A DNA stretch of 64,000 nt from Candidatus Mycoplasma haematobovis. Its GTDB lineage: Bacteria > Bacillota_I > Bacilli_A > Mycoplasmatales > Mycoplasmoidaceae. Shown piece by piece: positions 1 through 64,000 of this stretch. Under the pieces are notes generated by a model, which was not told where the DNA came from, did no database searches, and saw only the letters and a list, made by a program, of their open reading frames with translations. The position numbers and the translations under genes were made by a program. Within the stretch, counting starts at the first letter, position 1. The number at the start of each line of letters is the position of its first letter. The DNA is taken from positions 62,001 through 126,000 of the forward strand of contig NZ_LWUJ01000010.1 of NCBI RefSeq assembly GCF_001645765.1, in the 5' to 3' direction.

Positions 1-1
1 C

Positions 2-511
2 TACCAAGTAGCCTTTAAAGAATTAAAGAATGATAATAACTTTATTACAGCCATCAAAACACATACTGGTAATATATCAAATACCTCTAGCTTAACAGAT
101 GGAGGAATTGCCTTAAAGACTTGATGTGAAAAAACTTTTGATACTAATTTAAATCACAAGGATGCTAATTCTTTATTCGAAAAAGCAAAAAGTTACTGTG
201 TTGCAAGACCTTTAACAATAATAGCTAAATTAGAAAAAGAGGGCAAGAAACTTACAACTATATGAACTGATAGAGTGAAATCATTGAAAACAAAAAATAG
301 CAATAATGATGACTCATTACAACAAGACTTACATTCTAAAGATAACACAATTAATAACCTTGACAACCCTTCTCAAAAAGAAGATAACGCTCTTAAGAAA
401 TGATGTGAAGATAATTCCAAAAAGAGATTAGTAGAAGATGAAAACAATGAAATTTTTGGAAAGATAGAGAAACGTTGTCTAGATGAAACAAAGCCATCCG
501 GAACAATTTAG
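2..511 (+). CDS. Family N four-Cys protein, 5' end outside window
   Basis: C-terminal 169 residues of a gene that begins before base 1; the hydrophobic start is missing. Visible Cys motifs in order are KTWCEK, SYCVAR, KKWCED and KRCLDE, the same order as in the genes at 573 and 1848. Three Trp codons are TGA. It ends in TAG, 61 bases before the next start. Lys/Asn/Asp-rich and probably exported. The function is unknown. Confidence 0.88.
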
Positions 512-572
512 AAATTGATGATAAGACAATGGCAAATAATGGATGTGATAAATCATCCTCTTTATTTCAATA

Positions 573-1192
573 GTGGATATTAGAAAAGTAGCATTTGTAA
601 GTGCTGGTACCACAACTATTGTAGGCGCTGGTGCGGGGACATTTTTCTTGACACAAAACAAAACAAAACGACAATAAAGGATAGATTAATTTCAAAAAAA
701 ATAAATCTAATTAGTTCTGATGATGAATATCTACCAGCTTTCAAAGAATACAAAGATGAAGAAAGCTTCAAAAATTTAATTAAAGATGGGAGTAGTGAAA
801 CAAGTTCATGAAACGAACAACAATGAGCAGAAGCTTTGAAAAAATGATGCGACAAAAACCTAGTCCTTAAATCTGCTGAAAATCAAGAAAAAGTAGAAAA
901 ATATTGTATTAAGCCTCCTTTAACAATAAAGGAAAGAATAGAAAGACGTGGAAAAAGAAGAGCTGTAAATTGAGATAATGAAAAATTGGATAGAATGCTA
1001 CAATCAGATAATCAATTATCTTCAAATCTTTCTGAAGTAAATATAGTAAATTCCGTTAATTTATTTGGTAGTGATAAACAAGTAGCTAAAGATACGTTAA
1101 TAAAATGATGTGATAATAATATTGAAGTCGCATTAAATCAAGACAAAAGTAGTCAAATATGAAAAAAAGTGGAAAGACGTTGTTTAGAATAG
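573..1192 (+). pseudogene. Family N protein, out of frame at a CAAAA repeat (possible OFF state)
   Basis: GTG start VDIRKVAFVSAG, hydrophobic residues 4-25. The frame then meets (CAAAA)x3 at 654-669 and closes at TAA. The remaining about 165 codons are open in another frame and carry KKWCDK, KYCIK, IKWCDN and RRCLE, matching the neighbours at 2 and 1848. Losing one 5-bp unit, or gaining two, rejoins anchor and body. With no other lesion seen, a reversible OFF state is as likely as decay. An ATG start would only be out of frame. Confidence 0.72.
654..669 (+). repeat. (CAAAA)x3 tandem repeat at a frame junction
   Basis: Three copies of a 5-bp unit plus one C, just after the hydrophobic segment of the gene at 573. 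The reading frame is broken here. Two or five copies would join the two halves. Confidence 0.7.
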
Positions 1193-1262
1193 AAATTTAT
1201 TAATTTTTAAAAATTGATTTTTGATTGTAATTTAGAAAAACACAATACAAGTAATAAAGTTT

Positions 1263-1736
1263 ATGGTATCTAAACCTTTATTGGCAACAGTTGCAGGAAT
1301 TAGTACTGTAGGTGGGGTGGCAGTTGGGGGATACTTCTTAATAAAACCTTACAATACTGATAAGGTTGTTGAATCTAGAGATCCAGAAACATCTCCCCAA
1401 AGCTTGAGAGAAATGTTGGCTAACAAAAATCCTTTAAATACTAGAGAAGCAACAGATGATTTAATATGGGGGAATCTTGTGGCTAAGCACTTTGAATCTA
1501 CAATAGATCAAAGTAAAAAAATACAAATAACAGGTCTTAAATCTCCAAATTCTGAAAATAACAAAAACGACAATATTGTAGCATTGAAGGCAACGTGTGA
1601 AAATCTCTTTGTGAAAACAGAAAATTATGAAAATGACAAAGAAATGGCAGAAATGTGATGCACTAAAGAGTCCTCATTACTTAAATCTGCTCCAAGTAGT
1701 TCTGTGCCAGCGGCACCTGGCCCTTTACCTAGCTAA
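1263..1736 (+). CDS. Family O single-Cys-pair membrane-anchored protein
   Basis: 157 residues from ATG. Hydrophobic residues 5-27 contain GGVAVGGYF. A charged Ser/Glu linker follows, then 'SLREMLANKNPL', a Cys in KATCENLF and Trp-Cys at 132/133 (TGA-TGC). The last 18 residues are Ser/Pro/Ala rich. Its paralogue at 8614 has the same order (SMRQILK, DACNKLF, SWC). It is probably anchored by its N terminus with the rest outside. The function is unknown. Confidence 0.88.
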
Positions 1737-1847
1737 ACTGCGAATATTAATAAACCTTAAAACTTTAAAGGTAAATATTATTCAGTAAATTGTTAATTGA
1801 GTTAATACTAAAAGTAATATCAAATTAGTTACCTTTTCTTAAATTTA

Positions 1848-2486
1848 ATGGCATTAAATATTAAATATATTGCTCTTGCTGGAGGAGGTACACTTACTTC
1901 AGTTGGCGGAGGATTTGGAATTCACTATTTATCAAAAGACAAAACAGTAAGAGATAAATTAATTTCCTCAGGAGAAGAGTTAATTAGTACCGAAGCAGAA
2001 TATCAAGCAGTATTTAAAGTATTCAAAAACGAAGCTGAATTGACAACCGCAATATCCAAAACCCCTACAACAATAACTGCTGCAAGTTCTGAAGAAGATG
2101 GAGGTAATGCTTTAGAGACTTGATGTAATGAAAGTTTAAGTGTTTACTTAACTGATTCAAAATCTAAAGATCTAATAACCAAAACTAAAAAATACTGTAC
2201 TAAAGCCCCTACAAAAATTAAAGATAAATTAATCAAAAAAGGTAAGAAATTAGTTACAGATTGAAGTGCAAAATTAACAAAAATTAAGACTGCTGATGGA
2301 CATCAACAATTATTAAGCGATTTACAAACTAAAAATCGTGATGTTGTTGCTCTTGATGGCGCTACAGCTCAATTAGCTGTAAATACACTTGAAATTTGAT
2401 TTAATGAAAATATGGATAAACAGCTCGCAACAGATACTAGATTTGAAATTGAAACTAAAGTAAATACCCGTTGTTTTGAAGAGTAA
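1848..2486 (+). CDS. Family N four-Cys protein with altered third motif
   Basis: 212 residues, ATG start, hydrophobic residues 7-27. 'TVRDKLISSGEELI' follows the anchor, then WC at 92/93, YC near 116 and RC near 209. The third motif, WC in its relatives, is here Trp-Phe at 184/185 (TGA-TTT), so one Cys of the second pair is lost. Otherwise intact. It is the last gene of the opening cluster and meets the broken PC gene tail to tail. Confidence 0.9.
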
Positions 2487-2561
2487 ATAAATTTAGAAAA
2501 AACGATTTAATTATTCTTTGAAAAAGTCACAAAAACATAATTTAAGACAATGGCCAAATTA

Positions 2562-3827
2562 TTATCTTCTATTCTTCTTAACTAACGCTTTAATAGACTG
2601 TTCATCAAAATTAGCTGTTCCACATCCCTCTTCATCATCTTTACATTCCTTTGTAAATCTATTATTAAATTGTTCTACAAAAGCCAATTCTTCCATGCTT
2701 GTTGGAAATTTGACATCATAAGCTTTCCTTGCTACTTTTGCCAAAGCATTTATTAATGCCTCTTCATTGTTATTTAAAGCTTCCAAAAACTGTTGTTTAG
2801 CAGAATTAGTTGTCTTTCCTTTTTGCTCTTTTTGAACATCTTCTTTAATAATTTTCAAATATTCATTCATATACTTACGTGCTATTTGTTTAATATTCAC
2901 ATCCCCCATTCAAGAACCTCTAATTCCAACTAAATTAGTCAAAGCCTCACCAATCATATTTCCTAATACTTGTTAAGGTGTTTGTGGCTTTCCTCCTTTA
3001 GCAGATGAAAAAGCTCTTGAATTTCTTGCTGTTCTAATTGAGGCTCTTTCAGTTCTTCATTCTCTTCTTGTAATTCCTTATCTTTTTGTTCTTCTTTGGC
3101 TTTATCAGCCCTTTCTTTCTGCTTCTCTAATAATTCTTTTGCTGCTTTTTGAGCTTCTTCAGGGTCATCTAAATACTTCTCAATAATTTCTTTCATTTCA
3201 TCCTGATCCATTTTGATAAATGTTTCATCATTCTTCTCTACTAAATCAGCAAAAGTAGACATCATCTCACCAAAGTCTTCTCTCTCCATTAATGCTGATA
3301 GCTTGTCTCAATTATCTCCAGATCCAAACATGGCTCACAATGCTGAGCCACCTCCCCCGCCCAAGAATGTTCCTCATTTGAATAATGAAAGTCTTAGTTT
3401 ACGTCAGTTTTGAACCATATCTGGAATATTTGAAATAAATATCAAGAACTTTTCTTTGAATCACCAATAAACTATTTCTCCTCAAGCATGTAGCTTATTG
3501 TAAAGATTTACTACTCCAGATTTAAATCCATCTGGACCTAAGTAATTATCAAGTCATGCTTTGCAATCATCTTTAGTAGCAACAATAGCACTACCTCATG
3601 AATGTAAAGTAGAACTTACTTTACTTATTCCACTTAATAAAGTATCATTAAATAATGCTTCTTTGACAGGGCCAAGCGCTTTAATAATAGATTCTTTACT
3701 GTTACTAGAATTAAAAGTAACAACAGTAAATGCTCCTGCTGTTGTAATAGTTGTTAAAGTGGCTGATAATCCCTGCTTAAAACAAAACCCTGCCGCTCTA
3801 ACAGATGGGGGTGAGCTTTAATTGCAA
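2562..3827 (-). pseudogene. PC-family gene, degraded copy
   Basis: TTG start with QLKLTP, then only five C, which puts the hydrophobic N-terminal block out of frame. The body is recognisable by 'MEREDFGEMM', the Lys/Glu coil and a C-terminal 'DDEEGC' stretch. Two further lesions lie near 2970-3015: a frameshift at a run of T, and an in-frame TAA where relatives read 'TPGQV' or similar. With three lesions this copy looks dead rather than switched off, but it may still donate sequence for recombination. Confidence 0.85.
3807..3811 (-). repeat. Shortened poly-C tract (5 C)
   Basis: Five C at the position where active PC genes have nine; out of frame. A tract this short should be stable, consistent with a decayed copy. 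Confidence 0.85.
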
Positions 3828-3847
3828 AAGAAAGTAATATTTACTAC

Positions 3848-3858
3848 ATTATTTTTAC
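3848..3858 (-). promoter_or_regulatory. Conserved GTAAAAATAAT upstream of a PC gene
   Basis: The minus-strand sequence GTAAAAATAAT lies about 20 nt before the start. The same or nearly the same 11-mer precedes five other PC genes. It may be a -10-like promoter element. Confidence 0.4.
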
Positions 3859-3889
3859 TTATTAATACTAGAAGTAAAAGACATTGCTC

Positions 3890-4543
3890 ATGATAGGTAC
3901 TAGTAAACTAACAGCAGGCGTAGTTGCTATTGGTTCTTTGGGGTTTATTGGGGGAGCTGGTGCATATATAGGTGGTGCGTTTGATAGTACAAAAGAGCAA
4001 CCAAAAATAATCAAAACCACTATTAATATTAGCCAACAACTAAAGACAGATGGTTTTTCTGAATTAAATCCAGATATTGAAGGGGGTGATTGAACTGAAA
4101 TATTAAATGCATATAAACAAGCAACTAATAAAACTTTTTCTGGGCAAACTGAACCTGAGTTGAGAGCTAAATGTAAAGAGGTATTGAAATTTGAAAACGC
4201 AAATACTAATTATTCTTCTGCAAAAATGTGATGCGTGAAAAAAGAAAAGATGAATGCAATACTAGATAGAGGCGGTTACACTACATTGAAGGCTGATGAA
4301 GCTGTTGTTTATAGAGAAAAAGAAGAGTGAGGCAAAAAGATTACAGCATTAAAGAATTTAAATCCTAAACCATTTACAGAACTGGAGGGAAAAATAAAGG
4401 AAAGTAGCGATCAATTAGACCACAATATTGGATTGTTACGCGGAGAATGTGCAAAAATAAAAATTAATGAAATTGATACAACTGACGCAACATTTGAAAA
4501 TAAATTTAACTTAATCAAAAAATGATGTTCAATTAAGAAATAA
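3890..4543 (+). CDS. Family A two-module Cys protein
   Basis: 217 residues. ATG at 3890 is preferred over an upstream in-frame TTG at 3884 because relatives start three to five residues before the hydrophobic segment (residues 5-25, GSLGFIGGAGAY). Each half has a Cys followed by WC, at 114/115 and 212/213. 'LKTDGFSELN' opens the first module and 'ILDRGGYTTL' the second. First gene of its cluster. Confidence 0.9.
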
Positions 4544-4657
4544 CAAAAATATTTATCAATCTGATTTAAATAAAAAACTAAATACTTCCTTAAATTTAAC
4601 TATTAAGTTATTTGAAGACCACAAATTTCATTTATTTAATAAAAGAATAAATTAATT

Positions 4658-5196
4658 ATGACACAAGGAGCAAAAATTGGAACAGGAGTTATTGAAGGTG
4701 GCATAGGAACTGCTTATGCTTTAAAGAAACCCAACTCCTGCATCAATTCAACAACAAATAAGAAATAGCGGTAGAACTATATTAGATATTGGAAAAGATG
4801 ACCACTGAAATATTAAAGTAACTGCTTACAAAACGGAGATTCAGAACATTACCAGCATAACTACGAAAAATGAAAACGGCTTAAAAAGTTGGTGTAATAC
4901 TGCTCTTAAAAGTGATTTCAAAAATGAGAAAGACATTGACTATTCAAATGCAAAAAAACTATGTACTGTCCCAACCAATAAAGAAAAATTACTTAGTGTT
5001 CCAAAAGAGTTAGCTGGAGATTGAGATGCAAGAGCCTACAATTCAGGTGCTGCTGATGGAAACATCATCAGTACTAAGTAAGGGCTCTGCCAATGAAACA
5101 AACATAAAAAAATGATGTGAAGAAATATTTGATAAAGAAATTTTAGAAGAAAATAATCCCTACACTGCGGTCAAAAAGTGATGCACCAAAGGGTAA
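4658..5196 (+). pseudogene. Frameshifted four-Cys small protein
   Basis: ATG start MTQGAKIGTGVIEGG. The frame is lost near 4730 at a CCC run (one C fewer would restore it) and again near 5083, where a TAA lies between the two frames. Between and after the lesions KSWCNT, KLCTV, KKWCEE and KKWCTK are clear, a four-Cys layout like families E and N. Two separate lesions suggest decay. Confidence 0.75.
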
Positions 5197-5272
5197 TAAA
5201 TAAACATTATCTAGAGCAGTACTTTTATTAAGTATAAAGAAAATGAATTAATTAAATTTAAATCTAAAAAAT

Positions 5273-5668
5273 ATGACTATTGGAACAAGCAAAATAATCA
5301 TTGGAATTGCAACTACTAGTGTCGTAGGGAGTGCAGGTGCAGGCACTTATTATTTCTTAACACGTACAAAAGAAGTATCTATTAAAGACTTAATAAAGAC
5401 CACCAATCCAACACAAGAATTGTTGAGTAATAGTAATAAGGGTAAGAATAATAAAGTTTGAACAAACTACAAAACTAGCAATAATACTAAGCCTCAAGGG
5501 CAAGATGAATGACAAATAGCTGAATGAAAAGGAAGTACAGGAACTACTGAAAATAACGTACCCGATAATTTAGTTAACAAATGCCAAGAGAAAGTGAATG
5601 ATAAAGTTAAAGACAAAGATGATCCAAAATTTAAAAATTTTGTAAGTTGATGCTTAGTAGATAAATAA
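5273..5668 (+). CDS. Family C short one-module protein
   Basis: 131 residues, ATG start. Hydrophobic residues 5-27 end in GTYYFLTRT. 'SIKDLIKTTNPTQELL' is followed by a TGA-rich middle, a Cys in NKCQEK and WC at 126/127. It looks like a family A protein with only one Cys module. It meets the minus-strand family D gene tail to tail with one base between the stops. Confidence 0.88.
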
Positions 5669-5669
5669 A

Positions 5670-6305
5670 CTAACTTCCTAAACAAATATCACTTATATTT
5701 ACATATCTATCTGAATTTGTTGCCTCTAAAATTGCTTCTTTTTGATTATCACATCAATCCTTAATTAATTTTTTCTTTGCACTGACGTCGCCTGTCCCGG
5801 TCCTAATATTTTTTAAATCAGAAACTAAACCCTTAGTGTAACTATTTAAAGAATCTAATTTAACCTTTCATTTATTATTATCACCAGCTGTAGTAGTGTC
5901 GTCAGCTATGAAAGTCTTTAATTTATCTCCAAATCAAAGAGAACAATAAGCTTTAAAGTCTTGAAAATTATTATCTTTTTCGCTTGTAAACTTAGAATCG
6001 TAAATCTCTTTGCATCCCTCTTTCATCAAATTTCTAATTGTTTCATCTGCATTCTCAGTTGCGCTCTTGTCCTTTGCTTTCTTTAACTTCTCATTGCCAC
6101 TTAGCACTTTAGCACTCTCAACTTTAAGCTTTTTCCACTTTTCATCCCAAATACTATTCTCACTTGTATCCATCTTTATCAAAGCGACTGAAAACTTATC
6201 TCTAATGGTCTCTCCACTAGTCATGTATATATAAGAGGTAACACCAGCTGTACCTGCGGCTCCAGTAAAACCTAAACCAACTACGGCCTTTAAAGCTTTA
6301 GACAT
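5670..6305 (-). CDS. Family D four-Cys protein, inverted
   Basis: 211 residues, ATG start MSKALKAVVGLG, hydrophobic residues 7-29. 'ETIRDKFS' follows the anchor, then a Lys-rich stretch with MKEGCKE, YCSLWFGDKLK, KDWCDN and DICLGS. TGA codons occur at WFGDK and at KDWCDN. It is one of only two small-family genes on the minus strand, which suggests a local inversion. The start lies 24 nt from the divergent gene at 6330. Confidence 0.88.
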
Positions 6306-6329
6306 AACTTTACTTTTAATTTAATACTA

Positions 6330-6917
6330 ATGCATTCAATAGCAAAAACAGGAATAGCTCTTACGCTGTTAACAGGCACTAGTGTAGCTGCCTATTACAC
6401 CAAAGACTACTTCAGTGAAAGAATAGATCAAAAACTACAAGGAATTAGAGTTAATGATGAAGCAGGTTGAAGTAAGAAACAACAAGCAATAAAGAAAGCA
6501 TCCGCTGCTCCTAATGCTCTTGTTGACGACCTAGCAAAAATTAAAGAAGATATAGAGAAGATTAAACAATGATGTCAAAACAACTATAGAGCTTATTACG
6601 ACGGAGAAAAAGACACAAGATTCAAGAATGTTCAAACTTATTGTATCTACAACAATAAAGATAAATTACCTGAAGGAGTGATTGAAGAAAATGGAGATTG
6701 AACTACCGCAAATGGAGTATTAACTAGTAAACAACCGGCCGACAATCTATCTACAAAAATGCAAGAAATTAAAACAAAATTAAGTGGAGTTACACCTCCA
6801 AATACAAATGCTCTTAAAGAATGATGTTTAGCTTACTATGAAGAGATATGAAAAGAAACAAAAACTGACGACTTCAAAGATGCAGAAACTTACTGTGTAA
6901 AGAAAACTAGTCCTTAA
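6330..6917 (+). CDS. Family D four-Cys protein
   Basis: 195 residues, ATG start MHSIAKTGIALTLL, hydrophobic residues 6-24. KQWCQN, TYCIYN, KEWCLA and TYCVKK give two WC..YC pairs about 24 residues apart. 'NKDKLP' links the modules. It diverges from the inverted family D gene at 6305. Its stop directly abuts the stop of the PC gene ending at 6918. Confidence 0.9.
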
Positions 6918-8174
6918 TTATTTACCTCTAACAAACATATCCGCTGTCATATCAAAGTCTCCTTCTTCATTCTCTAACGCCTTCTTAGTAAAACTATTTT
7001 CAAATTCTTTCATAAAGGCTTCAGCCATTTCTTTTTCTGTTACTTCTTTTCCATTTGATTGAGGAGTTGGTAACTTTCTGTAAGCTTTTTCTGCAACACC
7101 AGCTATAGCACTAATAAATGCAAATTTGTTTTCCTTAATAACTTCAGCAAACTGTTGTTTTGGTGTGCCTTCTTTTTTTCTAGATTGTTCTTGCTTTATG
7201 TCTTTATCAATTAAATCTATATAGTCCTTCATACCTTCTATTGCTGCTAAATAAGGGCTTTTCCCCTCAATTGAAGACTTAGATTTACTATTAAACAAAC
7301 CAACTAATTTCTTTAAACCTCCTGAAACCATATTTCCAAATACAGCTTTTGTATCTAGTGGGTTGCCACCACTTGGAGGTTTAAATCTTTCTTGAATTTC
7401 TTCTTCTGTTAATTGTTCTTTCTCTTTCTCCTCTTCTGACTTATCTTTTTGTCTTTCTTCTTGTTTCTTTAATAATTCTTTAGTTGCTTCTTTAGCTTCA
7501 TCTGTTTCATGTAAGAATTTCTCAAATATTTCTTTAACTTCTTCAGTATCCATCTTTTCAAAAGCATCACTATTATTCTCCATTAACTTTCCAAGATCGC
7601 CCATAATCTCTTCAAAATCAGGCCTTCCCATTAATTCACCTAACTTATCTCAATTATCTCCAGAACCAAACATAGCTCATAAAGCGGAACCGCCTCCTCC
7701 ACCCAAGAATGTTCCTCATTTGAATAAAGATAGTCTTAATTTACGTCAGTTTTGAACCATATCTGGAATATTCGTAATGAATTTCCAGAACTTATCTCTA
7801 AATCATCTATAGACTATTAATCCTCAATCATTTAATTTTTGGTAAAGAGTTACTGTTCCAGACTTAAATCCATCTGGACCTAAATAACTATCTAATCATT
7901 CTTTGAAAGCATCTTTAGATCCAACTATTGCTGATCCTCATTCCTTAAAGGTCTCTGTAACTTTCTGTATTCCATTTAATAAAGTATCATTAAGTAAGGC
8001 TTTCTTAACAGGGTCTAAAGATTCAAGAATAGTTGAACCAGTATTTCCTGAATTAAGAGCTACTGCTGTAAGTGTACCTACAGCAGTCATTCCAGATAAG
8101 ACTGCTGATATACTTGACTTAAAGCTTGAACCTGCTACTCTAGTGACTAGGGGGGAGGTGAATCTTAATTGCAC
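6918..8174 (-). CDS. PC-family protein with interrupted C tract (open)
   Basis: 418 residues from GTG (QLRFTSPLVTR). Residues 16-42 are hydrophobic. Residues 79-150 are Trp-rich, and a Gly5 turn (FLGGGGGSALW) lies near 157-161. From 182 (MGRPDFEEIM) the protein is a Lys/Glu-rich, probably coiled-coil domain. The tract reads CC-T-CCCCCC, so slippage should be rarer than in C9 copies. It lacks the C-terminal Cys pair of several relatives. A membrane-inserted N part with a soluble helical C part is likely; the function is unknown. Confidence 0.92.
8150..8158 (-). repeat. Interrupted poly-C tract (CCTCCCCCC), frame open
   Basis: A T after two C gives Ser at codon 7 and shortens the pure run to six C. 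The gene is in frame. Confidence 0.9.
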
Positions 8175-8192
8175 TGAAATAACAAGAACTCT

Positions 8193-8203
8193 ATTATTTT
8201 TAT
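8193..8203 (-). promoter_or_regulatory. Conserved ATAAAAATAAT upstream of a PC gene
   Basis: Variant of the 11-mer found upstream of other PC genes, here about 19 nt before the GTG start. Confidence 0.4.
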
Positions 8204-8260
8204 GTACCTAAAAACAGTAATTAATACAGGAAAGTCCTAAAAGAGAATGTACACTTATTA

Positions 8261-8614
8261 ATGAATATTAAATTACTTACTTCTGCTGTTCTTGGCTTTA
8301 GTGCTTTAGGAGGAGGTGTAGCGGGATGTTATTATTACTTTAAGCCTGAATCTTCTGAAAACACTCAAAAAGATAATAGTAACCCTAATTCAGAAGGAAA
8401 TTCAAATAATCAAGTAGATACATCTAGAAGGGGACAACAAGTTTCTCCAACCCCTCAAAACCCTAGTCCAAGCGCTGACCCTGCTGGTGGCTCTGCTCCG
8501 GCAGAATCAGCTCCATCTTCACAGCCTTCCGTTCCAGTTGGACAAAGTCCTAGCAATACATTAACACCATCTAGTATACCCTCAGGAACTCTAGGCCCTA
8601 GTGCTAGTGGTTAA
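8261..8614 (+). CDS. Ser/Pro-rich probable lipoprotein (family S)
   Basis: 117 residues, ATG start. Hydrophobic residues 4-21 end in GGVAGC, which fits a lipobox (V-A-G-C), so Cys22 may be lipidated. The rest is low-complexity Ser/Pro/Asn/Gln/Gly with no Cys and no predicted fold, like an extended surface stalk. The stop overlaps the next start (TAATG), so the two are probably translated together. The paralogue at 33396 has Ser in place of the lipobox Cys. Confidence 0.85.
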   Translation: MNIKLLTSAVLGFSALGGGVAGCYYYFKPESSENTQKDNSNPNSEGNSNNQVDTSRRGQQVSPTPQNPSPSADPAGGSAPAESAPSSQPSVPVGQSPSNTLTPSSIPSGTLGPSASG

Positions 8615-9111
8615 TGAAAACTAAAAAAATACTTAATACTTGTGCTGGTTTAATTACAGTAGGTGGAGCATCTGCAGGTGGTTATTACGCATTCAATTCC
8701 ATTAAAGATGAAAAAGCCATTCCATCCGAACAAAAGGACGACCTATCCGAAAAGAAATCTACAGGAACAAAATCAACAAAAAGCATGAGACAAATTTTGA
8801 AAGATAGTGGTTTACATCCTTTAGATACTTCAACAGACAAAGATAATAGTAGTTGACAAAGTTTAATTGAAAAATTTATTAGTGGAGGCTTAGATGAATC
8901 TGAAAAAATAGTTGCATTAATAGGAAGAACAAGCGATCCAAGACAAGATGGTCCTACGAATATGAAAAATATAAGAGATGCATGTAATAAGCTATTTGAA
9001 AAAACCGAAGATAAAGATACTGACTTTGAAAAAAATAAAAAATTAGCAGAGAGTTGGTGTACTGCGGAATCTAATCTTCTTAAGGGGGCAGGTTCATTAC
9101 GACGTTCTTAA
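8614..9111 (+). CDS. Family O single-Cys-pair protein
   Basis: 165 residues, ATG overlapping the upstream stop. Hydrophobic residues 5-25 (GGASAGGYYAFN), a Lys/Ser linker, then 'SMRQILKDSGLHPLDT', a Cys in DACNKLF and a TGG-encoded SWC. The tail ends SLRRS. It matches the gene at 1263 in layout. It sits in the cluster between two PC genes and is coupled to the lipoprotein-like gene upstream. Confidence 0.88.
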
Positions 9112-9155
9112 TAACAAATAATTCTTTAAAGCGTAAATAAAAGCTGTGAGATTGA

Positions 9156-9736
9156 ATGATCAAGAAATCTCTTGCCATTAAACTAGCTAGTTTAATTATT
9201 ACTGGCGGAATAGGTTTAGGAATATTCGGTAGTCAATATTTTCAACGGACTTCAACGGAAAAATAGGAGGATATCTTCTAAAAAGAGGGTTGGAAATAAC
9301 TAATTATGATGACCCAATTTGAGATGAAGAATTCGAAAGATACAAAAAAGAAACTAACAATGAAGATGGATTAAAGTCAGCAAAAGAACTACGAAATAAA
9401 TGTAAAGAACTTTTTGAAACTAAATTTGACGAATCAAATGATGATTTATTATCATTTGATGAAGACTTTTGTATAGGAAAAACAAAGCTTTCAAAATGAA
9501 TAAATGACAAAGGAAAGAAAATAGTTGATTTTGAAAAAGACAAAAGTATCTGAACTAGACTAGTTTCTTCAAATCCTGAAAACCAACAAAAAGCAAAAGA
9601 AATCAAAATAATTGAAAATATTTCTGACTCCAACGATTGAGAACAAAAAATGATAGATTATTGTAAAGGGACCGATTGAAACCAAGAAATACGAAAAGTA
9701 GACTATATGTCTATTATTGCTCTTTGCACAATTTAA
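9156..9736 (+). pseudogene. Family M protein, frame broken at a 10-bp repeat
   Basis: ATG start MIKKSLAIKLAS with hydrophobic residues 5-28. The frame closes at TAG just after two near-copies of TTCAACGGA (9241-9259). From there about 155 codons are open in another frame (YLLKRGLEITNYDD, RNKCKEL, DFCIG, DYCKG, ALCTI). One extra 10-bp unit would rejoin the halves. The other M copy, at 43079, is more decayed. Confidence 0.68.
9241..9259 (+). repeat. 10-bp direct repeat at a frame junction
   Basis: TTCAACGGAC followed by TTCAACGGA. Ten is not a multiple of three, so a copy-number change shifts the frame of the gene at 9156. Confidence 0.55.
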
Positions 9737-9743
9737 TTACTAT

Positions 9744-10994
9744 TTAACCCTGCTTTTTTAAAGTCTCTGATAAATCAACAGATTCACAATTATTTTCATC
9801 TTTACAAATTTCAGTTACAGATCCTTCAAGACCCTTAACAAATTCATCGGTTAAAGTTTCAATATCTGGCTTCTTATTAGTTATCCCTTGATATGCTTTC
9901 ATAGCGGCCTTGGCTAAAGCATCAATAAATTGTTTTCTTTCCTCTTCGTTTGAAAGAATATCTAAGAATTGCTTTTTGACCTCAGAACTCTTATTCTTTC
10001 TAGTCTTTACGTCATTTTCAATATTTGCAAGATACTCCTTCATTCCTGCCTCAGCTTTTTCTTTTATTAAGTTTGAACTTACTCCAAATAATGAATAAGG
10101 CAAATCAACCAACCCCTTTAAACTATGTTGCACCATATTGCTAAATACTTGTCCAGGAGTTTCAGGATTTCCTCCCTTCTGAGGATTAAACTTCTCTGAA
10201 ATCTCTTGAGTACTTAATTCATCTGATTTTTCTTCCTCTTTTTTCTCAGAATCCTTCTTATTCTCCTCTTTCTTTTTCTCTTGTTCTTCCAATAATTCTT
10301 TTGCTGCTTTTTGAGCTTCTTCTGGATTATCTAGATATTTTTGCAAAATATCTTGAATACCTTCAGACCCCATGTCTTTGAAAGCTTCTTCATTATCTTG
10401 AACTAACTTATTAAAGTCATTCATCATATCTTCAAAGTTAGGATGGCCCATTAATTCACCTAACTTATCTCAATTATCTCCAGTTCCAAACATGGCTCAT
10501 AAAGCAGAGCCGCCTCCTCCGCCTAAAAATGTTCCTCACTTGAAAAGAGATAGTCTTAATTTTTTTCAATCCTTAACCATCTGAGGAATATTCTCAATAA
10601 ATTTAAGGAACTTAGTAGCAAATCAGTTGTAGACTATCTCTACCCATACTTTAAGCTTTCCATAAAGTTCTGCAACTCCTGATTTGAGACCATTTACATC
10701 AAAATAACGACCTAATCAATCGATAAATTCATCTTTGGAATTAAATATCGACTCACCCCAACTTTTGAATGTATTGCCTAGATTAATTAATCCGGAAGAA
10801 AGAATGCTAGCTTCAAAAGCTTTCTTTAAGGGATCAAAGGCATTACCTAATGATTGCTGTGCTTGAGAAGAATTAAATATGACTGCTGAACATGTTCCTA
10901 TTGTTGCTAAACAAGTAAATGTAGCAAATAATCCTTGATTAAAGTTAGCTCCAAAAGTTCTGACGACTAGGGGGGGGGTAAATCTTAATTGCAT
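9744..10994 (-). CDS. PC-family protein, C9 tract (open)
   Basis: 416 residues, ATG start MQLRFTPPLVVR. Hydrophobic residues about 18-42, Trp-rich residues 90-150 (YNWFATKF, KDWKKLRLSLFKW), the Gly5 turn, then from 182 'MGHPNFEDMM' and a Lys/Glu coil. Near the C terminus an acidic loop has two Cys (CKDENNC). The frame is unbroken apart from TGA-Trp. It overlaps no neighbour and converges on the gene at 9156. Confidence 0.93.
10970..10978 (-). repeat. Poly-C tract, 9 C, frame open
   Basis: Nine C at codons 6-9 (Thr-Pro-Pro-Leu). One base more or less closes the frame within a few dozen codons. Confidence 0.92.
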
Positions 10995-11060
10995 CTATTA
11001 TCTTTTAAGTTACTAAAAAGTAGAATTGTTTCCTACAAAGAACTAATAAAACTGTAGGTA

Positions 11061-11744
11061 ATGAATCAAGCTAATAGAGCACTTGCTCTAGTATCCGCAT
11101 TCGGAGCAGTGGGTGGTGTTGGTGCTTATGCTAGTGGTTTATTTGGTAATAAACCTGACAAGCCAAAAGCACAAGAAATACAAGAAAAACCTAAACCAAA
11201 TATTAATAACAGATTAACAGAAGAAGGATTTAAAGTATTAGGCACTACTAGCGAATACAATAATGATTGAAATGATGTACTAGTAGAATACAGAAAAGCC
11301 ACTGTTAAATCCTTCACTAAAGAACAAGAAAGAGAAAAAACAAGAGAACAATTACAGGAAGATTGTACAAAAACATTGCAAGAAACATCAGAAACAGAAA
11401 GCAGTTACAAGTTAGCCAAACAATGATGTGTTAAGAAAGAATCAATTAATATAATTCTTGGTAGAGCAAAGAGAAAATTATTGAAACTTGATGCTCCGGA
11501 AGATCCAGCAGAAAAGCAACATTGAACAGATAAAGTAGCAGAGTTGAAAAAAAATAAGACTAAATTTGATGCTATTAAAGACAGAATAAAGGAAACTGAA
11601 ACTACAGAAGGAGAAAATATTACTGTTCTTAAAGAAGGATGCAAAAATTTAAAAATGGAAAGTACAGAAACTACTTCTGATGAATTTGAAAACAATTTCC
11701 CACTTGCTAAAGAGTGGTGCTCTGTTGAGAGCAACATTAAATAG
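11061..11744 (+). CDS. Family A1 two-module Cys protein
   Basis: 227 residues, ATG start. Hydrophobic residues 7-27 (GAVGGVGAYASGLF), Pro/Lys linker, then 'LTEEGFKVLGT'. WC occurs at 122/123 and 219/220, each preceded about 20-25 residues earlier by a lone Cys (QEDCTK, KEGCKN). The second half repeats the layout of the first. First of three A genes with little or no space between them. Confidence 0.92.
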
Positions 11745-11747
11745 CAT

Positions 11748-12443
11748 TTGCGGTTAAAGTCTGCAATAGCAACAACTGCTATTAGTCTTGTTGGAGGTGC
11801 AGGTGCAGGTGCTTATGCAGGAGGATTACTTGAATTTATTAATAATGGAAGAGAGATAATACTAATATCCTCAACATCAGAAAAAAGTTCTCCCCTTAGA
11901 GATAAATTAGAAGAAGAAGGATTTAAAGTACTAGATACTTCTCAAGATAGTGATGAATGAAAAGAAGTACTAGCAGAATACAGAAAAGCAACAACAAGAT
12001 CATTTACTGGTGTATCTGATGCACACATAACTGAAGCACAATTAAGAAGTAGATGTGCAGAACATTTAAAGCAAAAATCTAATGCTGGTCATGGTTACTC
12101 ATTAGCAAGACAATGATGTGTTAAGAAAGAGAAAATGATTAATGTATTTAAACGAGGTAAACGAAGAATACTAAATGTTGATACATTAACCAGAAGAGAT
12201 TTTCCTCTTTGAGAAAGAAAACTTAAAGAACTTCAAAGAAATAAAACTAAATTCAAGAATATTAGTGTTCCAATAGAGGAATCGGAAAGAGCAAAAAACG
12301 AAAATATTAATGCAATTAAAAAAGAATGCTGATGATTAGATATAGATGGTATGGAAACTACAAGTGATATGTTTGAAACTAATTTCAAACTAGCTTGAAA
12401 ATTATGTTCTGTAAAACAAAACCCAAATGAACTTAGCAAGTAA
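11748..12443 (+). CDS. Family A1 protein with displaced second Trp-Cys
   Basis: 231 residues from a TTG start; no ATG fits the family start. Hydrophobic residues 5-27, 'LEEEGFKVLDTSQ', WC at 123/124. The second module ends 'LAWKLCSV', so Trp and Cys are separated by two residues instead of adjacent. It overlaps the next gene by 17 nt, implying translational coupling. Confidence 0.9.
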
Positions 12444-13113
12444 ATCAGCAATAGCTACTGCTGCTCTTGGTGGGGTTGGTTTGACTGGAGCTTATGCAGG
12501 TGGACTATTTGATAAATCAACAACACCACAACAAACAACAATAGTCAAAACTACATTTAAGAAGATTCTGGAAGCAGAAGGATTTACAATACTAGATACT
12601 AGTCAAAATAACCAAGATTGAAATACTGTACTAGTAGAATACAAAAAAGCTACAGAAAGATCATTTACTGGTAGTAAGCAAGCAAATAAACTAGAAAATG
12701 AATTACGATCTGATTGTGAAAAGGCATTAGTCCAAAACTATGAAGAGAATGGTAATTATCGCGAAAATGTAAATTACAAAAGAGCAATACAATGATGTGT
12801 GAAAAAAGAAACGATGAATAAAGTTCTTGAGAACGGAAAAATGAGAATATTGAAATTTGATGCCACAAGTAACGAAACAGCAGAACAAGGCCTGTTACAA
12901 AAAAAATTAAACAAATTGAGTGAAGAAAATAATAAAGGTTTTAATGCCCTTAAAAAAGCAGTAAATCCTACTATAACAACAAGCGATGCAAACAGTATTG
13001 AAACTCTTAAAAAAGGTTGTGAAGCCTTACAAATAAATACTCTTGAAACTATTAATGATAAATTCTTAGATAATTTCTATTTAGCTAAAGAATTTTGTTA
13101 TGTTGATAAATAA
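12427..13113 (+). CDS. Family A1 protein, second motif Phe-Cys
   Basis: 228 residues, ATG inside the previous gene. Hydrophobic residues 5-25, 'LEAEGFTILDTSQ', WC at 123/124. The second module ends 'LAKEFCYV', with Phe before the last Cys. It is close in sequence to the two genes before it, so the three are probably tandem duplicates. Confidence 0.9.
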
Positions 13114-13147
13114 CAAATTTTAGTTAGGCTAAGATATTGTTTAAATA

Positions 13148-13889
13148 ATGGCTTTTCCTGTTATTAAATCATCTATTTTTGTTGCTCTTTTAGGTGCAAT
13201 CGGGGGTGGTGTGGCTTTTGCTAGTGGGTTATTAGGAAATTCGCGACAAGCAGACAAGCAAAGATTTTAAAGATCTCTTAGTTGTTAGTCATTTATCTCC
13301 TTTAGACACTAATTCCGAAGAAGGATGAGATTCTATATTGGAGTCAATAAATAAAGGGGAGAATAAACGCTTGTCAGATCCTGACATTAACATTGACCTT
13401 AGCACAATGGACATTAAGAAACTAAAGCAAAAATGTGAAGAATTTTTCAATTACGATTTCTCCAAAATTTCTGGAGGAGGAAGAAATTTAGAAAATTATC
13501 GAGTTTTTGCTTTTGCTGGTTCTTTATGTGTCAAAAAAGAGAAAGTTTCTGATGTGTTAAACAGATTTTGAGGCCCTAGCGCACTAAAGTCCACTGATGA
13601 TAATTCCATTTGAAAAGAAGTATTAATGTCTTATGATAGTCTTACAATACAATTTGGAATAGGCAAAGGCGTTGATGATTCTTCCGAACGCATAGAAGTG
13701 GAAACAGAAAACTTAAGTGATGAGTATATTGAAAAAGTTAAAGGTTTTTGTGAGAAAGAATATTTAAAACTTAAAGATAAAGAAACTACGGAAATTAGTG
13801 TTCCCGTCTTTATAGTGGAGAAAGGATTCTGTTACGGAAATTGAAATAATTACAGAAAACACCTTGAAAATAAAGACACAAAAAGATAA
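13148..13889 (+). pseudogene. Divergent family A protein, out of frame at an 8-bp repeat
   Basis: ATG start MAFPVIKSSIFVALLG with hydrophobic residues 8-30. The frame closes at TAA right after GACAAGCA x2 (13245-13260). The remaining about 205 codons are open in the next frame (KDFKDLLVVSHLSPLDT, KQKCEEFF, SLCVKKEK, GFCEKE, GFCYGN). Four Cys are kept but no Trp-Cys. A third repeat unit would restore one continuous frame. Confidence 0.7.
13245..13260 (+). repeat. GACAAGCA x2 at a frame junction
   Basis: Two perfect 8-bp units just after the hydrophobic segment of the gene at 13148. Three units would give an open frame. Confidence 0.65.
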
Positions 13890-13992
13890 TTTAAATAAAG
13901 GGTTTGAAATTTACATTTTCCACTATCCATACATATTTGAAATAACTTATTGAAATTAACATATTTTCATAAAAGAAGAAAACATATAGATA

Positions 13993-14667
13993 ATGACACA
14001 AGCTGGTAAAGCAGTTGCTTTAATATCCACATTTGGTGCAATTAGTGGGGTTGGTGCTTATGCTGGAGGTTTATTTAGTAGTAGTAGTAGTAAAGCACAA
14101 GAAACAAAGTCTGCTGCAACAATAATAGTAAAGGTAAGTAATAGAAGTAGCTTGGAAAAAGAGGGTTTTGAAGTTTTAGACACTAGTAAAGATAGTCCTG
14201 AATGAAAAGCAGTATTGGAGGAATACAAAAAAGCAACAGTTAAGTCATTTACTAAGAAGCAAGAAGCAGATAAATCTGAAGAATCACTAAGAAACAATTG
14301 TAAAGATATATTAGATAAAGAAAAAGATACTAATTACCCTTTAGCAAGGCAATGATGTGTTAAGAAACAAAAAATAAGTGAAGTTCTTAAGAAAGGAAAA
14401 AGAAAACTATTAAATTTTGAAGAGTCTGAAGTAGAGGGGGAGAAAGTACATTGAGAAGCGAAAATTGCAGAGTTAAAGAAGGATAAGAGTAAGTTTGCTT
14501 CCATTAGCGGAAACATAAAGGATCAAGAAACAGAAGTTGGTGACAACATTAAAGCATTTAAAGCTGGTTGCAAGGCACTAGAGACCGACACTATTGAAAC
14601 AACAAACGATAAATTTGAGACAAATTTTGCTTTAGCTAGAGAATGATGTTCTGTTGATGAACAATAA
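13993..14667 (+). CDS. Family A1 two-module Cys protein with Ser run
   Basis: 224 residues, ATG start MTQAGKAVALIS. Hydrophobic residues 7-27, then five Ser encoded by (AGT)5, an in-frame triplet repeat. 'LEKEGFEVLDTSK' starts module 1. WC at 121/122 and 218/219. About 100 bases of AT-rich sequence precede it, enough for a promoter, though I see no clear box. Confidence 0.92.
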
Positions 14668-14670
14668 CAA

Positions 14671-15324
14671 ATGACACTAATAGGAAAATCAATTGCGACG
14701 ACAGCAGTTGTTGGAACTATTGGTGGAGTAGGAGCTTACGCAGGAGGTTTATTTAACATTAATAGTGATAGTGATAAAGCACAAAAAGTAGACCCTCCAA
14801 AAGAAGTAGTTTTCATTAGTAGCAGATTAACAGATGAAGGATATGAATTATTGGATACTGAAAAAGCAGGATCAGCTGGTTGAGATGTTGTATTATCTGC
14901 TTATCGAAAGGCTCAAACCAAAACTTTTTCCGGAAGCCCAGAAGTTAGTACAGAAGAATCAGGACTACGTAACAAATGTAGAGTTGCATTAAAGAAAGAT
15001 GACGATAAGAATTACTTATTAGCAAGGCAATGATGTGTTAAAGAAACTACTGTTAATAAGATCCTAGAAAAGACACATAAATTATTAAATGCAACACAAG
15101 TTGTGGAAGGAGAGGCAGAAAAGTGAAACAAAAAATTTGAAGACCTAAAGCAAGCGACTGATGAATTTAAAGAACTTAGAGAAAAAATGAAAGCTACTTC
15201 CGCAAATGTTGAAACTTTAAAAGCAGAATGTAAAGAATTAACTACACCAGAAGTTAAGACCACTGAGGAAAAATTCAATACAGTACTTACCCAAGTTAAA
15301 GAATGATGTGCTGTTACAAAGTAA
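14671..15324 (+). CDS. Family A1 two-module Cys protein
   Basis: 217 residues, ATG three bases after the previous stop. Hydrophobic residues 6-27 (GTIGGVGAYAGGLF), 'LTDEGYELLDT', Cys near 102 with WC at 121/122, Cys near 187 with WC at 212/213. The spacing of both pairs is typical. Last gene of its cluster, converging on the PC gene ending at 15385. Confidence 0.92.
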
Positions 15325-15384
15325 TAAAAAGAATTACTAATTCCTGAATTTATTTGCTTTGACAATAATTTAAGTATTTGCAAG

Positions 15385-16608
15385 CTAAGATTTACTTACC
15401 TTAGGTTTTTGAACTACTCCTTCCAAACTTACAGCATTACTACTATCTTCTCCGTCTTTAATAGGAACTGTAAACGTACTTTGCATTGCTTCTTCAAAAG
15501 CTTTAGATAAAACTTCAAATTCTATCTTACCTGTCTTTTCTGTCTTACGGAAAGCTTTTTCAGCTACTTTACCTAGTTCTCTTATCAATTCTTCTTTTTT
15601 TCCATTTATTGCATCTAAGAAAGCTTTATTTGCTCTTCCTACCTTAGTATCTTTTTTGGCCTCTTCTTCGATATGTGCCATATATTTATTCATCGCCTCT
15701 TTAGCCTTAAATTCAATGGCTCCTTCAAAAGAAGATAAGTTAGTTAATCCTTGAATAGCATTACCCATTAAATAACCTAATACTTCACCTTCATTTTTTG
15801 GAGATCCTTTAGGTTGTGCGAAAGACTCATGTATTTGCTCTTTCTTTAATTCTTCTTTCTTATCTTCCTCCCTTTTGCCTTCATTTTTCTTATCTTGTTC
15901 TTCCAATAATTCTTTAGCTATTTCTTTTGCTTCTTTAGGATCTTCCATAATTTTCTCTAATATTTCTTTCATTGCTTCTTCTCCCATATCTTTGAAAGCA
16001 TCTGAATTCTTATCCACCAATTCAGCAAACTTTTCCACTGCCCCTGTAAAGTCTTCATTACCCATTAATTCAGATAACCTTCCTCAATTATCAAAACTAC
16101 TAAACATTCCTCACAATGCTCCTCCCCCGCCACCACCTATGAATGTGCCTCACTTAAACAGAGATAGTCTTATTTGTTTTCAGTTCTCAACTATTTTGGA
16201 AATATTCTTTACGAAATCAATAAACTTGTCTTTAAACCAAGTGTAGACTATTTCAATTCAACCATAAAGTTTTTCATAAAGAGCTACAACTCCTGATTTA
16301 AGACCATCAGCTCCTAAATAATTATGTAATCATACTTTGAAATCGTCTTTAGTAGCAACAATTGCTGTTCCTCATTGATATAGTGTATCTCCTACTTTAC
16401 TTATCCCACTTAATAGAACATCATTAAGTAATGCTTTCTTAATTGGCTCAAGTGATTGAATAATTGAATCTTTTGAACTACCAGCATTTAATGCAACTGC
16501 TGTTAAAGTTCCAACTGTTGTTATTCCAGACAAAACAGCAGATAAACTCTGCCTCAATCCAGAACTAGCAACCCTAGTGTATAGGGGGGGGGTGAGTCTT
16601 AAATACAA
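15385..16608 (-). CDS. PC-family protein, C9 tract (open)
   Basis: 407 residues from TTG (YLRLTPPLYTR). Hydrophobic residues 18-42, Trp-rich middle, Gly-rich turn, 'MGNEDFTGAV' at 182, Lys/Glu coil. The C-terminal acidic loop has no Cys (KDGEDSSNAV). Its start is 49 bases from the stop of the PC gene at 16658. These are the only two PC genes lying directly in tandem, so they may be a duplication. Confidence 0.92.
16584..16592 (-). repeat. Poly-C tract, 9 C, frame open
   Basis: Nine C followed by TATAC in the coding strand; codons 6-9 read Thr-Pro-Pro-Leu. Confidence 0.92.
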
Positions 16609-16626
16609 AAAAGTAATATGGCGCTT

Positions 16627-16637
16627 ATTATTTTTAC
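16627..16637 (-). promoter_or_regulatory. Conserved GTAAAAATAAT upstream of a PC gene
   Basis: Perfect copy of the 11-mer in the 49-base gap between the two tandem PC genes, about 20 nt before the TTG start. Confidence 0.42.
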
Positions 16638-16657
16638 TTCTTGATATCTATGTAAAT

Positions 16658-17926
16658 TTACTTCCTACTTTTCTTGGGTGGTGTTGATGGAACTTTTTCT
16701 CTTATTGAAATGCCCTCCTCTCCGTCTCCATCAGTAGCTTCAACTGTAAATTCCTCTTCTAAAATCTCTCCAAATTTCTTTGCTAAATCTTCATATTTAA
16801 CTTGTTGACTAGGTTTTTTAATTGCCTCAAAAGCTTTTTTGGCAGCTTCTGCAAGGGATAATATAAATGCTGTTTCATTATCTTTAATAGCATCTAAGAA
16901 CTTCTGTTTTACATCTGATTTTCTTGCTTTCTTCTCAACATCTTTTCTAAGAGTATCAATATATTCCTTCATTTTCGTTTTTGCAGTATGTGCAATATCT
17001 GTATCTCATAACTTAGTTGGCGATATATCCACCATGCCCTGCAAGGCACTTCCTACCATATCTCCAAATGCCTCTGTGGGATTATTAGGAGAACCACCAC
17101 CAGAATTCTTAAATTTCTCAACAATCTCTTCTTTCTCTAGTTCTTCTTTAGGCTCTTCATTTTCTTTGCCTTCTTTCTTTAGTTCCTCTTTTTTCTTTTC
17201 ATTTTTCTCCTTTTGTTCGTCTAACAACTCACCTAAAAGCGCCTCTGCTTCTTTAGGATCATCTAAGATTGCTTCAAACATTTCTTTTGCCTCCTCTTCA
17301 TTCATTTCTGAAAATGCTGCACCATTCTCTTCAACTAACTTAGAAAACTTATCTACTACTCCCTCAAATTCAGGATTACCAATTAAATCTGCTAACTTAC
17401 CTCAGTTATCTCCAGATCCAAACATAGCTCATAAAGCGGAACCGCCTCCTCCACCTAAAAATGTACCTCATTTGAATAAAGACAATCTCAATTTATCCCA
17501 GTTCTTTACCATATCTGGGATATTTCCTATGAATTTAATAAATTTATCTCTAAATCATTCGTAGACTATGGTAGCTCATGCAACAAGCTTATGATAGAGT
17601 TCAGAAACACCAGATTTAACTCCATCAATTCCTAAATAACGTTGCAATCAACTACGAAAATCATCTTTAGATCCAAAAATAGCTTGTGCCCAACTATTAA
17701 ATGTATCTCCTAATTTATTAATTCCTGAAGAAAGAAAACTAGCTTCTCATACTTTCTTTAAAGGATCAAAAGCACTACCTAATGATTTTTGAGCTTGTGC
17801 AAAGTTAAATACAACCGCAGAACAAGTTCCAGCTACAGTTAATCCAGTAAAGGTAGCAGATAATATTTGATTAAAGTTGGCTCCAAAAGTTCTGACGACT
17901 AGGGGGGGGGTGAGATTTAACTGCAC
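16658..17926 (-). CDS. PC-family protein, C9 tract (open)
   Basis: 422 residues from GTG (QLNLTPPLVVRTFG). Its N-terminal block is closest to that of the gene starting at 10994 (same VVRTFGANFNQ). Gly5 turn, then the coil with 'MNEEEAKEMFEAIL'. The C-terminal loop reads DGDGEEGISIRE, without Cys and EF-hand-like in spacing. Frame continuous through TGA-Trp codons. Confidence 0.92.
17902..17910 (-). repeat. Poly-C tract, 9 C, frame open
   Basis: Nine C at codons 6-9 of the PC gene starting at 17926. Confidence 0.92.
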
Positions 17927-18026
17927 AAGCAGATTACATTATTTTCATAAAAGTATGAGGAACTAATTAAATTTGTTCCTAAAAGATAAGACTTTTTTAA
18001 ATAACAATAGTAAGTTTTAAGACTAA

Positions 18027-18674
18027 ATGACAACTTTAGGAAAAGCAGGTATAGCAATTGCAAGTGTTGGTGCTGTAGGAGGTGCAACTACTTATGGAAT
18101 TTATGAATTTAATAAAGCAGATACAGAAAGCAATCAAGAACAAACTTCATTAAATAATTCTGTTAGCTTCAAAGACAAACTAGGAGTTTCTGTTCTTAGT
18201 TTAACCGGAGAAACAGAACAAACACAGTGAACTACAAGACTTAAAGAACTAAGTGAAGCCATCACCAATTTACCGGCCGATTTAACTAGTTTAAAGACCG
18301 GAAAAGGATGGAAAGATTTGCAACAATGGTGTAATACAAATAGTACTAGCGTTGAAGTAACAAGTACTAATTATCAAAATTTTGAGACATTTTGTACTTG
18401 AAAAGTAGGGGATAAAGATTGAACTGGAAAAATTAGTGCCGACACTCCAAACACAGACCAAAAATGGGGCACTGCTCACGCAGCTTTAAAAAAGAAACCA
18501 GAAAATACTTTATCAAGCGAGTTGAAAGAGATTCACAAAAAAACAAGTAGCACTGAAGACGAGCACGCAGACAAAAAAGCTATGCATAAATGATGTATTG
18601 ATTCCTACAAGAAAATTTGAACTGGGGAAAGTGATGAAACCCTTAAAGAAGTTAAAGAATATTGCAAAAATTAA
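18027..18674 (+). CDS. Family B four-Cys protein
   Basis: 215 residues, ATG start. Hydrophobic residues 6-27 (GAVGGATTYGIYEF), then 'KLGVSVLSLTGETEQT', QQWC at 101/102, 'ETFCTWKVGDKDW' near 124, 'KAMHKWC' ending 189/190 and a last Cys near 212. The module boundary 'KWGTAHAALK' recurs in other B genes. It stands alone between two PC genes. Confidence 0.92.
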
Positions 18675-18737
18675 TACCTAATAATTCATTAGAATCAGAC
18701 AAGGAAAACCTTTGATTTATTTAAATTAATACATTAA

Positions 18738-20001
18738 TTATTTCTTTTCATTTGATAAAGCTTTAACTAATTCATCTGCATCACAATCTTTTCCTCCTTC
18801 GCATGGAATTGTAAGTGCTTCAATGAATTTTTGAGTTAAAGCCTCTATTTTTAGCGATTCTGAAGATCTATAGGCTTTAACAGCAGCGGTAGCAAGAGCA
18901 TTAACCAACGCTTCTTTTTCTTGAGCAATAATATCTAAAAATTCTGACTTAACTGAAGGTTTTCTAGATCTTTTAGCTTTCTCTTTTTCAACATCATTTT
19001 TCAAAGATTCTAAATATTTTTCCATGCCTTCCTTTGCTTTAGATTCAATTTCTAAATTTGATCCACCAAAAGAAAAATAAGATAAAGATTGAAGTTTCTT
19101 TAGTCCTTCAGTAACCATATTACTAAATACGGCCGGAACTGTAGGTGGTTGTCCTGCCTGTGAAGGATTAAATTTCTCCTTTATTTCCTCAACACTTAAT
19201 TCTTTTGATTTTTCCTGCTTTTCTTCGTCTTTCTTCTCTTCTTGTGACTTATTCTCTTTATCTTTCTCTTCTTTTTCTTTTCGCTCTTTTTGTTCCTGTA
19301 ATAAATCTTTAGCAGCTTGTTTTGCTTCTTCTGGATTATCTAAATACTTTTGCAAAATATCTTCAACATCTTCTGGTCCCATCTCTTTAAAGGCTTCTTC
19401 ATTATCTTGAACTAATTGATTAAAATCATTCATCATTTCCATAAAATCAGGATGACCCATTAAATCACCTAACTTACTTCAATTAGCTCCTACGCCCAGC
19501 ATAGATCAAAGTGCAGAACCCCCTCCACCTCCTAAGAATGTACCTCATTTAAATAGAGATAATCTTATTTGTTTTCAGTTCTCAACTATTTTGGGAATAT
19601 TTCCTACAAATTCTAAAAACTTATCTCTAAATCATCGATAAACTATTCCTGCTCAATTATGTAACTTTTCATAAAGAGCTACAACTCCTGCTTTAAATCC
19701 ATTTACATCAAAATAACGATTTAATCAATCGATAAATGCATCTTTGGAATTGAATATCGAACCACCTCAATCTTTGAATGTATTATTTAAATTAAAAATA
19801 CCTTTTGAAAATAAGTTAAAGATATATGTATTCTTAATTGGCTCTAAAGCTTTACCAATAGAATTTGCTTTATCTAAATTAAATGAAATGGTTGAGCATG
19901 TTCCGACTGCAGTCATTCCAGTTAAGACTGCAGAAAAACTATGTTTAAGCCCTGAACCAGTTATTTTGGCTGCTAGGGGGGGGGGTGAAACTTAAACACA
20001 T
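18738..20001 (-). CDS. PC-family gene switched OFF by a C10 tract
   Basis: Start ATG (MCLSFTPP). With ten C the frame shifts and ends after about 20 codons. With nine C the gene would encode 420 residues: hydrophobic block, Trp-rich part, Gly5 turn, 'MGHPDFMEMM', Lys/Glu coil, 'CEGGKDC' loop. I checked the region from the tract to 19460 for TAA/TAG in the correct frame and found none. The intact remainder argues for a recent or reversible change rather than decay. Confidence 0.88.
19976..19985 (-). repeat. Poly-C tract, 10 C, frame closed
   Basis: One C more than the open relatives; the downstream family frame (LAAKITGSGLKH) needs nine. Confidence 0.92.
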
Positions 20002-20068
20002 TATTTAATTAGAGATATGAAAAATAAAGGAATATAGTCTCAGTTTTTAAAAGTTAAGTAATATAGAT

Positions 20069-20449
20069 ATGATAGTTGCGGGGAAAATAGCTGGTGGAGC
20101 TATATTTGTCGGCTTAGCAAGTGGTGCTATTGCTGGTAGTTATCATTATTTAACTAGTGAAAGTACTTATTTTGATTTACTCAACTCCGAAACTCCGTCA
20201 AGAAGATTAATAACTACTACAGATAAGAATACAGAAACAGAAGCCTGAAAGAAATACAAAGAAAACAATGATGGTAAAGGGGGAGGTCAAGATGCTTGGA
20301 AATTAAAGGACTGAAACACAAAAAAAGGAGAAACAAACACACTTGAAAGCTTAATTACAGAATGTAGCAATAAGACTAAAGATAAAGCCAGAAATAAACA
20401 AGACCAAAAATACAAACAATTTTTAAGTTGATGTTCAGTAACTAAGTAA
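20069..20449 (+). CDS. Family C short one-module protein
   Basis: 126 residues, ATG start MIVAGKIAGGAIFV. Hydrophobic residues 6-27 ending AGSYHYLTS, a Cys in ITECSNK and WC at 121/122. One module only. It starts 67 bases from the divergent, switched-off PC gene; the next gene begins two bases after its TAA. Confidence 0.9.
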
Positions 20450-20450
20450 T

Positions 20451-21074
20451 ATGGGACTTACTTTAAAAGTTGGTAGTACTATTGGAGTTGCTGGATTAGC
20501 CGGAGGAGGTGCGGTACTAGCATACAGCTTTTCTGGTAACTCTAAATCAGTAAGAAATGAACTTGAAAAAATAGGATATTACGTTCTTAAAGACAGTGAT
20601 TTAACAGAAAAATGACAAAAAGTATTTGATGCGTACAGAGCAAAACCAGAAGGTAGCAAAAAATTTGATACTAACGTTGCTGATTTACCAACTTTAAAGA
20701 AAAAGTGTAAAGCTTTATTAGATACCGATTTTAAAAAAGAAACTGATTATTCAGTAATTAAGAAATGATGTGTTAAAGAAGAAACCATTGAAGCCATGTT
20801 AACTAGAAATGAATATGAAAAAATAGGCGCAAGTAGTGCTAGTGGAAATAATGAAAAATGACAAGCAAAAGTGACTGCTTTAAAGAATGATACAACATCA
20901 ACCAACAAAATTATTACTACCTTTAATAGTGGAAGTACTAGTGAAGTTTCTCAATTAGAGACTGCCTGTGGAAACTTAAAAATGGCAGATACAAAAACAC
21001 ATTCAGATGATGAATTTGAAAAGAAATTTATTCAGGCAAGAGATTGATGTTCAATAAAGAAAAATGCTAACTAA
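20451..21074 (+). CDS. Family A2 two-module Cys protein
   Basis: 207 residues, ATG start MGLTLKVGSTIG. Hydrophobic residues 6-27, 'LEKIGYYVLKDS', WC at 106/107, then the A2 hallmarks 'MLTRNEYEKIG' and 'KTHSDDEFEKKFIQARDWC' (199/200). The two modules are clearly a duplication. It overlaps the next gene by 11 nt. Confidence 0.92.
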
Positions 21075-21444
21075 AGTTCTAATAGGAGTTGGAGGAACTG
21101 GGGTAGTGATTGGTATTGGTGCTGGTAGTTTAATCTATCTTAACCAAGAAAGCACTATTAAAGCACTGACAGATATACATGCAAAAGGAAAAACATTCTT
21201 AAATAAATCTAATAAGAGTAATGGTACTTGAACAGTAGGTTGAGGCCATTACAAAACAGACAACACTCCTAAAGGTAAAGAAAAGGGCAAAGACGAATGA
21301 AAGTTAGATGATTGAGACACAAAAAACGCAACAGATGCTGTTCCTGATAGTTTTGTCAGTGCTTGTGAAAGCAAATTTAACTCTCCTGCGAAAGATCAAA
21401 ATGACACAAGATACACCAATTTTATAAGGTGATGTTCTAGATAA
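21064..21444 (+). CDS. Family C short one-module protein
   Basis: 126 residues, ATG within the preceding gene. Hydrophobic residues 4-27 (GGTGVVIGIGAGSLIY), three TGA Trp codons in the middle (WTVGWGHYKTD, DDWDTKN), Cys in SACESKF and WC at 123/124. Coupled to both neighbours: 11-nt overlap upstream, one base gap downstream. Confidence 0.9.
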
Positions 21445-21445
21445 T

Positions 21446-22093
21446 ATGCCTTCTGCAACTAAGATAGCTTTAACAGTGGCTGGCGTTGGTGCTGTAGGAG
21501 GTGGAGTAGGATTAAGTGTTCATATGCTTAGTTCAGAAGATACCTCTTCACTTAAATTTAAATTAACTTCAGAAGGCTTTAATACTTCAATAAGTGCTAC
21601 CGAATGAACAGAGATATTTGGAGAGTATGACAAAACATCAAATAAGAATGTTTTTCAAGTTAAAGCAGGAGAAACAAAGAATGAAGAATGATTAGAGAAA
21701 AAATGCAAAGAAATTCTAGATAAAGAAGATAAACAAAATACTAATTACGGCTTAGCAATACAATGATGCGTTAAACCAGAAAAAATAAGTGATATTTTAG
21801 GAAACAAAAAAGGTAGATATAGATTACTTGATACTGATGTTACAGAGACTGGCAAAACAAATGACAAAATTGCTTGAAATGAAAAAATTAGACTATTAGG
21901 ATTGCCAAATAACAGTGGTGCAAAAACAAGTTTAGCAGTTCAATTAAGTAATTCTGATGAAATTGAAAAAATTAAGGAAATCAAAGGAAGATGTGCAACA
22001 ATAAATGCTTTAAGGACAACTAGCCAAGGGTTCGTAGATAAATTTAATTTAGCAAAACAATGGTGCTCAGTTTTGAAAGAAAATAACTCCTAA
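21446..22093 (+). CDS. Family A1 two-module Cys protein
   Basis: 215 residues, ATG start MPSATKIALTVAGVG. Hydrophobic residues 7-27, 'LTSEGFNTSISATEW', WC at 107/108 (TGA-TGC) and 206/207 (TGG-TGC). Its nearest relative by layout is the gene at 35733, which starts MPSATKIIATVAG. Confidence 0.92.
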
Positions 22094-22096
22094 ATA

Positions 22097-22780
22097 ATGA
22101 GTAATTTAACAAAAGTTGGCGTTGCTACAGTAGGTATAGGAACTGCTTCAGGAGCTGGTATAGCGGGATATTTACATTTTTCAAAAGATGATTTTTCAAA
22201 TAAATCACAAGAATTAGCGCTTGATAATAGTAACAACTATGAAGCCCATCTGAAAAAACAAGGAAGAAGCTTACTTCCTCAACTCTCAACTCATTGAAAG
22301 ACTTTAGTAAGTAAATATTCTTCAGAAGGAGATGGATTATTAATATCCATTAATGGACAAACAATACAAAAAAATAATCTTCAGGAAGAACAATTAAAGT
22401 CTTGATGTTCTGAAAATTCTTCAAAGCAATTCACAAGCGCTAAAGATGATAATTATCAAAGAGTATCTGCATGATGCACAGAACCTAAGACTATCAAAGA
22501 TTTAATAGGCAAGGATAAAGTTGCTTTAAATGATTCGGATCCTACAGGCACAACTGGTGGCGAAGATGAATGAACAGAAAAAGTAAATAAATACAAGGAT
22601 AGTCAAAATAAGGATTTAATAAAGGAAATAACTCAAGACAGAGAGGGTAATGATATTGCTGTCCAAAACTTTAACGATGCAGGAAAATTAAGAGCATGAT
22701 GTAGATTTTCAAAAACCAAACATTTCAAACATGAAGAAGATGAACGTTATCTGAAATACATAAAGTGATGTACTAAATAG
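22097..22780 (+). CDS. Family E protein with four Trp-Cys motifs
   Basis: 227 residues, ATG start. Hydrophobic residues 7-27, 'KKQGRSLLPQLSTHW', 'SEGDGLLISING', then WC at 103/104, 126/127, 201/202 and 224/225. Both pairs are spaced exactly 23. 'KHFKHEEDERYLKY' lies before the last WC. Its TAG is one base from the PC stop at 22782. Confidence 0.93.
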
Positions 22781-22781
22781 A

Positions 22782-24012
22782 TTACTTAGTCAATACTTCA
22801 GTTAATCCATCAGCGTTACAATCATCTCCATCTAAACAAGGTATTGTAAGTACTTCTGCTAATTTTTTCTTTAAATCTTCTGGTTTTCTACTATCGCTTA
22901 TTTGATAAGCCTGAGTTACAGATTTTGCAAGAGATTTAATAAATAGTTCTTTTGCATCCTTAATAGTATCAAGGAAATCTTGTTTTGCCTTAGATACTTT
23001 TGAATTTTTGGCTGCTGTTTTCTTTAAATCTTCTTCAATAGCAGAAATATACTCTCTCATTCCATTTTCTATTTCTGACTCTATAGACTTAATAGGACTA
23101 TCAAAAGAAGAAGCATGCTTAGAAGCGAGCATTTTTTCTATTCCTTTTGAAACCATACTATTAAAGACAGCGCCAGGCGTTTCAGGCTTGCCTCCTTTTT
23201 TAGGATTAAATTTATCTTGAATCTCTTCTGAACTTAATTCTTTTTTTGGCTCTTTTTCCTCTTCTTTCTTTTGCTCATTCTCTTTATTCTTCTCTTCTTG
23301 TTCTTTAATTAATTCTTTAGCGGCTTGTTTTGCTTCTTCTGGATTATCTAAATATTTCTGAATAATATCTTGGATGCCTTCAGACCCCATTTCTTTGAAG
23401 GAATCCTCATTATCTTGAACTAACTTATTAAAGTCATTCATCATATCTTCAAAATCATCTCTACCCATTAATTCACCTAACTTATCAAAATTTGCCCCAC
23501 TACTAAACATAGCCCAAAGTGCAGAACCCCCTCCACCTCCTAAGAATGTACCTCATTTAAATAATGAAAGTCTTATTTTCTTCCAATCTTTAACCATCTG
23601 AGGAATATTTGAAATAAAGACTAAGAACTTATCTCTAAATCATCGATAAACTATTCCTCCTCAATCATAAAGCTTACGATATAGATCTACTGCTCCAGAT
23701 TTAAGACCATCTGCACCTAAATAATTCTTTACTCATTCTCTAAAGTCATCTTTAGAGTTAATTATTACAGTAAATCAATCTTTGAGTGTATCTCCCGTTT
23801 TCTTTATTCCATCATACAAATAACTGTTCAAAAATACTTGCTTAACTGTCCCAAATGCACTATCAACAGTATTCTTTGCTCTATCTAAATTAAATATGAC
23901 AGCAGTAGATGTCCCTGCTGCTGTCATACCAGAAAGAACTACAGAAACACTAGGTCTAAAAGCAATACCACTTGTTCTGACGGCTAGGGGGGGGGGTGAG
24001 TCTTAATTGCAC
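22782..24012 (-). CDS. PC-family gene switched OFF by a C10 tract
   Basis: GTG start QLRLTPP. Ten C shift the frame, which then stops after about 20 codons. With nine C the product would be 409 residues with hydrophobic block, Gly5 turn, 'MGRDDFEDMM', Lys/Glu coil and 'CLDGDDC' loop. No TAA/TAG in the correct frame was found between 23510 and the tract. An internal ATG (MFSSGANF) could give a shorter product lacking the N-terminal part. Confidence 0.88.
23987..23996 (-). repeat. Poly-C tract, 10 C, frame closed
   Basis: Ten C; the downstream family frame (LAVRTSGIAFRP) needs nine. Confidence 0.92.
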
Positions 24013-24015
24013 ATC

Positions 24016-24026
24016 TTTATTTTTAC
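24016..24026 (-). promoter_or_regulatory. Conserved GTAAAAATAAA upstream of a PC gene
   Basis: One-base variant of the shared 11-mer, ending 3 nt before the GTG start. So short a gap would imply a near-leaderless transcript if the motif is a -10 box. Confidence 0.4.
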
Positions 24027-24067
24027 GTTATTTACCTAAAAGGACAATAAGCACAAATAAATTCAAA

Positions 24068-24658
24068 ATGAGTCTAACTTTAAAAGTTAGTAGTGTTATA
24101 GGCACTTTAGGAGTTGTTGGTGGAAGTGCAGCTATTGTTAACCAATTAACCAAAGAACATCAAACAATTAAAGATGCTTTAACTAAAGTGGGATACCATG
24201 TACTAGATTTAGAAAAAGAAGATAGTGATTGAGATACAGTAGTAAATGCCTACAAAGCTACTTTAAATCAATCCAAACCTTTTGGAAATATTACAGATAA
24301 GGTAGGCTTGAGAAAGGAATGTAAAAAATTGTTAAATTCTGATTTGAACAATAAAGCAAATTATTCTTCAGCAAGCAGATGATGTGTTAAAGAAGAAACA
24401 ATTAAAGCAATGCTAACTAGAAATAAATACAAAGAATTAGGAGAAGCAACTTCTGAACCAAGCAAAGTTAAATGAACAGAAAAAGTTAGACTCTTAAAAG
24501 AGGCAAAAGATAATAAAATTATAGTTACTTTCAACGGCACTAAAGATGAAGAAACATTAGCCAACAAATGCAAGTCTTTAGATAGCATCAAAACACATGC
24601 AGATAATGAATTTGAAGTTAAATTTATTTGGGCAAGAGAATGGTGTTCAGAAAAATAA
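24068..24658 (+). CDS. Family A2 two-module Cys protein
   Basis: 196 residues. ATG at 24068 (MSLTLKVSSVIG) fits the family start; the frame is open further upstream but that region belongs to the divergent PC gene. Hydrophobic residues 6-26, 'LTKVGYHVLDLE', WC at 105/106 and 192/193, 'MLTRNKYKELG' between. The last WC uses TGG. Confidence 0.92.
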
Positions 24659-24804
24659 TTAGTTGTGACGAATCATACGAAAGTATCTTTAATATCAGTT
24701 AGCATCGACACTATAAAAGAAAGTATTTATCTATCTAACAATTATTCAATAGTTTCAATTAGATTTTGGTGCTCTGTCTAGAGTAAGTTAGGAAGGGGTT
24801 TCAT
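24659..24804. other. AT-rich spacer before a gene with a clear ribosome site
   Basis: About 145 bases with no open frame of note; long for this tightly packed region, so probably a promoter region for the gene at 24805. No convincing -35/-10 pair was recognised. Confidence 0.45.
24791..24797 (+). promoter_or_regulatory. Ribosome binding site GGAAGGG
   Basis: A purine-rich Shine-Dalgarno-like site about 8 nt before ATG 24805. It is notable because most starts in this window have none and rely on overlap with the gene before. Confidence 0.6.
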
Positions 24805-25416
24805 ATGAATGCTGATGATAAGGCCTTATTGGCGACATTCGGTATAGGCTTAATTGCAGGAGGTAGTTATTTTGGTTATTCGTATTTATTTGGTCCCAAA
24901 GATGATGAAAGCTTTGCTAGTTTATTAGGCGAATCAGTTCTTACATTAACAGGTAGTACAAATAAAACAGAATGAGAAGCAAGGTTAAAAGAACTACAAG
25001 CCAAAAAAAGCGAACTTAGCGGAACTTTAATTTCAATAGCTGATCAAAATTGAGATGATTTACAGACCTGATGCAGACAAAATAGCAACAAAAATCTTAA
25101 AAAAGATGTTAACTACGTAGGTTTTGAAGAGTTTTGTACTTGAAAAATAGGAGATAAAGAATGAGTAGGAAAAATCTCATCAGATACCCAAGTAGCAGAT
25201 GATAAGTGAAGTAATGCACATAGAGAATTAAATAGAAGAGATAGGAGAAGACTTTCTCCAGAATTACAAAAAATACAAGTAGTAGATATTAAGAAGAAAC
25301 CTGACAATAAAGCTATGCATGATTGATGTACTGGTACCTATAAGAAGATTTGAAGAGGTGAAAGTAGTAGAGATTATGCAGATGTACAAGAATTTTGTAA
25401 GTCAACTGCAAAATAA
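24805..25416 (+). CDS. Family B four-Cys protein
   Basis: 203 residues, ATG start MNADDKALLATFG, hydrophobic residues 7-30. 'LGESVLTLTGSTNKT' opens module 1; QTWC, EEFCTWKIGDKEW, 'KAMHDWC' and QEFCKS follow. The N terminus is less like the other B genes. The stop overlaps the next ATG (TAATG), so it is coupled to the family E gene. Confidence 0.92.
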
Positions 25417-26054
25417 TGCTTAAATCTACTGCCATTAAAGGGGTAATTGGTGTTTTAGGAGTAGGAGCCATTACAACTGGTGCAGTATATGCCAACTTGC
25501 CTAGTAGCATTGAAAGTTACTTAAATAAACAAGGCAGAACCTTACTTACAGGTACTGAAGATAAATGGGAAGGAGCAAAGAGTAAGTATGCCTCCGAAGG
25601 TGATGACTTATTAATAACTATTAATAATCAAAAGATTGCAAAAGATCAATTAAGTAACAAACAATTAAAGAAATGATGTGAAACAAATTCAAAAAAATCA
25701 TTTAGTAACATTGATGATGAAATTTATCAAAGGGTATCGTCTTGATGTACAGAGCCAAAAACAATTGCGCAATCATTAAAGGGCAAACGTCCATTGAATG
25801 ATACCGAACCAGCCAATAGTCAAAAAAATATTGATGAGACAGAGTGAGAAAAAAAGAAAGCGACTTACAAAACAGCAAATAGTAAAGAATTAATAAAGTC
25901 TATTGAAAGCAACAATTCAGAAGGATCTGAAATTGCCGCAGGGACTTCCATAACAACCACACAACTAAGAAAGTGGTGTGAATTTTCTAAATCAAAACAC
26001 TTTAAGCATGAAAAGGATAACAGATATTTAAGATACCTAAAATGGTGTGTTTAA
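25416..26054 (+). CDS. Family E protein with four Trp-Cys motifs
   Basis: 212 residues, ATG start MLKSTAIKGVIG. Hydrophobic residues 6-27, 'LNKQGRTLLTG', 'SEGDDLLITINN', WC at 87/88, about 110, about 187 and 210. 'KHFKHEKDNRYLRY' precedes the last WC. It follows a B gene, an order repeated elsewhere in the window. Confidence 0.92.
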
Positions 26055-26115
26055 TTAACTACAATATTTTTTACTTAACTAAAGAAATAAATTTGGATTC
26101 TAAAAAGACATCAGT

Positions 26116-26727
26116 ATGCATTTAATAGGGAAGGTAGGTAGTGTTATGGGTGCTATTGGTATTGTAGGTGGGGGAGTGGCCGCTGTTAATCACTTCTACA
26201 AAGGTTTCAGAAATGTGAGCGAAAGACTAACGGGTGCGGGTTTTAAAGTTCTAGATATTAATGGAGATGCTTCTGAATGACAAACTGTTGAAACAGCATA
26301 CACACAAGAATCAAGGGCAGATAAGAAATTTAAAGAAACATTAACTACTGCTAAAGAAAATTGCAAAATTGCTTTACAAAATAATCCTAGTGATGCAAGT
26401 GCCTACCCATTAGCAAGTAAATGATGTGTAAAGGTTGAAACAATGGAACAAATGTTAACCAGAAATGAATACACTAAATTAACAAAAGTGCCTGCAGATA
26501 CGACAAATAAAGAAAAATGGCAAGAAAAAATAGAAAGTTTAAAGAAATACTCAGGAGAGGAAAAAATTAATATTGACTTTACAAAAACAGTTGATGAGCA
26601 AATAGCTGAACTTCAAGGAGAATGCGACAAAATAACGGCAGAAACAATCAAAACTCATAACACAGACGACTTTGAAAAGAAATTCATTCAAGCAAAAGAG
26701 TGATGTGCGACAAAAAATAGCTTGTAA
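26116..26727 (+). CDS. Family A2 two-module Cys protein
   Basis: 203 residues, ATG start MHLIGKVGSVMG. Hydrophobic residues 7-28, 'LTGAGFKVLDING', WC at 103/104 and 196/197, with 'MLTRNEYTKL' and 'IKTHNTDDFEKKFIQAKEWC'. Closely related to the genes at 38849 and 45543, which share 'FYKGFR'-like or 'LNKGYS' junctions after the anchor. Confidence 0.92.
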
Positions 26728-26729
26728 TT

Positions 26730-27311
26730 ATGCCTATTTCAAAAGCTGGAAAAATAGTTATTGGTGCATTAGCTACTGGTGGTGTAAGTGGTGCTGGCGC
26801 TTATTTACACCATATATTAACAAAACCAACAATTAAAGATAAATTAGAGGGCACTTTAATAGGAAAAGATGAGACAAGCATATGACAAGCAAGAGTTACT
26901 AAATTAACATCAGATAATGCAATAATATCTGAAACACTCAAAGCTATTAATAGTGGAGGCGATAACAAAGCAACCAAAATCCAAAATTGATGTGAAATTA
27001 ACTTAAGAAATACATTTATTTCTGAAGAAAATAAAGGCTTTAAAGAAATACAGAAATATTGTGCTTACAATATCAAAGAAAAAGCTGGAACTGTTATTGA
27101 AATAAATTCTTGAGACAATACAAGAAATAATGCAAAACTTAAAGATCAAACTAATAATATTCAATTATCGCCATCAATGTCAAAGGTGAAGAGTGAATTA
27201 ACAAGTAAACAAGATGCTCTTAAAGAATGATGTAAAGAGGTCTATGAAAAACCCTTTAAAGGAGAAAAAGATCAAGACTATTTAGATACAAAAGCTTATT
27301 GTGTTGCTTAA
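26730..27311 (+). CDS. Family D four-Cys protein
   Basis: 193 residues, ATG start MPISKAGKIVIG. Hydrophobic residues 9-29 (GVSGAGAYLHH), 'TIKDKLEGTLI', WC at 87/88, YC near 111, WC at 167/168, YC near 191; both pairs spaced 24. 'KGEKDQDYLDTKAYC' ends the protein. It sits two bases after the A gene and is followed by a B gene. Confidence 0.92.
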
Positions 27312-27314
27312 TTA

Positions 27315-27911
27315 ATGAATCATTTAGCAAAGGCAGGAATAGCTACTTTAAGTGCTGGAGCTATTGGCAGTGCTGGTTATGGAGGATATGTTTATTTTTC
27401 TAAAGATAGCTTTGCAAGTAAATTAGGAATTTCTTTACTTAACTTAACTGGAGATAGTAATGAAGCTACTTGAGGAGAAAGGTTTAAAGAATTCAATAGT
27501 ACAACTACAGGTTTAGATCCAAGCTTAAATAAGACATCCATCAAAAAATGAAAAGACTTACAAAAGTGATGTAACGATAACAAAAATAATTCCTTCAATA
27601 AAGGAGACCAAAAATTTCAAAATTTTGAATCTTTTTGTACTTGAAAAATAGGTGACAAAATAACAAGTAATATACCTAAGGATGCTGGACCAGAAGTAGA
27701 CGTATGAAAAACTGCACACACCCAATTGAAAACAAGAAGTCAAGGTAAAACATTATCTGAAAAATTACAAACTGTATTAACAACAGAAGCTGGAACAGAT
27801 AAAGCTGATCAAAAAGCTATGCACAAATGATGTACTGACGCTTACAAAAATACTTGAAGAGGAAATAATGATGAAACCTTTAAAGAAGCAAGTGAATATT
27901 GCAAGTCTTAG
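27315..27911 (+). CDS. Family B four-Cys protein
   Basis: 198 residues, ATG start MNHLAKAGIATLS. Hydrophobic residues 6-28, 'KLGISLLNLTG', QKWC, 'ESFCTWKIGD', 'KAMHKWC' and a final SEYCKS. Its first 40 residues are nearly the same as those of the gene at 30226 (GGYVYFSKDSFASK). The downstream E gene of the usual order survives only as a remnant. Confidence 0.92.
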
Positions 27912-27959
27912 TTTTTGAAAAACAGGATAAAGTAAAGAAAATCATTCTAAATTCTTAAG

Positions 27960-28191
27960 AGCCAACTATCATCAAAGGTGCTACAACAATCGCCAACAGA
28001 GATTAAGCAATATTAACAAAAAAGTTGAAAATTACAAGAAACAAAAGGCAGATACATATCTAATAAGACAAAAGAAAAATACCATTAATGTCAAAGTTCT
28101 AAGAACTTAATGTAAATCCTCTAAAGATAAACATTCCAAATACGAAGAAGATTCAAGATATCAAAAATTCTTAATGTGATGTGCAAACTAG
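27960..28191 (+). pseudogene. Family E remnant
   Basis: No start or anchor remains. The tail is clear from about 28090: 'KSSKDKHSKYEEDSRYQKF' then MWC and TAG. In the penultimate WC motif the Trp codon is TAA, a TGA-to-TAA change. It lies where a full family E gene follows the B gene in other clusters. Its TAG overlaps the TAG of the PC gene on the other strand. Confidence 0.78.
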
Positions 28192-29435
28192 CCTTTCTTA
28201 TTTAGTAAACCTGCAATATCTACTTCGGCACAGTCTTCATTGTCTTGACATACAGTTGTAAACGCACCTTCCAAAGCTTTCGCAAACTCTTTTGCTAAGT
28301 CTTCTAATTTTGGTTTCTTGGTAATATTTGAAGCTGCAATCATTGCATTTTTTGCTAATGCATCAACAAATTGAGTTTCTGATGCTTGAATAATATCTAA
28401 GAATTGTTTTTTGGCAGAAGGTTTTGCATTTTTTCTTTTTGTCTCTTTTTCAACATCACTCCTAATATCTTGAATGTATTGATTCATTGCTGCTTTCGCT
28501 TTATTTCTTGCTAGATCTAAACTAAATCCACCAAAAGAAGAATAAGGTAAATCTAATAAACTACCTAACCCCCTTTCAGCCATACTTCCTAATACCTCTG
28601 CAGTAGTTTGTGGATTTCCTCCTTTCCTAGGAGAAAAAGCATCTTTAATTTCTTGCTCCTCTAATTGTGGTTCTTTGTCTTCCTGAGTTGGATCCTTCTT
28701 AGCCTCCTCTTTCTTTTCTTCTTGTTTCTTTAGTAACTCTTCAGTAGTTTTTTTAGCTTCGTCTGGTTCATCTAGAAATTTTTCAATTATTTCTTGAAGT
28801 TCTTCAGACTCCATATTATTAAATGCTTCATTATTCTCCTCTACTAACTTAGTAAGTGAAGACATAATTTCTCCAAAGTCATCTCTTTCCATTAATTTAG
28901 AAAACTTATCAAAGTTTTCACCACTACTAAATACAGCCCATAAAGCAGAACTACCCCCACCTCCTAAGAATGTACCTCATTTAAATAATGAAAGTCTTAA
29001 TTTGTCTCACTCTTGAACCATCTTTGGAATATTCTTTACAAACTCAATGAACTTAGTAGCAAACCAGTTGTAGACTATTAATCCTCAAGCTTGTAACTTC
29101 TCAGCTAATTGTGCTACTCCAGATTTAAGACCATCTGCACCTAAATAACGCTCTATTCAACTCTTTAAATCATCTTTAGCACCAACAACTGCAGATCCTC
29201 AATCTTTTAGTGTTGTTGCTACTTGTGCTATTCCATCATATAGAGGGCTTGCTTTAAGAACCTTTACAAACTTATCTAGAGGCTCACTAACTTTTTCAGA
29301 TGCTAAATTTGAACTAAATATTACTGTTGAAAAAGCTCCTGCTACAGTAAGACCAGATAATATTGATGATATTCCTTGTCTAAATCCAGAAGTAGCTACT
29401 GTGGTTACTAGGGGGGGGGTGAACCTTAATTGCAC
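28188..29435 (-). CDS. PC-family protein, C9 tract (open)
   Basis: 415 residues, GTG start QLRFTPPLVTTVA. Hydrophobic residues 18-46, Trp-rich middle, Gly-rich turn ending SALWAVF, 'MERDDFGEIM' at 182, Lys/Glu coil, C-terminal loop CQDNEDC. Its first 80 residues and the following 30 are almost the same as in the gene starting at 42320, while the coils differ, suggesting gene conversion of the 5' part. Confidence 0.93.
29411..29419 (-). repeat. Poly-C tract, 9 C, frame open
   Basis: Nine C at codons 6-9 of the PC gene starting at 29435. Confidence 0.92.
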
Positions 29436-29548
29436 TTTATTAAGAAATAAAGGGATATAGATTTAATTTTTAGAGTTATTCGATAAAAGAATAAACAACT
29501 ATTAACCTTAAGTATTAATTACATATTTAAAAATAACACCCACAAATA

Positions 29549-30223
29549 ATGACACAAGTAGGTAAAGCAGTTGCTTTAGTTTCAGCACTAGGAGCTGTTA
29601 GTGGAGGAGTTGCAGTGGCTAGTGGAGCGTTTAATCAATCAGAAAAACAACAACCTCAACAAATAACAAAAGATGTAATTACTATTAGTAGCAAGTTAGC
29701 AAGTGAAGGATTTGAAGTATTAAGTACAGATAAGAATAGTGAAGAATGAAGAAAAGTATTAGAGGACTACAAAAACGCTACAGACAAATCATTTACTAAG
29801 ACTAAAGAAGCAAATAAGACACAGGAACAGCTTAGAAAAAATTGCAAGGATATATTAGATAAAGAAGATTTAACTGGAGATAATTATCAATTAGCTAAGA
29901 AGTGATGTGTTAAGAAAGAACCAATAAGCAAAATACTTGAAAAACAGGGGTACACATTACTGAAATTAACAGATGATGAAAATACAGAAGAAAAACCACA
30001 TTGAACAGCAAAAGTTAAAGATTTAAAGCAAAATAAAGAGAAATTTGAAGCAATTAAGTCAACAATAAAGGACGAAGAAACTGCAACAGAAGAAAATATC
30101 AAAGCCCTTAAGAAAGGTTGTACAGACTTACAAATAAACCAAACAGAAACTACTAGTGATACATTTGACAAGAATTTAGATTTAGCAAGGGATTGATGCT
30201 CCATAAAGACAAATAAAGGCTAA
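29549..30223 (+). CDS. Family A1 two-module Cys protein
   Basis: 224 residues, ATG start MTQVGKAVALVSALG. Hydrophobic residues 7-28, 'SKLASEGFEVLST', WC at 119/120 and 216/217. The first 53 residues are nearly the same as in the gene at 32750, but the remainders differ. First gene of a compact A-B-E cluster with 2-3 base gaps. Confidence 0.92.
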
Positions 30224-30225
30224 CA

Positions 30226-30831
30226 ATGAGTATAGGAGCTAAGTTAGGTATGGCTACACTAAGTGCTGGGGCTATTGGTGGTGCTAGTTATGGAGGGTAT
30301 GTTTATTTTTCTAAAGATAGCTTTGCAAGTAAATTAGGAATTTCCATACTTAAATTAACAGGTAAAGATGATGAAACTATTTGAGGAAAAAGATTGGAAG
30401 AATTGAAGTTGGCAACTGGTTTACCTACAGATCTTGAAGCCCTTAAGGCAAGTGGGAAAACTTGAAAAGACTTACAAAAATGATGTGCAACAAATAGTAG
30501 CAAGAGCTTTGAAAGAACAACTAATTCTGACTACCAAAACTTTGAAAAATTTTGTACTTGAAAAATGGGAGATAAAGATTGAAATAAAAAGATTGATTCT
30601 ACTGTCAGAGAAACAGAAGATAAATGGGGCACTGCGCATACTAACTTAAAAGCAAAAGCAGATAGCGATTTATCAGAAAGCTTAAGAACAGTCAAAAATA
30701 CAGTTGTCACCAGTGATAGACAAGCAGATAGAAAAGCAATGCATAAATGATGTACAGATAACTACAAAAAGACTTGAATAGGCAATGATGATAAAGAATT
30801 TAAAGAAGTTCAAACTTATTGTCAGGCTTAA
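30226..30831 (+). CDS. Family B four-Cys protein
   Basis: 201 residues, ATG start MSIGAKLGMATLS. Hydrophobic residues 6-27, 'KLGISILKLTGKDDE', QKWC, 'EKFCTWKMGDKDW', 'KAMHKWC', TYCQA. The anchor region is nearly shared with the gene at 27315. Middle gene of an A-B-E trio, three bases before the E gene. Confidence 0.92.
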
Positions 30832-30834
30832 TCT

Positions 30835-31488
30835 ATGAAATCAATTGCTACTAAAGCATTAATTGGTGTTCTTGGTGCCGGAACTGTTGCTACAGGAGTG
30901 GTATTTGCCGCTTTGCCGGAAAGTTATGAAAGCTATTTAAATAAACAAGGAAGACCTTTGCTTACCGGCGATTCTGGAGAATGAGAAAAAGTAAAGACAA
31001 AATATAGTCAAGAAGGAGATGATTTATTAATAAAAATTGATGGTAAAGAAATCAAAAAAACAGAATTACAAATTGATCAGTTAAAGACTTGATGTTCTCA
31101 AAATTCTAAAAAATCATTTTCCAATACTAAAGATTCAATTTATCAAAGAATATCTGCTTGATGTACTAAACCAAAAACTATTTCAGAACAAGTTGAGAAA
31201 GGGATGCTAAACGATGAAGAATCACCAACTGCAGAGTCAACTACTACTGAAAATATAGATGAAACGACATGAAAAATAAAGGCAAAAGATTACAAAACAA
31301 CTACAGAATCTTACTTAATAAAAATAATAAATGATAGAGGTGAAGAGGGAGAAGTTATTGTAGCAAATTCAACAACTGCAATTGAAACCAAAAAATTAAG
31401 AGCTTGATGTAAATATTCTAAAGCTAAACACTTTAAGCATGAAGAGGATCAGAGGTATTTAACCTATAAAAAATGATGCGTTAATTAA
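30835..31488 (+). CDS. Family E protein with four Trp-Cys motifs
   Basis: 217 residues, ATG start MKSIATKALIGVLG. Hydrophobic residues 6-26, 'LNKQGRPLLTGDS', 'QEGDDLLIKIDG', WC at 86/87, 109/110, 191/192 and 214/215. Close to the gene at 56356 in its first 40 residues. Its stop is one base from the PC stop at 31490. Confidence 0.93.
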
Positions 31489-31489
31489 C

Positions 31490-32695
31490 TTAATCTTTAA
31501 CCTCCAAAGCCTCAACCAAACCACCTGCATCGCATTGTTCTTCATTTTCACAAGGAGCTGTTAATGCTTCCACAAACTTATCAGTTAAAGTCTTTAATTT
31601 CAAATCAGTTGCATTATCGTAAGCTTTTTTTGCAGCGATAGCAAGAGTATTAACAAACTCTTCTTTTTTATCCTTTATGATATCTCAAAATTTTGCTTTA
31701 ACAGATGGTTTTCTGTTTGATTTTTCCTTCTCTTTTTCAACATCTGCTTCAATTTTTGAAAGATATTCATTCATTGCTTTTCTTGCCATATCTTCAGGAG
31801 GCGCAAAAGAATAACTATTTGATAATAATTTTTTTAAGCCCTGTGTAACCATACCACTAAACACAGCAGGCACTGTTGGTGGTTGACCTGCTTGTGAAGG
31901 ATTAAATTTCTCCTTTATTTCTTCAGAACTTAATTCTTGCTTCTCCTTCTTTTCCTCTTGATCCTTTTCATTCATCTCCTTTTGCTCTTTAAGTAATTCT
32001 TTGGCTGCTTCTCTTGCTTCTTCTGGATTATCTAAATACTTCTGAAGAATATCCTCAATTCCTTCTGAGCCCATCTCTTTAAAGGCTTCTTCATTATCTT
32101 GAACTAATTGATTAAGATCATTCATCATATCTTCAAAGTGAGGATGACCCATTAAATCTCCTAACTTACTTCAATTAGCTCCCGTACCAAACATAGCTCA
32201 TAAGGCAGAGCCTCCACCACCTCCAAGAAATGTACCTCATTTAAATAGAGATAGTCTTAACTTATCTCAATTCTTAACCATCTCTGGAATATTCCCTATG
32301 AACTCAATAAACTTAGTAGCAAACCAGTTGTAGACTATATCTACCCAACTATGAAGCTTATTGTAGAATTCAACTGTTCCAGACTTAAGACCGTCTGGCC
32401 CTAAATAACTCTTTACTCAATCTCGAAAATCATCTTTTGAATTAATTATTACTGCAAATCAATCGCCAAAAGTTTCTGTAGTCTTCTTTATTCCATCATA
32501 TAGATAACTATTAGTAAATGCTTCTCTAAATATTCCTAAAGAACTAGTAATAGTTTCTTTAGCTCCAGAAGAATTAAGAACTACAGCAGTACAAGTGCCT
32601 GCTGTAGTAAGGCCTGATAATACTGCTGATATACTAGGCTTAAAACTTGAACCAGCTGCCTTGACAGCTAGGGGGGGGGTGATCCTTAATTGCAT
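31490..32695 (-). CDS. PC-family protein, C9 tract (open)
   Basis: 401 residues, ATG start MQLRITPPLAVK. Hydrophobic residues 16-43, Gly turn, 'MGHPHFEDMM' at 182, Lys/Glu coil. A TGA-Trp at 31682-31684 lies in the coil where relatives have Leu; translation continues about 65 codons to the 'CENEEQC' loop and TAA. The coil up to residue 270 is very like the gene ending at 18738. Confidence 0.92.
32671..32679 (-). repeat. Poly-C tract, 9 C, frame open
   Basis: Nine C at codons 6-9 of the PC gene starting at 32695. Confidence 0.92.
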
Positions 32696-32697
32696 AT

Positions 32698-32708
32698 ATT
32701 ATTTTTAC
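32698..32708 (-). promoter_or_regulatory. Conserved GTAAAAATAAT upstream of a PC gene
   Basis: Perfect copy of the 11-mer ending two bases before the ATG. If it is a -10 box the transcript would be leaderless. Confidence 0.42.
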
Positions 32709-32749
32709 AAATTAAGCAATAAATCTTGTAAGAGTCTATTAATAGAGTA

Positions 32750-33394
32750 ATGACACAAGCAGGTAAAGCAGTTGCTTTAGTTTCAGCACTAGGCGCTGTT
32801 GGTGGAGGAGTTGCAGTGGCTAGTGGAGCGTTTAATCAATCAGAAAAACAACAACCTCAGCAAAAAACAGAAGATGTAATTACTATTAGTAGCAAGTTAG
32901 CAAGTGAAGGATTCGATACTAATGTAACTGACACAGAGTGAGAAGCGCTACTAAATGCTCATAATGCAGTTCAAGATGGCAATATCTTTGAGGCGACAAG
33001 TAGTGAACAAAAGGATAAGGCATGACTAACTAAAAAGTGTAGAGGTGCTTTAGGTAAAGGAGAGGAAGATAGTGCTAATTACTTATTAGCAAGACAATGG
33101 TGCGTTAAAGAAACTTCAATAAGCACTCTTTTTGGTAAAGAGGGTAGCAAACATAAATTATTAAGTACAGACGAACGAAATACTGAAACAAACCAAAGCG
33201 AATGAACTCAAAAAATTAATAGCTTAAAAACTAATGATTCAGAAAAACAAAAATTAAAAGTTAAATTAGACAAAGGAGATGCAGAAAATATCGTTGAAAT
33301 AAAAAAAGTATGTGCAACTATAGTAGCCACAAAAACAACAGTGAAAGAATTTAATGAAAAACTTGAATTAGCAAAGAATTGATGTTCAGCTTAA
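32750..33394 (+). CDS. Family A1 two-module Cys protein
   Basis: 214 residues, ATG start MTQAGKAVALVSALG. The first 53 residues copy the gene at 29549 (GAFNQSEKQQPQQ, SKLASEGF), then it turns into 'DTNVTDTEWEALL', a different body. WC at 117/118 (TGG) and 211/212 (TGA). A chimera formed by recombination just after the linker is likely. Confidence 0.92.
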
Positions 33395-33395
33395 T

Positions 33396-33728
33396 ATGGC
33401 AATAACAAAAGCTACTAAATTAATTGTTGGATTGTTGGCTACTGGTGGTGTAAGTGGAGGAGTTGCAGGAAGCTATTATTTACTTAAACCTAAATCTTCT
33501 GAAGACTCAACACAAACAACTGATGGTAAGCAACAAGATACAGTTCTTCCCGCAAAACCAGATAGTGAGGATCAAACCAAGGGAGATTCCGGTACCCCAT
33601 CAAGAGATACAGACTCTTCTAGGCCAGAACCAGGTAGTTCTAGTAGTGCGCCTGATCCTGTTGTTCAACCGCCTTCACAACCCGCAGATGCTGCAGGAGG
33701 GGGACCTTCTTCTAGTTTAGGTGTGTAG
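33396..33728 (+). CDS. Ser/Pro-rich anchored protein (family S)
   Basis: 110 residues, ATG start MAITKATKLIVGLLA. Hydrophobic residues 8-30 end in GGVAGSYYLLKPK. The paralogue at 8261 has GGVAGCYYYFKPE, so here the lipobox Cys is Ser and the protein must be held by the helix itself, or released. The tail is Ser/Pro/Asp/Gln-rich, ending GGGPSSSLGV. No Cys. A second open frame in the same span is a shadow. Confidence 0.82.
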   Translation: MAITKATKLIVGLLATGGVSGGVAGSYYLLKPKSSEDSTQTTDGKQQDTVLPAKPDSEDQTKGDSGTPSRDTDSSRPEPGSSSSAPDPVVQPPSQPADAAGGGPSSSLGV

Positions 33729-33796
33729 TACTAATTTTTCTTTAAGTTTAAATACCAATTATTAACAATAAAATACTTTCTGTTCAATAGTAAACA

Positions 33797-34382
33797 ATGC
33801 TATTGCGAAAGAAAATAATTATTGCTAGTGGTTCTTCAGCTACTTTGCTTGGCGGTACATTAGCTATACCGTTTCTTGGCAACTTCTTTTAGAGAACAAC
33901 TAATAAGAAAAGGATTCAAGCCAGTCACTAATTAATCACACAAAATAAGTAGCGTTGATTCTACAATCTTAGATAGTTATGGTGTTTACAAAACTAACAA
34001 AAACGGCATGCAAGAATTCAATGTAGTAAAGTGATGCCAAGAACATGAAGAAAAAATAGAAGACAACGAAAAGTTAATGAAGCAAGTTGCAGAAATATGC
34101 TTTGAAACATTAGATTCTAAATTGAAAGGAATAAACAGAAGAATAATACTAGAAAAATCAGAATCCTCAGAATGAAATAAAGGGTGGAAAGCATTTAAAG
34201 TAAACAAAGTAACCACAAATAGTGCCTATTGAAATTTGAGTCTAGAATCAGATACTGCTACAGAAGAATTTAAAAAACAATGTATAGAAAACAGCAAAAA
34301 ACCATTCACTGATGAAAATAAAAAACTTTTTGACGAAGTAAGAGAGTATTGTTCGACAACTTGAATACCTAGACCTAACTAA
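33797..34382 (+). pseudogene. Family L protein with frameshift and nonsense codon
   Basis: ATG start MLLRKKIIIASGSS, hydrophobic residues 6-28. The frame is lost at TTTTAG near 33890 (one T too many). In the family frame a TAA stands where the sister gene at 34482 has a TGA-Trp (VTNW). After that the body is open: 'VKWCQEHE', AEICFET, KQCIEN, EYCSTTW. Two lesions suggest decay. Confidence 0.75.
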
Positions 34383-34481
34383 AGTTTAAGAAAGATTAAC
34401 TTACTTTGTTAACACTCGAAGCCATATCCCCGAGTAATTCTCTTAAATAATATAATAAAAGGACCTTTTCGACAAGCAATC

Positions 34482-35077
34482 ATGGCATTGAAAAGAAAGA
34501 TGTTTATTACGAGCGGTACTTTTGTTGCTTCATTAGGTGGAATATTATTTGCTAATCTACCAACTTTGGACGATTGGACGATTGGACGATTCCTATTAAA
34601 GAACGATTAGTAAAGAAAGGTTTTAAGCCAGTCACTAATTGAAATAATAAAGAAGACAGCCTTGACACTGACCTTCCCAAAAAATATGGAATTTACAAAA
34701 CTACCAACTGAGGTAGAGAGTACAATATTTCTCAATGGTGCAAAGAAAATGAAAACCAAACTGGCAATAATCCTGAACTAACAAAAAAGGTTGAAGCATT
34801 ATGTTTTGAAACAATGGCTTCACAACTTAAAGGACAAGGAAAAAGAATACTTTTGGAACAAGAAAAAACAAGCTGAAAGAAAAACTGAGAAAAATTTAAA
34901 GCAAGAAGAGAAACTGCTAATTACGCTTATTGAAGTTTCTCATCAAATTTATTAAAGTCTGAAAATGCACCGGATGATTTCATAAGACGTTGCAGAGACA
35001 ATAGTCAAAAACCATATACTGATGAAAATAAAGGATTATTAAATGAAATAGAACTATTTTGCACAAATAGTCCTTAA
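34482..35077 (+). pseudogene. Family L protein switched OFF by an extra 8-bp repeat
   Basis: ATG start MALKRKMFITSGTF, hydrophobic residues 7-28. TTGGACGA x3 (34566-34589) follows; with three copies the frame ends at TAG, and with two it reads on as 'IPIKERLVKKGFKPVTNW' through about 160 codons with SQWCKE, ALCFET, RRCRDN and LFCTNS to TAA. I saw no other lesion, so a reversible switch is plausible. Confidence 0.76.
34566..34589 (+). repeat. TTGGACGA x3, frame closed
   Basis: Three perfect 8-bp units after the hydrophobic segment. Two copies give one open frame for the gene at 34482. Confidence 0.88.
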
Positions 35078-35147
35078 CTTTTTTGTAATAAGAGAATTAA
35101 ATAGCTCTTATCTCTAAAAGAAGACATAATCCTAGAAAAGCATAATA

Positions 35148-35732
35148 ATGGGTCTTGTAGGAAAGATTGGAAGTGTTGTTGGAGTTTTAGGTGCCTTGGG
35201 TGGTGGAGTAGCTACTGTTAGCTACTTAAATAGAGATAATACGACCATAGAGGACACATTAAAGAAAGTAGGATATCAAATTTTAGACAATACAACAAGC
35301 GAATTAACCAAAGTGTTAACCGCTTACAAAGAAATACCCAATAAAGAAACAGTATTTGGAGAGATTGCAAATGAAAATGGTCTACTATCTAAATGCCAAG
35401 AAATACTTAAACAAAACGACAAAAAGAATTATCCCTTAGCACGTAGATGATGTGTTAAAGAAGAAACTATGGATGCTATGTTAAAGAGAAATAGTTATAC
35501 ACCTATTGGTGCAAGTGGTCAAGATGGAAATAATGCAAAATGACAAGCAAAAGTAACACTTTTGAAAAAGGACAAAAACAATGAAATGAAACTAACATTA
35601 GGCACTACTAATGATGTAGATGTTTTAGAAAAAGCTTGTCAAGCATTACAAATTACCCAATCAAAAACTCATGCGAGTGATGATTTTGAAGAAAAATACA
35701 TCAAAGCAAGTAAATGATGCTCAGAAAAATAA
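35148..35732 (+). CDS. Family A2 two-module Cys protein
   Basis: 194 residues, ATG start MGLVGKIGSVVGVLG. Hydrophobic residues 7-26, 'TTIEDTLKKVGYQILDN', WC at 101/102 and 190/191 with 'MLKRNSYTPIG' and 'SKTHASDDFEEKYIKASKWC'. It opens a run of nine coupled genes; the next ATG follows its TAA directly. Confidence 0.92.
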
Positions 35733-36356
35733 ATGCCTAGCGCTACCAAAATAATTGCTACAGTTGCAGGAGTTAGTACAGTTGGTGGTGGAGTAGGTTT
35801 AAGTATTCATTTACTAAATAAATATCCAACAATAAGTACTAAGCTAACATCAGAAGGTTTTGAATTAGCTTCCACTGAACAAGACTGAACAAAATTATCA
35901 GAAGCACATAATAAACTTGTTGCTCCTACAGATAAAGTCTTTAAAGAAGAAGGTACTGCTAATAAAGATTGAAAATGGTTGAAAAGTAAATGCGAAAAAG
36001 CTTTAAGTAGCGAAGAAAATGATCAAACTAATTACAAGTTAGCAAGACAATGATGTGTTAAAGAAACAGACGTAAACGCTATTTTAGGAAAAACAAAAGG
36101 AAAATTTAAGATATTAAGTTCAAATACGACATCAGCAGATTCAAATAGCTGATCTGAGAAAGTTCAAAATTTAAATCAAGATACTACAGCTATCAGTGCA
36201 CTAGGTCTTCAAAAAACAGGAACTAAGAACATTTCTTTTGACGATCTTAAAGGCAAGTGTACATCAATACTTACAACCAAAACAACTGCTGGCGACTTTA
36301 ATGATAAGTTTGAATTAGCCAAAAAATGATGCTTTATTTCAAATACCGCCTCTTAA
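35733..36356 (+). CDS. Family A1 two-module Cys protein
   Basis: 207 residues, ATG start MPSATKIIATVAGVS. Hydrophobic residues 7-28, 'LTSEGFELASTEQDW', WC at 107/108 and 199/200. The second half contains 'LKGKCTSIL'. No gap to the gene before; one base to the next. It begins an A-D-B-E order. Confidence 0.92.
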
Positions 36357-36357
36357 T

Positions 36358-36954
36358 ATGCCTTTGCCTAAAGCTGGAAAAATAGCAATTGGGTTAATAT
36401 CAACTGGCGGAGCATGTGGCGGTATCACATATGGTTGCATTGAACTTACCAGTATAACTATTAAAGAACGTTTAAAGGGCGCTTTAGTTAGTAGAGGTGA
36501 AACAACAAAGTGAGGTGCTAGAGTTGTTAAATTAGGAAGCACCAATGATGAAGATATATCTGAATCACTTAAAGAAATAAAGAAGAATAATAGTCGTGAA
36601 AAAATAGAAGGCTGATGTTACAAAAATATAGATAGTAAATTTAAAGGAGAGAAGGATCCATTATTCCTAGAAGTACAAAAATTCTGTACTTACGACATTA
36701 AAGACAAAATAACTATAGTAGCTAATGATGAAGGATGAAATAGCGGAAAGAATAATGACAAACTCAAAAAAATAACTGCTGAGACTAAATTATCAAACAC
36801 TATGCAAAGTATTAAAGCTAAATTAGAGGCAAAGCCCAATCCAGAAACAGATGCACTTAAGAATTGGTGTAAATCAGCTTATGACAAACAATTCAAAGGA
36901 GGTAAAGATCAAGACTATTTAGACGCTCAGGCATATTGCCAAGCCATCCAATAA
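36358..36954 (+). CDS. Family D four-Cys protein
   Basis: 198 residues, ATG start MPLPKAGKIAIGLIS. Hydrophobic residues 9-28 (GGACGGITYG, with a Cys inside the segment), 'TIKERLKGALVS', EGWCYK, KFCTYDIKDK, KNWCKS (TGG), AYCQA. Its last base pairs overlap the next start (TAATG). Confidence 0.92.
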
Positions 36955-37553
36955 TGAGTTATTTAACTAAAGCAGGAATGGCTGTATTAAGTGCAGGAGC
37001 TATAGGTGGAGCAAGTTATAGTGGTTATGTTTATTTTTCTGGTGATAGTTTTGCCAAAAAGCTTGGCGTTTCTGTACTTAACTTAACTGGAACTGATAAT
37101 TCAACAGAATGAACTACAAGATTAAATGAGTTAAATGCAAAAACTTCTGGACTAGATAAGTCATTAGAGAAGTTAAAGAATAAGACTTGACAAGAACTAC
37201 AAAGTTGATGCAATAGCAATCAAAGCAATAAATTTAATAAAGAGACAGATACTCTTTATCAAAACTTTGAAGAATTTTGTACTTGAAAAGTAGGTGATAA
37301 GCCTTGAAGCAATAAGATTGCATCTACTGTTGTTGAAACACATCAAGATTGAGGAACTGCACATGCAGCACTAAAAGGAAAAGACAAAAACAACCTTTCT
37401 CCGGAGTTAAAGAAAGTTTACGAAGCTGAAAGTACAGATAATAAAGACAAAAAAGCCATGCATAAATGATGTACAGATAACTACAAAAAGACTTGAACAG
37501 GAGATAATGATGCAACTTTAAATGAAGTTAAAGAATACTGCAAAACTGCCTAA
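36954..37553 (+). CDS. Family B four-Cys protein
   Basis: 199 residues, ATG overlapping the D stop. Hydrophobic residues 6-28 (GAIGGASYSGYVYF), 'KLGVSVLNLTGTDNST', QSWCNS, 'EEFCTWKVGDKPW', 'KAMHKWC', EYCKTA. Typical member with no oddity; placed between D and E genes as in other blocks. Confidence 0.93.
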
Positions 37554-37556
37554 TTT

Positions 37557-38201
37557 ATGTTGAAATCACTTGCACCTAAGTTGGTTATTGGTGCTCTTGG
37601 TATAGGTTCTGTAACAGCCGGAACTGTTTATGCTTTTCTACCTAACAAATATAGTCATTACTTAAGTAGTAAAGGCAGAATACTACTTACAAAAGGATCA
37701 AGCAAATTTGAAGATTTGAAGAATAAATATGCTTCAGAAGGTGATGGTTTATTAATTACTATTAACGAAAAAGAAATACCAAAAAACGAACTAACAAAAG
37801 AACAACTAGAGACTTGATGTCTAGCTAACTCAAATAATACCTTTACTAATACTAAAGACAAAAACTATCAAAGAGTATCGGCTTGATGTACAGAACCAAA
37901 ATCAATTAAAGACTATATAGATAATAGCAAAACTGTTTTGAATGATGAAGAGGTAAATGCAGGTGATCATCCAAACAAAACAGATTGAGAGGCCAAAAAA
38001 GATGAATACAGTAAATTAAAGACTAATGATTTATTAATTAAAGCTATTTCTAGTAGTGCTGAAACTGGAGAAGATATTGCAGCAACTAATTTAGATCAAG
38101 CAAGTAAATTAAGAGCTTGATGTAAACATTCAAAAGAAAAGCATTTCAAACACGAAGAAGATCCAAGATTCTTAAAGTACTTGAAATGATGTACTAAATA
38201 A
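37557..38201 (+). CDS. Family E protein with four Trp-Cys motifs
   Basis: 214 residues, ATG start MLKSLAPKLVIGALG. Hydrophobic residues 6-27, 'LSSKGRILLTKGS', 'SEGDGLLITINE', WC at 87/88, about 110, about 187 and 211. 'KHFKHEEDPRFLKYLKWC' closes it. Two bases separate it from the next ATG. Confidence 0.93.
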
Positions 38202-38203
38202 CA

Positions 38204-38815
38204 ATGGCATTATCAAAAGCTAACAAAATAGTTGTTGGTGCATTAACTACTGGTGGTGTGAGTGGAACTGGAGCATATACATACTATGAATTAACAAGAC
38301 CAACAATTAAAGATAAATTAGGAGAAACATTACTAAGTTATGAATCCAAAGATGCAGATAAATGAAAAACAAGATCAGTTACTTTATCTAAAGACAATGG
38401 TAATTTATCTAAAGAACTAAAGAAAGTTAAAGATGGAACAGATACGGATGATTCAAGGATCAAAGGATGATGTCAAACAAATATTAATAATAAATTTACT
38501 TCTGACAAAGACCCTATATTCTTAGAGGTACAAAAATACTGTACCTATAACCTTAAAGACAAAATAGAAAAAACTATTGACACAAGTTCTTGAGAGGCAT
38601 CAAAACATAACAAAAAATTAAAGGGTCTTCAAAACAACGAGGGATTATCTGACGAAATGAAAAAAATTAAAGCGAAATTAGCTGATGGAGCTATTGGTAG
38701 AGATGAAAATGCTCTTAAAGAGTGATGTAAATCCTCTTATGAAAAACCTTTTAAAGGTGAGCAAGACCAAGACTATTTAGATACTAAAGAATATTGTGTA
38801 AGTAGTGATGGATAA
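38204..38815 (+). CDS. Family D four-Cys protein
   Basis: 203 residues, ATG start MALSKANKIVVGALT. Hydrophobic residues 8-28, 'TIKDKLGETLLSYES', GWCQTN, KYCTYNLKDK, KEWCKS, EYCVSS. Second D copy in this cluster, placed after E instead of before B. Confidence 0.92.
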
Positions 38816-38848
38816 TGAAATACCTTTTCAAAAATTACTTAAATTAAT

Positions 38849-39472
38849 ATGAATTTAATTACTAAGGTAGCTAGTGTTGGGAGTGCTGTAGGTATTGTTG
38901 GAGGAGCAGTAGCTCTTACTAATCATCTTTACAAAGGCTTTAGAGACATCCGTGAAAGACTTGCTGGTTTTGGTTATCAAGTTTTAAAGTTTGATGGAGA
39001 TGCAGATGAATGATCTAAATTAGATTTAGCCTACAAAGCAGAAAGCACTTCAAGCAAAAAATTTAGTGGAACAGTAACAGACCTTAAAGAACAATGCAAA
39101 ATTATTCTGACAAGAGGCCCAAATGATGACATTTACAACTTAGCAAGAAGATGGTGTGTTAAAGAGGATTCCATTAAATCAATACTAGAGAGAAACAAAT
39201 ACACTAAATTGGAAAAAACCTCATCTAAATCTACGGAAAGATCAAAATGAGAAGAAAAAATAAATGCAATGAAAGATGCCCCCACAGAAACCATCAAAAT
39301 TGATATTGATTTCAACACGGGAGATACTAATAGTTGAATTACGGCACTTGAAAAAGCCTGTGATGCATTAATGGAAGATAGTATCAAAACCCATAATCAA
39401 GATGAATTTGAAAAGAAATACATTCAAGCTAAAAGTTGGTGCGCTGTAAAGCAAGAGGGCTCTAATAAATAA
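38849..39472 (+). CDS. Family A2 two-module Cys protein
   Basis: 207 residues, ATG start MNLITKVASVGSAVG. Hydrophobic residues 7-27, 'LAGFGYQVLKFDG', WC at 102/103 and 197/198, both TGG-encoded. 'ILERNKYTKLE' and 'IKTHNQDEFEKKYIQAKSWC' mark A2. Closest relative by layout: the gene at 26116 (shared FYKGFR/LYKGFR junction). Confidence 0.92.
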
Positions 39473-39477
39473 AGTTA

Positions 39478-40080
39478 ATGACACTAGGAGGTAAAGTTGT
39501 TGCAGTAGCCACAACATTAGGAACAATAGGTGGTGGAGTTGCTTTAACAAACCACTTAATTACCCCCACTAAACCATTAGGCAAAACTACTAGCGAAAGA
39601 TTAACTTCTGAAGGGTTTGATGTAAATGTAACTGATTGACAAACAATATTTAATGCTTACAACAATAATCAAAATACTCATTTATTTAGCTTAAATAATG
39701 GAGAGCAAAAGAGCAAAGAAACACTTGAAAGAAAATGCCAAGCAGCACTATCTGAAAGGGATGCTAAGGATACAACTTACAAATTAGCAAAACGTTGATG
39801 TGTTAAAGAAGAAGCGGTAGGTGTTATTTTAGGAAAATTACAACTAAATGTTTTGAAAACAGAAACAGATGAAGATAATGAAACACATTGAAGTAGCAAG
39901 GTAGAAAGAGTTAAAGACATTTTGGATGTCGCATCTAAATTAGGAGTTTTAAAGACTGCAGATGAAAACACAAATATCACCAAAATCAAGCAAGAATGTG
40001 CAAAAATAATTAAATTTAAGACTACCTCTGCAGAATTCGATGAAAAATTTAAACTAGCTAAAGAATGGTGTTCTGCATAA
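39478..40080 (+). CDS. Family A1 two-module Cys protein
   Basis: 200 residues, ATG start MTLGGKVVAVATTLG. Hydrophobic residues 6-24, 'LTSEGFDVNVTDWQ', WC at 107/108 (TGA) and 197/198 (TGG). 'KQECAKIIKFKTT' holds the Cys of the second pair. One base before the next gene. Confidence 0.92.
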
Positions 40081-40081
40081 G

Positions 40082-40474
40082 ATGGCCTTGTTAAGCGCCG
40101 GAAAGATAGCTACTTACACAATATGTGCTGGAGTAGTTGGGAGTGCAGGAGTGGGAAGTTATTGTTATTTAACTCGTTCAACAGAAGTAACAATTGAAGA
40201 ATTAATAAAGACAGATGCAAAGGATAAACAGTTTATAGGGGCAAGCGATCACGGAAAAGTACATGCTGGATGAACTCAATACAAAACAGACAATACATCT
40301 AGAGGTACTACAAAAGGTAAAGATTTTTGAAATTTAGAAAATTGAGCAGAACAACATAATCAAGAAAATGTTCCGGAAACCTTTGCAAAGGAGTGTCAAG
40401 AACAAAAGAAAGCAAAAGTAATTGGTAAAGAAGATGCAAAATACACAAACTTCTTAAAGTGATGTGTTAAGTAA
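40082..40474 (+). CDS. Family C short one-module protein
   Basis: 130 residues, ATG start MALLSAGKIATYTIC. Hydrophobic residues 8-29 with one Cys inside, 'TIEELIKTDAKDKQF', 'WTQYKTDNTSRGT', KECQEQK and WC at 127/128. It overlaps the following gene by 11 nt. Confidence 0.9.
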
Positions 40475-41075
40475 TCTATCTGCAACCTCAAAAATATTAA
40501 TTGGAGGAACTACATTTGGAGTTATTTCTGGGGGTGCAACGTTAGGTAGTTATTTACATACATCAAAAATCACAATAAGTTATAGATTAACTTCCGAAGG
40601 CTTTAGTCTAGATGTAGGTGATGGATGAGATGAAATAGTAAAGGCTCATAATCAAGCTAAATCCCCTAATATTTTTGAAAACAAAGAAGTAACTAATAAG
40701 GATGCAACCTGACTTAAACAAAAATGCAAAGATACTTTAAGCAAACATAAATCAGATAATACCAATTATCAATTAGCTCAAAGATGATGTGTTAAGAATG
40801 AAAACATTGAAAGTATTTTAAAAAGAGCAGGATACGAACCACTAAATACTGAAGACAGTAGAATAGACAGAGAAAATTGAATAAGAAAGATAGAATTACT
40901 TAGAGAAGAAAATCCTCCTGTTACAAAACTAACCACAGATGTTTCAAATAGTAATGAAGATACAAATATAGTCGCAATAAAGAAAGCTTGTAAAGAACTA
41001 AACAATACAAAAACTATAGATGAAGGATTTATTGAAAAATTAAAGCAAGCTAAATATTGGTGCTCGGTACGTTAA
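40464..41075 (+). CDS. Family A1 two-module Cys protein, GTG start inside upstream gene
   Basis: 203 residues if the GTG at 40464 is used (MLSNLSATSKILIGG); this is the only usual start codon upstream of the hydrophobic segment (residues 9-28) in this frame. 'LTSEGFSLDVGDGW' follows; WC at 108/109 and 199/200. It converges on the PC gene with no base between the two stops. Confidence 0.88.
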
Positions 41076-42320
41076 TTATTTTCTTTTCTTCATTTTTGGA
41101 GCAAAATTAGGTACTTTATCTTTTAAAGATACACCTTCTCCCTCGCAATTATCCCTGCATTCTTCAGTATAGTCACTCTCTAAAATAGACCCTAATTCTT
41201 TAGATAATTCTTCAAAAGTAACTTTTCCTCTTAACTCTACTCTTTTGTAAGCTTTAACTGTTGAATCGGTCAAGGCTTTAATTAATTGTCCTTCTTTATC
41301 TTCCTCTAAGGCCTTTAAGAATTCTTGCTTTGCTTTATCAGCTTTACTTTTTACTTCTCCTTTAGATACTTCTTTCTTAAGATGGTCCACATAATCTTGC
41401 ATTGCTTTTTTCGCAGTATTTTCAAGACTACCTCCAAAAAAAGAATTTGACAAATCAACTAAAGATTGTATTCCTCCACCTAACATGTTTTGAAATACTC
41501 CCTGTGGGTCTTTAGGGGATCCACCTTTTGAAAATGCTTCTTTAATTTCATCTTTACTTAATTCATCCTTCTTCTCATCTTCTTTTTTCTCTTTATTTTT
41601 TTCTTTTTGATCTTCAAGTAATTCTTCAGTTATTTCTTTAGCTACTTCAGGATTCTCTAAAAATTGCTCTAATATCTCTTGTGCTTCTTCCTTATCCATA
41701 GAGGCAAAAGCCTCTCCATTATCTTCAACTAATTTTGAAAATTTCTCAGCAATATCTGCAAACTCTGGATTGCCTAGTAATTCTCCTAACTTATCTCAAT
41801 TCTCACCGCTACCAAACATAACTCATAAAGCAGAACCCCCTCCTCCACCTAAGAATGTTCCTCACTTAAATAGAGATAATCTTAATTGTTTTCAATTCTT
41901 AACCATTTCCGAAATATTGGAAATGAATTTAAGAAATTTATTAGCAAATCAATCGTAAACTATATTTGCTCAAACATGAAGCTTCTCATAAAGAGTTGCT
42001 ACTCCAGACTTAAGACCATCTGCACCTAAATAACGCTCTACTCAACTCTTTAAATCATCTTTAGCACCAACAACTGCAGATCCTCAATCTTTTAGTGTTG
42101 TTGCTACTTGTGCTATTCCATCATATAAGAGGCTGGCTTTAAGGCCCTGTATAAATTTATCTAAAGACTCACTAACTTTTTCAGATGCTAAATTTGAACT
42201 AAATATTACTGTTGAAAAAGCTCCTGCTACAGTAAGACCAGATAATATTGATGATATTCCTTGTCTAAATCCAGAAGTAGCTACTGTGGTTACTAGGGGG
42301 GGGGTGAATCTTAACTGCAT
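41076..42320 (-). CDS. PC-family protein, C9 tract (open)
   Basis: 414 residues, ATG start MQLRFTPPLVTTVA. Residues 1-110 are almost the same as in the gene starting at 29435; after that the coil is its own (MDKEEAQEILEQF) with fewer charged repeats and a C-terminal loop CRDNCEGEG. Ends in basic KMKKRK. Hydrophobic residues 18-46 and Gly5 turn present. Confidence 0.93.
42296..42304 (-). repeat. Poly-C tract, 9 C, frame open
   Basis: Nine C at codons 6-9 of the PC gene starting at 42320. Confidence 0.92.
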
Positions 42321-42323
42321 ATC

Positions 42324-42334
42324 TTTATTTTTAC
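42324..42334 (-). promoter_or_regulatory. Conserved GTAAAAATAAA upstream of a PC gene
   Basis: One-base variant of the shared 11-mer, three bases before the ATG, at the same distance as upstream of the gene starting at 24012. Confidence 0.4.
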
Positions 42335-42363
42335 TTAGCTTAAATACCTAAAAGTAAGAATAT

Positions 42364-43047
42364 ATGGCATTAAGTGGAACAGGAAAAATAATGGCTGGTG
42401 CAACATGTGCTGGTATTACTGGCTGTGCAGGAATAGGCACTTATCTTCATTTAAATAATTCAAAAGAAGTAACAGGAACAAGCACTATTGAACCAGTAAC
42501 TGCTGAAAATATAAGTCAAAAACTAGGCAAAATTGGTTATCAAGTATTGAAAACAGAGGGGGCTGACGATGATGCTCAATGAGATGCAATATTAATAGCT
42601 TACAACAAGATACAACAAAAAGGGGAAATATTTAGTATTAGTACAGTTGGCAAAATTGAAACAAGAGATAACTTAAAGTCTGAATGTAAGAAAGCTATTG
42701 ATTCAGATTCCTCAGAAAACACTAATTACTCTTTAGCCAAAAGATGATGTGTTAAACCAGAATCAATAAATGAAATGTTGAAAAGAAATAGGCATACAAA
42801 ATTAGATAACAACAATGCAGGCATAAATAAGAAAAAATGAAAAGAGAAAATTTCCTTAATCAAAGATAAAGCAGAAGAGATGCAAAGTATGGGTTTAGTT
42901 TTTCAAGATAACGATGATAATAATGTAGCACTTCTTGAAGCTACATGTGAAAAGTTAAAGATTGATAGTACCAAAACTCACGATGATAAAGAATTTGAAA
43001 AACACTACACACAAGCGAAAAATTGGTGTTCTTTAGAAGATAGTTAA
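42364..43047 (+). CDS. Family A2 two-module Cys protein
   Basis: 227 residues, ATG start MALSGTGKIMAGATC. Hydrophobic residues 8-29 contain two Cys (GATCAGITGCAG). A longer linker precedes 'KLGKIGYQVLKTEG'. WC at 128/129 and 221/222 (TGG). Starts 43 bases from the divergent PC gene. Confidence 0.92.
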
Positions 43048-43078
43048 TTTAATTTGATATATTAAAGTTCAATTTCCT

Positions 43079-43660
43079 ATGGACTCCTTTACAGTTAAAT
43101 TAATCGGTCTCCTTGTTGGTATTTTTACCAGTAATTACTTACAGCGAACTCCGGTAAAAATATAGATCTTTTAAAAAAACAAAGACTTAAAAAAGTATCT
43201 TAAAAAGGGAAGAAGCATATTAGATAAGGGTTATGAAATAACCGATTATGACGATTTTATTTGGAAGGAAGAATTTGAAAGGCATTGAACAAAAAATGGT
43301 TCCTCAGGCATAGATAATAATCTTAACGTAGCAGGACCAAAATCCTCAAAAGAACTAAAGAAAATATGTAAAGAACTTAAACTTGATAATGTATTTTTTA
43401 GTAACAACAATAGATGATACTTTGTAAATTAGTGGTATTTATCAAGATCAAAATTAATTCAAAAAATCGTTTCTGTTAATGGAAATCCACTACCTTGCGA
43501 TAAGGTTGCAAAAAACTCAAACCCCAAAAACTATTGGGATTAGTGACAATAATCTAAGAGAACAACAATGGATTATTGTAGACAAATTGATTGAAATAGA
43601 GAAAAACGTAGTCTTAAAAGAGATGACAAATTAGGCAAAATAAAGTCATTTTGTAAAAAA
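43079..43660 (+). pseudogene. Family M remnant
   Basis: ATG start MDSFTVKLIGLLVG with a hydrophobic segment, then TAG. Further on 'GRSILDKGYEITDYDDFIW', KKICKELK and DYCRQIDW resemble the M gene at 9156 but are split among frames with several stops (TAG at 43430 among others). No continuous frame can be made with one change. The end is set by loss of recognisable sequence before the minus gene. Confidence 0.65.
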
Positions 43661-43668
43661 CAATATTC

Positions 43669-44280
43669 TTATCTCTTCTTAACTACACACCAAGAAGAAA
43701 GATACCCAGCTATTTTGTAATTCTTAGGAATATATGGTTCTTTAGCTTTTCTCCTACATCAACCTCTAACTCTTTCACCACTCTTATCTTGATCATCACC
43801 TATTAAATCTCCAAATAAACCTGACTTTATTATTTCATCCTTATGATTTGTGAAAGCAGAGAATCATACTTCTTTTTGATTCCTATTAACCTTAACATCT
43901 TCAATTAATTCCACCCCTTCTTGTTCCAAAGCATATACTCCCAAAGTCATAGTACAATAATTCCTAGCTAAATCTAATAAATAACCAGAATTGGACTTTA
44001 AAGAATTAGCACATCAATTCTTAAATACAAAAGCACCTTCCTTATCATTAATATGATCGGCAGAAACTATATTCTTACTAATTAACTCTTCTTTGAAAGT
44101 TAAATAGAGCTTTATTCATTTTTCAAATTTAGGCTTTGCAGAATCAAAAATAGTTCTACGTCCTTCTGCTGCTAAAGAAGTAGCTACCGAAGGTTTAGTT
44201 AAATTTCAAACACGATAAGCAACAGCAGACGAAAACACTACTGCTCCACCAGAAAATAATAGATACTTCTTAATCTCCAA
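43669..44280 (-). CDS. Family F four-Cys protein, inverted
   Basis: 203 residues from TTG (LEIKKYLLFSGGAVV); no ATG or GTG fits upstream before a stop. Hydrophobic residues 5-20, 'LAAEGRRTIFDSAKPKFEKW', KNWCAN, NYCTMTL, RGWCRR and SSWCVVKKR. 'CTMTL' and the Trp spacing match the gene at 63509. One of two small-family genes on the minus strand; it starts 165 bases from the divergent gene at 44446. Confidence 0.85.
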
Positions 44281-44445
44281 ATAACCTATGAAATCCCTAA
44301 ATTTTGTGCCTAAATATTTGTTCCTTTATTTAAATAAAGTTAATAAATATACAAGTGTTGACAATACTTACGAAATTATGATAGCCCCAAACTTTACTAT
44401 ATAGTAAGAAACAATATAGGTATAAAAACTTTATCCAAACAAAGC
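44281..44445. other. Divergent intergenic region
   Basis: AT-rich spacer between the F gene (minus) and the G gene (plus), so it should hold both promoters. A TTGACA lies at 44358-44363 but the best -10-like TATGAT is only 13 bases away, too close for a normal sigma-70 promoter. Confidence 0.45.
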
Positions 44446-45087
44446 ATGATTACAACAAAAAGTTTAGGTATAGGAGTCGGAATAGCTACTGGAGCCGCTG
44501 GTTTAACTGGCCTAGTAGGCTATTCCACAGGCTTATTTGACTCAAATATTCAAATATCTAAATTATTAGAGCAAGAAAACAAATACACTTTACTACTAAC
44601 TAGTGGAACTGATAATGCTAGCGAATGAGAAACAGCTTGAAATAATTACAAAACTGCCAATACCGATAAGGCACTAGGAAAAGATAAATGAAAACTTGAA
44701 GGATGAAAAGTAGGAGGTTTAGAACAAATGCCTGCCAACTTCAAAAGTATTTGTAGTCAAAAATCTCAAGAAAAAATAAAGGACAAAAAGGATCCAAAAT
44801 ATCAAAATGTTATTGATTACTGTTCTAGACCAAAAACACTTCAAGAAGTATTAGCAAAAGAAGGAATTAAGAACTTATTAAATACTACTGGAGAAGACGA
44901 AGCATGAAGAACAAAATATGCTACTTACTCAACATCAAGCAATAAACTACCTAATGGCGTAGAAGGAACTGGTAGTGATTACACAAAATTAAGAGATGGT
45001 TGCAAAAATGCAATTGCACTCAAAACTACTGATAATAATTATCAAAAATCTTATGAACCATTCAAAGCATGATGTCTAGCAAACTAA
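44446..45087 (+). CDS. Family G four-Cys protein
   Basis: 213 residues, ATG start MITTKSLGIGVGIA. Hydrophobic residues 8-28, 'ISKLLEQENKYTLLLTS', SICSQKS, DYCSRPK near 125, 'VLAKEGIKNLLNTTGED' opening module 2, DGCKNA and WC at 209/210. Module 1 is Trp-rich (DKWKLEGWKVGG) as in family C. Paralogue at 46209. Confidence 0.92.
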
Positions 45088-45124
45088 AAGAATTAGTCCA
45101 TTTAATTTCTAAAAAGTAAAGATT

Positions 45125-45541
45125 ATGGCTTTAAATACAATAGGTAAAGTAGCTATTGGTGCCGCTTGCACTGGAATTGCTGGGAGTACGGGAGTAGGAT
45201 GCTATTTTTTATTTAAACAACCAACACCTATAACAATTAGTAAATTAATAGAGCAAGAACACAAAGGCAAGGAAATATTAAGTAGTACTAATAAATCAAA
45301 AGGAGTACAAGCTTGAACTAATTACAAAAATAACGCATTAAATAAGAATAAACCAAAAGATCAAGATGCTTGAAGCATAACTGGTTGACCAGTAACAGAG
45401 CCAAGAGCTGGCACCACTGTAAGTGAGGCTCCTGATGGTTTAGTTGCAGCTTGTCAAAGCAAGAAAACAACAAAAGTTAAAGATAATCAAGATCCAACAT
45501 ACAAAAATTTCGTTGATTGATGCTTAGTAAATAAAGGTTAA
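45125..45541 (+). CDS. Family C short one-module protein
   Basis: 138 residues, ATG start MALNTIGKVAIGAAC. Hydrophobic residues 8-29, 'ISKLIEQEHKGKEILSS', 'WSITGWPVTEP', AACQSKK, WC at 132/133. Its middle looks like module 1 of the G genes, so C and G are probably related by gain or loss of a module. Confidence 0.9.
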
Positions 45542-45542
45542 T

Positions 45543-46178
45543 ATGCAACCAGTTTGAAAAGTTGGTTGCGTTGTTGGCGCTTTGGGAGTGGCTGGAGGAA
45601 GTGATATAGCTATTTCTAGTTACCTAAATAAAGGATATTCAAATATTAGCGAGCGATTAACGGGAGCTGGCTACAAAGTTCTAGATGTTAATGGTGATGA
45701 TTCTGAATGAAGGAAAGTCTTAGTCGCTTACAATAAAATAAGAGAATCTACAGATATATTTACAGGAAGTACTGCTACCCAAGAAACAAAACCCAATTTA
45801 ATAAGTAAATGTAAAGAAGTATTATCTCTTAATCCTACTGAAGAAACAAACTATACATTAGCAAAAAGATGATGTGTAAAGGAAGAATTAATGAAAGATA
45901 TGCTAACAAGAAATGGATACACTAAATTAGTAACAAGTAGCACCGGTAATAATAAGCCTAAATGATTAGATAAAGTAAGAAGACTAAGAACAGAAACAAA
46001 AGGAGCACATACTATTGCAGTTGAATTAAAGAATAATGATGATCAAGATATTGCTGCATTAGAGGTAGCATGTACAGCTTTAAATATTGACGCTGTCAAA
46101 ACACATACAAACAAAGACTTTGAAAAGAATTATGTTTATGCAAAAGAGTGGTGTTACGAAAAGAATAACAGTCAATAA
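45543..46178 (+). CDS. Family A2 two-module Cys protein
   Basis: 211 residues, ATG start MQPVWKVGCVVGALG; the Trp is TGA. Hydrophobic residues 7-28, 'LTGAGYKVLDVNGDDSEW', WC at 110/111 and 203/204, 'MLTRNGYTKLV', 'VKTHTNKDFEKNYVYAKEWC'. One base after the C gene. Confidence 0.92.
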
Positions 46179-46208
46179 AACGAATACAAACGTTCTTATT
46201 TAAATAAC

Positions 46209-46856
46209 GTGGCTTCATTGAAAACTGTAGCTATAGGAATTGGATTAGCTACCGGAGTAGCGGGTGTTGCTGGTATAGTTGCTCACTCAAAAGGTTTATT
46301 CAACTCAAATACTCAAATAAGTGAATTATTAGAACAAGAAAACAAATACGCTTTACTGCCTGCTAATAGTGGAGAATATGAAGCAGAATGAGATGCGGCA
46401 TGAAAAAGATATGCTGATAACAGCAATAATACTCCTAGTAAAAAAGACAAGTGAAATATTCCAGCCGAAGAAGGATTAAGTGCTGAAAAAGCTTCACAAA
46501 CATTTAAGAATGTTTGCCAACAAAAAGCAACTGAAAAAGTAAAGGCTAGGACAGATCAAAAATATATAGATATTACTAATTATTGTTCAAGGCCTAAGAA
46601 ACTAAGTGAAGTATTAAATAAAGAAGGTATTGAATTACTAGCAACTACTGGAAAAGAAGTGGAATGAAAAGCCAAATTTAATTCATACAAAACATCAAAT
46701 AATCAAATTCCTGGCGCGACTTCTGCAAGTGCAACAGATGAAGAACAACATTTCACTAAATTAAGAGAAGGTTGCAAAGTGGCTTCAGATATCAAAACTA
46801 CAGACAATAATTATTCCAAAACTTATGCCGCAGTTAAAGAGTGATGCAAGGTATAG
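46209..46856 (+). CDS. Family G four-Cys protein
   Basis: 215 residues from GTG (ASLKTVAIGIGLA). Hydrophobic residues 4-27, 'ISELLEQENKYALLPAN', NVCQQKA, NYCSRPK, 'VLNKEGIELLATTGKE', EGCKVA, WC at 212/213. Clear paralogue of the gene at 44446. It overlaps the next gene by 13 nt. Confidence 0.92.
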
Positions 46857-47482
46857 GAAAAGCTATTACGGCAGTTGCTGCTTTAGGTGCTGTTGGAGGT
46901 ATTAGTATAGGCAGTTACTATGCTTTAAATAATTCACAAAATATTAAAGGAAGACTGGAAGAAGAGAAATTTACTGTATTAACTTCTTCATCTGCTCTTA
47001 TAGATTGAACAGCTGTATTAAATAAATACAAACAAGAACAAACAAATACTTTCACTGGTAAAGCAGATGCAGGTAATAACGTAAATGAAGATTATTTACA
47101 ATCAAAATGTTCAAAAATTTTAAATAATAAATCTGATGACACTAATAACTACAAACTAGCGAAACGTTGATGTGTTAAAGAGGAAACAATAAATGCTATT
47201 TTACAAAAAAGAGGATACACAGTATTAAGTACTACTGAAGCAAAATCAGAAGAAGTGCCTGCTTGAGAAGCTAACCTAAAAGAACTTCAAAAAGACACTA
47301 ATAAATTCAAAGCAATTAAAGATAACATAAACAAAATACAAAAATCCGAAAATATTACGGCTCTTAAAGAAGGTTGTAATTTATTGCAAACAGGAACAAT
47401 CAAAACAACAGATGGTAAATTTGAAGAAAATATTAAATTAGCTAGTCAATGATGTTCTTCAAAAAAGAAAGATGGTAAATAA
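46844..47482 (+). CDS. Family A1 two-module Cys protein
   Basis: 212 residues, ATG formed inside the last WC codons of the G gene (MQGIGKAITAVAALG). Hydrophobic residues 6-26, 'LEEEKFTVLTSSSALIDW', WC at 109/110 and 203/204. It overlaps the following C gene by 11 nt, so it is coupled on both sides. Confidence 0.92.
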
Positions 47483-47861
47483 GATAGCTATTGGTGTTGC
47501 TAGTACCGGTGTATTAGCAGGTGCGGCAACGGGCAGTTATTTCTACTTAACTAGCGGATATACCATTGAAGCATTATTTGAAAAGAATAAAGGAAACAAA
47601 TCTAACTTAACAAAAAGTTCTGCAAATAAAAATTTGTGACTTGAAAAGTGAAAAGCTTACATTACTGCTAACACACCATCAGGAACAATAACTAAAAATA
47701 ATTCTTGAAATGTGTCAGATTGAGAAACCAATAAAAACAAGAATACAGAAGTGCCGGAAGCATTTGCTGAAAGTTGCGAAAGTAAATTAAAGGATAAAGT
47801 AACAGGCACAGAAGATCAAAAGTATAAAGATTTTCTAAATTGATGCGTTAAAGATAATTAA
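47472..47861 (+). CDS. Family C short one-module protein
   Basis: 129 residues, ATG start MVNKIAIGVASTG. Hydrophobic residues 5-24, 'TIEALFEKNKGNK', 'WNVSDWETNKN', ESCESKL, WC at 124/125. Its TAA shares a base with the next ATG (TAATG). Confidence 0.9.
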
Positions 47862-48523
47862 TGGCTTTACCCAATACAAGTAAATTAATTTACGGTGCTA
47901 TAGGAACAGGGGTTCTAGGAGGGGCAGGATTAGGAACTTATTATCACCTAAGTAGTTCAGAAGAATCTTCTGAGAAAACAGTAATTATCAATAATGTTGA
48001 AAAGAAATTACAAGAAATCGGTTATTTAGTTCTTAGTTCTAATAGTGAAGATAGACTTTGGGATACAGTATTAGAGGAGTACAACAAAATACAAACACAA
48101 GAAGAAATATTTGCCGATAGCACACTTACAAAAGAGACAAAAAACGGACTGAAAGAAAAATGTAGATTGGCACTAGAGATTGATCCTTCAAATGAAACAA
48201 ACTACAAATTAGCAAAAAGATGGTGTGTAAAGATAGAAAACATTCAAGAAATGCTAACTAGAAACAAATACACAAAACTAGGTGAAAGTAGTGAAATCAC
48301 AAATAAACCTAAATGAGAAGAAAAAGTTAGCAAGATTAAAGCTATTGAACAAACTCAAAGAAACATTGATGTACAGTTTAAGAATAATAATGAAGATGTA
48401 GGACTTCTAGAAGCAAAATGTAAATCATTAAATGTTGATAGCATCAAAACTCATTCCAGCGAGAACTTTGAACAGCACTATATTCAAGTTAGAGATTGAT
48501 GTGCTACAAAAAATGATAGCTAA
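47861..48523 (+). CDS. Family A2 two-module Cys protein
   Basis: 220 residues, ATG start MALPNTSKLIYGAIG. Hydrophobic residues 8-29, 'LQEIGYLVLSSNSEDRLW', WC at 121/122 (TGG) and 213/214 (TGA), 'MLTRNKYTKLG', 'IKTHSSENFEQHYIQVRDWC'. One of few genes here whose first half uses only TGG for Trp. Confidence 0.92.
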
Positions 48524-48535
48524 CAAATAACATTT

Positions 48536-49192
48536 ATGAATTCAGTTGCAAAAGCCGGAATAGCTCTTGGAGTTTTAGGTGGGGCTAGTGGCTTAGGATA
48601 TGTAGCAATACAACAATTTACAACAACAAATGATATTGCTAGTAAATTAGCTAAAGAAAACTATCAACTATTAAATAATAGTTCCAGCGACTGAACACAA
48701 ATATTAGCTTCTTACAAAGAAGTTATCAAAACTAAAACAGAATTAAAGTTTGGCGATTTTGATGGTACTACTCCTACAACTGATACTGAAAAAGAATTAC
48801 AAAGATTATGTAATGAAGCTACTAAATTAGATCTATCTAAAGATACTAACAATACTACTTACAATAAAGCAAAGAAATGATGTACTAAACCAAAACCTTT
48901 AACAAGTGTATTGAAAGATAAAGGTTACAGAATGCTTAAGACTGATGCGCAAGGAGATCATGAATCTGATTTATGAGACACTAAACTAGAATCTTACAAT
49001 ACTTCAACCGCCAATGCAAGCAAGAAATTTAGCGGACTTGATCTATTAACTCAAAATGTTTTGAAAAAAGACGAAGCAACCAGAAATAAATTGAGGGAGC
49101 GGTGCAGAAACTTAGAGAACAAAAAACATTACGAAAAAGAATTTGAAGACAAATTAGACCAAGCTATTCTTTGATGTTCTACTGATAATTAA
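48536..49192 (+). CDS. Family A-like two-module Cys protein
   Basis: 218 residues, ATG start MNSVAKAGIALGVLG. Hydrophobic residues 6-26, 'LAKENYQLLNNSSSDW', RLCNEAT then WC at 115/116, 'VLKDKGYRMLKTDAQGD' opening module 2, RRCRNLE and WC at 213/214. Neither an A1 nor an A2 hallmark is complete. Confidence 0.9.
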
Positions 49193-49194
49193 TA

Positions 49195-49848
49195 ATGAAA
49201 ACAGGTGTTGCAATATCCGTTATTGGTGCAGGATTAGGAACATTAGGGGGCGGTGGACTTTTAGTTAACCATTTTTTCTTAAGATCTAGTGTAATCGATG
49301 TATTAACTGGCAAAGGACATACTTTTCTTAGTTTTGAAAAAGATGGTGACTTGGCTACTTGGAAAACAATTGCTAAAGCCTACCATAGTAGCACAAAAAA
49401 TAGATTGGGAGATTTAAAGGTTACATTAGCGGAGGGTGATCAATCTACAACAGATCAAAGCGCTAAAGATTTAAGAAAAGCTTGTAAAGAAGTTATTGAT
49501 TCCAAAGGCTATACAGATGCTACTTTACTATCTGCTGAGCAGTGATGTGTTAAGCCAATAACTATTAAAGAGTTAATAGGAAAGCACAGAAAAGTTCTAA
49601 GTTTAGACATAAATACTGACGAAAATCAGCCGGAATGAAATAAGAAAGTAGAAGATTATTTGAGAGATGGAGCAAAAAATAAAATACCTAGCACTACTTT
49701 AACTGCTCGTACTGAAAACAATAATACAAAAGAAAATAGAAAAAAACTCAAAACTGACTGCAATACATTAACTGGAAAGAAAACACACGATGCGAATTTC
49801 CATGAAAATTACTCACAATTTAATGAATGATGTACAGTATCTAAATAA
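49195..49848 (+). CDS. Family A-like two-module Cys protein
   Basis: 217 residues, ATG start MKTGVAISVIGAGLG. Hydrophobic residues 4-27 (GTLGGGGLLVNHFF), 'LTGKGHTFLSFEKDGD', RKACKEV then WC at 117/118, 'KELIGKHRKVLSLD', TDCNTLT and WC at 212/213. Two bases after the previous stop. Last A-type gene before the divergent H and K genes. Confidence 0.9.
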
Positions 49849-49899
49849 TAATTTCTTTAAATTACTAATAGACAATTTATTAAAAATCACGTCTCTTTG

Positions 49900-50475
49900 A
49901 TGATCTTTAGAAAATTTTTAGCGGCTATCGGCTATATTGTTTCTTCGTCTGGGGCTGGGGCTACTTGCTGATATTTGGCACAACCAAAAACAATAGGAGA
50001 AGCAATAACTAAGATAGATACCTTAAGTTCCACCCAAGAACATTTCGTAAATACTTGAAGGTTATTTAAGGATGATCGTAATTTTATGAACTGAGTTATT
50101 AGTGCGAGTAACAATTTAGATCATGCAAGTCCTACTTTTGAAAATGATGCTGCCAAAATAGTAAAGGAGTACTGCAAAGAGGTAACGGAGTTGCCATTAA
50201 ACGAAATAAACATAAAAGAACTACTACCTAAAGCACTTACTTGATGTACTATTCCTAAACAAACAAAAGCAAATGTTACAGTGGGTGAAAACACTTCTTG
50301 AAATGAAATAACTGAATTAATAAAGGAAAAGGGAATTGAATCAAATAATGAAGTATTCATGGTAGGTGTTGATTATTCTGAATGAAAACGTGGTTTACAA
50401 AGAAAAACGCTCTATTGTTGAAATAAAGAAAAAGACGATTGAGAAATCAAGAAAGTAGGTGAGTTTTGTAGTTAG
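49900..50475 (+). CDS. Family H divergent Cys protein
   Basis: 191 residues, ATG start MIFRKFLAAIGY. Hydrophobic residues 5-27 (SSSGAGATCWYLA, a Cys at the end of the segment), KEYCKEV and LTWCTIP as a pair, then LYCWNKE and GEFCS. The second module is shortened. Cys in a 'GATC' context might be lipidated, but the lipobox is poor. Partner of the larger H gene four bases on. Confidence 0.86.
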
Positions 50476-50478
50476 GCA

Positions 50479-51342
50479 ATGAGTGTAAGAAGACTTCTTT
50501 ACTTTAGTGGTGTAATTCCTACTGTTTTTGGGGGTGGTACACTAGGTTGGTGATTTGGCCGAGATAAAACAATAGAGGATGCACTAAGAAGAATTGGTCA
50601 AGTTTCTTTTGACAATGAAAAAGATTTCAGAACAGTTTATGATAGATTCAAAGATAGTGAGGGCTTTAAGCAAACAATTCCAAGCGCTAATTCATGAAAA
50701 TCAGTTGTTGATTGATGCAAAGTAAATTTAGCTCTTGAGTTAAATGAAAAACATATCAAAGAAGTATTGCCTAAAGTACTTAAATATTGTACACAATTTA
50801 AAGAAATTGAATTTGAGGACACAAGATTTCCAAATTTTGGAGGGCTAATGTCGATAGTTAACGACAATACAAAAAAAATAAATGGCAGAAAAAATAATTT
50901 AGTTTTTATGTACGGAAAAGATAGTTATTGCGCAAATAATGTAGAGAATCCCGGAAATGGAACACAATTTAGAAAATGTACAGGGACCAGAAGTGAGTAT
51001 CCTTTGTACGTTGAACCATATGGATTAATTAGTCCAAATGACAATGATAAATGAAAGCAAATGCTTAATAAATATTTGGGGAGTAATAACATTTTTCATT
51101 TAGATTTGAAAAATTCTGTAAGTGTAACAAGCCAAGAAGGACAAATAATAGAGCAAGAACAAAATATTAATAACCACAATATCAATGCATTATCAAAACA
51201 TTGTCATAATAAATTACTACGTAACTCCTACAAAAATACAAAAGATTATGACGATGCTTTAAAGCTTGCTGTTACTTGATGTACAGATACAGGTTTAGAC
51301 AAAGCAAAGTTAGACAAATTTCTTGAAGGAGAAAAAAAATAA
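50479..51342 (+). CDS. Family H enlarged Cys protein
   Basis: 287 residues, the longest small-family protein here. ATG start MSVRRLLYFSGVIP, hydrophobic residues 6-26, 'TIEDALRRIGQVSFDNEKDF'. Module 1 matches the gene at 49900 (VDWCKVNL, LKYCTQF). An insert follows with its own Cys (DSYCANN, FRKCTGT) and Pro/Tyr-rich 'YPLYVEPYG', then a standard module (SKHCHNK, VTWCTDT). Looks like a two-module protein with an added central domain. Confidence 0.88.
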
Positions 51343-51404
51343 ATATTCTTAAATTCACATACATTATCAAATTTACTTAGAAGATAAAAGAGTATTTACA
51401 TTTA

Positions 51405-51847
51405 ATGTCTAGTACTTTAGTAAAGGCTGGTATTGGTTTAGCAGGAGTTACCACCATTGGTGGAGGTGTTACTGCCGCTTATTTAATTAATAACAAAGAA
51501 GTAGAGGAAACAAGACCTTCTACTATTCCTTCCGAAGCTGTTCCCCGAAACCAGATGAACCAAGATCAATTATTGATTTTTTAAAGGATAAGCAATTGGA
51601 GTTAATTGGAGACACAGAAGAACAAAAATGAACACCAAAATGGAATACATTTAAGACCGATTTTAAAAGCGTAAATCCTCCCTTAGGGTGAGTTATGGAA
51701 GATTGAGACAATAAAAAAACATCACCAACAACTCCCCCAGAATTCAAAAAATTATGCCAAGATAATGGTGCTAAAAAAATAAACAATAATGAAGATAGCA
51801 ATTTTTCAACAACAGAGAAATACTGTACTAAAACATTAAGAGGTTAA
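51405..51847 (+). pseudogene. Family K protein frameshifted at a short C run
   Basis: ATG start MSSTLVKAGIGLAG, hydrophobic residues 7-27, Glu/Pro linker. At CCCC (51543-51546) the frame is lost; one more C would continue into 'IIDFLKDKQLELIGDTEEQ', 'WVMEDWDNKK', KLCQDNG and KYCTKTL to TAA. No other lesion was seen. Four C is a weak slippage site, so mutation or base-call error is also possible. Confidence 0.7.
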
Positions 51848-51972
51848 GATACTTGTTTGTTGTTAGATCAAAGTTAACAACCCTTAATAATTTAAAAACA
51901 AAATATATGCCATCTCAAAAAACATACTTTATTTTTTAAAATAAAAATTTCCGTATTAACTACTCTTAATTA

Positions 51973-52549
51973 ATGGCATTTTCCGTTGCTAAAAAAGTAG
52001 TGGTAGTAACAACTAGCATTATCTATTCACACAGTTTTTGACAGTTAATAGCATTAAAGAAGAATTAATTAAGAAACATAACGTCCCTTTAGATTTAACT
52101 GCTACTTCTGAAAAAAATTATGAACATTTACAAGAGTTAGCAAAGCAATACTTAGTGGCAAACCGTCAGGGAAAGAAAGAATTGACTTTAAGCTCTGCAA
52201 CAGATACTAAACCCTTAAGAAAAAATGTTTGACTCTCTTAAATAGCAGTTCCAACCATAAAAATTTAACAAGCTCAGAAAACTGATGTACTGGAGAAAAT
52301 GTACCAAGAAAAATATCAACCCTTATGAATCAAAAAAAGGACGGTACAGTTTGAAATTTTCCATGAAAAAGATTTAAAGAAAAGCACAATAACAAAAATC
52401 CAATAAGGATTTGGAATATCAGAAATTGAGAGGCAATAAAGAATAATGATGAGGTACCTAATGAAAAAATAAATATACTAACAACTAGTTCAGGTTCAGT
52501 AATGTTAGGTAAAATAGAAAAATTCTGTACTAAAGCAAATAATGACTAG
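51973..52549 (+). pseudogene. Family K-like remnant with two frameshifts
   Basis: ATG start MAFSVAKKVVVVTTS. One frame change lies near 52035, before 'SIKEELIKKHNVPLDL', and a second near 52235, after 'LRKNVWLS'. The rest runs in a third frame with SENWCTG, 'WNFPWKRF' and KFCTKAN to TAG. The hydrophobic segment is short. Probably decayed. Its end overlaps the next start by 8 nt. Confidence 0.65.
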
Positions 52550-53011
52550 CACATTTGTAAAAATAGCTAGCTTAGGTGGAGGGATAGCAACTGTAACAGG
52601 GGGCACCATTGCAGTTGTTTATTCATTGTCTGATTCTTCAAAAACAAAACCCAGTACCCAAAGCAATGGCGATGAATCTTCAAAACAACAAAATACTAAA
52701 CAACCTCAATCAATTACTCAATTACTCAATTACTAACAAATAATAATTTGAAATTATTAAGCAAAAGCGAACCGAAAGATAATGATAAATGAAATACCAA
52801 TTGACAAAAATTTCAACAAGCTAACAATAGTGATACTGCTCCAAGTGTGCCTTGGAACTTTTCAGATTGAAAAACAACTAGAGTAAAGACTACGGCTCCC
52901 GAGGAATTCAAGACTGAATGTGAAAAACATGGAGCACAAACAGCAATTAATGAACAAAATTCAAGTTACATAGCAACAAGTACATATTGTTCAAAAGGAA
53001 TAGATGAATAA
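52542..53011 (+). pseudogene. Family K protein switched OFF by an extra 8-bp repeat
   Basis: ATG start MTSTFVKIASLGGG, hydrophobic residues 5-28, Ser/Lys/Gln linker. CAATTACT x3 (52711-52734) closes the frame at 52736. With two copies it reads SITQLLTNNNLKLLSKSE and on through 'WNTNWQKFQ', TECEKHG and TYCSKG to TAA, matching the K gene at 51405 (SIIDFLKDKQLEL). No other lesion was seen. Confidence 0.76.
52711..52734 (+). repeat. CAATTACT x3, frame closed
   Basis: Three perfect 8-bp units at the linker-to-body border of the gene at 52542. Two copies restore the family reading frame exactly. Confidence 0.88.
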
Positions 53012-53091
53012 AAATCTTCTTATTCAATAGGAAGATCAATGTGAATTCAAAATTCACATAAAAGAGAAATTGTTCTTGCAAAAAATAATTA

Positions 53092-53763
53092 ATGACCAAG
53101 ACTATCAAAATTGCAGCAACTACTATTAGTGTTGGCGGTGTGGCGGTTGGTTCAGGATTTGGTATTCATCATTTAACAAAAGAAGAAACAAGCTCAACAG
53201 ATAACAGTAAATTAGAGAAAAAATCCGTTACTCCTAGCAATTCCTTCTCAATATCATTAGGTGCATCTGTTCTTAATTTAGACGGAGGTTCAGATCAAAT
53301 ACAGTGAACCTCAAGACTTGAAGAATTAAAGAATGTTAGTTCCGATTTACCTGAAGATTTAATAGCTTTAAAGACCGAGAAAACTTGAAAAGACTTACAA
53401 GTTTGATGTTCAAGAAACAGTAATAACAGTTTTGAAAGGGAAGACGCTCCTGATTTTCGGAACTTCAAGAGTTTTTGTACTTGAAAAGTAGGTGACAAAA
53501 CTTGAGATAAAAAAATAGATGCTAACAAAGAAGCTACACATGAAGATTGAGGTACTGCACATGCAAAACTAAAAGCCAAACAGGGTGTAGAAGAGGCTAA
53601 TTTATCAGAAGGATTGAAAACTGCAAAACAAGCGACCGCGACAGAAAATAATCACGAAGATAGAAAAGCAATGCACTTGTGATGTACTAGCGCTTACAAA
53701 GAAATGTGAACAGACGATAATGCAAAAAGTTTTCTAGAAGTCAAAGAATATTGCAGAACTTAA
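53092..53763 (+). CDS. Family B four-Cys protein
   Basis: 223 residues, ATG start MTKTIKIAATTISVG. Hydrophobic residues 6-26, a longer Ser/Lys linker than other B genes, 'SLGASVLNLDGGSDQ', QVWCSR, 'KSFCTWKVGDKTW', 'KAMHLWC', EYCRT. Ends the longest plus cluster and converges on the frameshifted PC gene. Confidence 0.92.
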
Positions 53764-53771
53764 TAATTAAT

Positions 53772-54969
53772 TTATTTCTTATTAGATAAAGCATCAACTA
53801 ATCCATCAGCATCACAATTATTATCGGTACATGGCATTGTAAGCGCTTCAATGAATTTTTCAGTTAATGTTTCAATTTTTGCCTCTTTAGATCGTTGATA
53901 AGCTTTTTCTGCTGCAATTATTCCTAAAAACTCTGCTTTTGCAGAGGGCTTCTTAGATGGTCTTTTTCTTTCTTCATTTACGTCTGCCTCAAGATCTTGA
54001 ATATATTTTGCAATTGCTTTTTTTGCAGAATTTTTTAAGGTTTCAAAAGAAAAATTAGAGGCAAGTAATCCTTTCAAAACAGCATTAACTGTATCGCTAA
54101 GTACAGCAGCTGGAGTAGGTGGCTGACCAGTTTTTGATGGCTTAAATTTTTGCTTTATCTCTTCTGCTGTTAATTGCTTTTCCTTCTCCTTTTCTTCCTC
54201 TGTTTTTTCTGCCTTATCAGATTTTTGCTCTTCTGTTTCAGCTTTCTTCTTTTTCTCTTCTTGATCTTTAATTAACTCTTGAGCTGCTTCATGTGCCTTA
54301 TCAGGATCATCTAAATACTGTTCTAAAATCTCTTCAATTCCTTCTGCACCTAAATCTTCAAAAGCGTCTGGGATTCTCTTGAACTAAAGTATTAAAGTCA
54401 TTTATCATTTCTTCAAATTTAGGATGTCCCATTAAATCACCTAATTTACTTCAATTAGCACTATTTCCAAACATAGCTCACAAAGCAGATCCTCCTCCCC
54501 CTCCTAAGAAAGTGCCTCACTTAAATAAAGATAACCTTAATTCCTTTCAATTCTTTACCATCTCAGGAATATTCCCAATAAATTTAAGAAACTTATTCGC
54601 AAATCATTCATAAACTATCTTTGCCCAAGCAACTAATTTCTCATAAAGCTCTAATGTCCCTGACTTAATTCCATCAATATTAAAGAATGATTGAAATCAC
54701 TGTTGAAAATCATCTTTCTTGCCTACAACACTAGCGCCTCATTCACTAATAGTATTTCCTAATGCATTAATTCCTTTTCCAAAAGGAGTTAATGCTAATT
54801 GTGCAAAAGCTGGCCTAATTGCTTCATTTAATTTTGTAGAAATACTACTATTAAATACTAAGACAGAGCCAGATCCTACAATTACTGTTCCAGCTAAACA
54901 AGAAACTAATAATTGACGACAATTAAAACTTAATAATTCTGAAAATGGGGGAGTGAGCTTTAAATACAA
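53772..54969 (-). pseudogene. PC-family gene with internal frameshift
   Basis: TTG start YLKLTPPFSELL; the tract is short (ACTCCCCC) and in frame. The hydrophobic block, Trp-rich part and Gly5 turn are intact. Near 54370 one extra base in CCC breaks 'VQEN' from 'DAFEDLGAEGIEEIL'. The rest of the coil is open in the new frame to the 'CTDNNC' loop and TAA. The C-terminal domain also lacks about 15 residues present in relatives. A product of about 200 residues without the coil may be made. Confidence 0.82.
54947..54951 (-). repeat. Short poly-C tract (5 C), frame open
   Basis: Five C at codons 7-8, interrupted by T upstream. Not expected to slip often. Confidence 0.8.
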
Positions 54970-55023
54970 AGTATTATTACCTAAATAAATATAGTTGCTT
55001 TTTAAAATTGAGATATTACTTAC

Positions 55024-55518
55024 ATGTCAGAATGACTAAATAAATGTTCTGTTGGTAGTTTAGTTTTTTCAGGATTATTAGGTTTAGGTGTAGCAGTACA
55101 TTACAGAAGTAAAGTAACTATTGCAGAACACTTAAATAGTATGGGCTTACCCATACTAACAAAAGGTAGTCATGAATGAGGTAATGTATTCAAGCAATAT
55201 CAAAAAGAAAAAAGTACATTAAGGATATCTGATCTTGAATCAGAAAATTGAAGTAATTTAAGAGATTGATGCCTAAATAAATCTAAAGAATACTTTAGTC
55301 ATAAAAATAAAGATCTATTCTTCAAAATAAGTGCCTGATGCACACATCCCTATACCATTAGTGGATGAATAGAACATAATAAAAATAGATCCTTAATTAA
55401 AGACCCCCTAAAAAAACCACATTGTGAAACAAATAAAGATAAACATTTCAAACATGAAGAGGATCAAATTTATCTACAATTCATAAAAGATTGTACTACT
55501 TTAATAACTGATAAATAA
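55024..55518 (+). CDS. Shortened family E-like protein
   Basis: 164 residues, ATG start MSEWLNKCSVGSLVF with TGA-Trp at residue 4. Hydrophobic residues 10-26, 'LNSMGLPILTKGSHEW', RDWCLNK, SAWCTHP, PHCETNK and 'KHFKHEEDQIYLQFIKDC'. The linker between modules is about 50 residues shorter than in full E genes. TAATG overlap with the D gene. Confidence 0.88.
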
Positions 55519-56129
55519 TGGCCCTATCAAAAGGAGGAATAATTACTGCTGGCCTACTGTCTACTGGAGGTATTGGTGGTTCAATAGCATTAGGATATTA
55601 TTTAACAAACACTAGTAAAGAAACATTTAGAGATAAATTATCGGGAACATTATTAACTAATGAACAAGCTGATGATGCTAAATGAACCGCAAGAGTAACA
55701 CTATTATCAAACGACAACTCAAATACACTAACACAAGAACTCAGAACAATAAAGGGTGAAACAGGAAATGATAAAGTACAAAAAATTAAAAATTGATGCA
55801 ACAAAAACCTTAATAATAATTATTCTGACGATCAACAATTGTTAACAAACCTTCGAAAATATTGCGCTTACAATGTTAAAGACAAACTAACTAAAGCAAT
55901 AGACACTGGTTCTTGGGATGCCAACACACACGATAAGAAACTTAAAGATGCACAAGAAAAAGACTTATCTGACAACATGAAAAACATCAAAATTAAGTTA
56001 ACTACTTCGGGCACAGGGGCTAATACAAACGCACTTAAAGAATGGTGTGTATCGCTTGATAAAGTTGTATTTAAAGGCACAAACGACCAAAATTTCAAAG
56101 ATGCTCAAGAATATTGCGAAACTCAATAG
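55518..56129 (+). CDS. Family D four-Cys protein
   Basis: 203 residues, ATG overlapping the upstream stop. Hydrophobic residues 6-27 (LSTGGIGGSIALGYYL), 'TFRDKLSGTLLTNEQ', KNWCNKN, KYCAYNVKDK, KEWCVSL (TGG), EYCETQ. Starts a D-B-E order in which the B member is degraded. Confidence 0.92.
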
Positions 56130-56131
56130 TT

Positions 56132-56349
56132 ATGCATTACTTAGCTAAAGCAGAAATAGCTACTTTAGGTGGAGGTATTGCTGATTACTTACGCATGACA
56201 AAAAGACTTTTGTAAGTGAATTAAGCATATCTGTTCTTAAACTTACAGGAAATACAGATCAAACTGCCTGAAAAGCAAGAAAAAATACTTGAAAGGGAGA
56301 TAATAATAATTCTTTTGTTAATGCTTCCACATATTGCAAAAACACATAG
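56132..56349 (+). pseudogene. Family B remnant with internal deletion
   Basis: ATG start MHYLAKAEIATLGGG, then a frameshift into 'SELSISVLKLTGNTDQT'. After 'AWKAR' the sequence jumps to the B tail 'NTWKGDNNNSFVNASTYCKN'. More than 300 bases of the middle, with its three other Cys, are missing. Position between D and E matches intact B genes elsewhere. Confidence 0.82.
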
Positions 56350-56355
56350 TCTTTA

Positions 56356-57009
56356 GTGAAGTCTATTGCAGTTAAAGTATTAATCGGAACGTTAGTTGCT
56401 GGAACAGTAGCAACAGGAGTTGTTTTTGCTAACTTTGAAGATAATTATGAAAGTTACTTAAGGAAACAAGGAAGAGAATTATTAACAAGTGGTTCTGATA
56501 AATGAAATACTTTAAAGACTAAATACTCAAAAGAAGGGGATGGGTTGTTAATAACTATTGAAGATAAGCCAGTTCAAAAAACTGATTTACAACCTGAACA
56601 ACTAAAGGAATGGTGTTTAGCAAATAATAAAGGTAAGTTTACTAATACAAAAGATGAAATTTACCAAAGAGTATCGGCGTGATGTACTGAACCAAAAACT
56701 ATTGTTGAAAAAATAGGACTAGAAAATATACTAGATGACACAGAACCTGCTACACCTTCTGGAACGGGTGTTGCACAAACTCTTAATCAAGCATTATGAA
56801 CGAGAAAAGCACAAAATTACAATACAGAAGGAAATACAATATTAATAAAACAAATAAATAATAGTAGTGCAGAAGGAACAGAAGATATTAGAGTTAGCGC
56901 GGCTACCGAAGCAATACTAAGAGCTTGATGTAGATTCTCAAAAAACAAACATTTCAAACATGAAGAAGATGCACGTTACAAAGCTTACTTATCTTGATGT
57001 ACTAAATAA
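56356..57009 (+). CDS. Family E protein with four Trp-Cys motifs
   Basis: 217 residues from GTG (KSIAVKVLIGTLV); the paralogue at 30835 has ATG at this place. Hydrophobic residues 6-26, 'LRKQGRELLTSGSDKW', 'KEGDGLLITIED', KEWCLAN (TGG), SAWCTEP, RAWCRFS, LSWCTK. 'KHFKHEEDARYKAY' lies before the last WC. Confidence 0.92.
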
Positions 57010-57019
57010 CTCAATTTAA

Positions 57020-57415
57020 TTGGCTTCCATAAAGATTGACAAAACTTTAAAAAACATGGTAGTAATAGGAGGAACAGTCTCAACTGTGGCTTTTGGCTTT
57101 TCAATGGTATCTTCCAAAGCTAGCATGAATAAATCAATTAGTCTAGGATATCCGACCAGCAAATGAACTCCAAATGTAACAAATATTGATAGTGTTGATA
57201 ACATTGAAGATCTTGAATTGCAAAAGGGGTGTAAATTCGTATTCTATAACAAAAGCGAAAAACAAACAGCATTCAGTGGTGGATTAGTAAAGGATGCCAG
57301 AAATTATTTAAATGGTGTTAGTGATGAATCAAAAAAACAAAAAATAATTGAAGAGGTTAGGAGAAATAAAGACAATTGTAACAAAGATGGATTTATTTAC
57401 ATTGAACTAGAATAG
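57020..57415 (+). CDS. Family I short protein, tandem copy 1
   Basis: 131 residues from TTG (ASIKIDKTLKNMVV); an internal ATG (residue 13) is an alternative. Hydrophobic residues 13-33, then 'ASMNKSISLGY', 'IEDLELQKGCKFVFYNK', 'KDARNYLNG' and 'NCNKDGFIYIELE'. Two Cys, about 50 residues apart. The stop overlaps the next GTG. First of five tandem copies. Confidence 0.86.
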
Positions 57416-57780
57416 TGACCTTAAAAGGGGCAAGAATTGTAAGAAATATGTTATTAATTGGGGGAACTACCTCCACTATATCTTTTGCTTGTTCTTTGGC
57501 TAAATCAAGGTCTAATTTACCACATTTAGATTATCAAGCATACGAAGTGGGCAAAAATATAAAGACTATAGGTAGCATTGATAATATTGAGGATTTTGAA
57601 GCAAACAAAGGGTGTAAATTTTTCTTCTATCCAAAAGGAACTGGTAGATTTGATCAAAAAGAAATAAAGGATGCTAGAGGATTTTCAAAAGGAACAAACG
57701 ATAGTGCAATAATAAGTAAAGCAGAGGAAAATAAAAGTAAATGCGCAAAAAATAGCTTTGTCTACATTGAAATACCGTAA
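57415..57780 (+). CDS. Family I short protein, tandem copy 2
   Basis: 121 residues from GTG in TAGTG. Hydrophobic residues 10-27 (LLIGGTTSTISFACSLA), 'IEDFEANKGCKFFFYPK', 'KDARGFSKG', 'KCAKNSFVYIEIP'. It uses neither TGG nor TGA for Trp, unusual in this window. Confidence 0.88.
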   Translation: MTLKGARIVRNMLLIGGTTSTISFACSLAKSRSNLPHLDYQAYEVGKNIKTIGSIDNIEDFEANKGCKFFFYPKGTGRFDQKEIKDARGFSKGTNDSAIISKAEENKSKCAKNSFVYIEIP

Positions 57781-58149
57781 TAACTTTAAAGGACGCCCAA
57801 ATTGTTAGAAATATGTTGTTGATCTGAGTGACAACAACTGCTTTTGGCTGTGCTTTGACTAAATCAAAAGATAATTTTAGTGCAATTAGACTATTCATTA
57901 AACAGCAGTAAACCTAAAGAAATAAAGGCCATCAGCAATATAAGATAATATTGAGAATTTTGAATTTCAAAAAAGTGCAAATTCCCATTCTACAAAAAGA
58001 AAGGAGGTAAATTTGACCCAGCAGAAATAAAAGGGGATAAAGAGTTTTCAGAATCAACAAAAACACAAGAGAGTGAAATAGTTAGCAAATTAAACACAAA
58101 TAAAGAAAAATGTGAAAAGAATAGATTTGTCTATATAGGAGTTTCCATA
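57779..58149 (+). pseudogene. Family I short protein, tandem copy 3, degraded
   Basis: No standard start: the place of ATG is ATA (ITLKDAQIVRNMLL). Stops and frame changes occur near 57908 and 57945. 'KKCKFPFYKKKGG' and 'KCEKNRFVYIGVS' remain. It has no terminal stop and its last frame runs straight into the ATG of copy 4. Confidence 0.75.
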
Positions 58150-58530
58150 ATGACTTTAAAGGGTAGCAGAACTGTAAAGAATATGGTAGTAATAGGAGGA
58201 ACAGTCTCAACTGTGGCTTTTGGCTTTTCAATGGTATCTTCCAAAGCTAGCATGTCTAAAATACACAATCTATCTTACTCAACAGATAAAGTAGGAAAAA
58301 ATATAACAACTATTAGCAATTTTGATCAAATTGAGGATTTTGAATTTGCCAATGGTTGCAAATTTCTATTCTACAAAAAAGGAGATAAAGATGCCTTCAA
58401 AAATGGGGAAGTTAAAGGGGCTAGAAGTTTTTCTTCAGGAGAAAATAATAATCAAGAAGAAATAATTAAGAAAGTGCAAGACAATAAACAGAATTGTACT
58501 AAAGATAGATTTATTTACAGCGAAATTTAA
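58150..58530 (+). CDS. Family I short protein, tandem copy 4
   Basis: 126 residues, ATG start MTLKGSRTVKNMVV. Hydrophobic residues 11-29 encoded with (GGCTTTT)x2, 'IEDFEFANGCKFLFYKKGDKD', 'KGARSFSSG', 'NCTKDRFIYSEI'. About 65 bases over the anchor are identical to copy 1. TAATG overlap with copy 5. Confidence 0.9.
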   Translation: MTLKGSRTVKNMVVIGGTVSTVAFGFSMVSSKASMSKIHNLSYSTDKVGKNITTISNFDQIEDFEFANGCKFLFYKKGDKDAFKNGEVKGARSFSSGENNNQEEIIKKVQDNKQNCTKDRFIYSEI

Positions 58531-58923
58531 TGACCCTTAAGGGTAGTAGAACCTCCAAAAACATGATTGTTATTGGAGGTACAGTATCTATTGTGGCTTT
58601 TGGCTTTTGGCTTTTCAATGGTATCTTCCAAAGCTAGCATGTCCAAAGTGGCTAGTTTAAGCTACCACAATGGTAATTGAACTCCAAATGTAACAAATAT
58701 TAGTAGTATTGACAATATTGAAGATCTAGAGCATTCAAAGGGATGTAAGTTTCTTTTCTACAAAAAGAACGAAAAAACTAATGCCTTTTCTCAGGGAAAA
58801 ATAAAGGATGCAAGAAGTTATTCAACAGAAAATAAAGATAAAGAAAATAACCAAATACAACAAGTAACAACTCACAAAGATAAATGCGAAAAGAATAGAT
58901 TCATTTATATTGAAATGGATTAA
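58530..58923 (+). pseudogene. Family I copy 5, switched OFF by an extra 7-bp repeat
   Basis: ATG start MTLKGSRTSKNMIV. Inside the hydrophobic segment GGCTTTT occurs three times (58595-58615) where copies 1 and 4 have two; the frame ends at TAG within a few codons. With two units it reads FGFSMVSSKASMSK and on to 'KGCKFLFYKKNEK', 'KCEKNRFIYIEMD' and TAA. No other lesion was seen, and the open sister copies show the ON state directly. Confidence 0.84.
58595..58615 (+). repeat. GGCTTTT x3, frame closed
   Basis: Three perfect 7-bp units. The open paralogues at 57088-57101 and 58214-58227 have two. Confidence 0.9.
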
Positions 58924-59155
58924 TAGATTTCAAAATAATACATCTTTAAACAAGTAAAAGCAAAAAAAGAAATACATTAATAAATATGGAAAATTTACTT
59001 ATTGCAATACTAATAATGCTATTAACTCAATTACTTAGAATTTAAAAAATAAGAAATCTGATATAATGCAGGAGGCTTTATTGTGTGTTCTTTATTGTTC
59101 CTTTTCGAATAGTGTTTTTCTAAATCAGGGCTTTAGGCTTAGTCCTTTGCTGTAG
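58924..59155 (+). other. Long spacer with a TATAAT box
   Basis: About 230 bases without a supported gene; short ATG frames here have no family match. TATAAT at 59062-59067 could be a -10 box for the gene at 59156, but no -35 is visible and the leader would be long. A GGAGG lies shortly after it without a supported start. Confidence 0.4.
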
Positions 59156-59518
59156 ATGTTTATTTGATTATCCAAGACATCACTTGGAGTGTTGGCTGGT
59201 GCGCTGTCAATAACTGGTTTATCATTAGTTCATTCTTTAAAGATACCTACAATAAAGGAAGAAATGCTTAATTCAAGAAGAGTGCCTTTTGAAGGAAACT
59301 GAAATATCAAATTTATCTCAATGAAAAAACGTCCATGATTTAATAATCTTGAACAAGCTCTAAAAAAAGAAAATCCTAATCTAAGTTATTCTGATATGGA
59401 AAAAAATGGTGGCAACTTACTAGAAAAATGATGTAAATCTTTCTGAAATGAAAAAATTTCCTTTAATAAAGAAGAAAAAACTCTAAGTAATGCAAAAAAG
59501 TGGTGCTCAACTACTTAG
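59156..59518 (+). CDS. Short one-module Cys protein
   Basis: 120 residues, ATG start MFIWLSKTSLGVLAG with TGA-Trp at residue 4. Hydrophobic residues 8-26, 'TIKEEMLNSRRVPFEGNW', then EKWCKSFW and KKWCST 24 residues apart. One module like family C, but with Trp before both Cys as in E. Its end overlaps the PC-subtype stop by 8 bases. Confidence 0.86.
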
Positions 59519-60440
59519 ATTTTGCTCTTTCTGTAATTCGTTGGATTTCTTGTAACACTTCTTGCAATCCCTTTAAAGTATTTTTTAATTCTTCTTGATT
59601 TACTGTTTCTTTTGTTTTACTTTGCATAGATTTTGCTTTCTCTAAATAAAGTTTTGCCCTTTTCTCTAAACTATTTAATTTCAATGCTCCTACTAGATCC
59701 TTTGTTCCAAGCCCTTTATTTGTACTATTCTCAGCCATTTTGTCAATTATTTCAACAGTTTCTTTAGGTTTAGCGCTGAAAGCATCCAATATATTTCCTA
59801 CATCATCACTACCTAATTCATCCAAAACTTTTGGTTGTTTCTGTATTAAATTACCAATTGAAGAGGCAAATTTACCAAAATCCTCTTGTCCCATAGCTTC
59901 AAATAATTTGGTAATTAATAAAGCATCTCCTCCCTTGGCATCAAAAATATTTTTCAATATTGAAAGCAAATTAATTGCTTGCTCGCCATGTTTAGCTATT
60001 CATTCTTTAATTTTCTTTCAATCAAATTCCTGAATTTTTGAATAATATTCTCGAAAAGCCTCTAATGCAGTTGAGCCCCATCCATTTAAAGTAGTAAACA
60101 TAGTCCTAGAACCATTTTGTAACTGATCTAATTTCAAATATTCCTTAGCTTTTTTACTTCATCCTTCTGTCTTATTTATTGCTGTTTTTGACCAATCAGA
60201 TAAAGTACCAAATAACTCTGTTATTCCTTTGCCAAGCTTACTAGTAACAGGTTTAATTATTACATTAGCTTTACTAACTATTTCTTGTAATTTCTTATTT
60301 AATTCAGTATTTTTCCCACTTACATTTGAAGCTAAACCAACTGAAGATACTCCTGCTACTCCCAAAAGAAATGCTGGCTTTAAAGTACTAGAAAAAAGAT
60401 AATTGGATAGGGGGGGGGTTGGAATTCTTATTGAAATCAT
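59511..60440 (-). CDS. PC-subtype protein (309 aa), C9 tract (open)
   Basis: ATG start MISIRIPTPPLSNY; the C tract codes Pro-Pro-Leu. Hydrophobic residues 21-42, 'DWKKIKEWIAKHGEQ', then 'LFEAMGQEDFGKF' and 'VLDELGSDDVGNIL', which align with 'MGxxDFxxxM' and 'AFxxMxxExxxxIL' of the long PC genes. The Gly5 turn and long charged coil are missing; it ends in a Lys/Glu helix. First of three subtype genes. Confidence 0.9.
60410..60418 (-). repeat. Poly-C tract, 9 C, frame open
   Basis: Nine C at codons 8-11 of the PC-subtype gene starting at 60440. Confidence 0.92.
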
Positions 60441-60503
60441 GAATCTACTCTTTTATTTTCTAAAAAAATAAAGATTAAGAGTATAAAGAGCTAAGAATAA
60501 TAC

Positions 60504-60977
60504 ATGTTCAGAGTCTTAATTAAATGCATTGGAATTTCTGGGATGTGTGGATGTGCAGTTTTAGCATCTACATCATTTACTAACGAAGACGAAAGAGAGT
60601 CGCCACATAGAGTTAGTTTAAATTCAGCAACTAAAAAAGTAGAAGAAATTACGAAACTAGAGGACATAGACGTTTGGGGTAAACAAAATGGTTGTAATTT
60701 TGTATTTATTGATAATTGAAAAAGCAAATTAATTTACAATGCCGAAGGATTTGCAACAGCTAAGGGGGGAAAAGAGAAAAAAATAGAGCCAAGTGAACAA
60801 GAAAATGAAATTACTTGAGAACAAGCAATTGTTCGAGATGTGAAAAAATTTCAACGTTACTGTGGCAATAAACTAAGAACCTTTAGCTTTCAATACAATA
60901 GTAAAGATAAAGAATTCTTTATCGCAAATCCTGATGATACTCCTGCAAAAATAAAAAACAGTAAACCAAATGCTTAA
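60504..60977 (+). CDS. Family J protein
   Basis: 157 residues, ATG start MFRVLIKCIGISGMC. Residues 4-23 are hydrophobic with three Cys (signal peptide or anchor). 'LEDIDVWGKQNGCNFVFIDNW' corresponds to 'IEDxExxxGCKFxFYxK' of family I, and 'FQRYCGNKLRTFSF' gives the second Cys. Ends Lys/Asn rich. About 90 bases over residues 11-40 are identical to the gene at 61972. Confidence 0.88.
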
Positions 60978-60979
60978 TT

Positions 60980-61910
60980 TTATTTTGAATAATTTCCTAA
61001 AATCCGTTTAATTTCATCTAATAATTTATTCAAAGTTTCATGGGCCTTTTTGGCTTCTTCTTTTTCTCTTTCATCTAATTGAGATTTTAGAGTAAATTTC
61101 TTAGCATTTTCAATAGCTATTTGTACTCTTTCTCTTAAAGCAGAAGGTTTGAGAGCATTCATTAATGTATCCTTATTTGCTTTTTCGGTTTCAGGCTTAT
61201 TTGAAAACTCTTTAATAATTTTTGTAGTTCCTGTTGGATCGGCATTGTAAGCATTAACAAAATCACCAAAATCCTTTCCATCCATTTCTCTAAATACATC
61301 TCCCTTCTTGGAAGCTAATTCTCCAGTAGCTGAAAGAAACTCTCCAAAATTAGGCTTTTCTAAAGCCTTAAATAACTGAGCTAACATAGACTCATTACCA
61401 TCAAATCCTCCTTTGAAAATATTGCTCATGAAAGACAAGATATCTTTAGATAAAGAACCATACTGACTAATCAACTCTTTAGTCTTTGTCCAAGAAAACT
61501 CCTTAATTAAATTTGGGATATTCCTAGCTAAGAAAGGATAAGTCTTTGTTATTCATTGCTTCAATAAACTAAATATTTGTTTCGTTCCTTCTGGGACAGT
61601 ATCAATTTTTGTAATCTCTTTAATTAACTTAATAGCATTATCTTTTTTATTAGTAACTACTTTAGCTCAATCGCCTAATTTTTCAAATAATCCACTAGCT
61701 CCTTTAGTAAATTCTTGAATAACTGGTGCAAATGGTTTAGATACTGTATCAAATGTTTCTTTAACTTTATTAATTGATTCTTTTGAAGGCGTTGAAGTGT
61801 AAAGAGCTAAAGAAGAAGTAGTTGCTACACCTAAAAATAAAGCTGGCTTAAACGAGGAAGTAGTGAATCAATTTCCTAAGGGGGGGGGGTGTGATTCTTA
61901 AAGGAATCAT
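60980..61910 (-). CDS. PC-subtype gene switched OFF by a C10 tract
   Basis: ATG start MIPLRITPPP; ten C send the frame to TAA about ten codons later. With nine C it would encode 309 residues: 'PLGNWFTTSSFKPALFLGVA', a hydrophobic block, 'LFKALEKPNFGEF', 'VFREMDGKDFGDFV' and a Lys/Glu tail. I checked for TAA/TAG in the correct frame between 61474 and the tract and found none. An internal TTG (61474) could give only the C-terminal half. Confidence 0.87.
61880..61889 (-). repeat. Poly-C tract, 10 C, frame closed
   Basis: Ten C; nine restore the frame into PLGNWF. Confidence 0.92.
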
Positions 61911-61971
61911 AAGAAATTCTTTTTGTTGAAAACTACAATAACCTATTTACTATAAAAATGAGGAATATACT

Positions 61972-62463
61972 ATGTTCAAATTATTAATTAAGTACATTGG
62001 AATTTCTGGGATGTGTGGATGTGCAGTTTTAGCATCTACATCATTTACTAACGAAGACGAAAGAGAGTCGCCACATAGAGTTAGTTTAAGTAAGCGAGAA
62101 GGACGAATAACAGCTGTTAATAAATTAGAGGATATTGATGTATGAGGAAAACAAAATGGATGTAGCTTTGTCTTCATAGAAGATTGGAACAGAAAACAAA
62201 TTTACAATGCCGAAGGATTTGCAGGCAAGAAAGGAGGAAAAGATAAAGAAGCATTCAAAACAACAAAAGACAATAGTAAACAAAATACTTCAACTACTTG
62301 AGAAGAAGCAATTGTTAAAGCAGTTAATGACTTTAAAGATTACTGCAAAATAAAACTAAATACATTCAGTTTTCAATGAAGCGCAAAACACAATAAATTC
62401 TATATAGCTGATCCAAATATTACTCCTAGAGCAGAAGTGGAACAAGTAGCAAGTAGAAGATAA
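61972..62463 (+). CDS. Family J protein
   Basis: 163 residues, ATG start MFKLLIKYIGISGMC. N-terminal 40 residues nearly the same as the gene at 60504, then 'LEDIDVWGKQNGCSFVFIEDW', 'AEGFAGKKGGKD', 'FKDYCKIKLNTFSFQW'. The C-terminal third differs. It diverges from the switched-off PC-subtype gene 62 bases away, as its paralogue does from the open one. Confidence 0.88.
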
Positions 62464-62465
62464 TC

Positions 62466-63400
62466 TTATTTTAAAGACCCAGACGATTGAGTCCTTAGTG
62501 TTTCTTTAATCATCTCTGATAATTTTTGTAATTCTTCATAAGCTTTTTTTCTTCAGTTTTGTCTGACTTAGTTAATTTTTGTTTAGCTGTAAAGTATTCG
62601 GCACGCGCAATTGCAGCCTTTATTTTTCCTATTAAAGCTGACGGTTTAAGGGCCCCTATAACATCATCTTTCTTAACTGTTCCTTCTGGTTTTTTTGCAA
62701 ACTCTTGCAACTTTTTTGTTGTATCTTCTGGGTTTTGATTGTAGGCATGCATTAAATCTCCAAATTCCTGACCTGTCATACCTTTAAAAGCCTCGACTTG
62801 TTTTGAAGCCAATTGACCCACTGCAGATAAAAAATCGCCAAAATTCCCTTGCCCTAAAGCCTTAAATAACTGAGCTAACATAGACTCATTATTTTCAAAA
62901 CCACCTTTGAAAATATTGCTCAAAAGAGAAAGAAACTCTGTAGCCTTTGACCCATATTCATTAATCAAAGGTCTTAACTTTTCTCAGAAATCTTTACTTC
63001 ATAAAGAAGAAACATATCTCTTTAAGAATTCATAAGCAGTATTACCTCAATTAATCAATATACTAAATATTTCTTTTGCTCCTGCAAGCTACACCATCCA
63101 GCTTAGCTAGCTTTATTCAATTAGATACATTATCTTTTTGATTAGCTATTAATTTAGATCAATCACCTAAAGTTCCAAATAATCCCTTAGTTCCGTCTAA
63201 GACTTTATTTGCATAAGGTTTCAGTGGACCGGTTGCTTTATCTATATTACTACTTAAAATTCCAACTACTTTTTCAGGTCCTCTAGAAGTTGAAGTGACT
63301 AAAGCTATTGAAGAAGTTACTGCTACTCCTAAGAATAAAGTGGGTTTAAGAGATGCAGTACTAAATCAGCTCTCTAGGAGGGGGGGGTAGAGAATTGCAT
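62466..63400 (-). pseudogene. PC-subtype gene, C8 tract plus two frameshifts
   Basis: ATG start MQFSTPP; eight C are one too few. Beyond the tract 'FSTASLKPTLFLGVAV' is clear. An extra T near 63093 (GCTTGCAGG) and a missing A in an A7 run near 62552 also shift the frame. The middle 'LFKALGQGNFGDF' and 'AFKGMTGQEFGDLM' are intact. Unlike the C10 copies it needs three changes to be whole, so it is probably dead. Confidence 0.82.
63380..63387 (-). repeat. Poly-C tract, 8 C, frame closed
   Basis: Eight C; nine would open the first part of the gene starting at 63400. Confidence 0.9.
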
Positions 63401-63508
63401 GCCTTTTAGAAAAGAAAATATATAATTTATTCGCCCAAAGCTTTAATAAGATTAATAAACGCCCCTATTTAGTATTAATATTTACTTAAATTAGTCTGGG
63501 GATTCCCA

Positions 63509-64000
63509 GTGAGTTCCGTTACCAAATCTGTACTAGTATCATCTACTCTGATAGTACTTACAAATCTTAGTTATTCGACCTTTAATGCATTATTAGCTAA
63601 CCCAAATATGGGGACATATTTGGAAGCACAAGGCTATACTCCGCTATTCAATGCTAAGAAAGAAGGCTTTACTAAATGGAAAAGAAATTACTTAATTTAC
63701 AAAGACGAACTAAGGCAATTAATTCCAGAATTAGAGGATAGCGATAAACATGGTGGTTTTCTTTTGAAACAATGATGTAGAGTAAGACTAAATCAACCCT
63801 TCTCTAAAGAAAACTACTATTACTTTGATTTAACTAAGAAATACTGTACTATGAATATACAGAACACTATTCTAGAGGAAGATGACATAAGAACTATAGA
63901 TGAAATACCTATTGAAAAACAAAAAGAATTATTTAATAATCCAGAACAACTACTAAGTCAATGTAAAGATTGATTCAGAATTCCTTACACCTATCAAAAT
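63509..64000 (+). CDS. Family F four-Cys protein, 3' end outside window
   Basis: 164 codons from GTG (SSVTKSVLVSSTL), open at the window end. Hydrophobic residues 6-27, 'LEAQGYTPLFNAKKEGFTKW', KQWCRVR, KKYCTMN, then SQCKDWF of the second module. 'CTMN' and 'LEAQGYTPLF' match 'CTMT' and 'LAAEGRRTIF' of the inverted gene at 43669. Confidence 0.88.

What the first reader, a model, noticed from the sequence alone, without database searches (positions are those of the whole stretch)
18738..20001. 420-codon gene closed only by a tenth C
Every TAA/TAG between the tract and 19460 is out of the family frame, so the gene is intact but for one base. A neutral dead gene of this size should have collected more stops.
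Basis: seen in the sequence. Interest (0 to 1): 0.72.

Follow-up and report, generated by a model that had tools for sequence, protein, structure and literature searches.

The report
Poly-C on/off switch, OFF copy
In a red-blood-cell parasite of cattle, this gene belongs to a family whose members each carry a run of about nine Cs right after the start codon; this copy has ten, which shifts the reading frame and shuts an otherwise undamaged gene, most likely as a reversible on/off switch of a suspected surface protein.

Summary
Confirmed. On the minus strand an ATG at 20001 is followed, 16 nt from its first base, by C10 (19985-19976). Read with the Mollicute code (TGA=Trp) it stops after 18 codons, while the family frame beyond the tract is open for 412 codons to a TAA at 18738. 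The window matches the 'Candidatus Mycoplasma haemobos' INIFAP01 draft. The copy is not unique: C9 copies are open, three C10 copies and one C8 copy are closed. An unrelated family elsewhere in the genome has G10/G7 open and G9/G8 closed. The tract is kept although CCC is about 7% of proline codons, and the three C10 copies carry no other lesion; truly decayed copies lost or interrupted the tract and have internal breaks. MutS was not found. The gene is a mosaic of two paralogues. Best reading: a slipped-strand on/off phase switch like Mycoplasma hominis vaa, caught OFF. Switching itself was not observed; no second isolate was available.

The parts
19999..20001 (-). ATG start codon of the closed copy
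   Evidence: Aligned with ATG/GTG/TTG at the same place in the paralogues
19976..19985 (-). C10 tract (closed state)
   Evidence: paralogues with C9 are open
19945..19947 (-). TAA that ends the out-of-frame reading after 18 codons
18741..19976 (-). Post-tract part in the family frame, 412 codons without TAA/TAG (code 4)
18738..18740 (-). TAA stop of the family frame
6918..8174 (-). Paralogue, tract interrupted (CCTC6), open, 418 aa
9744..10994 (-). Paralogue, C9, open, 416 aa
15385..16608 (-). Paralogue, C9, open, 407 aa, TTG start
16658..17926 (-). Paralogue, C9, open, 422 aa, GTG start
22782..24012 (-). Paralogue, C10 at 23996-23987, closed; 401 codons open after the tract
28188..29435 (-). 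Paralogue, C9, open, 415 aa
31490..32695 (-). Paralogue, C9, open, 401 aa; closest overall to the finding's copy (61% protein identity after the tract)
41076..42320 (-). Paralogue, C9, open, 414 aa
59511..60440 (-). Shorter subfamily, C9, open, 309 aa
60980..61910 (-). Shorter subfamily, C10 at 61889-61880, closed; 299 codons open after the tract
62495..63400 (-). Shorter subfamily, C8 at 63387-63380, closed, with a second break near 63100
2613..3830 (-). Decayed paralogue: tract lost, internal frame break and stop (internal control for a dead copy)
53775..54969 (-). Decayed paralogue: tract interrupted, internal frame break near 54370

Best explanation
The locus is a phase-variable gene caught in the OFF state. 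A pure C run occupies codons 6-9. DNA polymerase slippage adds or removes a C; lengths that keep the frame (C9 in this family) give a protein of about 400-420 aa with a hydrophobic N-terminus, while C10 or C8 give a short dead-end peptide. Each paralogue carries its own tract, so a cell population samples many ON/OFF combinations of a suspected surface protein. Paralogues also exchange segments by recombination. Shown here: the anatomy, the frame consequence, the spread of lengths across paralogues, tract conservation, the intact downstream frame, mosaicism, and no MutS detected. Inferred: that length changes within a clone, that the change is reversible, that the protein is on the surface, and that selection is immune.
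For: Tract anatomy and frames of 12 copies in the window, C9 open and C10/C8 closed, and of further copies on other contigs. Runs of 8 or more C/G far above chance. CCC is 19 of 275 proline codons, yet the tract is pure in most copies, while silent sites elsewhere differ at 51-69%. The three C10 copies have no other lesion, whereas decayed copies have lost or interrupted the tract and carry internal breaks. A second, unrelated family uses poly-G in the same way: 6 open, 13 closed, all with intact frames. MutS_V absent in the genome, control found in 11 of 14 genomes. Same logic as M. hominis vaa: A8 ON, A7/A9 OFF (PMC524362).
Against: No length variation within this locus was seen: one assembly, no reads, no other isolate. 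Segment exchange could spread a tract without selection for switching. The upstream box GTAAAAATAA found before several paralogues is not recognisable before this copy, so it may be poorly expressed even when in frame. Surface location rests only on a hydrophobic N-terminus; no family or usable model.
Confidence: 0.84

Rival explanations
1. Recently and permanently dead gene: C10 is the first lesion of a pseudogene that has not had time to collect more.
For: Clean frame is compatible with up to about 40 neutral substitutions. Real pseudogenes of this family exist nearby. The upstream box is not recognisable.
Against: Three separate C10 copies, and 13 closed poly-G copies in another family, all closed at the tract with open frames behind it; known dead copies have degraded tracts.
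Confidence: 0.07
2. Assembly or base-call error: the true tract has nine Cs.
For: Draft assembly, homopolymer of 10; reads not available.
Against: Illumina reads at about 48x (PMC4939789); three C10 and one C8 besides many C9 within the same assembly; run lengths vary by locus.
Confidence: 0.05
3. Silent archive: closed copies are kept mainly as donors of sequence for gene conversion into open copies.
For: Mosaic ancestry of this copy (5' third like the copy on contig C12, rest like 31490-32695) and of 41076-42320 (first 129 nt after the tract identical to 28188-29435).
Against: Open copies are equally mosaic. A pure donor needs neither a start codon nor a pure C tract, and both are kept here. 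No single expression site is apparent. This reading can coexist with switching.
Confidence: 0.15
4. Leaky expression: ribosomal +1 slippage on CCC-C or RNA polymerase slippage on the C run makes some full-length protein from the C10 copy.
For: A run of proline CCC codons is a plausible slippery site (own knowledge).
Against: No conserved stimulatory element was looked for or seen; C9 copies, the majority, would be harmed by the same slippage.
Confidence: 0.04
5. Not closed: translation starts at the internal ATG 19916 and gives a functional 392-aa protein.
For: Open frame of 392 aa from that ATG.
Against: This Met is present in only 4 of 12 full-length copies; the others have Leu, Ile or Val there, and the upstream start and N-terminus are conserved.
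Confidence: 0.04

Closest known systems
vaa adhesin of Mycoplasma hominis (5' poly-A phase switch; PMC524362, PMC2831843)
   Same: Homopolymer at the 5' end of the coding region; one length in frame (A8), one more or one fewer base out of frame (A7, A9), giving ON/OFF.
   Different: Poly-C instead of poly-A; many paralogues each with a tract instead of a single gene; switching measured for vaa (10^-3 to 10^-4) but not here; no sequence relation was tested or is claimed.
P78 of Mycoplasma fermentans (5' poly-A; PMC2831843)
   Same: One-base change in a 7-base tract near the 5' end inactivates the gene.
   Different: Part of an ABC transporter operon; single gene; poly-A.
Poly-G/poly-C phase-variable genes of Neisseria and Campylobacter (e.g. 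PMC3786947, PMC8355987)
   Same: G/C homopolymer in the reading frame sets ON/OFF.
   Different: Different phyla and unrelated proteins; longest-studied switches, with measured rates; known here from abstracts only.
Paralogous hypothetical-protein families of Mycoplasma haemofelis and M. haemocanis (PMC3196708, PMC3496576)
   Same: Large paralogue arrays suspected of antigenic and phase variation; distant relatives of this family occur in the two same-genus genomes of 919,992 and 1,147,259 bp.
   Different: The phase variation discussed there rests on variable tandem repeats; 'homopolymer' and 'slippage' do not occur in either main text. The relatives examined lack the poly-C tract; one has G9 near its start.

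Membership tests
Homopolymer (slipped-strand) on/off phase-variable gene | Long homopolymer in the 5' part of the coding region, beyond chance | tested here: met
Homopolymer (slipped-strand) on/off phase-variable gene | One length class in frame, neighbouring lengths end translation early | tested here: met
   C9 open; C10 and C8 closed
Homopolymer (slipped-strand) on/off phase-variable gene | OFF copies keep an intact frame behind the tract | tested here: met
   C10 copies at 19985, 23996, 61889; the C8 copy at 63387 does not
Homopolymer (slipped-strand) on/off phase-variable gene | Length varies at the same locus within a population or between isolates | not testable with these tools
   One isolate, no reads; only paralogues vary
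Homopolymer (slipped-strand) on/off phase-variable gene | Reversible change of expression measured | not testable with these tools
   Needs experiment
Homopolymer (slipped-strand) on/off phase-variable gene | Product exported or on the surface | tested here: inconclusive
   Hydrophobic N-terminal stretch seen in the sequence; no Pfam or NCBIfam family shared by members; model pLDDT 50.7
Pseudogene | Several independent disabling lesions | tested here: not met
   Only the tract; decayed relatives at 3830-2613 and 54969-53775 do have several
Pseudogene | Relaxed selection since closure | tested here: inconclusive
   dN/dS 0.27-0.52 but dS 0.86-1.88, so the period since closure is not resolved
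Known protein family (Pfam, NCBIfam, PDB) | Significant profile match shared by members | tested here: not met

The most novel reading that the evidence does not exclude
The organism runs two independent homopolymer-switched families with opposite resting states (a 400-aa poly-C family mostly ON, a 130-aa poly-G cysteine family mostly OFF), about 30 tracts in all, combined with segment exchange between paralogues: a two-layer combinatorial coat that could explain persistence and cycling of hemoplasma infections.
Probability: 0.35. Interest if true: 0.66.

Novelty: new member of a known kind. Interest (0 to 1): 0.47.

Why it matters
Hemoplasmas cannot be cultured and their persistence is unexplained; phase variation was proposed from tandem repeats without a defined switch (PMC3196708). 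Here the suspected switches are defined to the base in two families, so tract lengths can be counted directly from blood DNA during natural infections.

Tried and rejected
Standard-code reading: rejected, because TGA is Trp here and the apparent boundary at 19460 comes from a TGA. Structure: the AlphaFold2 model with 11 rows gave pLDDT 50.7 and pTM 0.34, so no fold search was made. Pfam, NCBIfam and PDB sequence searches: only stray single-member hits. Genome-contig scan: no relative. dN/dS as a test of post-closure selection: computed but uninformative for the poly-C family; for the poly-G family the two youngest pairs do not differ from 1. Internal ATG 19916 as the true start: rejected, not conserved. 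Papers: no report of poly-C or poly-G phase switching in hemoplasmas was found in the library; the library lacks most subscription journals.

Full report
What is there. The window is C1:62001-126000 of a 935,638-bp, 18-contig genome. These figures equal the published draft of 'Candidatus Mycoplasma haemobos' INIFAP01 (HiSeq 2000, SPAdes, about 48x; PMC4939789), a hemotropic mycoplasma of cattle; that it uses TGA for Trp follows from the group and from the open frames. On the minus strand an ATG at 20001 is followed by 13 nt and then C10 at 19985-19976. The ATG frame ends after 18 codons. The frame of the paralogues is open from the end of the tract to a TAA at 18738, 412 codons.

Not alone. 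Twelve tracts of this kind lie in the window, all on the minus strand, 13-22 nt from the first base of a start codon. C9 at 10978, 16592, 17910, 29419, 32679, 42304 and 60418 gives open genes of 309-422 aa. The interrupted CCTC6 at 8155 is also open. C10 at 19985, 23996 and 61889 and C8 at 63387 are closed. Runs of this length are not expected by chance (24 matches, 0.08 expected). A profile of the family finds 27 places in the genome. Outside the window, C9 copies at C1:53595 and C12:74376 are open, two C7 copies of the shorter subfamily are open, and the copy at C12:21780 has no tract and is open.

The tract is conserved as DNA, not just as protein. CCC is 19 of 275 proline codons counted. 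Elsewhere in these genes silent sites differ at 51-69% between copies (pS), yet the prolines of the tract are CCC CCC in nearly all full-length copies. Either selection keeps the run or recombination spreads it. Segment sharing does occur: the 5' third of the finding's copy is closest to the copy on contig C12 and the rest to the copy at 31490-32695 (max chi-square 106.6, permutation p 0.0005 with 55 parent pairs tried), and 28188-29435 and 41076-42320 share 129 identical nt from the last base of the tract onward.

Dead copies look different. At 3830-2613 and 54969-53775 the tract is degraded or interrupted and there are internal stops or frame breaks; the C8 copy at 63387 has a second break. 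The three C10 copies keep a pure tract and have no other lesion.

Stops: simulated with the family's fourfold-site spectrum, P(no stop) is 0.41 after 10 neutral substitutions, 0.16 after 20, 0.03 after 40 and 0.0025 after 100. The clean frame thus limits neutral closure to under about 3-4% divergence; it does not by itself prove reversibility. dN/dS: 0.27-0.52 for the closed copy against 11 paralogues, 0.25-0.57 for the closed copy at 23996, and 0.19-0.46 for two open copies. Since dS for the finding's copy is 0.86-1.88, this reflects long purifying selection on the family, mostly before the present tract length arose.

A second, unrelated family supports the mechanism. On contigs C1 (226-248 kb), C4, C14, C15 and C16, genes of about 130-145 aa (hydrophobic N-terminus; invariant P, W and four C) carry a poly-G run about 30 nt after the start. 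Six copies with G10 or G7 are open; thirteen with G9 or G8 are closed, and these keep an open frame of 109-131 codons downstream. Two recent pairs in this family have dN/dS 1.43 and 1.19, neither different from 1, so relaxed and diversifying evolution cannot be told apart there. At least one copy (C1:247914) is closed and decayed.

Mechanism. Slippage at a G:C run of 9-10 nt in a genome with no detected MutS (control found in 11 of 14 genomes) should change length often. In M. hominis vaa an A8 tract is ON and A7 or A9 OFF, at 10^-3 to 10^-4 (PMC524362). The present family has the same logic with C9 open and C8 or C10 closed. I therefore read the finding as one OFF allele of a phase-variable gene. 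Shown: anatomy, frame effect, paralogue lengths, intactness, conservation, mosaicism. Inferred: length change within a clone, reversal, surface location, immune selection.

Known or new. Homopolymer switches at the 5' end of coding regions are an established kind, in mycoplasmas included (PMC2831843). In hemoplasmas phase variation has been proposed from tandem repeats (PMC3196708); I found no report of poly-C or poly-G switches there. Relatives of the family in two same-genus genomes (919,992 and 1,147,259 bp; the first equals the published size of M. haemocanis Illinois, PMC3496576) lack the C tract, with one G9 exception, so the switch seems to be a feature of this lineage. I file it as a new member of a known kind.

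Limits. One isolate, no reads, no expression data. The upstream box GTAAAAATAA seen before several paralogues is not recognisable at the finding's copy, which leaves room for a weakly expressed or dying copy. The protein has no known family and no usable model.

Noticed in passing
L030, L031, L033, L039, L040, L041, L042 (contigs C1 226-248 kb, C4, C14, C15, C16): Second phase-variable-looking family, 130-145 aa with four invariant Cys, poly-G run about 30 nt after the start; most copies closed (G9/G8), six open (G10/G7).
   Followed up: partly
L035:1797-3318 (contig C11 about 181.3-182.8 kb): A mycoplasma peptidase gene (Pfam DUF31, both halves match) is split into two frames exactly at a G8 run: perhaps a third tract-controlled gene.
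   Followed up: partly
L032:1484-4501 (contig C2 about 7.5 kb): Open frame of about 1000 codons with a DUF3713 match carries C10 at residue 33, just behind a hydrophobic N-terminus; here C10 is in frame.
   Followed up: partly
L067 / L043 (1,147,259-bp same-genus genome, 425,554): One distant relative of the family there has G9 near its start, with an ATG just behind the run; the other relatives have no such run.
   Followed up: no
window 28188-29435 and 41076-42320: Two paralogues identical over 129 nt directly after the tract and 86 nt further on, but only about 59% identical in protein overall: recent segment exchange.
   Followed up: partly
L064, L071, L075, L077, L081, L085, L087, L089 (genome G003, 354-425 kb): In another genus of the family, paralogues with about 500 codons open behind a G9/G10 run in the middle of the gene; some in frame with a nearby start, some not.
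   Followed up: no

Follow-up and report, generated by a model that had tools for sequence, protein, structure and literature searches.

An 8-bp coding repeat behind the membrane segment of a Candidatus Mycoplasma haematobovis paralog as the probable closed state of a slipped-strand switch

Results

An 8-bp array separates the two parts of a paralog

In a 64,000-nucleotide stretch of the Candidatus Mycoplasma haematobovis genome (the window), an array of the 8-bp unit TTGGACGA interrupts the frame of a gene between its hydrophobic 5' part and its cysteine-rich 3' part. We conclude that this locus is probably a slipped-strand on/off switch in its closed state and one of a genus-wide set of such loci, in which each gene has a repeat of its own. 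The window covers positions 62,001 to 126,000 of contig C1 of a draft assembly (935,638 bp in 18 contigs; G+C content 0.31). It uses genetic code 4 (TGA = Trp), and most of it is occupied by short genes that follow one another in series and encode an N-terminal hydrophobic segment.

The three TTGGACGA units at 34566-34589 reported in the original prediction are perfect copies, and two bases of a fourth unit follow, up to 34591 (3.25 copies, TRF score 52; Table 1). A search of the 935,638-bp assembly found the tandem at this locus only. The 5' frame begins with ATG at 34482, enters the array at codon 29 after a 28-codon 5' part, and reaches TAG at 34608 after 42 codons, having passed through the array. 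The cysteine-bearing frame has no stop codon from within the array up to the TAA ending at 35077 and lies at +2 nt relative to the 5' frame. According to simple arithmetic on the unedited sequence (8 mod 3 = 2), this offset corresponds to one unit too many or two too few. Past the array, the 3' part comprises 161 codons with four cysteines and has no further lesion. The proposal that one surplus unit, placed directly after the membrane segment, closes the gene is therefore borne out: the array directly follows the hydrophobic segment, a single 8-bp unit separates both frames, and the part that one unit fewer would bring into frame contains all cysteines and no other defect. The same applies to the proposed block of outer-domain export, as the present copy number precludes synthesis of an anchored ectodomain.

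The locus thus combines a tandem repeat inside a coding sequence, with a unit that is not a multiple of 3, and a copy number that decides whether both parts share a frame (offset +2, one 8-bp unit), as is characteristic of slipped-strand phase-variable genes. It also has the layout of haemoplasma paralog families, with an N-terminal hydrophobic segment, a tail of ~100-200 residues, a tandem series of genes and the use of code 4. The 3' part is predicted to be well folded and mostly helical (mean pLDDT 89.7, pTM 0.81). It had no match in the PDB, either by sequence or by fold, and a genome-collection scan revealed no relatives of it outside its own genome. No Pfam family scored above cut-off at the locus, and Rfam returned nothing in 33500-35800; the name "family L", under which the gene had been introduced, is a label of the original prediction for which there is no matching Pfam family. 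We found no ortholog of the TTGGACGA gene, the nearest same-genus matches being weak and covering only part of the domain.

Table 1. Positions of features in the window.
Feature	Position	Strand	Basis
Two-copy seed ATTGTTGG x2.0, in frame, within an intact neighbouring gene	33423..33438	+	
Upstream paralog (43-44% identity) with a repeat-free break at the same joint and one additional TAA	33797..34382	+	
5' coding part of the TTGGACGA gene: ATG, basic start, hydrophobic (membrane/signal) segment MALKRKMFITSGTFVASLGGILFANLPT	34482..34565	+	code 4 translation
TTGGACGA array, 3.25 copies, one unit in excess relative to the 3' frame	34566..34591	+	
3' coding part of the TTGGACGA gene: four-Cys ectodomain, +2 frame, TAA at 35075-35077	34592..35077	+	translation and structure prediction
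Second gene: 5' hydrophobic part; TCAATTAC x3.1 at 52710-52734 ends in a stop; 3' part of 91 codons, one unit out of frame	52542..53011	+	
Third gene: TGGCTTT x3.1 at 58594-58615, frame offset of one 7-bp unit	58530..58923	+	

Close paralogs and the question of decay

The upstream paralog (33797-34382) is an ordinary pseudogene with two lesions, compared to one in the TTGGACGA gene. A third close member, on the minus strand at C12:80725, likewise has a split at the joint that involves no repeat; this member was identified, together with the closed genes that have two copies, in a general scan for split genes that was otherwise full of antisense false positives. Among the three paralogs, pN is 0.32-0.39 against a pS of 0.63-0.75; between the TTGGACGA gene and the two others, pS is near saturation at 0.63-0.65. 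Amino acids are thus better conserved than synonymous sites, which indicates that the three evolved as proteins for most of their history.

These relatives bring up the possibility that the TTGGACGA gene is an ordinary pseudogene as well, in which a chance expansion at a two-copy stretch broke a dispensable paralog that is now in early decay; expansions would be seen in expendable genes only, being selected against elsewhere. Two observations are in line with this explanation: other lesions mark the nearest paralog as a plain pseudogene, and the third member is split without any array. The lack of any other lesion in the 3' part of the TTGGACGA gene argues against it. Taken by itself, the locus cannot decide between a switch and decay.

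Frame-breaking arrays recur at the same position in many genes

For comparison, we analyzed all of contigs C1 and C12 of the window's genome (G000) and 260 kb from each of two relatives of the same genus with single-contig genomes (G001, 919,992 bp; G002, 1,147,259 bp), 995 kb in total. In 361 kb of the window's genome, there were 20 perfect tandem arrays compared to about one under an order-3 Markov null, and five 8-bp arrays of at least 2.5 copies compared to 0.4 expected under the same null. Nearly all arrays in these 361 kb whose unit is not a multiple of 3 connected a 5' part with a hydrophobic N-terminus to a long 3' part that is read in a different frame. We determined the frames by eye, both here and in the ortholog pairs described below.

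Across the 995 kb of the three genomes, 25 expanded arrays with such units were located at frame breaks. One extra unit accounts for the offset in 22 of the 25 closed genes and two extra units in the remaining 3. The arrays are situated close to the 5' end (median codon 36), with a mean relative position of 0.25 compared to 0.42 for random placement (p = 5e-5). Where the unit is a multiple of 3, 24 of 28 arrays were found in ORFs that are intact (median codon 281). These data support the assignment of the TTGGACGA locus to a genome-wide class of frame-breaking repeats that occupy the same position in many genes. Since its unit length, position, offset and gene type all agree with this class, we take the locus as a closed switch allele.

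All expanded arrays that we observed are closed, which is also what the pseudogene explanation expects of any frame-breaking growth from an open two-copy stretch. Among the arrays examined, none was clearly open at five or more copies, although frequent slippage should fill such states too; contraction back to two copies may dominate and leave them empty. In addition, three copies are short for a hypermutable tract, which speaks against a switch.

Two other explanations concern the repeats as such. The extra unit might be an assembly or sequencing artefact, with a true count of two or with one of several lengths picked by the assembler, a concern raised by the draft status of the 18-contig assembly. 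We consider this extremely unlikely, because perfect extra units of 7-11 bp would be an unusual sequencing error and the same pattern is present in the two single-contig genomes; a population of mixed lengths would itself favour switching. Alternatively, both parts could be translated, joined or separately, if the repeat acted as a site of programmed frameshifting or of re-initiation at the TTG contained in each unit. The offsets of one or two units and the gene-specific unit sequences leave no common slippery site, sister genes and orthologs are simply in frame at fewer copies, and a restart would yield an ectodomain without its anchor. Recoding is therefore very improbable in our view, even though TTG codons are present inside the TTGGACGA array, one of them in the 3' frame (34574), and one ortholog pair is out of frame in both species yet conserved.

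The window contains two further genes closed by an array (Table 1). Neighbouring sisters of the TGGCTTT gene have x2.1 copies at 57087-57101 and 58214-58228 and are in frame. Two other genes of the window have a break behind the hydrophobic segment but no more than two copies of a unit, namely the 10-bp TTCAACGGAC x1.9 at 9241-9259 and the 8-bp GACAAGCA x2.0 at 13245-13260; these were possibly closed by a fresh first duplication.

Some arrays outside the window deserve separate mention. Two much larger genes also have a closing array behind the N-terminal hydrophobic part (at about C1:163730, 8-bp x3.25; at about C12:169135, 10-bp x2.8); their 3' parts are 468 and 892 codons long. An identical CAAGA x3.6 array is present in two paralogs (C1:18593 and C1:34379), both of which are closed, and ACAAG at 2.4-3.6 copies is found in frame in five intact genes. 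Directly at the likely start codon of a further paralog, TGGC x5.25 (C1:153393-153413) constitutes a possible start-site switch. In G002, two different genes (C1:890597 and C1:891623) share a GTCCCTA x3 array at the anchor, an indication that paralogs may have exchanged their 5' ends. HsdS is a conceivable identity of the genes with 11-bp arrays.

Intact genes carry two-copy seeds behind the anchor

We defined seeds as stretches of 1.8-2.5 copies in intact genes with an N-terminal hydrophobic segment and compared their number to that in synonymous-codon shuffles, which keep the protein. In 295 genes of the window's genome, 161 seeds of 7, 8, 10 or 11 bp were located in codons 8-70, compared to 35.2 +- 3.9 in the shuffled sequences. 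From codon 100 onwards, observed and shuffled numbers were similar (61 and 58.7), and seeds of 6, 9 or 12 bp showed no excess (40 compared to 50). An in-frame seed of 8, 10 or 11 bp in codons 8-70 was found in 98 of the 295 genes, while 11.5 were expected from the shuffles; in the window, 27 of 52 membrane-anchored genes have a seed in codons 8-70. When the three genomes were pooled, the excess per unit length was 2.2x (7 bp), 7.1x (8 bp), 5.1x (10 bp) and 8.3x (11 bp), and there was none for 6, 9 and 12 bp. The excess survived dereplication, local shuffles and codon resampling, and it peaked 0-20 codons past the hydrophobic segment (94 compared to 12.4). Of 220 seeds, 174 were distinct in sequence.

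The excess was weaker yet present in both relatives. It was absent from four other mycoplasma genomes, which represent two other genera and, with two genomes of 564,395 and 650,228 bp, the same family, and long or anchor-less genes showed no clear excess (147 genes, small numbers). Seeds that are present in open genes, only with frame-breaking lengths and only in one place, are what a switch requires, and decay does not predict them. The pseudogene explanation in particular leaves the 4-8 times surplus of two-copy stretches unexplained, restricted as it is to frame-breaking units behind the anchor. The seeds could reflect selection for mutability or be a record of past slippage, which would look similar.

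Closed genes of the two relatives have open orthologs and remain under purifying selection

When the two relatives were compared, the open orthologs of closed genes had about 1 to 1.8 copies. The AAAGACAATTT array has 3.82 copies in the closed gene and 1.82 in its open ortholog, a difference of exactly two units. Similarly, TAAAGGCGTTT is closed at 3.73 and open at ~1.7 copies, AAAAGAATCT is closed at 3.8 and open at ~1.8, and AGCAAGAG at 2.88 copies is closed opposite an open ortholog. One orthologous pair of 10-bp arrays (G001:C1:363904-363942, 3.9 copies; G002:C1:444478-444506, 2.9 copies) is closed in both species, in different frames as judged by inspection. The length of orthologous arrays therefore varies between species (1.82/3.82; 2.9/3.9), and this ladder is one seen between species, not within one.

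The closed 3' parts have dN/dS values of 0.105, 0.109, 0.162 and 0.106, and of 0.08 for the pair closed in both species, compared to a median of 0.153 for intact genes (179 reciprocal-best ortholog pairs); a sixth pair is an exception with 0.34. Because closed parts keep a dN/dS like that of intact genes and have open orthologs, closure is recent or reversible rather than the result of old decay. Near-intact values, including those of a gene closed in both species at different copy numbers, are difficult to reconcile with ordinary pseudogenes. In the light of this and of the seeds, we regard the pseudogene explanation for the TTGGACGA gene as unlikely, albeit as the main rival and one to be taken seriously.

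Discussion

We propose that the TTGGACGA array, at the joint between membrane segment and ectodomain of a putatively membrane-anchored, cysteine-rich paralog, would leave the gene open at two copies (or five), while at three copies the ectodomain would be out of frame and only a 42-residue peptide would be made. The copy number would most likely shift by slipped-strand mispairing at replication, so that closure might act as a heritable but reversible on/off switch (phase variation). A large set of genes in the genus would be organized in the same way, each with a private unit of 7, 8, 10 or 11 bp just behind the anchor. The usual state would be in frame at about two copies, with one or two units added in a minority of genes.

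We lean slightly towards a more far-reaching model for the haemofelis group, in which at least 100 surface-type genes have their own frame-breaking seed behind the anchor, maintained at the synonymous level by selection for mutability, and a minority that is closed at any given time produces changing surface combinations without recombination. Such surface-exposed products might contribute to varying the antigens that face the host. This would bear on the persistence of haemoplasmas in blood with cycling bacteraemia, for which phase or antigenic variation has been suspected in the consulted parts of earlier reports, which do not name the switches (PMC3196708, PMC3146833). For the loci named here, the lengths of the open and the closed state are predicted and can be checked by culture-free PCR in stored blood. 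Our data additionally suggest that repeats listed as "intergenic", as well as some of the genes that have been counted as pseudogenes or annotated as truncated, represent closed alleles. The enrichment of seeds at the synonymous level is unusual evidence that selection for switchability may shape codon choice.

Tandem repeats have been counted before in M. haemofelis (61; PMC3196708) and M. haemocanis (33; PMC3496576). According to the consulted parts of these reports, the authors suspected phase variation, noted repeats in type I HsdS genes, placed most repeats intergenic to hypothetical proteins and speculated on promoter switching. In contrast, most frame-breaking arrays in the stretches that we examined are inside split coding sequences at the joint of anchor and ectodomain. 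The same parts of the two reports contain no placement in split genes, no rule of two copies open and three to four closed, and no seeds in open genes. Haemoplasma paralog families have been described, in the portion of the source considered here, as an N-terminal signal or membrane segment followed by a non-cytoplasmic tail of ~200 residues (PMC3146833); our genes share with them the gene size, the serial arrangement, the N-terminal hydrophobic segment and conserved cysteines. That portion suspects antigenic variation via recombination as in Anaplasma and does not describe a frame switch for each gene (PMC3146833).

Slipped-strand phase variation through coding repeats is exemplified by the AGTC tract of Haemophilus influenzae mod and the poly-A tract of Mycoplasma fermentans p78 (cited in PMC3711429), and dinucleotide tracts have been reported for Ca. 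M. girerdii (PMC5476646). The loci described here have in common with such contingency loci a coding tandem repeat near the 5' end, a unit that is not a multiple of 3, a copy number that sets the frame, and surface-type genes. Contingency loci usually consist of short units in long runs, such as AGTC repeated more than 30 times, whereas the units found here are 7-11 bp long, mostly gene-specific, open at about two copies and closed at three to four, and spread over a whole paralog repertoire.

What the first reader, a model, noticed from the sequence alone, without database searches (positions are those of the whole stretch)
58595..58615. GGCTTTT x3 in one tandem copy versus x2 in its open sisters
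The ON state (two units) is present in paralogues at 57088 and 58214, the OFF state here, with nearly identical flanks. It is the cleanest natural comparison in the window. The 7-bp repeat lies within the membrane segment.
Basis: seen in the sequence. Interest (0 to 1): 0.72.

Follow-up and report, generated by a model that had tools for sequence, protein, structure and literature searches.

The report
Slippage switch splitting a mycoplasma membrane-protein gene
In a cattle blood mycoplasma, one of several neighbouring copies of a small membrane-protein gene is switched out of frame by one extra 7-base repeat, and many related genes in the same genome carry similar frame-changing repeats just past their membrane anchor, as if the gene repertoire were built to be turned off and on by replication slippage.

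Summary
GGCTTTT x3 at 58595-58615 breaks the fourth readable copy (D) of a tandem gene array. Two sisters with two units (57088, 58215) are open, and D's downstream frame is intact to 58923.

The finding is one instance of a wider pattern. In intact short paralogue genes, perfect 8-9-nt direct repeats at frame-changing spacings (5, 7, 8, 10, 11) are 12-18 times over a synonymous-codon null within about 30 codons of the N-terminal membrane segment. In-frame spacings (6, 9, 12) show no clear excess there. Eight genes with a three-or-more-unit array, D included, are broken at the array. In M. haemofelis/M. haemocanis an 11-bp array at the same site has 1.7-1.8 units in open genes and 2.5-5.7 in broken ones, and three orthologue pairs differ in copy number with opposite states.

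Best reading: slipped-strand contingency loci with minimal two-unit arrays, D caught OFF. Reversible switching is not shown, and no second isolate was available. Gene conversion among sisters reaches the array edge and could have made the third unit.

The parts
58595..58615 (+). GGCTTTT x3 array in copy D (frame-breaking state)
   Evidence: sequence and TRF
58530..58637 (+). Copy D, upstream reading frame: start and membrane segment, 35 aa, stops just after the array
58615..58923 (+). Copy D, downstream frame, intact family domain of about 102 aa, out of frame with the start
   Evidence: no stop; dN 0.31 / dS 1.24 against copy A
58215..58228 (+). GGCTTTT x2 in copy C (open state)
58150..58530 (+). 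Copy C, intact paralogue, 126 aa
57088..57101 (+). GGCTTTT x2 in copy A (open state)
57020..57415 (+). Copy A, intact paralogue (TTG 57020 or ATG 57056 start)
57415..57780 (+). Copy B, intact paralogue without the heptamer pair
57781..58149 (+). Copy X, decayed paralogue (no standard start, several indels and stops): true pseudogene, contrast to D
   Evidence: alignment; sequence
52710..52734 (+). TCAATTAC x3.1, same kind of frame break in another paralogue gene (52542 to 53011)
34566..34591 (+). TTGGACGA x3.25, same kind of frame break right after the membrane segment (gene 34482 to 35077)
653..669 (+). ACAAA x3.4, same kind of frame break after the membrane segment; close paralogue at C1:57392 has one unit fewer and reads through this site

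Best explanation
Copy D is one gene of a tandem family of small membrane-anchored proteins, caught in the OFF state of a slipped-strand contingency locus. A 7-bp array at the end of the N-terminal membrane segment is open with two units (or any count equal to 2 modulo 3) and broken with three or four; polymerase slippage, or misaligned exchange with sister copies, adds or removes a unit. It belongs to a genome-wide design in this organism: many short paralogue genes carry a minimal two-unit (8-9-nt) frame-changing direct repeat just past the membrane anchor, so that single-unit slippage silences the exposed domain while keeping the gene otherwise intact. Shown: the array, the frame break, the intact downstream frame, the excess of such repeats and its position, and copy-number differences with opposite frame states between orthologues in sister species. 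Inferred: reversibility, rate, and a role in varying surface proteins.
For: Frame states. D carries a single lesion and its downstream frame shows purifying divergence like its sisters, unlike X. Eight frame-changing arrays of three or more units in paralogue genes are frame-broken at the array: GGCTTTT (D), TTGGACGA, TCAATTAC, ACAAA, CAAGA twice, the octamer at C1:163730, and AAGCCCTG on C12; CAAGA is broken at 3.6 units (C1:18593, 34379) and open at 2.6 in six paralogues. Direct repeats of >=8 nt at spacing 5/7/8/10/11 within TM-8..TM+30: 52 (32 independent contexts) against 2.9 in synonymous resampling on C1; 21 (19 contexts) against 1.7 in the C12 sample; spacing 6/9/12: 8 against 5.8 and 5 against 4.7; far domain 4 against 9.0 on C1. 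Whole-ORF synonymous resampling 85 observed against 18.9; robust to seed length 7-9 and to the TM call. Six other mollicute genomes give ratios of 0-1.4. M. haemofelis/M. haemocanis 11-bp array at the same site: five open genes all 1.7-1.8 units, six broken genes all 2.5-5.7; three orthologue pairs (78-80% identity) differ in units with opposite states.
Against: Only one assembly of the species is available and no reads, so no variation at D itself was seen. Two-to-three-unit arrays are expected to slip far less than classical long tracts. A conversion tract shared by A, C and D ends at the array, so the third unit may be an exchange product. About 20 paralogues on C1 have frame breaks and only 7 are at arrays, so ordinary decay also occurs. 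One of the array-broken genes (C1:34379) has a second break further on. Protein function and surface location are unproven. Far-domain frame-changing repeats on C12 are 9 against 5.5 expected, so the positional contrast is weaker there.
Confidence: 0.62

Rival explanations
1. One-off lesion: a chance 7-bp duplication by slippage at a pre-existing two-unit repeat inactivated one redundant copy, which is a young pseudogene on its way to the state of copy X.
For: Neighbour X is decayed; many paralogues carry frame breaks, most not at arrays; low copy number; no population data.
Against: It does not explain why intact genes carry a 12-18-fold excess of frame-changing but not in-frame repeats just past the anchor, nor orthologue pairs with opposite states in sister species.
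Confidence: 0.25
2. Unequal recombination or gene conversion between sister copies, with the crossover inside the repeat, made the third unit. The array is then a recombination junction rather than a slippage site. (Not exclusive of the best explanation.)
For: Identical runs of 72 nt (A/C), 45 (C/D) and 43 (A/D) in genes otherwise 67-69% identical, 0 of 20,000 shuffles as long; D's tract begins at the array edge.
Against: Other arrays of many different unit sequences (octamers, CAAGA, ACAAA) show the same state in genes without such a set of near neighbours sharing the unit. Exchange can also change unit number, so this does not exclude switching.
Confidence: 0.2
3. Rescue scars (for the genome-wide excess): frame-changing repeats in intact genes are second frameshifts that restored genes broken by a nearby earlier indel in a tolerant linker, fixed by selection for re-expression; no repeat is kept for its switchability.
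For: Accounts for frame-changing over in-frame spacing without second-order selection; the linker is variable among paralogues.
Against: Many repeats of 10-11-bp spacing match over only 8-9 nt and are not full duplications; several subfamilies keep the same motif on both sides of the array in one frame. It still implies repeated frame switching at this site.
Confidence: 0.15
4. Not silent: the three-unit form is translated from a TTG (58567) in the downstream frame, giving a different hydrophobic N-terminus, or by ribosomal frameshifting.
For: The downstream frame is open from TTG 58567 with a hydrophobic leader.
Against: The sisters share the conserved MTLK start in the other frame; no dedicated start signal or slippery element was identified in the sequence.
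Confidence: 0.05
5. Sequencing or assembly error in the repeat.
For: Draft Illumina/SPAdes assembly from blood DNA, about 48x (PMC4939789).
Against: A 21-bp array is far shorter than the reported reads, and the same pattern recurs at many loci and in two other genomes.
Confidence: 0.03

Closest known systems
Neisseria opa genes (CTCTT repeats in the signal-peptide coding region)
   Same: A family of paralogues, each with its own frame-changing repeat near the N-terminus, switched independently by slippage (own knowledge; papers listed, not read)
   Different: opa uses one pentamer in longer arrays (own knowledge); here unit sequence and length differ gene by gene (5, 7, 8, 10, 11 bp) and the open state has only about two units, in small mollicute proteins
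AG-repeat mod gene of Mycoplasma mycoides subsp. capri (PMC3498834)
   Same: Coding repeat in a mollicute gene whose unit number sets the reading frame; two states found in clones
   Different: Long dinucleotide tract in a restriction-modification gene, not a two-unit array behind a membrane anchor
VNTRs of M. haemofelis / M. haemocanis (PMC3196708, PMC3496576)
   Same: Same bacterial group; phase variation of paralogues was already proposed from tandem repeats
   Different: There the repeats were described as mostly intergenic and thought to act on promoters; here arrays are shown to lie inside split genes at one structural site, with frame states that follow unit number
Homopolymeric tracts at 5' ends of genes, e.g. 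Listeria inlA (PMC2831843)
   Same: Frame-changing, 5'-located, not explained by amino-acid placement
   Different: Homopolymers rather than short direct repeats
Heptanucleotide and octanucleotide repeats of Haemophilus influenzae (PMC2651432)
   Same: Units of 7 or 8 bp proposed to mediate phase variation, some inside ORFs
   Different: Mostly long arrays (12 or more units), several in promoters; that survey required at least three units

Membership tests
Simple-sequence contingency locus (ORF-frame phase variation by slippage) | Tandem repeat in the coding frame with unit length not a multiple of three | tested here: met
   7-bp unit inside the A/C/D frame
Simple-sequence contingency locus (ORF-frame phase variation by slippage) | Unit number determines open or broken frame, rest of gene intact | tested here: met
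   Two units open in A and C, three broken in D, downstream frame intact
Simple-sequence contingency locus (ORF-frame phase variation by slippage) | Unit number varies between isolates at the locus | not testable with these tools
   No second genome of the species; sister species have no close counterpart. Met for an 11-bp array of another family between orthologues of two sister species
Simple-sequence contingency locus (ORF-frame phase variation by slippage) | High-frequency reversible switching | not testable with these tools
   Needs reads or an experiment
Simple-sequence contingency locus (ORF-frame phase variation by slippage) | Repeat tract over-represented beyond chance | tested here: met
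Simple-sequence contingency locus (ORF-frame phase variation by slippage) | Gene product at the host interface | tested here: inconclusive
   One N-terminal hydrophobic segment and a small domain; no family hit
Decayed pseudogene | Several independent lesions and loss of constraint | tested here: not met
   D has one lesion and dN/dS about 0.25 against A; X meets it. A very young pseudogene is not excluded

The most novel reading that the evidence does not exclude
This mycoplasma keeps a genome-wide set of minimal two-unit frame-changing repeats (8-9-nt direct repeats 5-11 bp apart) just past the membrane anchor in roughly a third of the sampled short paralogue genes (52 of 162 on contig 1, 21 of 82 in the contig 12 sample). 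The sequence at that site is shaped by selection for switchability rather than for protein sequence. Standard repeat surveys, which ask for three or more units, would not see it.
Probability: 0.55. Interest if true: 0.78.

Novelty: new variant of a known kind. Interest (0 to 1): 0.64.

Why it matters
Hemoplasmas are uncultured, devote much of their genomes to short paralogues of unknown function, and cause persistent infection. Phase variation has been proposed for them (PMC3196708) but without a switch tied to gene structure. Here candidate switch sites are named, sit at one structural position and make simple predictions: unit number modulo three gives the frame. That makes the question testable from sequencing reads alone. 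The excess of frame-changing but not in-frame repeats, at DNA level and concentrated in the anchor-proximal linker, is an unusually clean sign of selection acting on mutability or on repeated frame switching.

Tried and rejected
Pfam, NCBIfam, PDB sequence and Foldseek searches gave no family for the protein (model of only moderate confidence). The genome-contig scan found no relatives; a profile search of relatives found weak family hits only in the two sister species. The idea that the excess comes from amino-acid composition was rejected by synonymous resampling. The idea that slippage simply makes more 7-8-bp duplications everywhere was disfavoured, because the far domain of the same genes shows no excess on contig 1 and in-frame spacings are not raised; intergenic DNA was too short to decide, though octamer spacing there is 4 against 0.6 expected, which leaves some room for a mutational bias. 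Inflation by shared ancestry was reduced by counting independent sequence contexts. A one-unit change as the cause of the frame break at C1:48413 was checked and rejected: the difference from its paralogue is a single base. IMG/VR was not scanned, as hemoplasma genes are not expected there.

Full report
Identity and code. The window is contig 1, 62001-126000, of a genome of 935,638 bases in 18 contigs. These numbers equal those published for 'Candidatus Mycoplasma haemobos' INIFAP01, an uncultured hemoplasma from cattle blood (PMC4939789). TGA is therefore read as tryptophan.

The locus. Between 57020 and 58923 lie five head-to-tail relatives: A (intact), B (intact), X (decayed), C (intact) and D. 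All begin with a short stretch and one hydrophobic segment, followed by a small domain with conserved cysteines. A and C carry GGCTTTT twice at the end of the hydrophobic segment; D carries it three times. In D the start frame ends after 35 residues and the family sequence continues in another frame without a stop to 58923. X has several independent indels and stops and no standard start codon, so it shows what real decay looks like here; D has one lesion. Pairwise dN/dS in the downstream part is 0.25 for A-D and 0.42 for A-C, so D was under protein-level constraint for most of its history. This cannot separate a switch from a very young pseudogene.

Gene conversion. A, C and D are 67-69% identical overall but share identical runs of 72 (A/C), 45 (C/D) and 43 nt (A/D), never reached in 20,000 column shuffles. 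In D the shared tract begins at the left edge of the array, so a misaligned exchange is a real alternative source of the third unit.

Not an isolated case. On contig 1 the other frame-changing arrays of at least three units and period 5, 7 or 8 that lie in short paralogue genes, with one exception (AACAA x3.0 at C1:45773, open), break the gene at the array: TTGGACGA x3.25 (window 34566), TCAATTAC x3.1 (52710), ACAAA x3.4 (653), CAAGA x3.6 (C1:18593 and 34379) and an octamer at C1:163730. AAGCCCTG x3 on contig 12 (L041) does the same, in a distant member of the family of the finding. For CAAGA the comparison is as clean as for GGCTTTT: six paralogues with 2.6 units are open and two with 3.6 units are broken. 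Arrays of period 6 or 9 lie in open frames and leave the frame unchanged.

The wider pattern. Intact ORFs were scanned for perfect direct repeats of at least 8 nt at each spacing. Spacings 5, 7, 8, 10 and 11 are in excess on contig 1 and in a contig 12 sample; 6, 9 and 12 are not. Resampling synonymous codons, which keeps every protein unchanged, gives 18.9 +/- 3.8 against 85 observed. By position, from 8 codons before to 30 after the end of the hydrophobic segment there are 52 repeats in 52 of 162 genes (32 independent contexts) against 2.9 expected, and 21 in 82 genes (19 contexts) against 1.7 on contig 12. In-frame spacings give 8 against 5.8 and 5 against 4.7. Beyond 80 codons the frame-changing class is below expectation on contig 1 (4 against 9.0) and mildly raised on contig 12 (9 against 5.5). 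The result does not depend on the segment call or on repeat length 7, 8 or 9. Six other mollicute genomes give ratios of 0-1.4; the sister species give 1.6-2 overall.

Comparative test. In G002 (1,147,259 bases; taken to be M. haemofelis, from own knowledge of the Langford 1 genome size) and G001 (919,992 bases, as published for M. haemocanis in PMC3496576), another paralogue family carries an 11-bp array at the same post-anchor site. Of eleven genes, the five with 1.7-1.8 units are open and the six with 2.5-5.7 units are broken, with about 255 residues of intact frame downstream. Three best-matching pairs between the species (78-80% identity) differ in unit number and have opposite states: L098 3.82 broken / L099 1.82 open; L101 2.82 broken / L100 1.82 open; L110 3.73 broken / L111 about two degenerate units open. 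Units differ in sequence from locus to locus but are identical within an array, as expected of arrays that turn over. The M. haemofelis genome paper saw such VNTRs but called them mostly intergenic and thought of promoters (PMC3196708); a split gene makes an internal array look intergenic (inference).

Mechanism. Slipped-strand mispairing on 8-9 nt of homology adds or removes one unit; because the units are 5, 7, 8, 10 or 11 bp, each step changes the frame. GGCTTTT has no stop in any frame, so counts of 2, 5, 8 are open and the others closed. Placement at or just after the anchor means the closed state yields only a short hydrophobic peptide. Shown: arrays, frames, excess, position, orthologue differences. 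Inferred: reversibility, rate, surface exposure and immune relevance. A weaker alternative for the genome-wide excess is that the repeats are scars of rescue from earlier frameshifts; this too implies repeated frame switching at the site.

Caution. One assembly, no reads, low copy numbers. About 20 broken paralogues on contig 1, of which 7 break at arrays, show that plain decay also happens. The census covers contig 1 and samples of contig 12, not the whole genome.

Noticed in passing
window 10970, 16584, 17902, 19976, 23987, 29411, 32671, 42296, 60410, 61880, 63380; also C1:53587: Runs of G8-10 on the + strand only (no run of C8 or more in 263 kb), read as poly-C at the 5' end of minus-strand genes (e.g. 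the 309-aa gene 59511-60440): likely a second class of phase-variable tract.
   Followed up: partly
C1:226703, 227178, 235218, 238137, 243680 (outside the window): Poly-G (9) that read on the + strand as glycine codons inside an N-terminal hydrophobic segment of further genes, the same anchor position as the short arrays.
   Followed up: partly
C12:41.6-43.9 kb (L039:1163-3352, minus strand): A second head-to-tail array of the same small-protein family, four intact copies beginning MTLKA, without the heptamer.
   Followed up: partly
C1:252-263 kb, minus strand (breaks near 252802, 258907, 260098, 262848): Several repeated genes resembling type I restriction specificity subunits share the same frame break; + strand breaks at 225957 and 237379 look similar. 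Identification is by eye only.
   Followed up: no
C1:251.4-251.9 kb: A gene that reads like histidyl-tRNA synthetase by eye is split into several frames near a G8 run.
   Followed up: no
C1:143280-143324, 206414 and 239468: An in-frame 9-bp x5 repeat (Ser-Asp-Ser) and TGT x10-12 runs.
   Followed up: no
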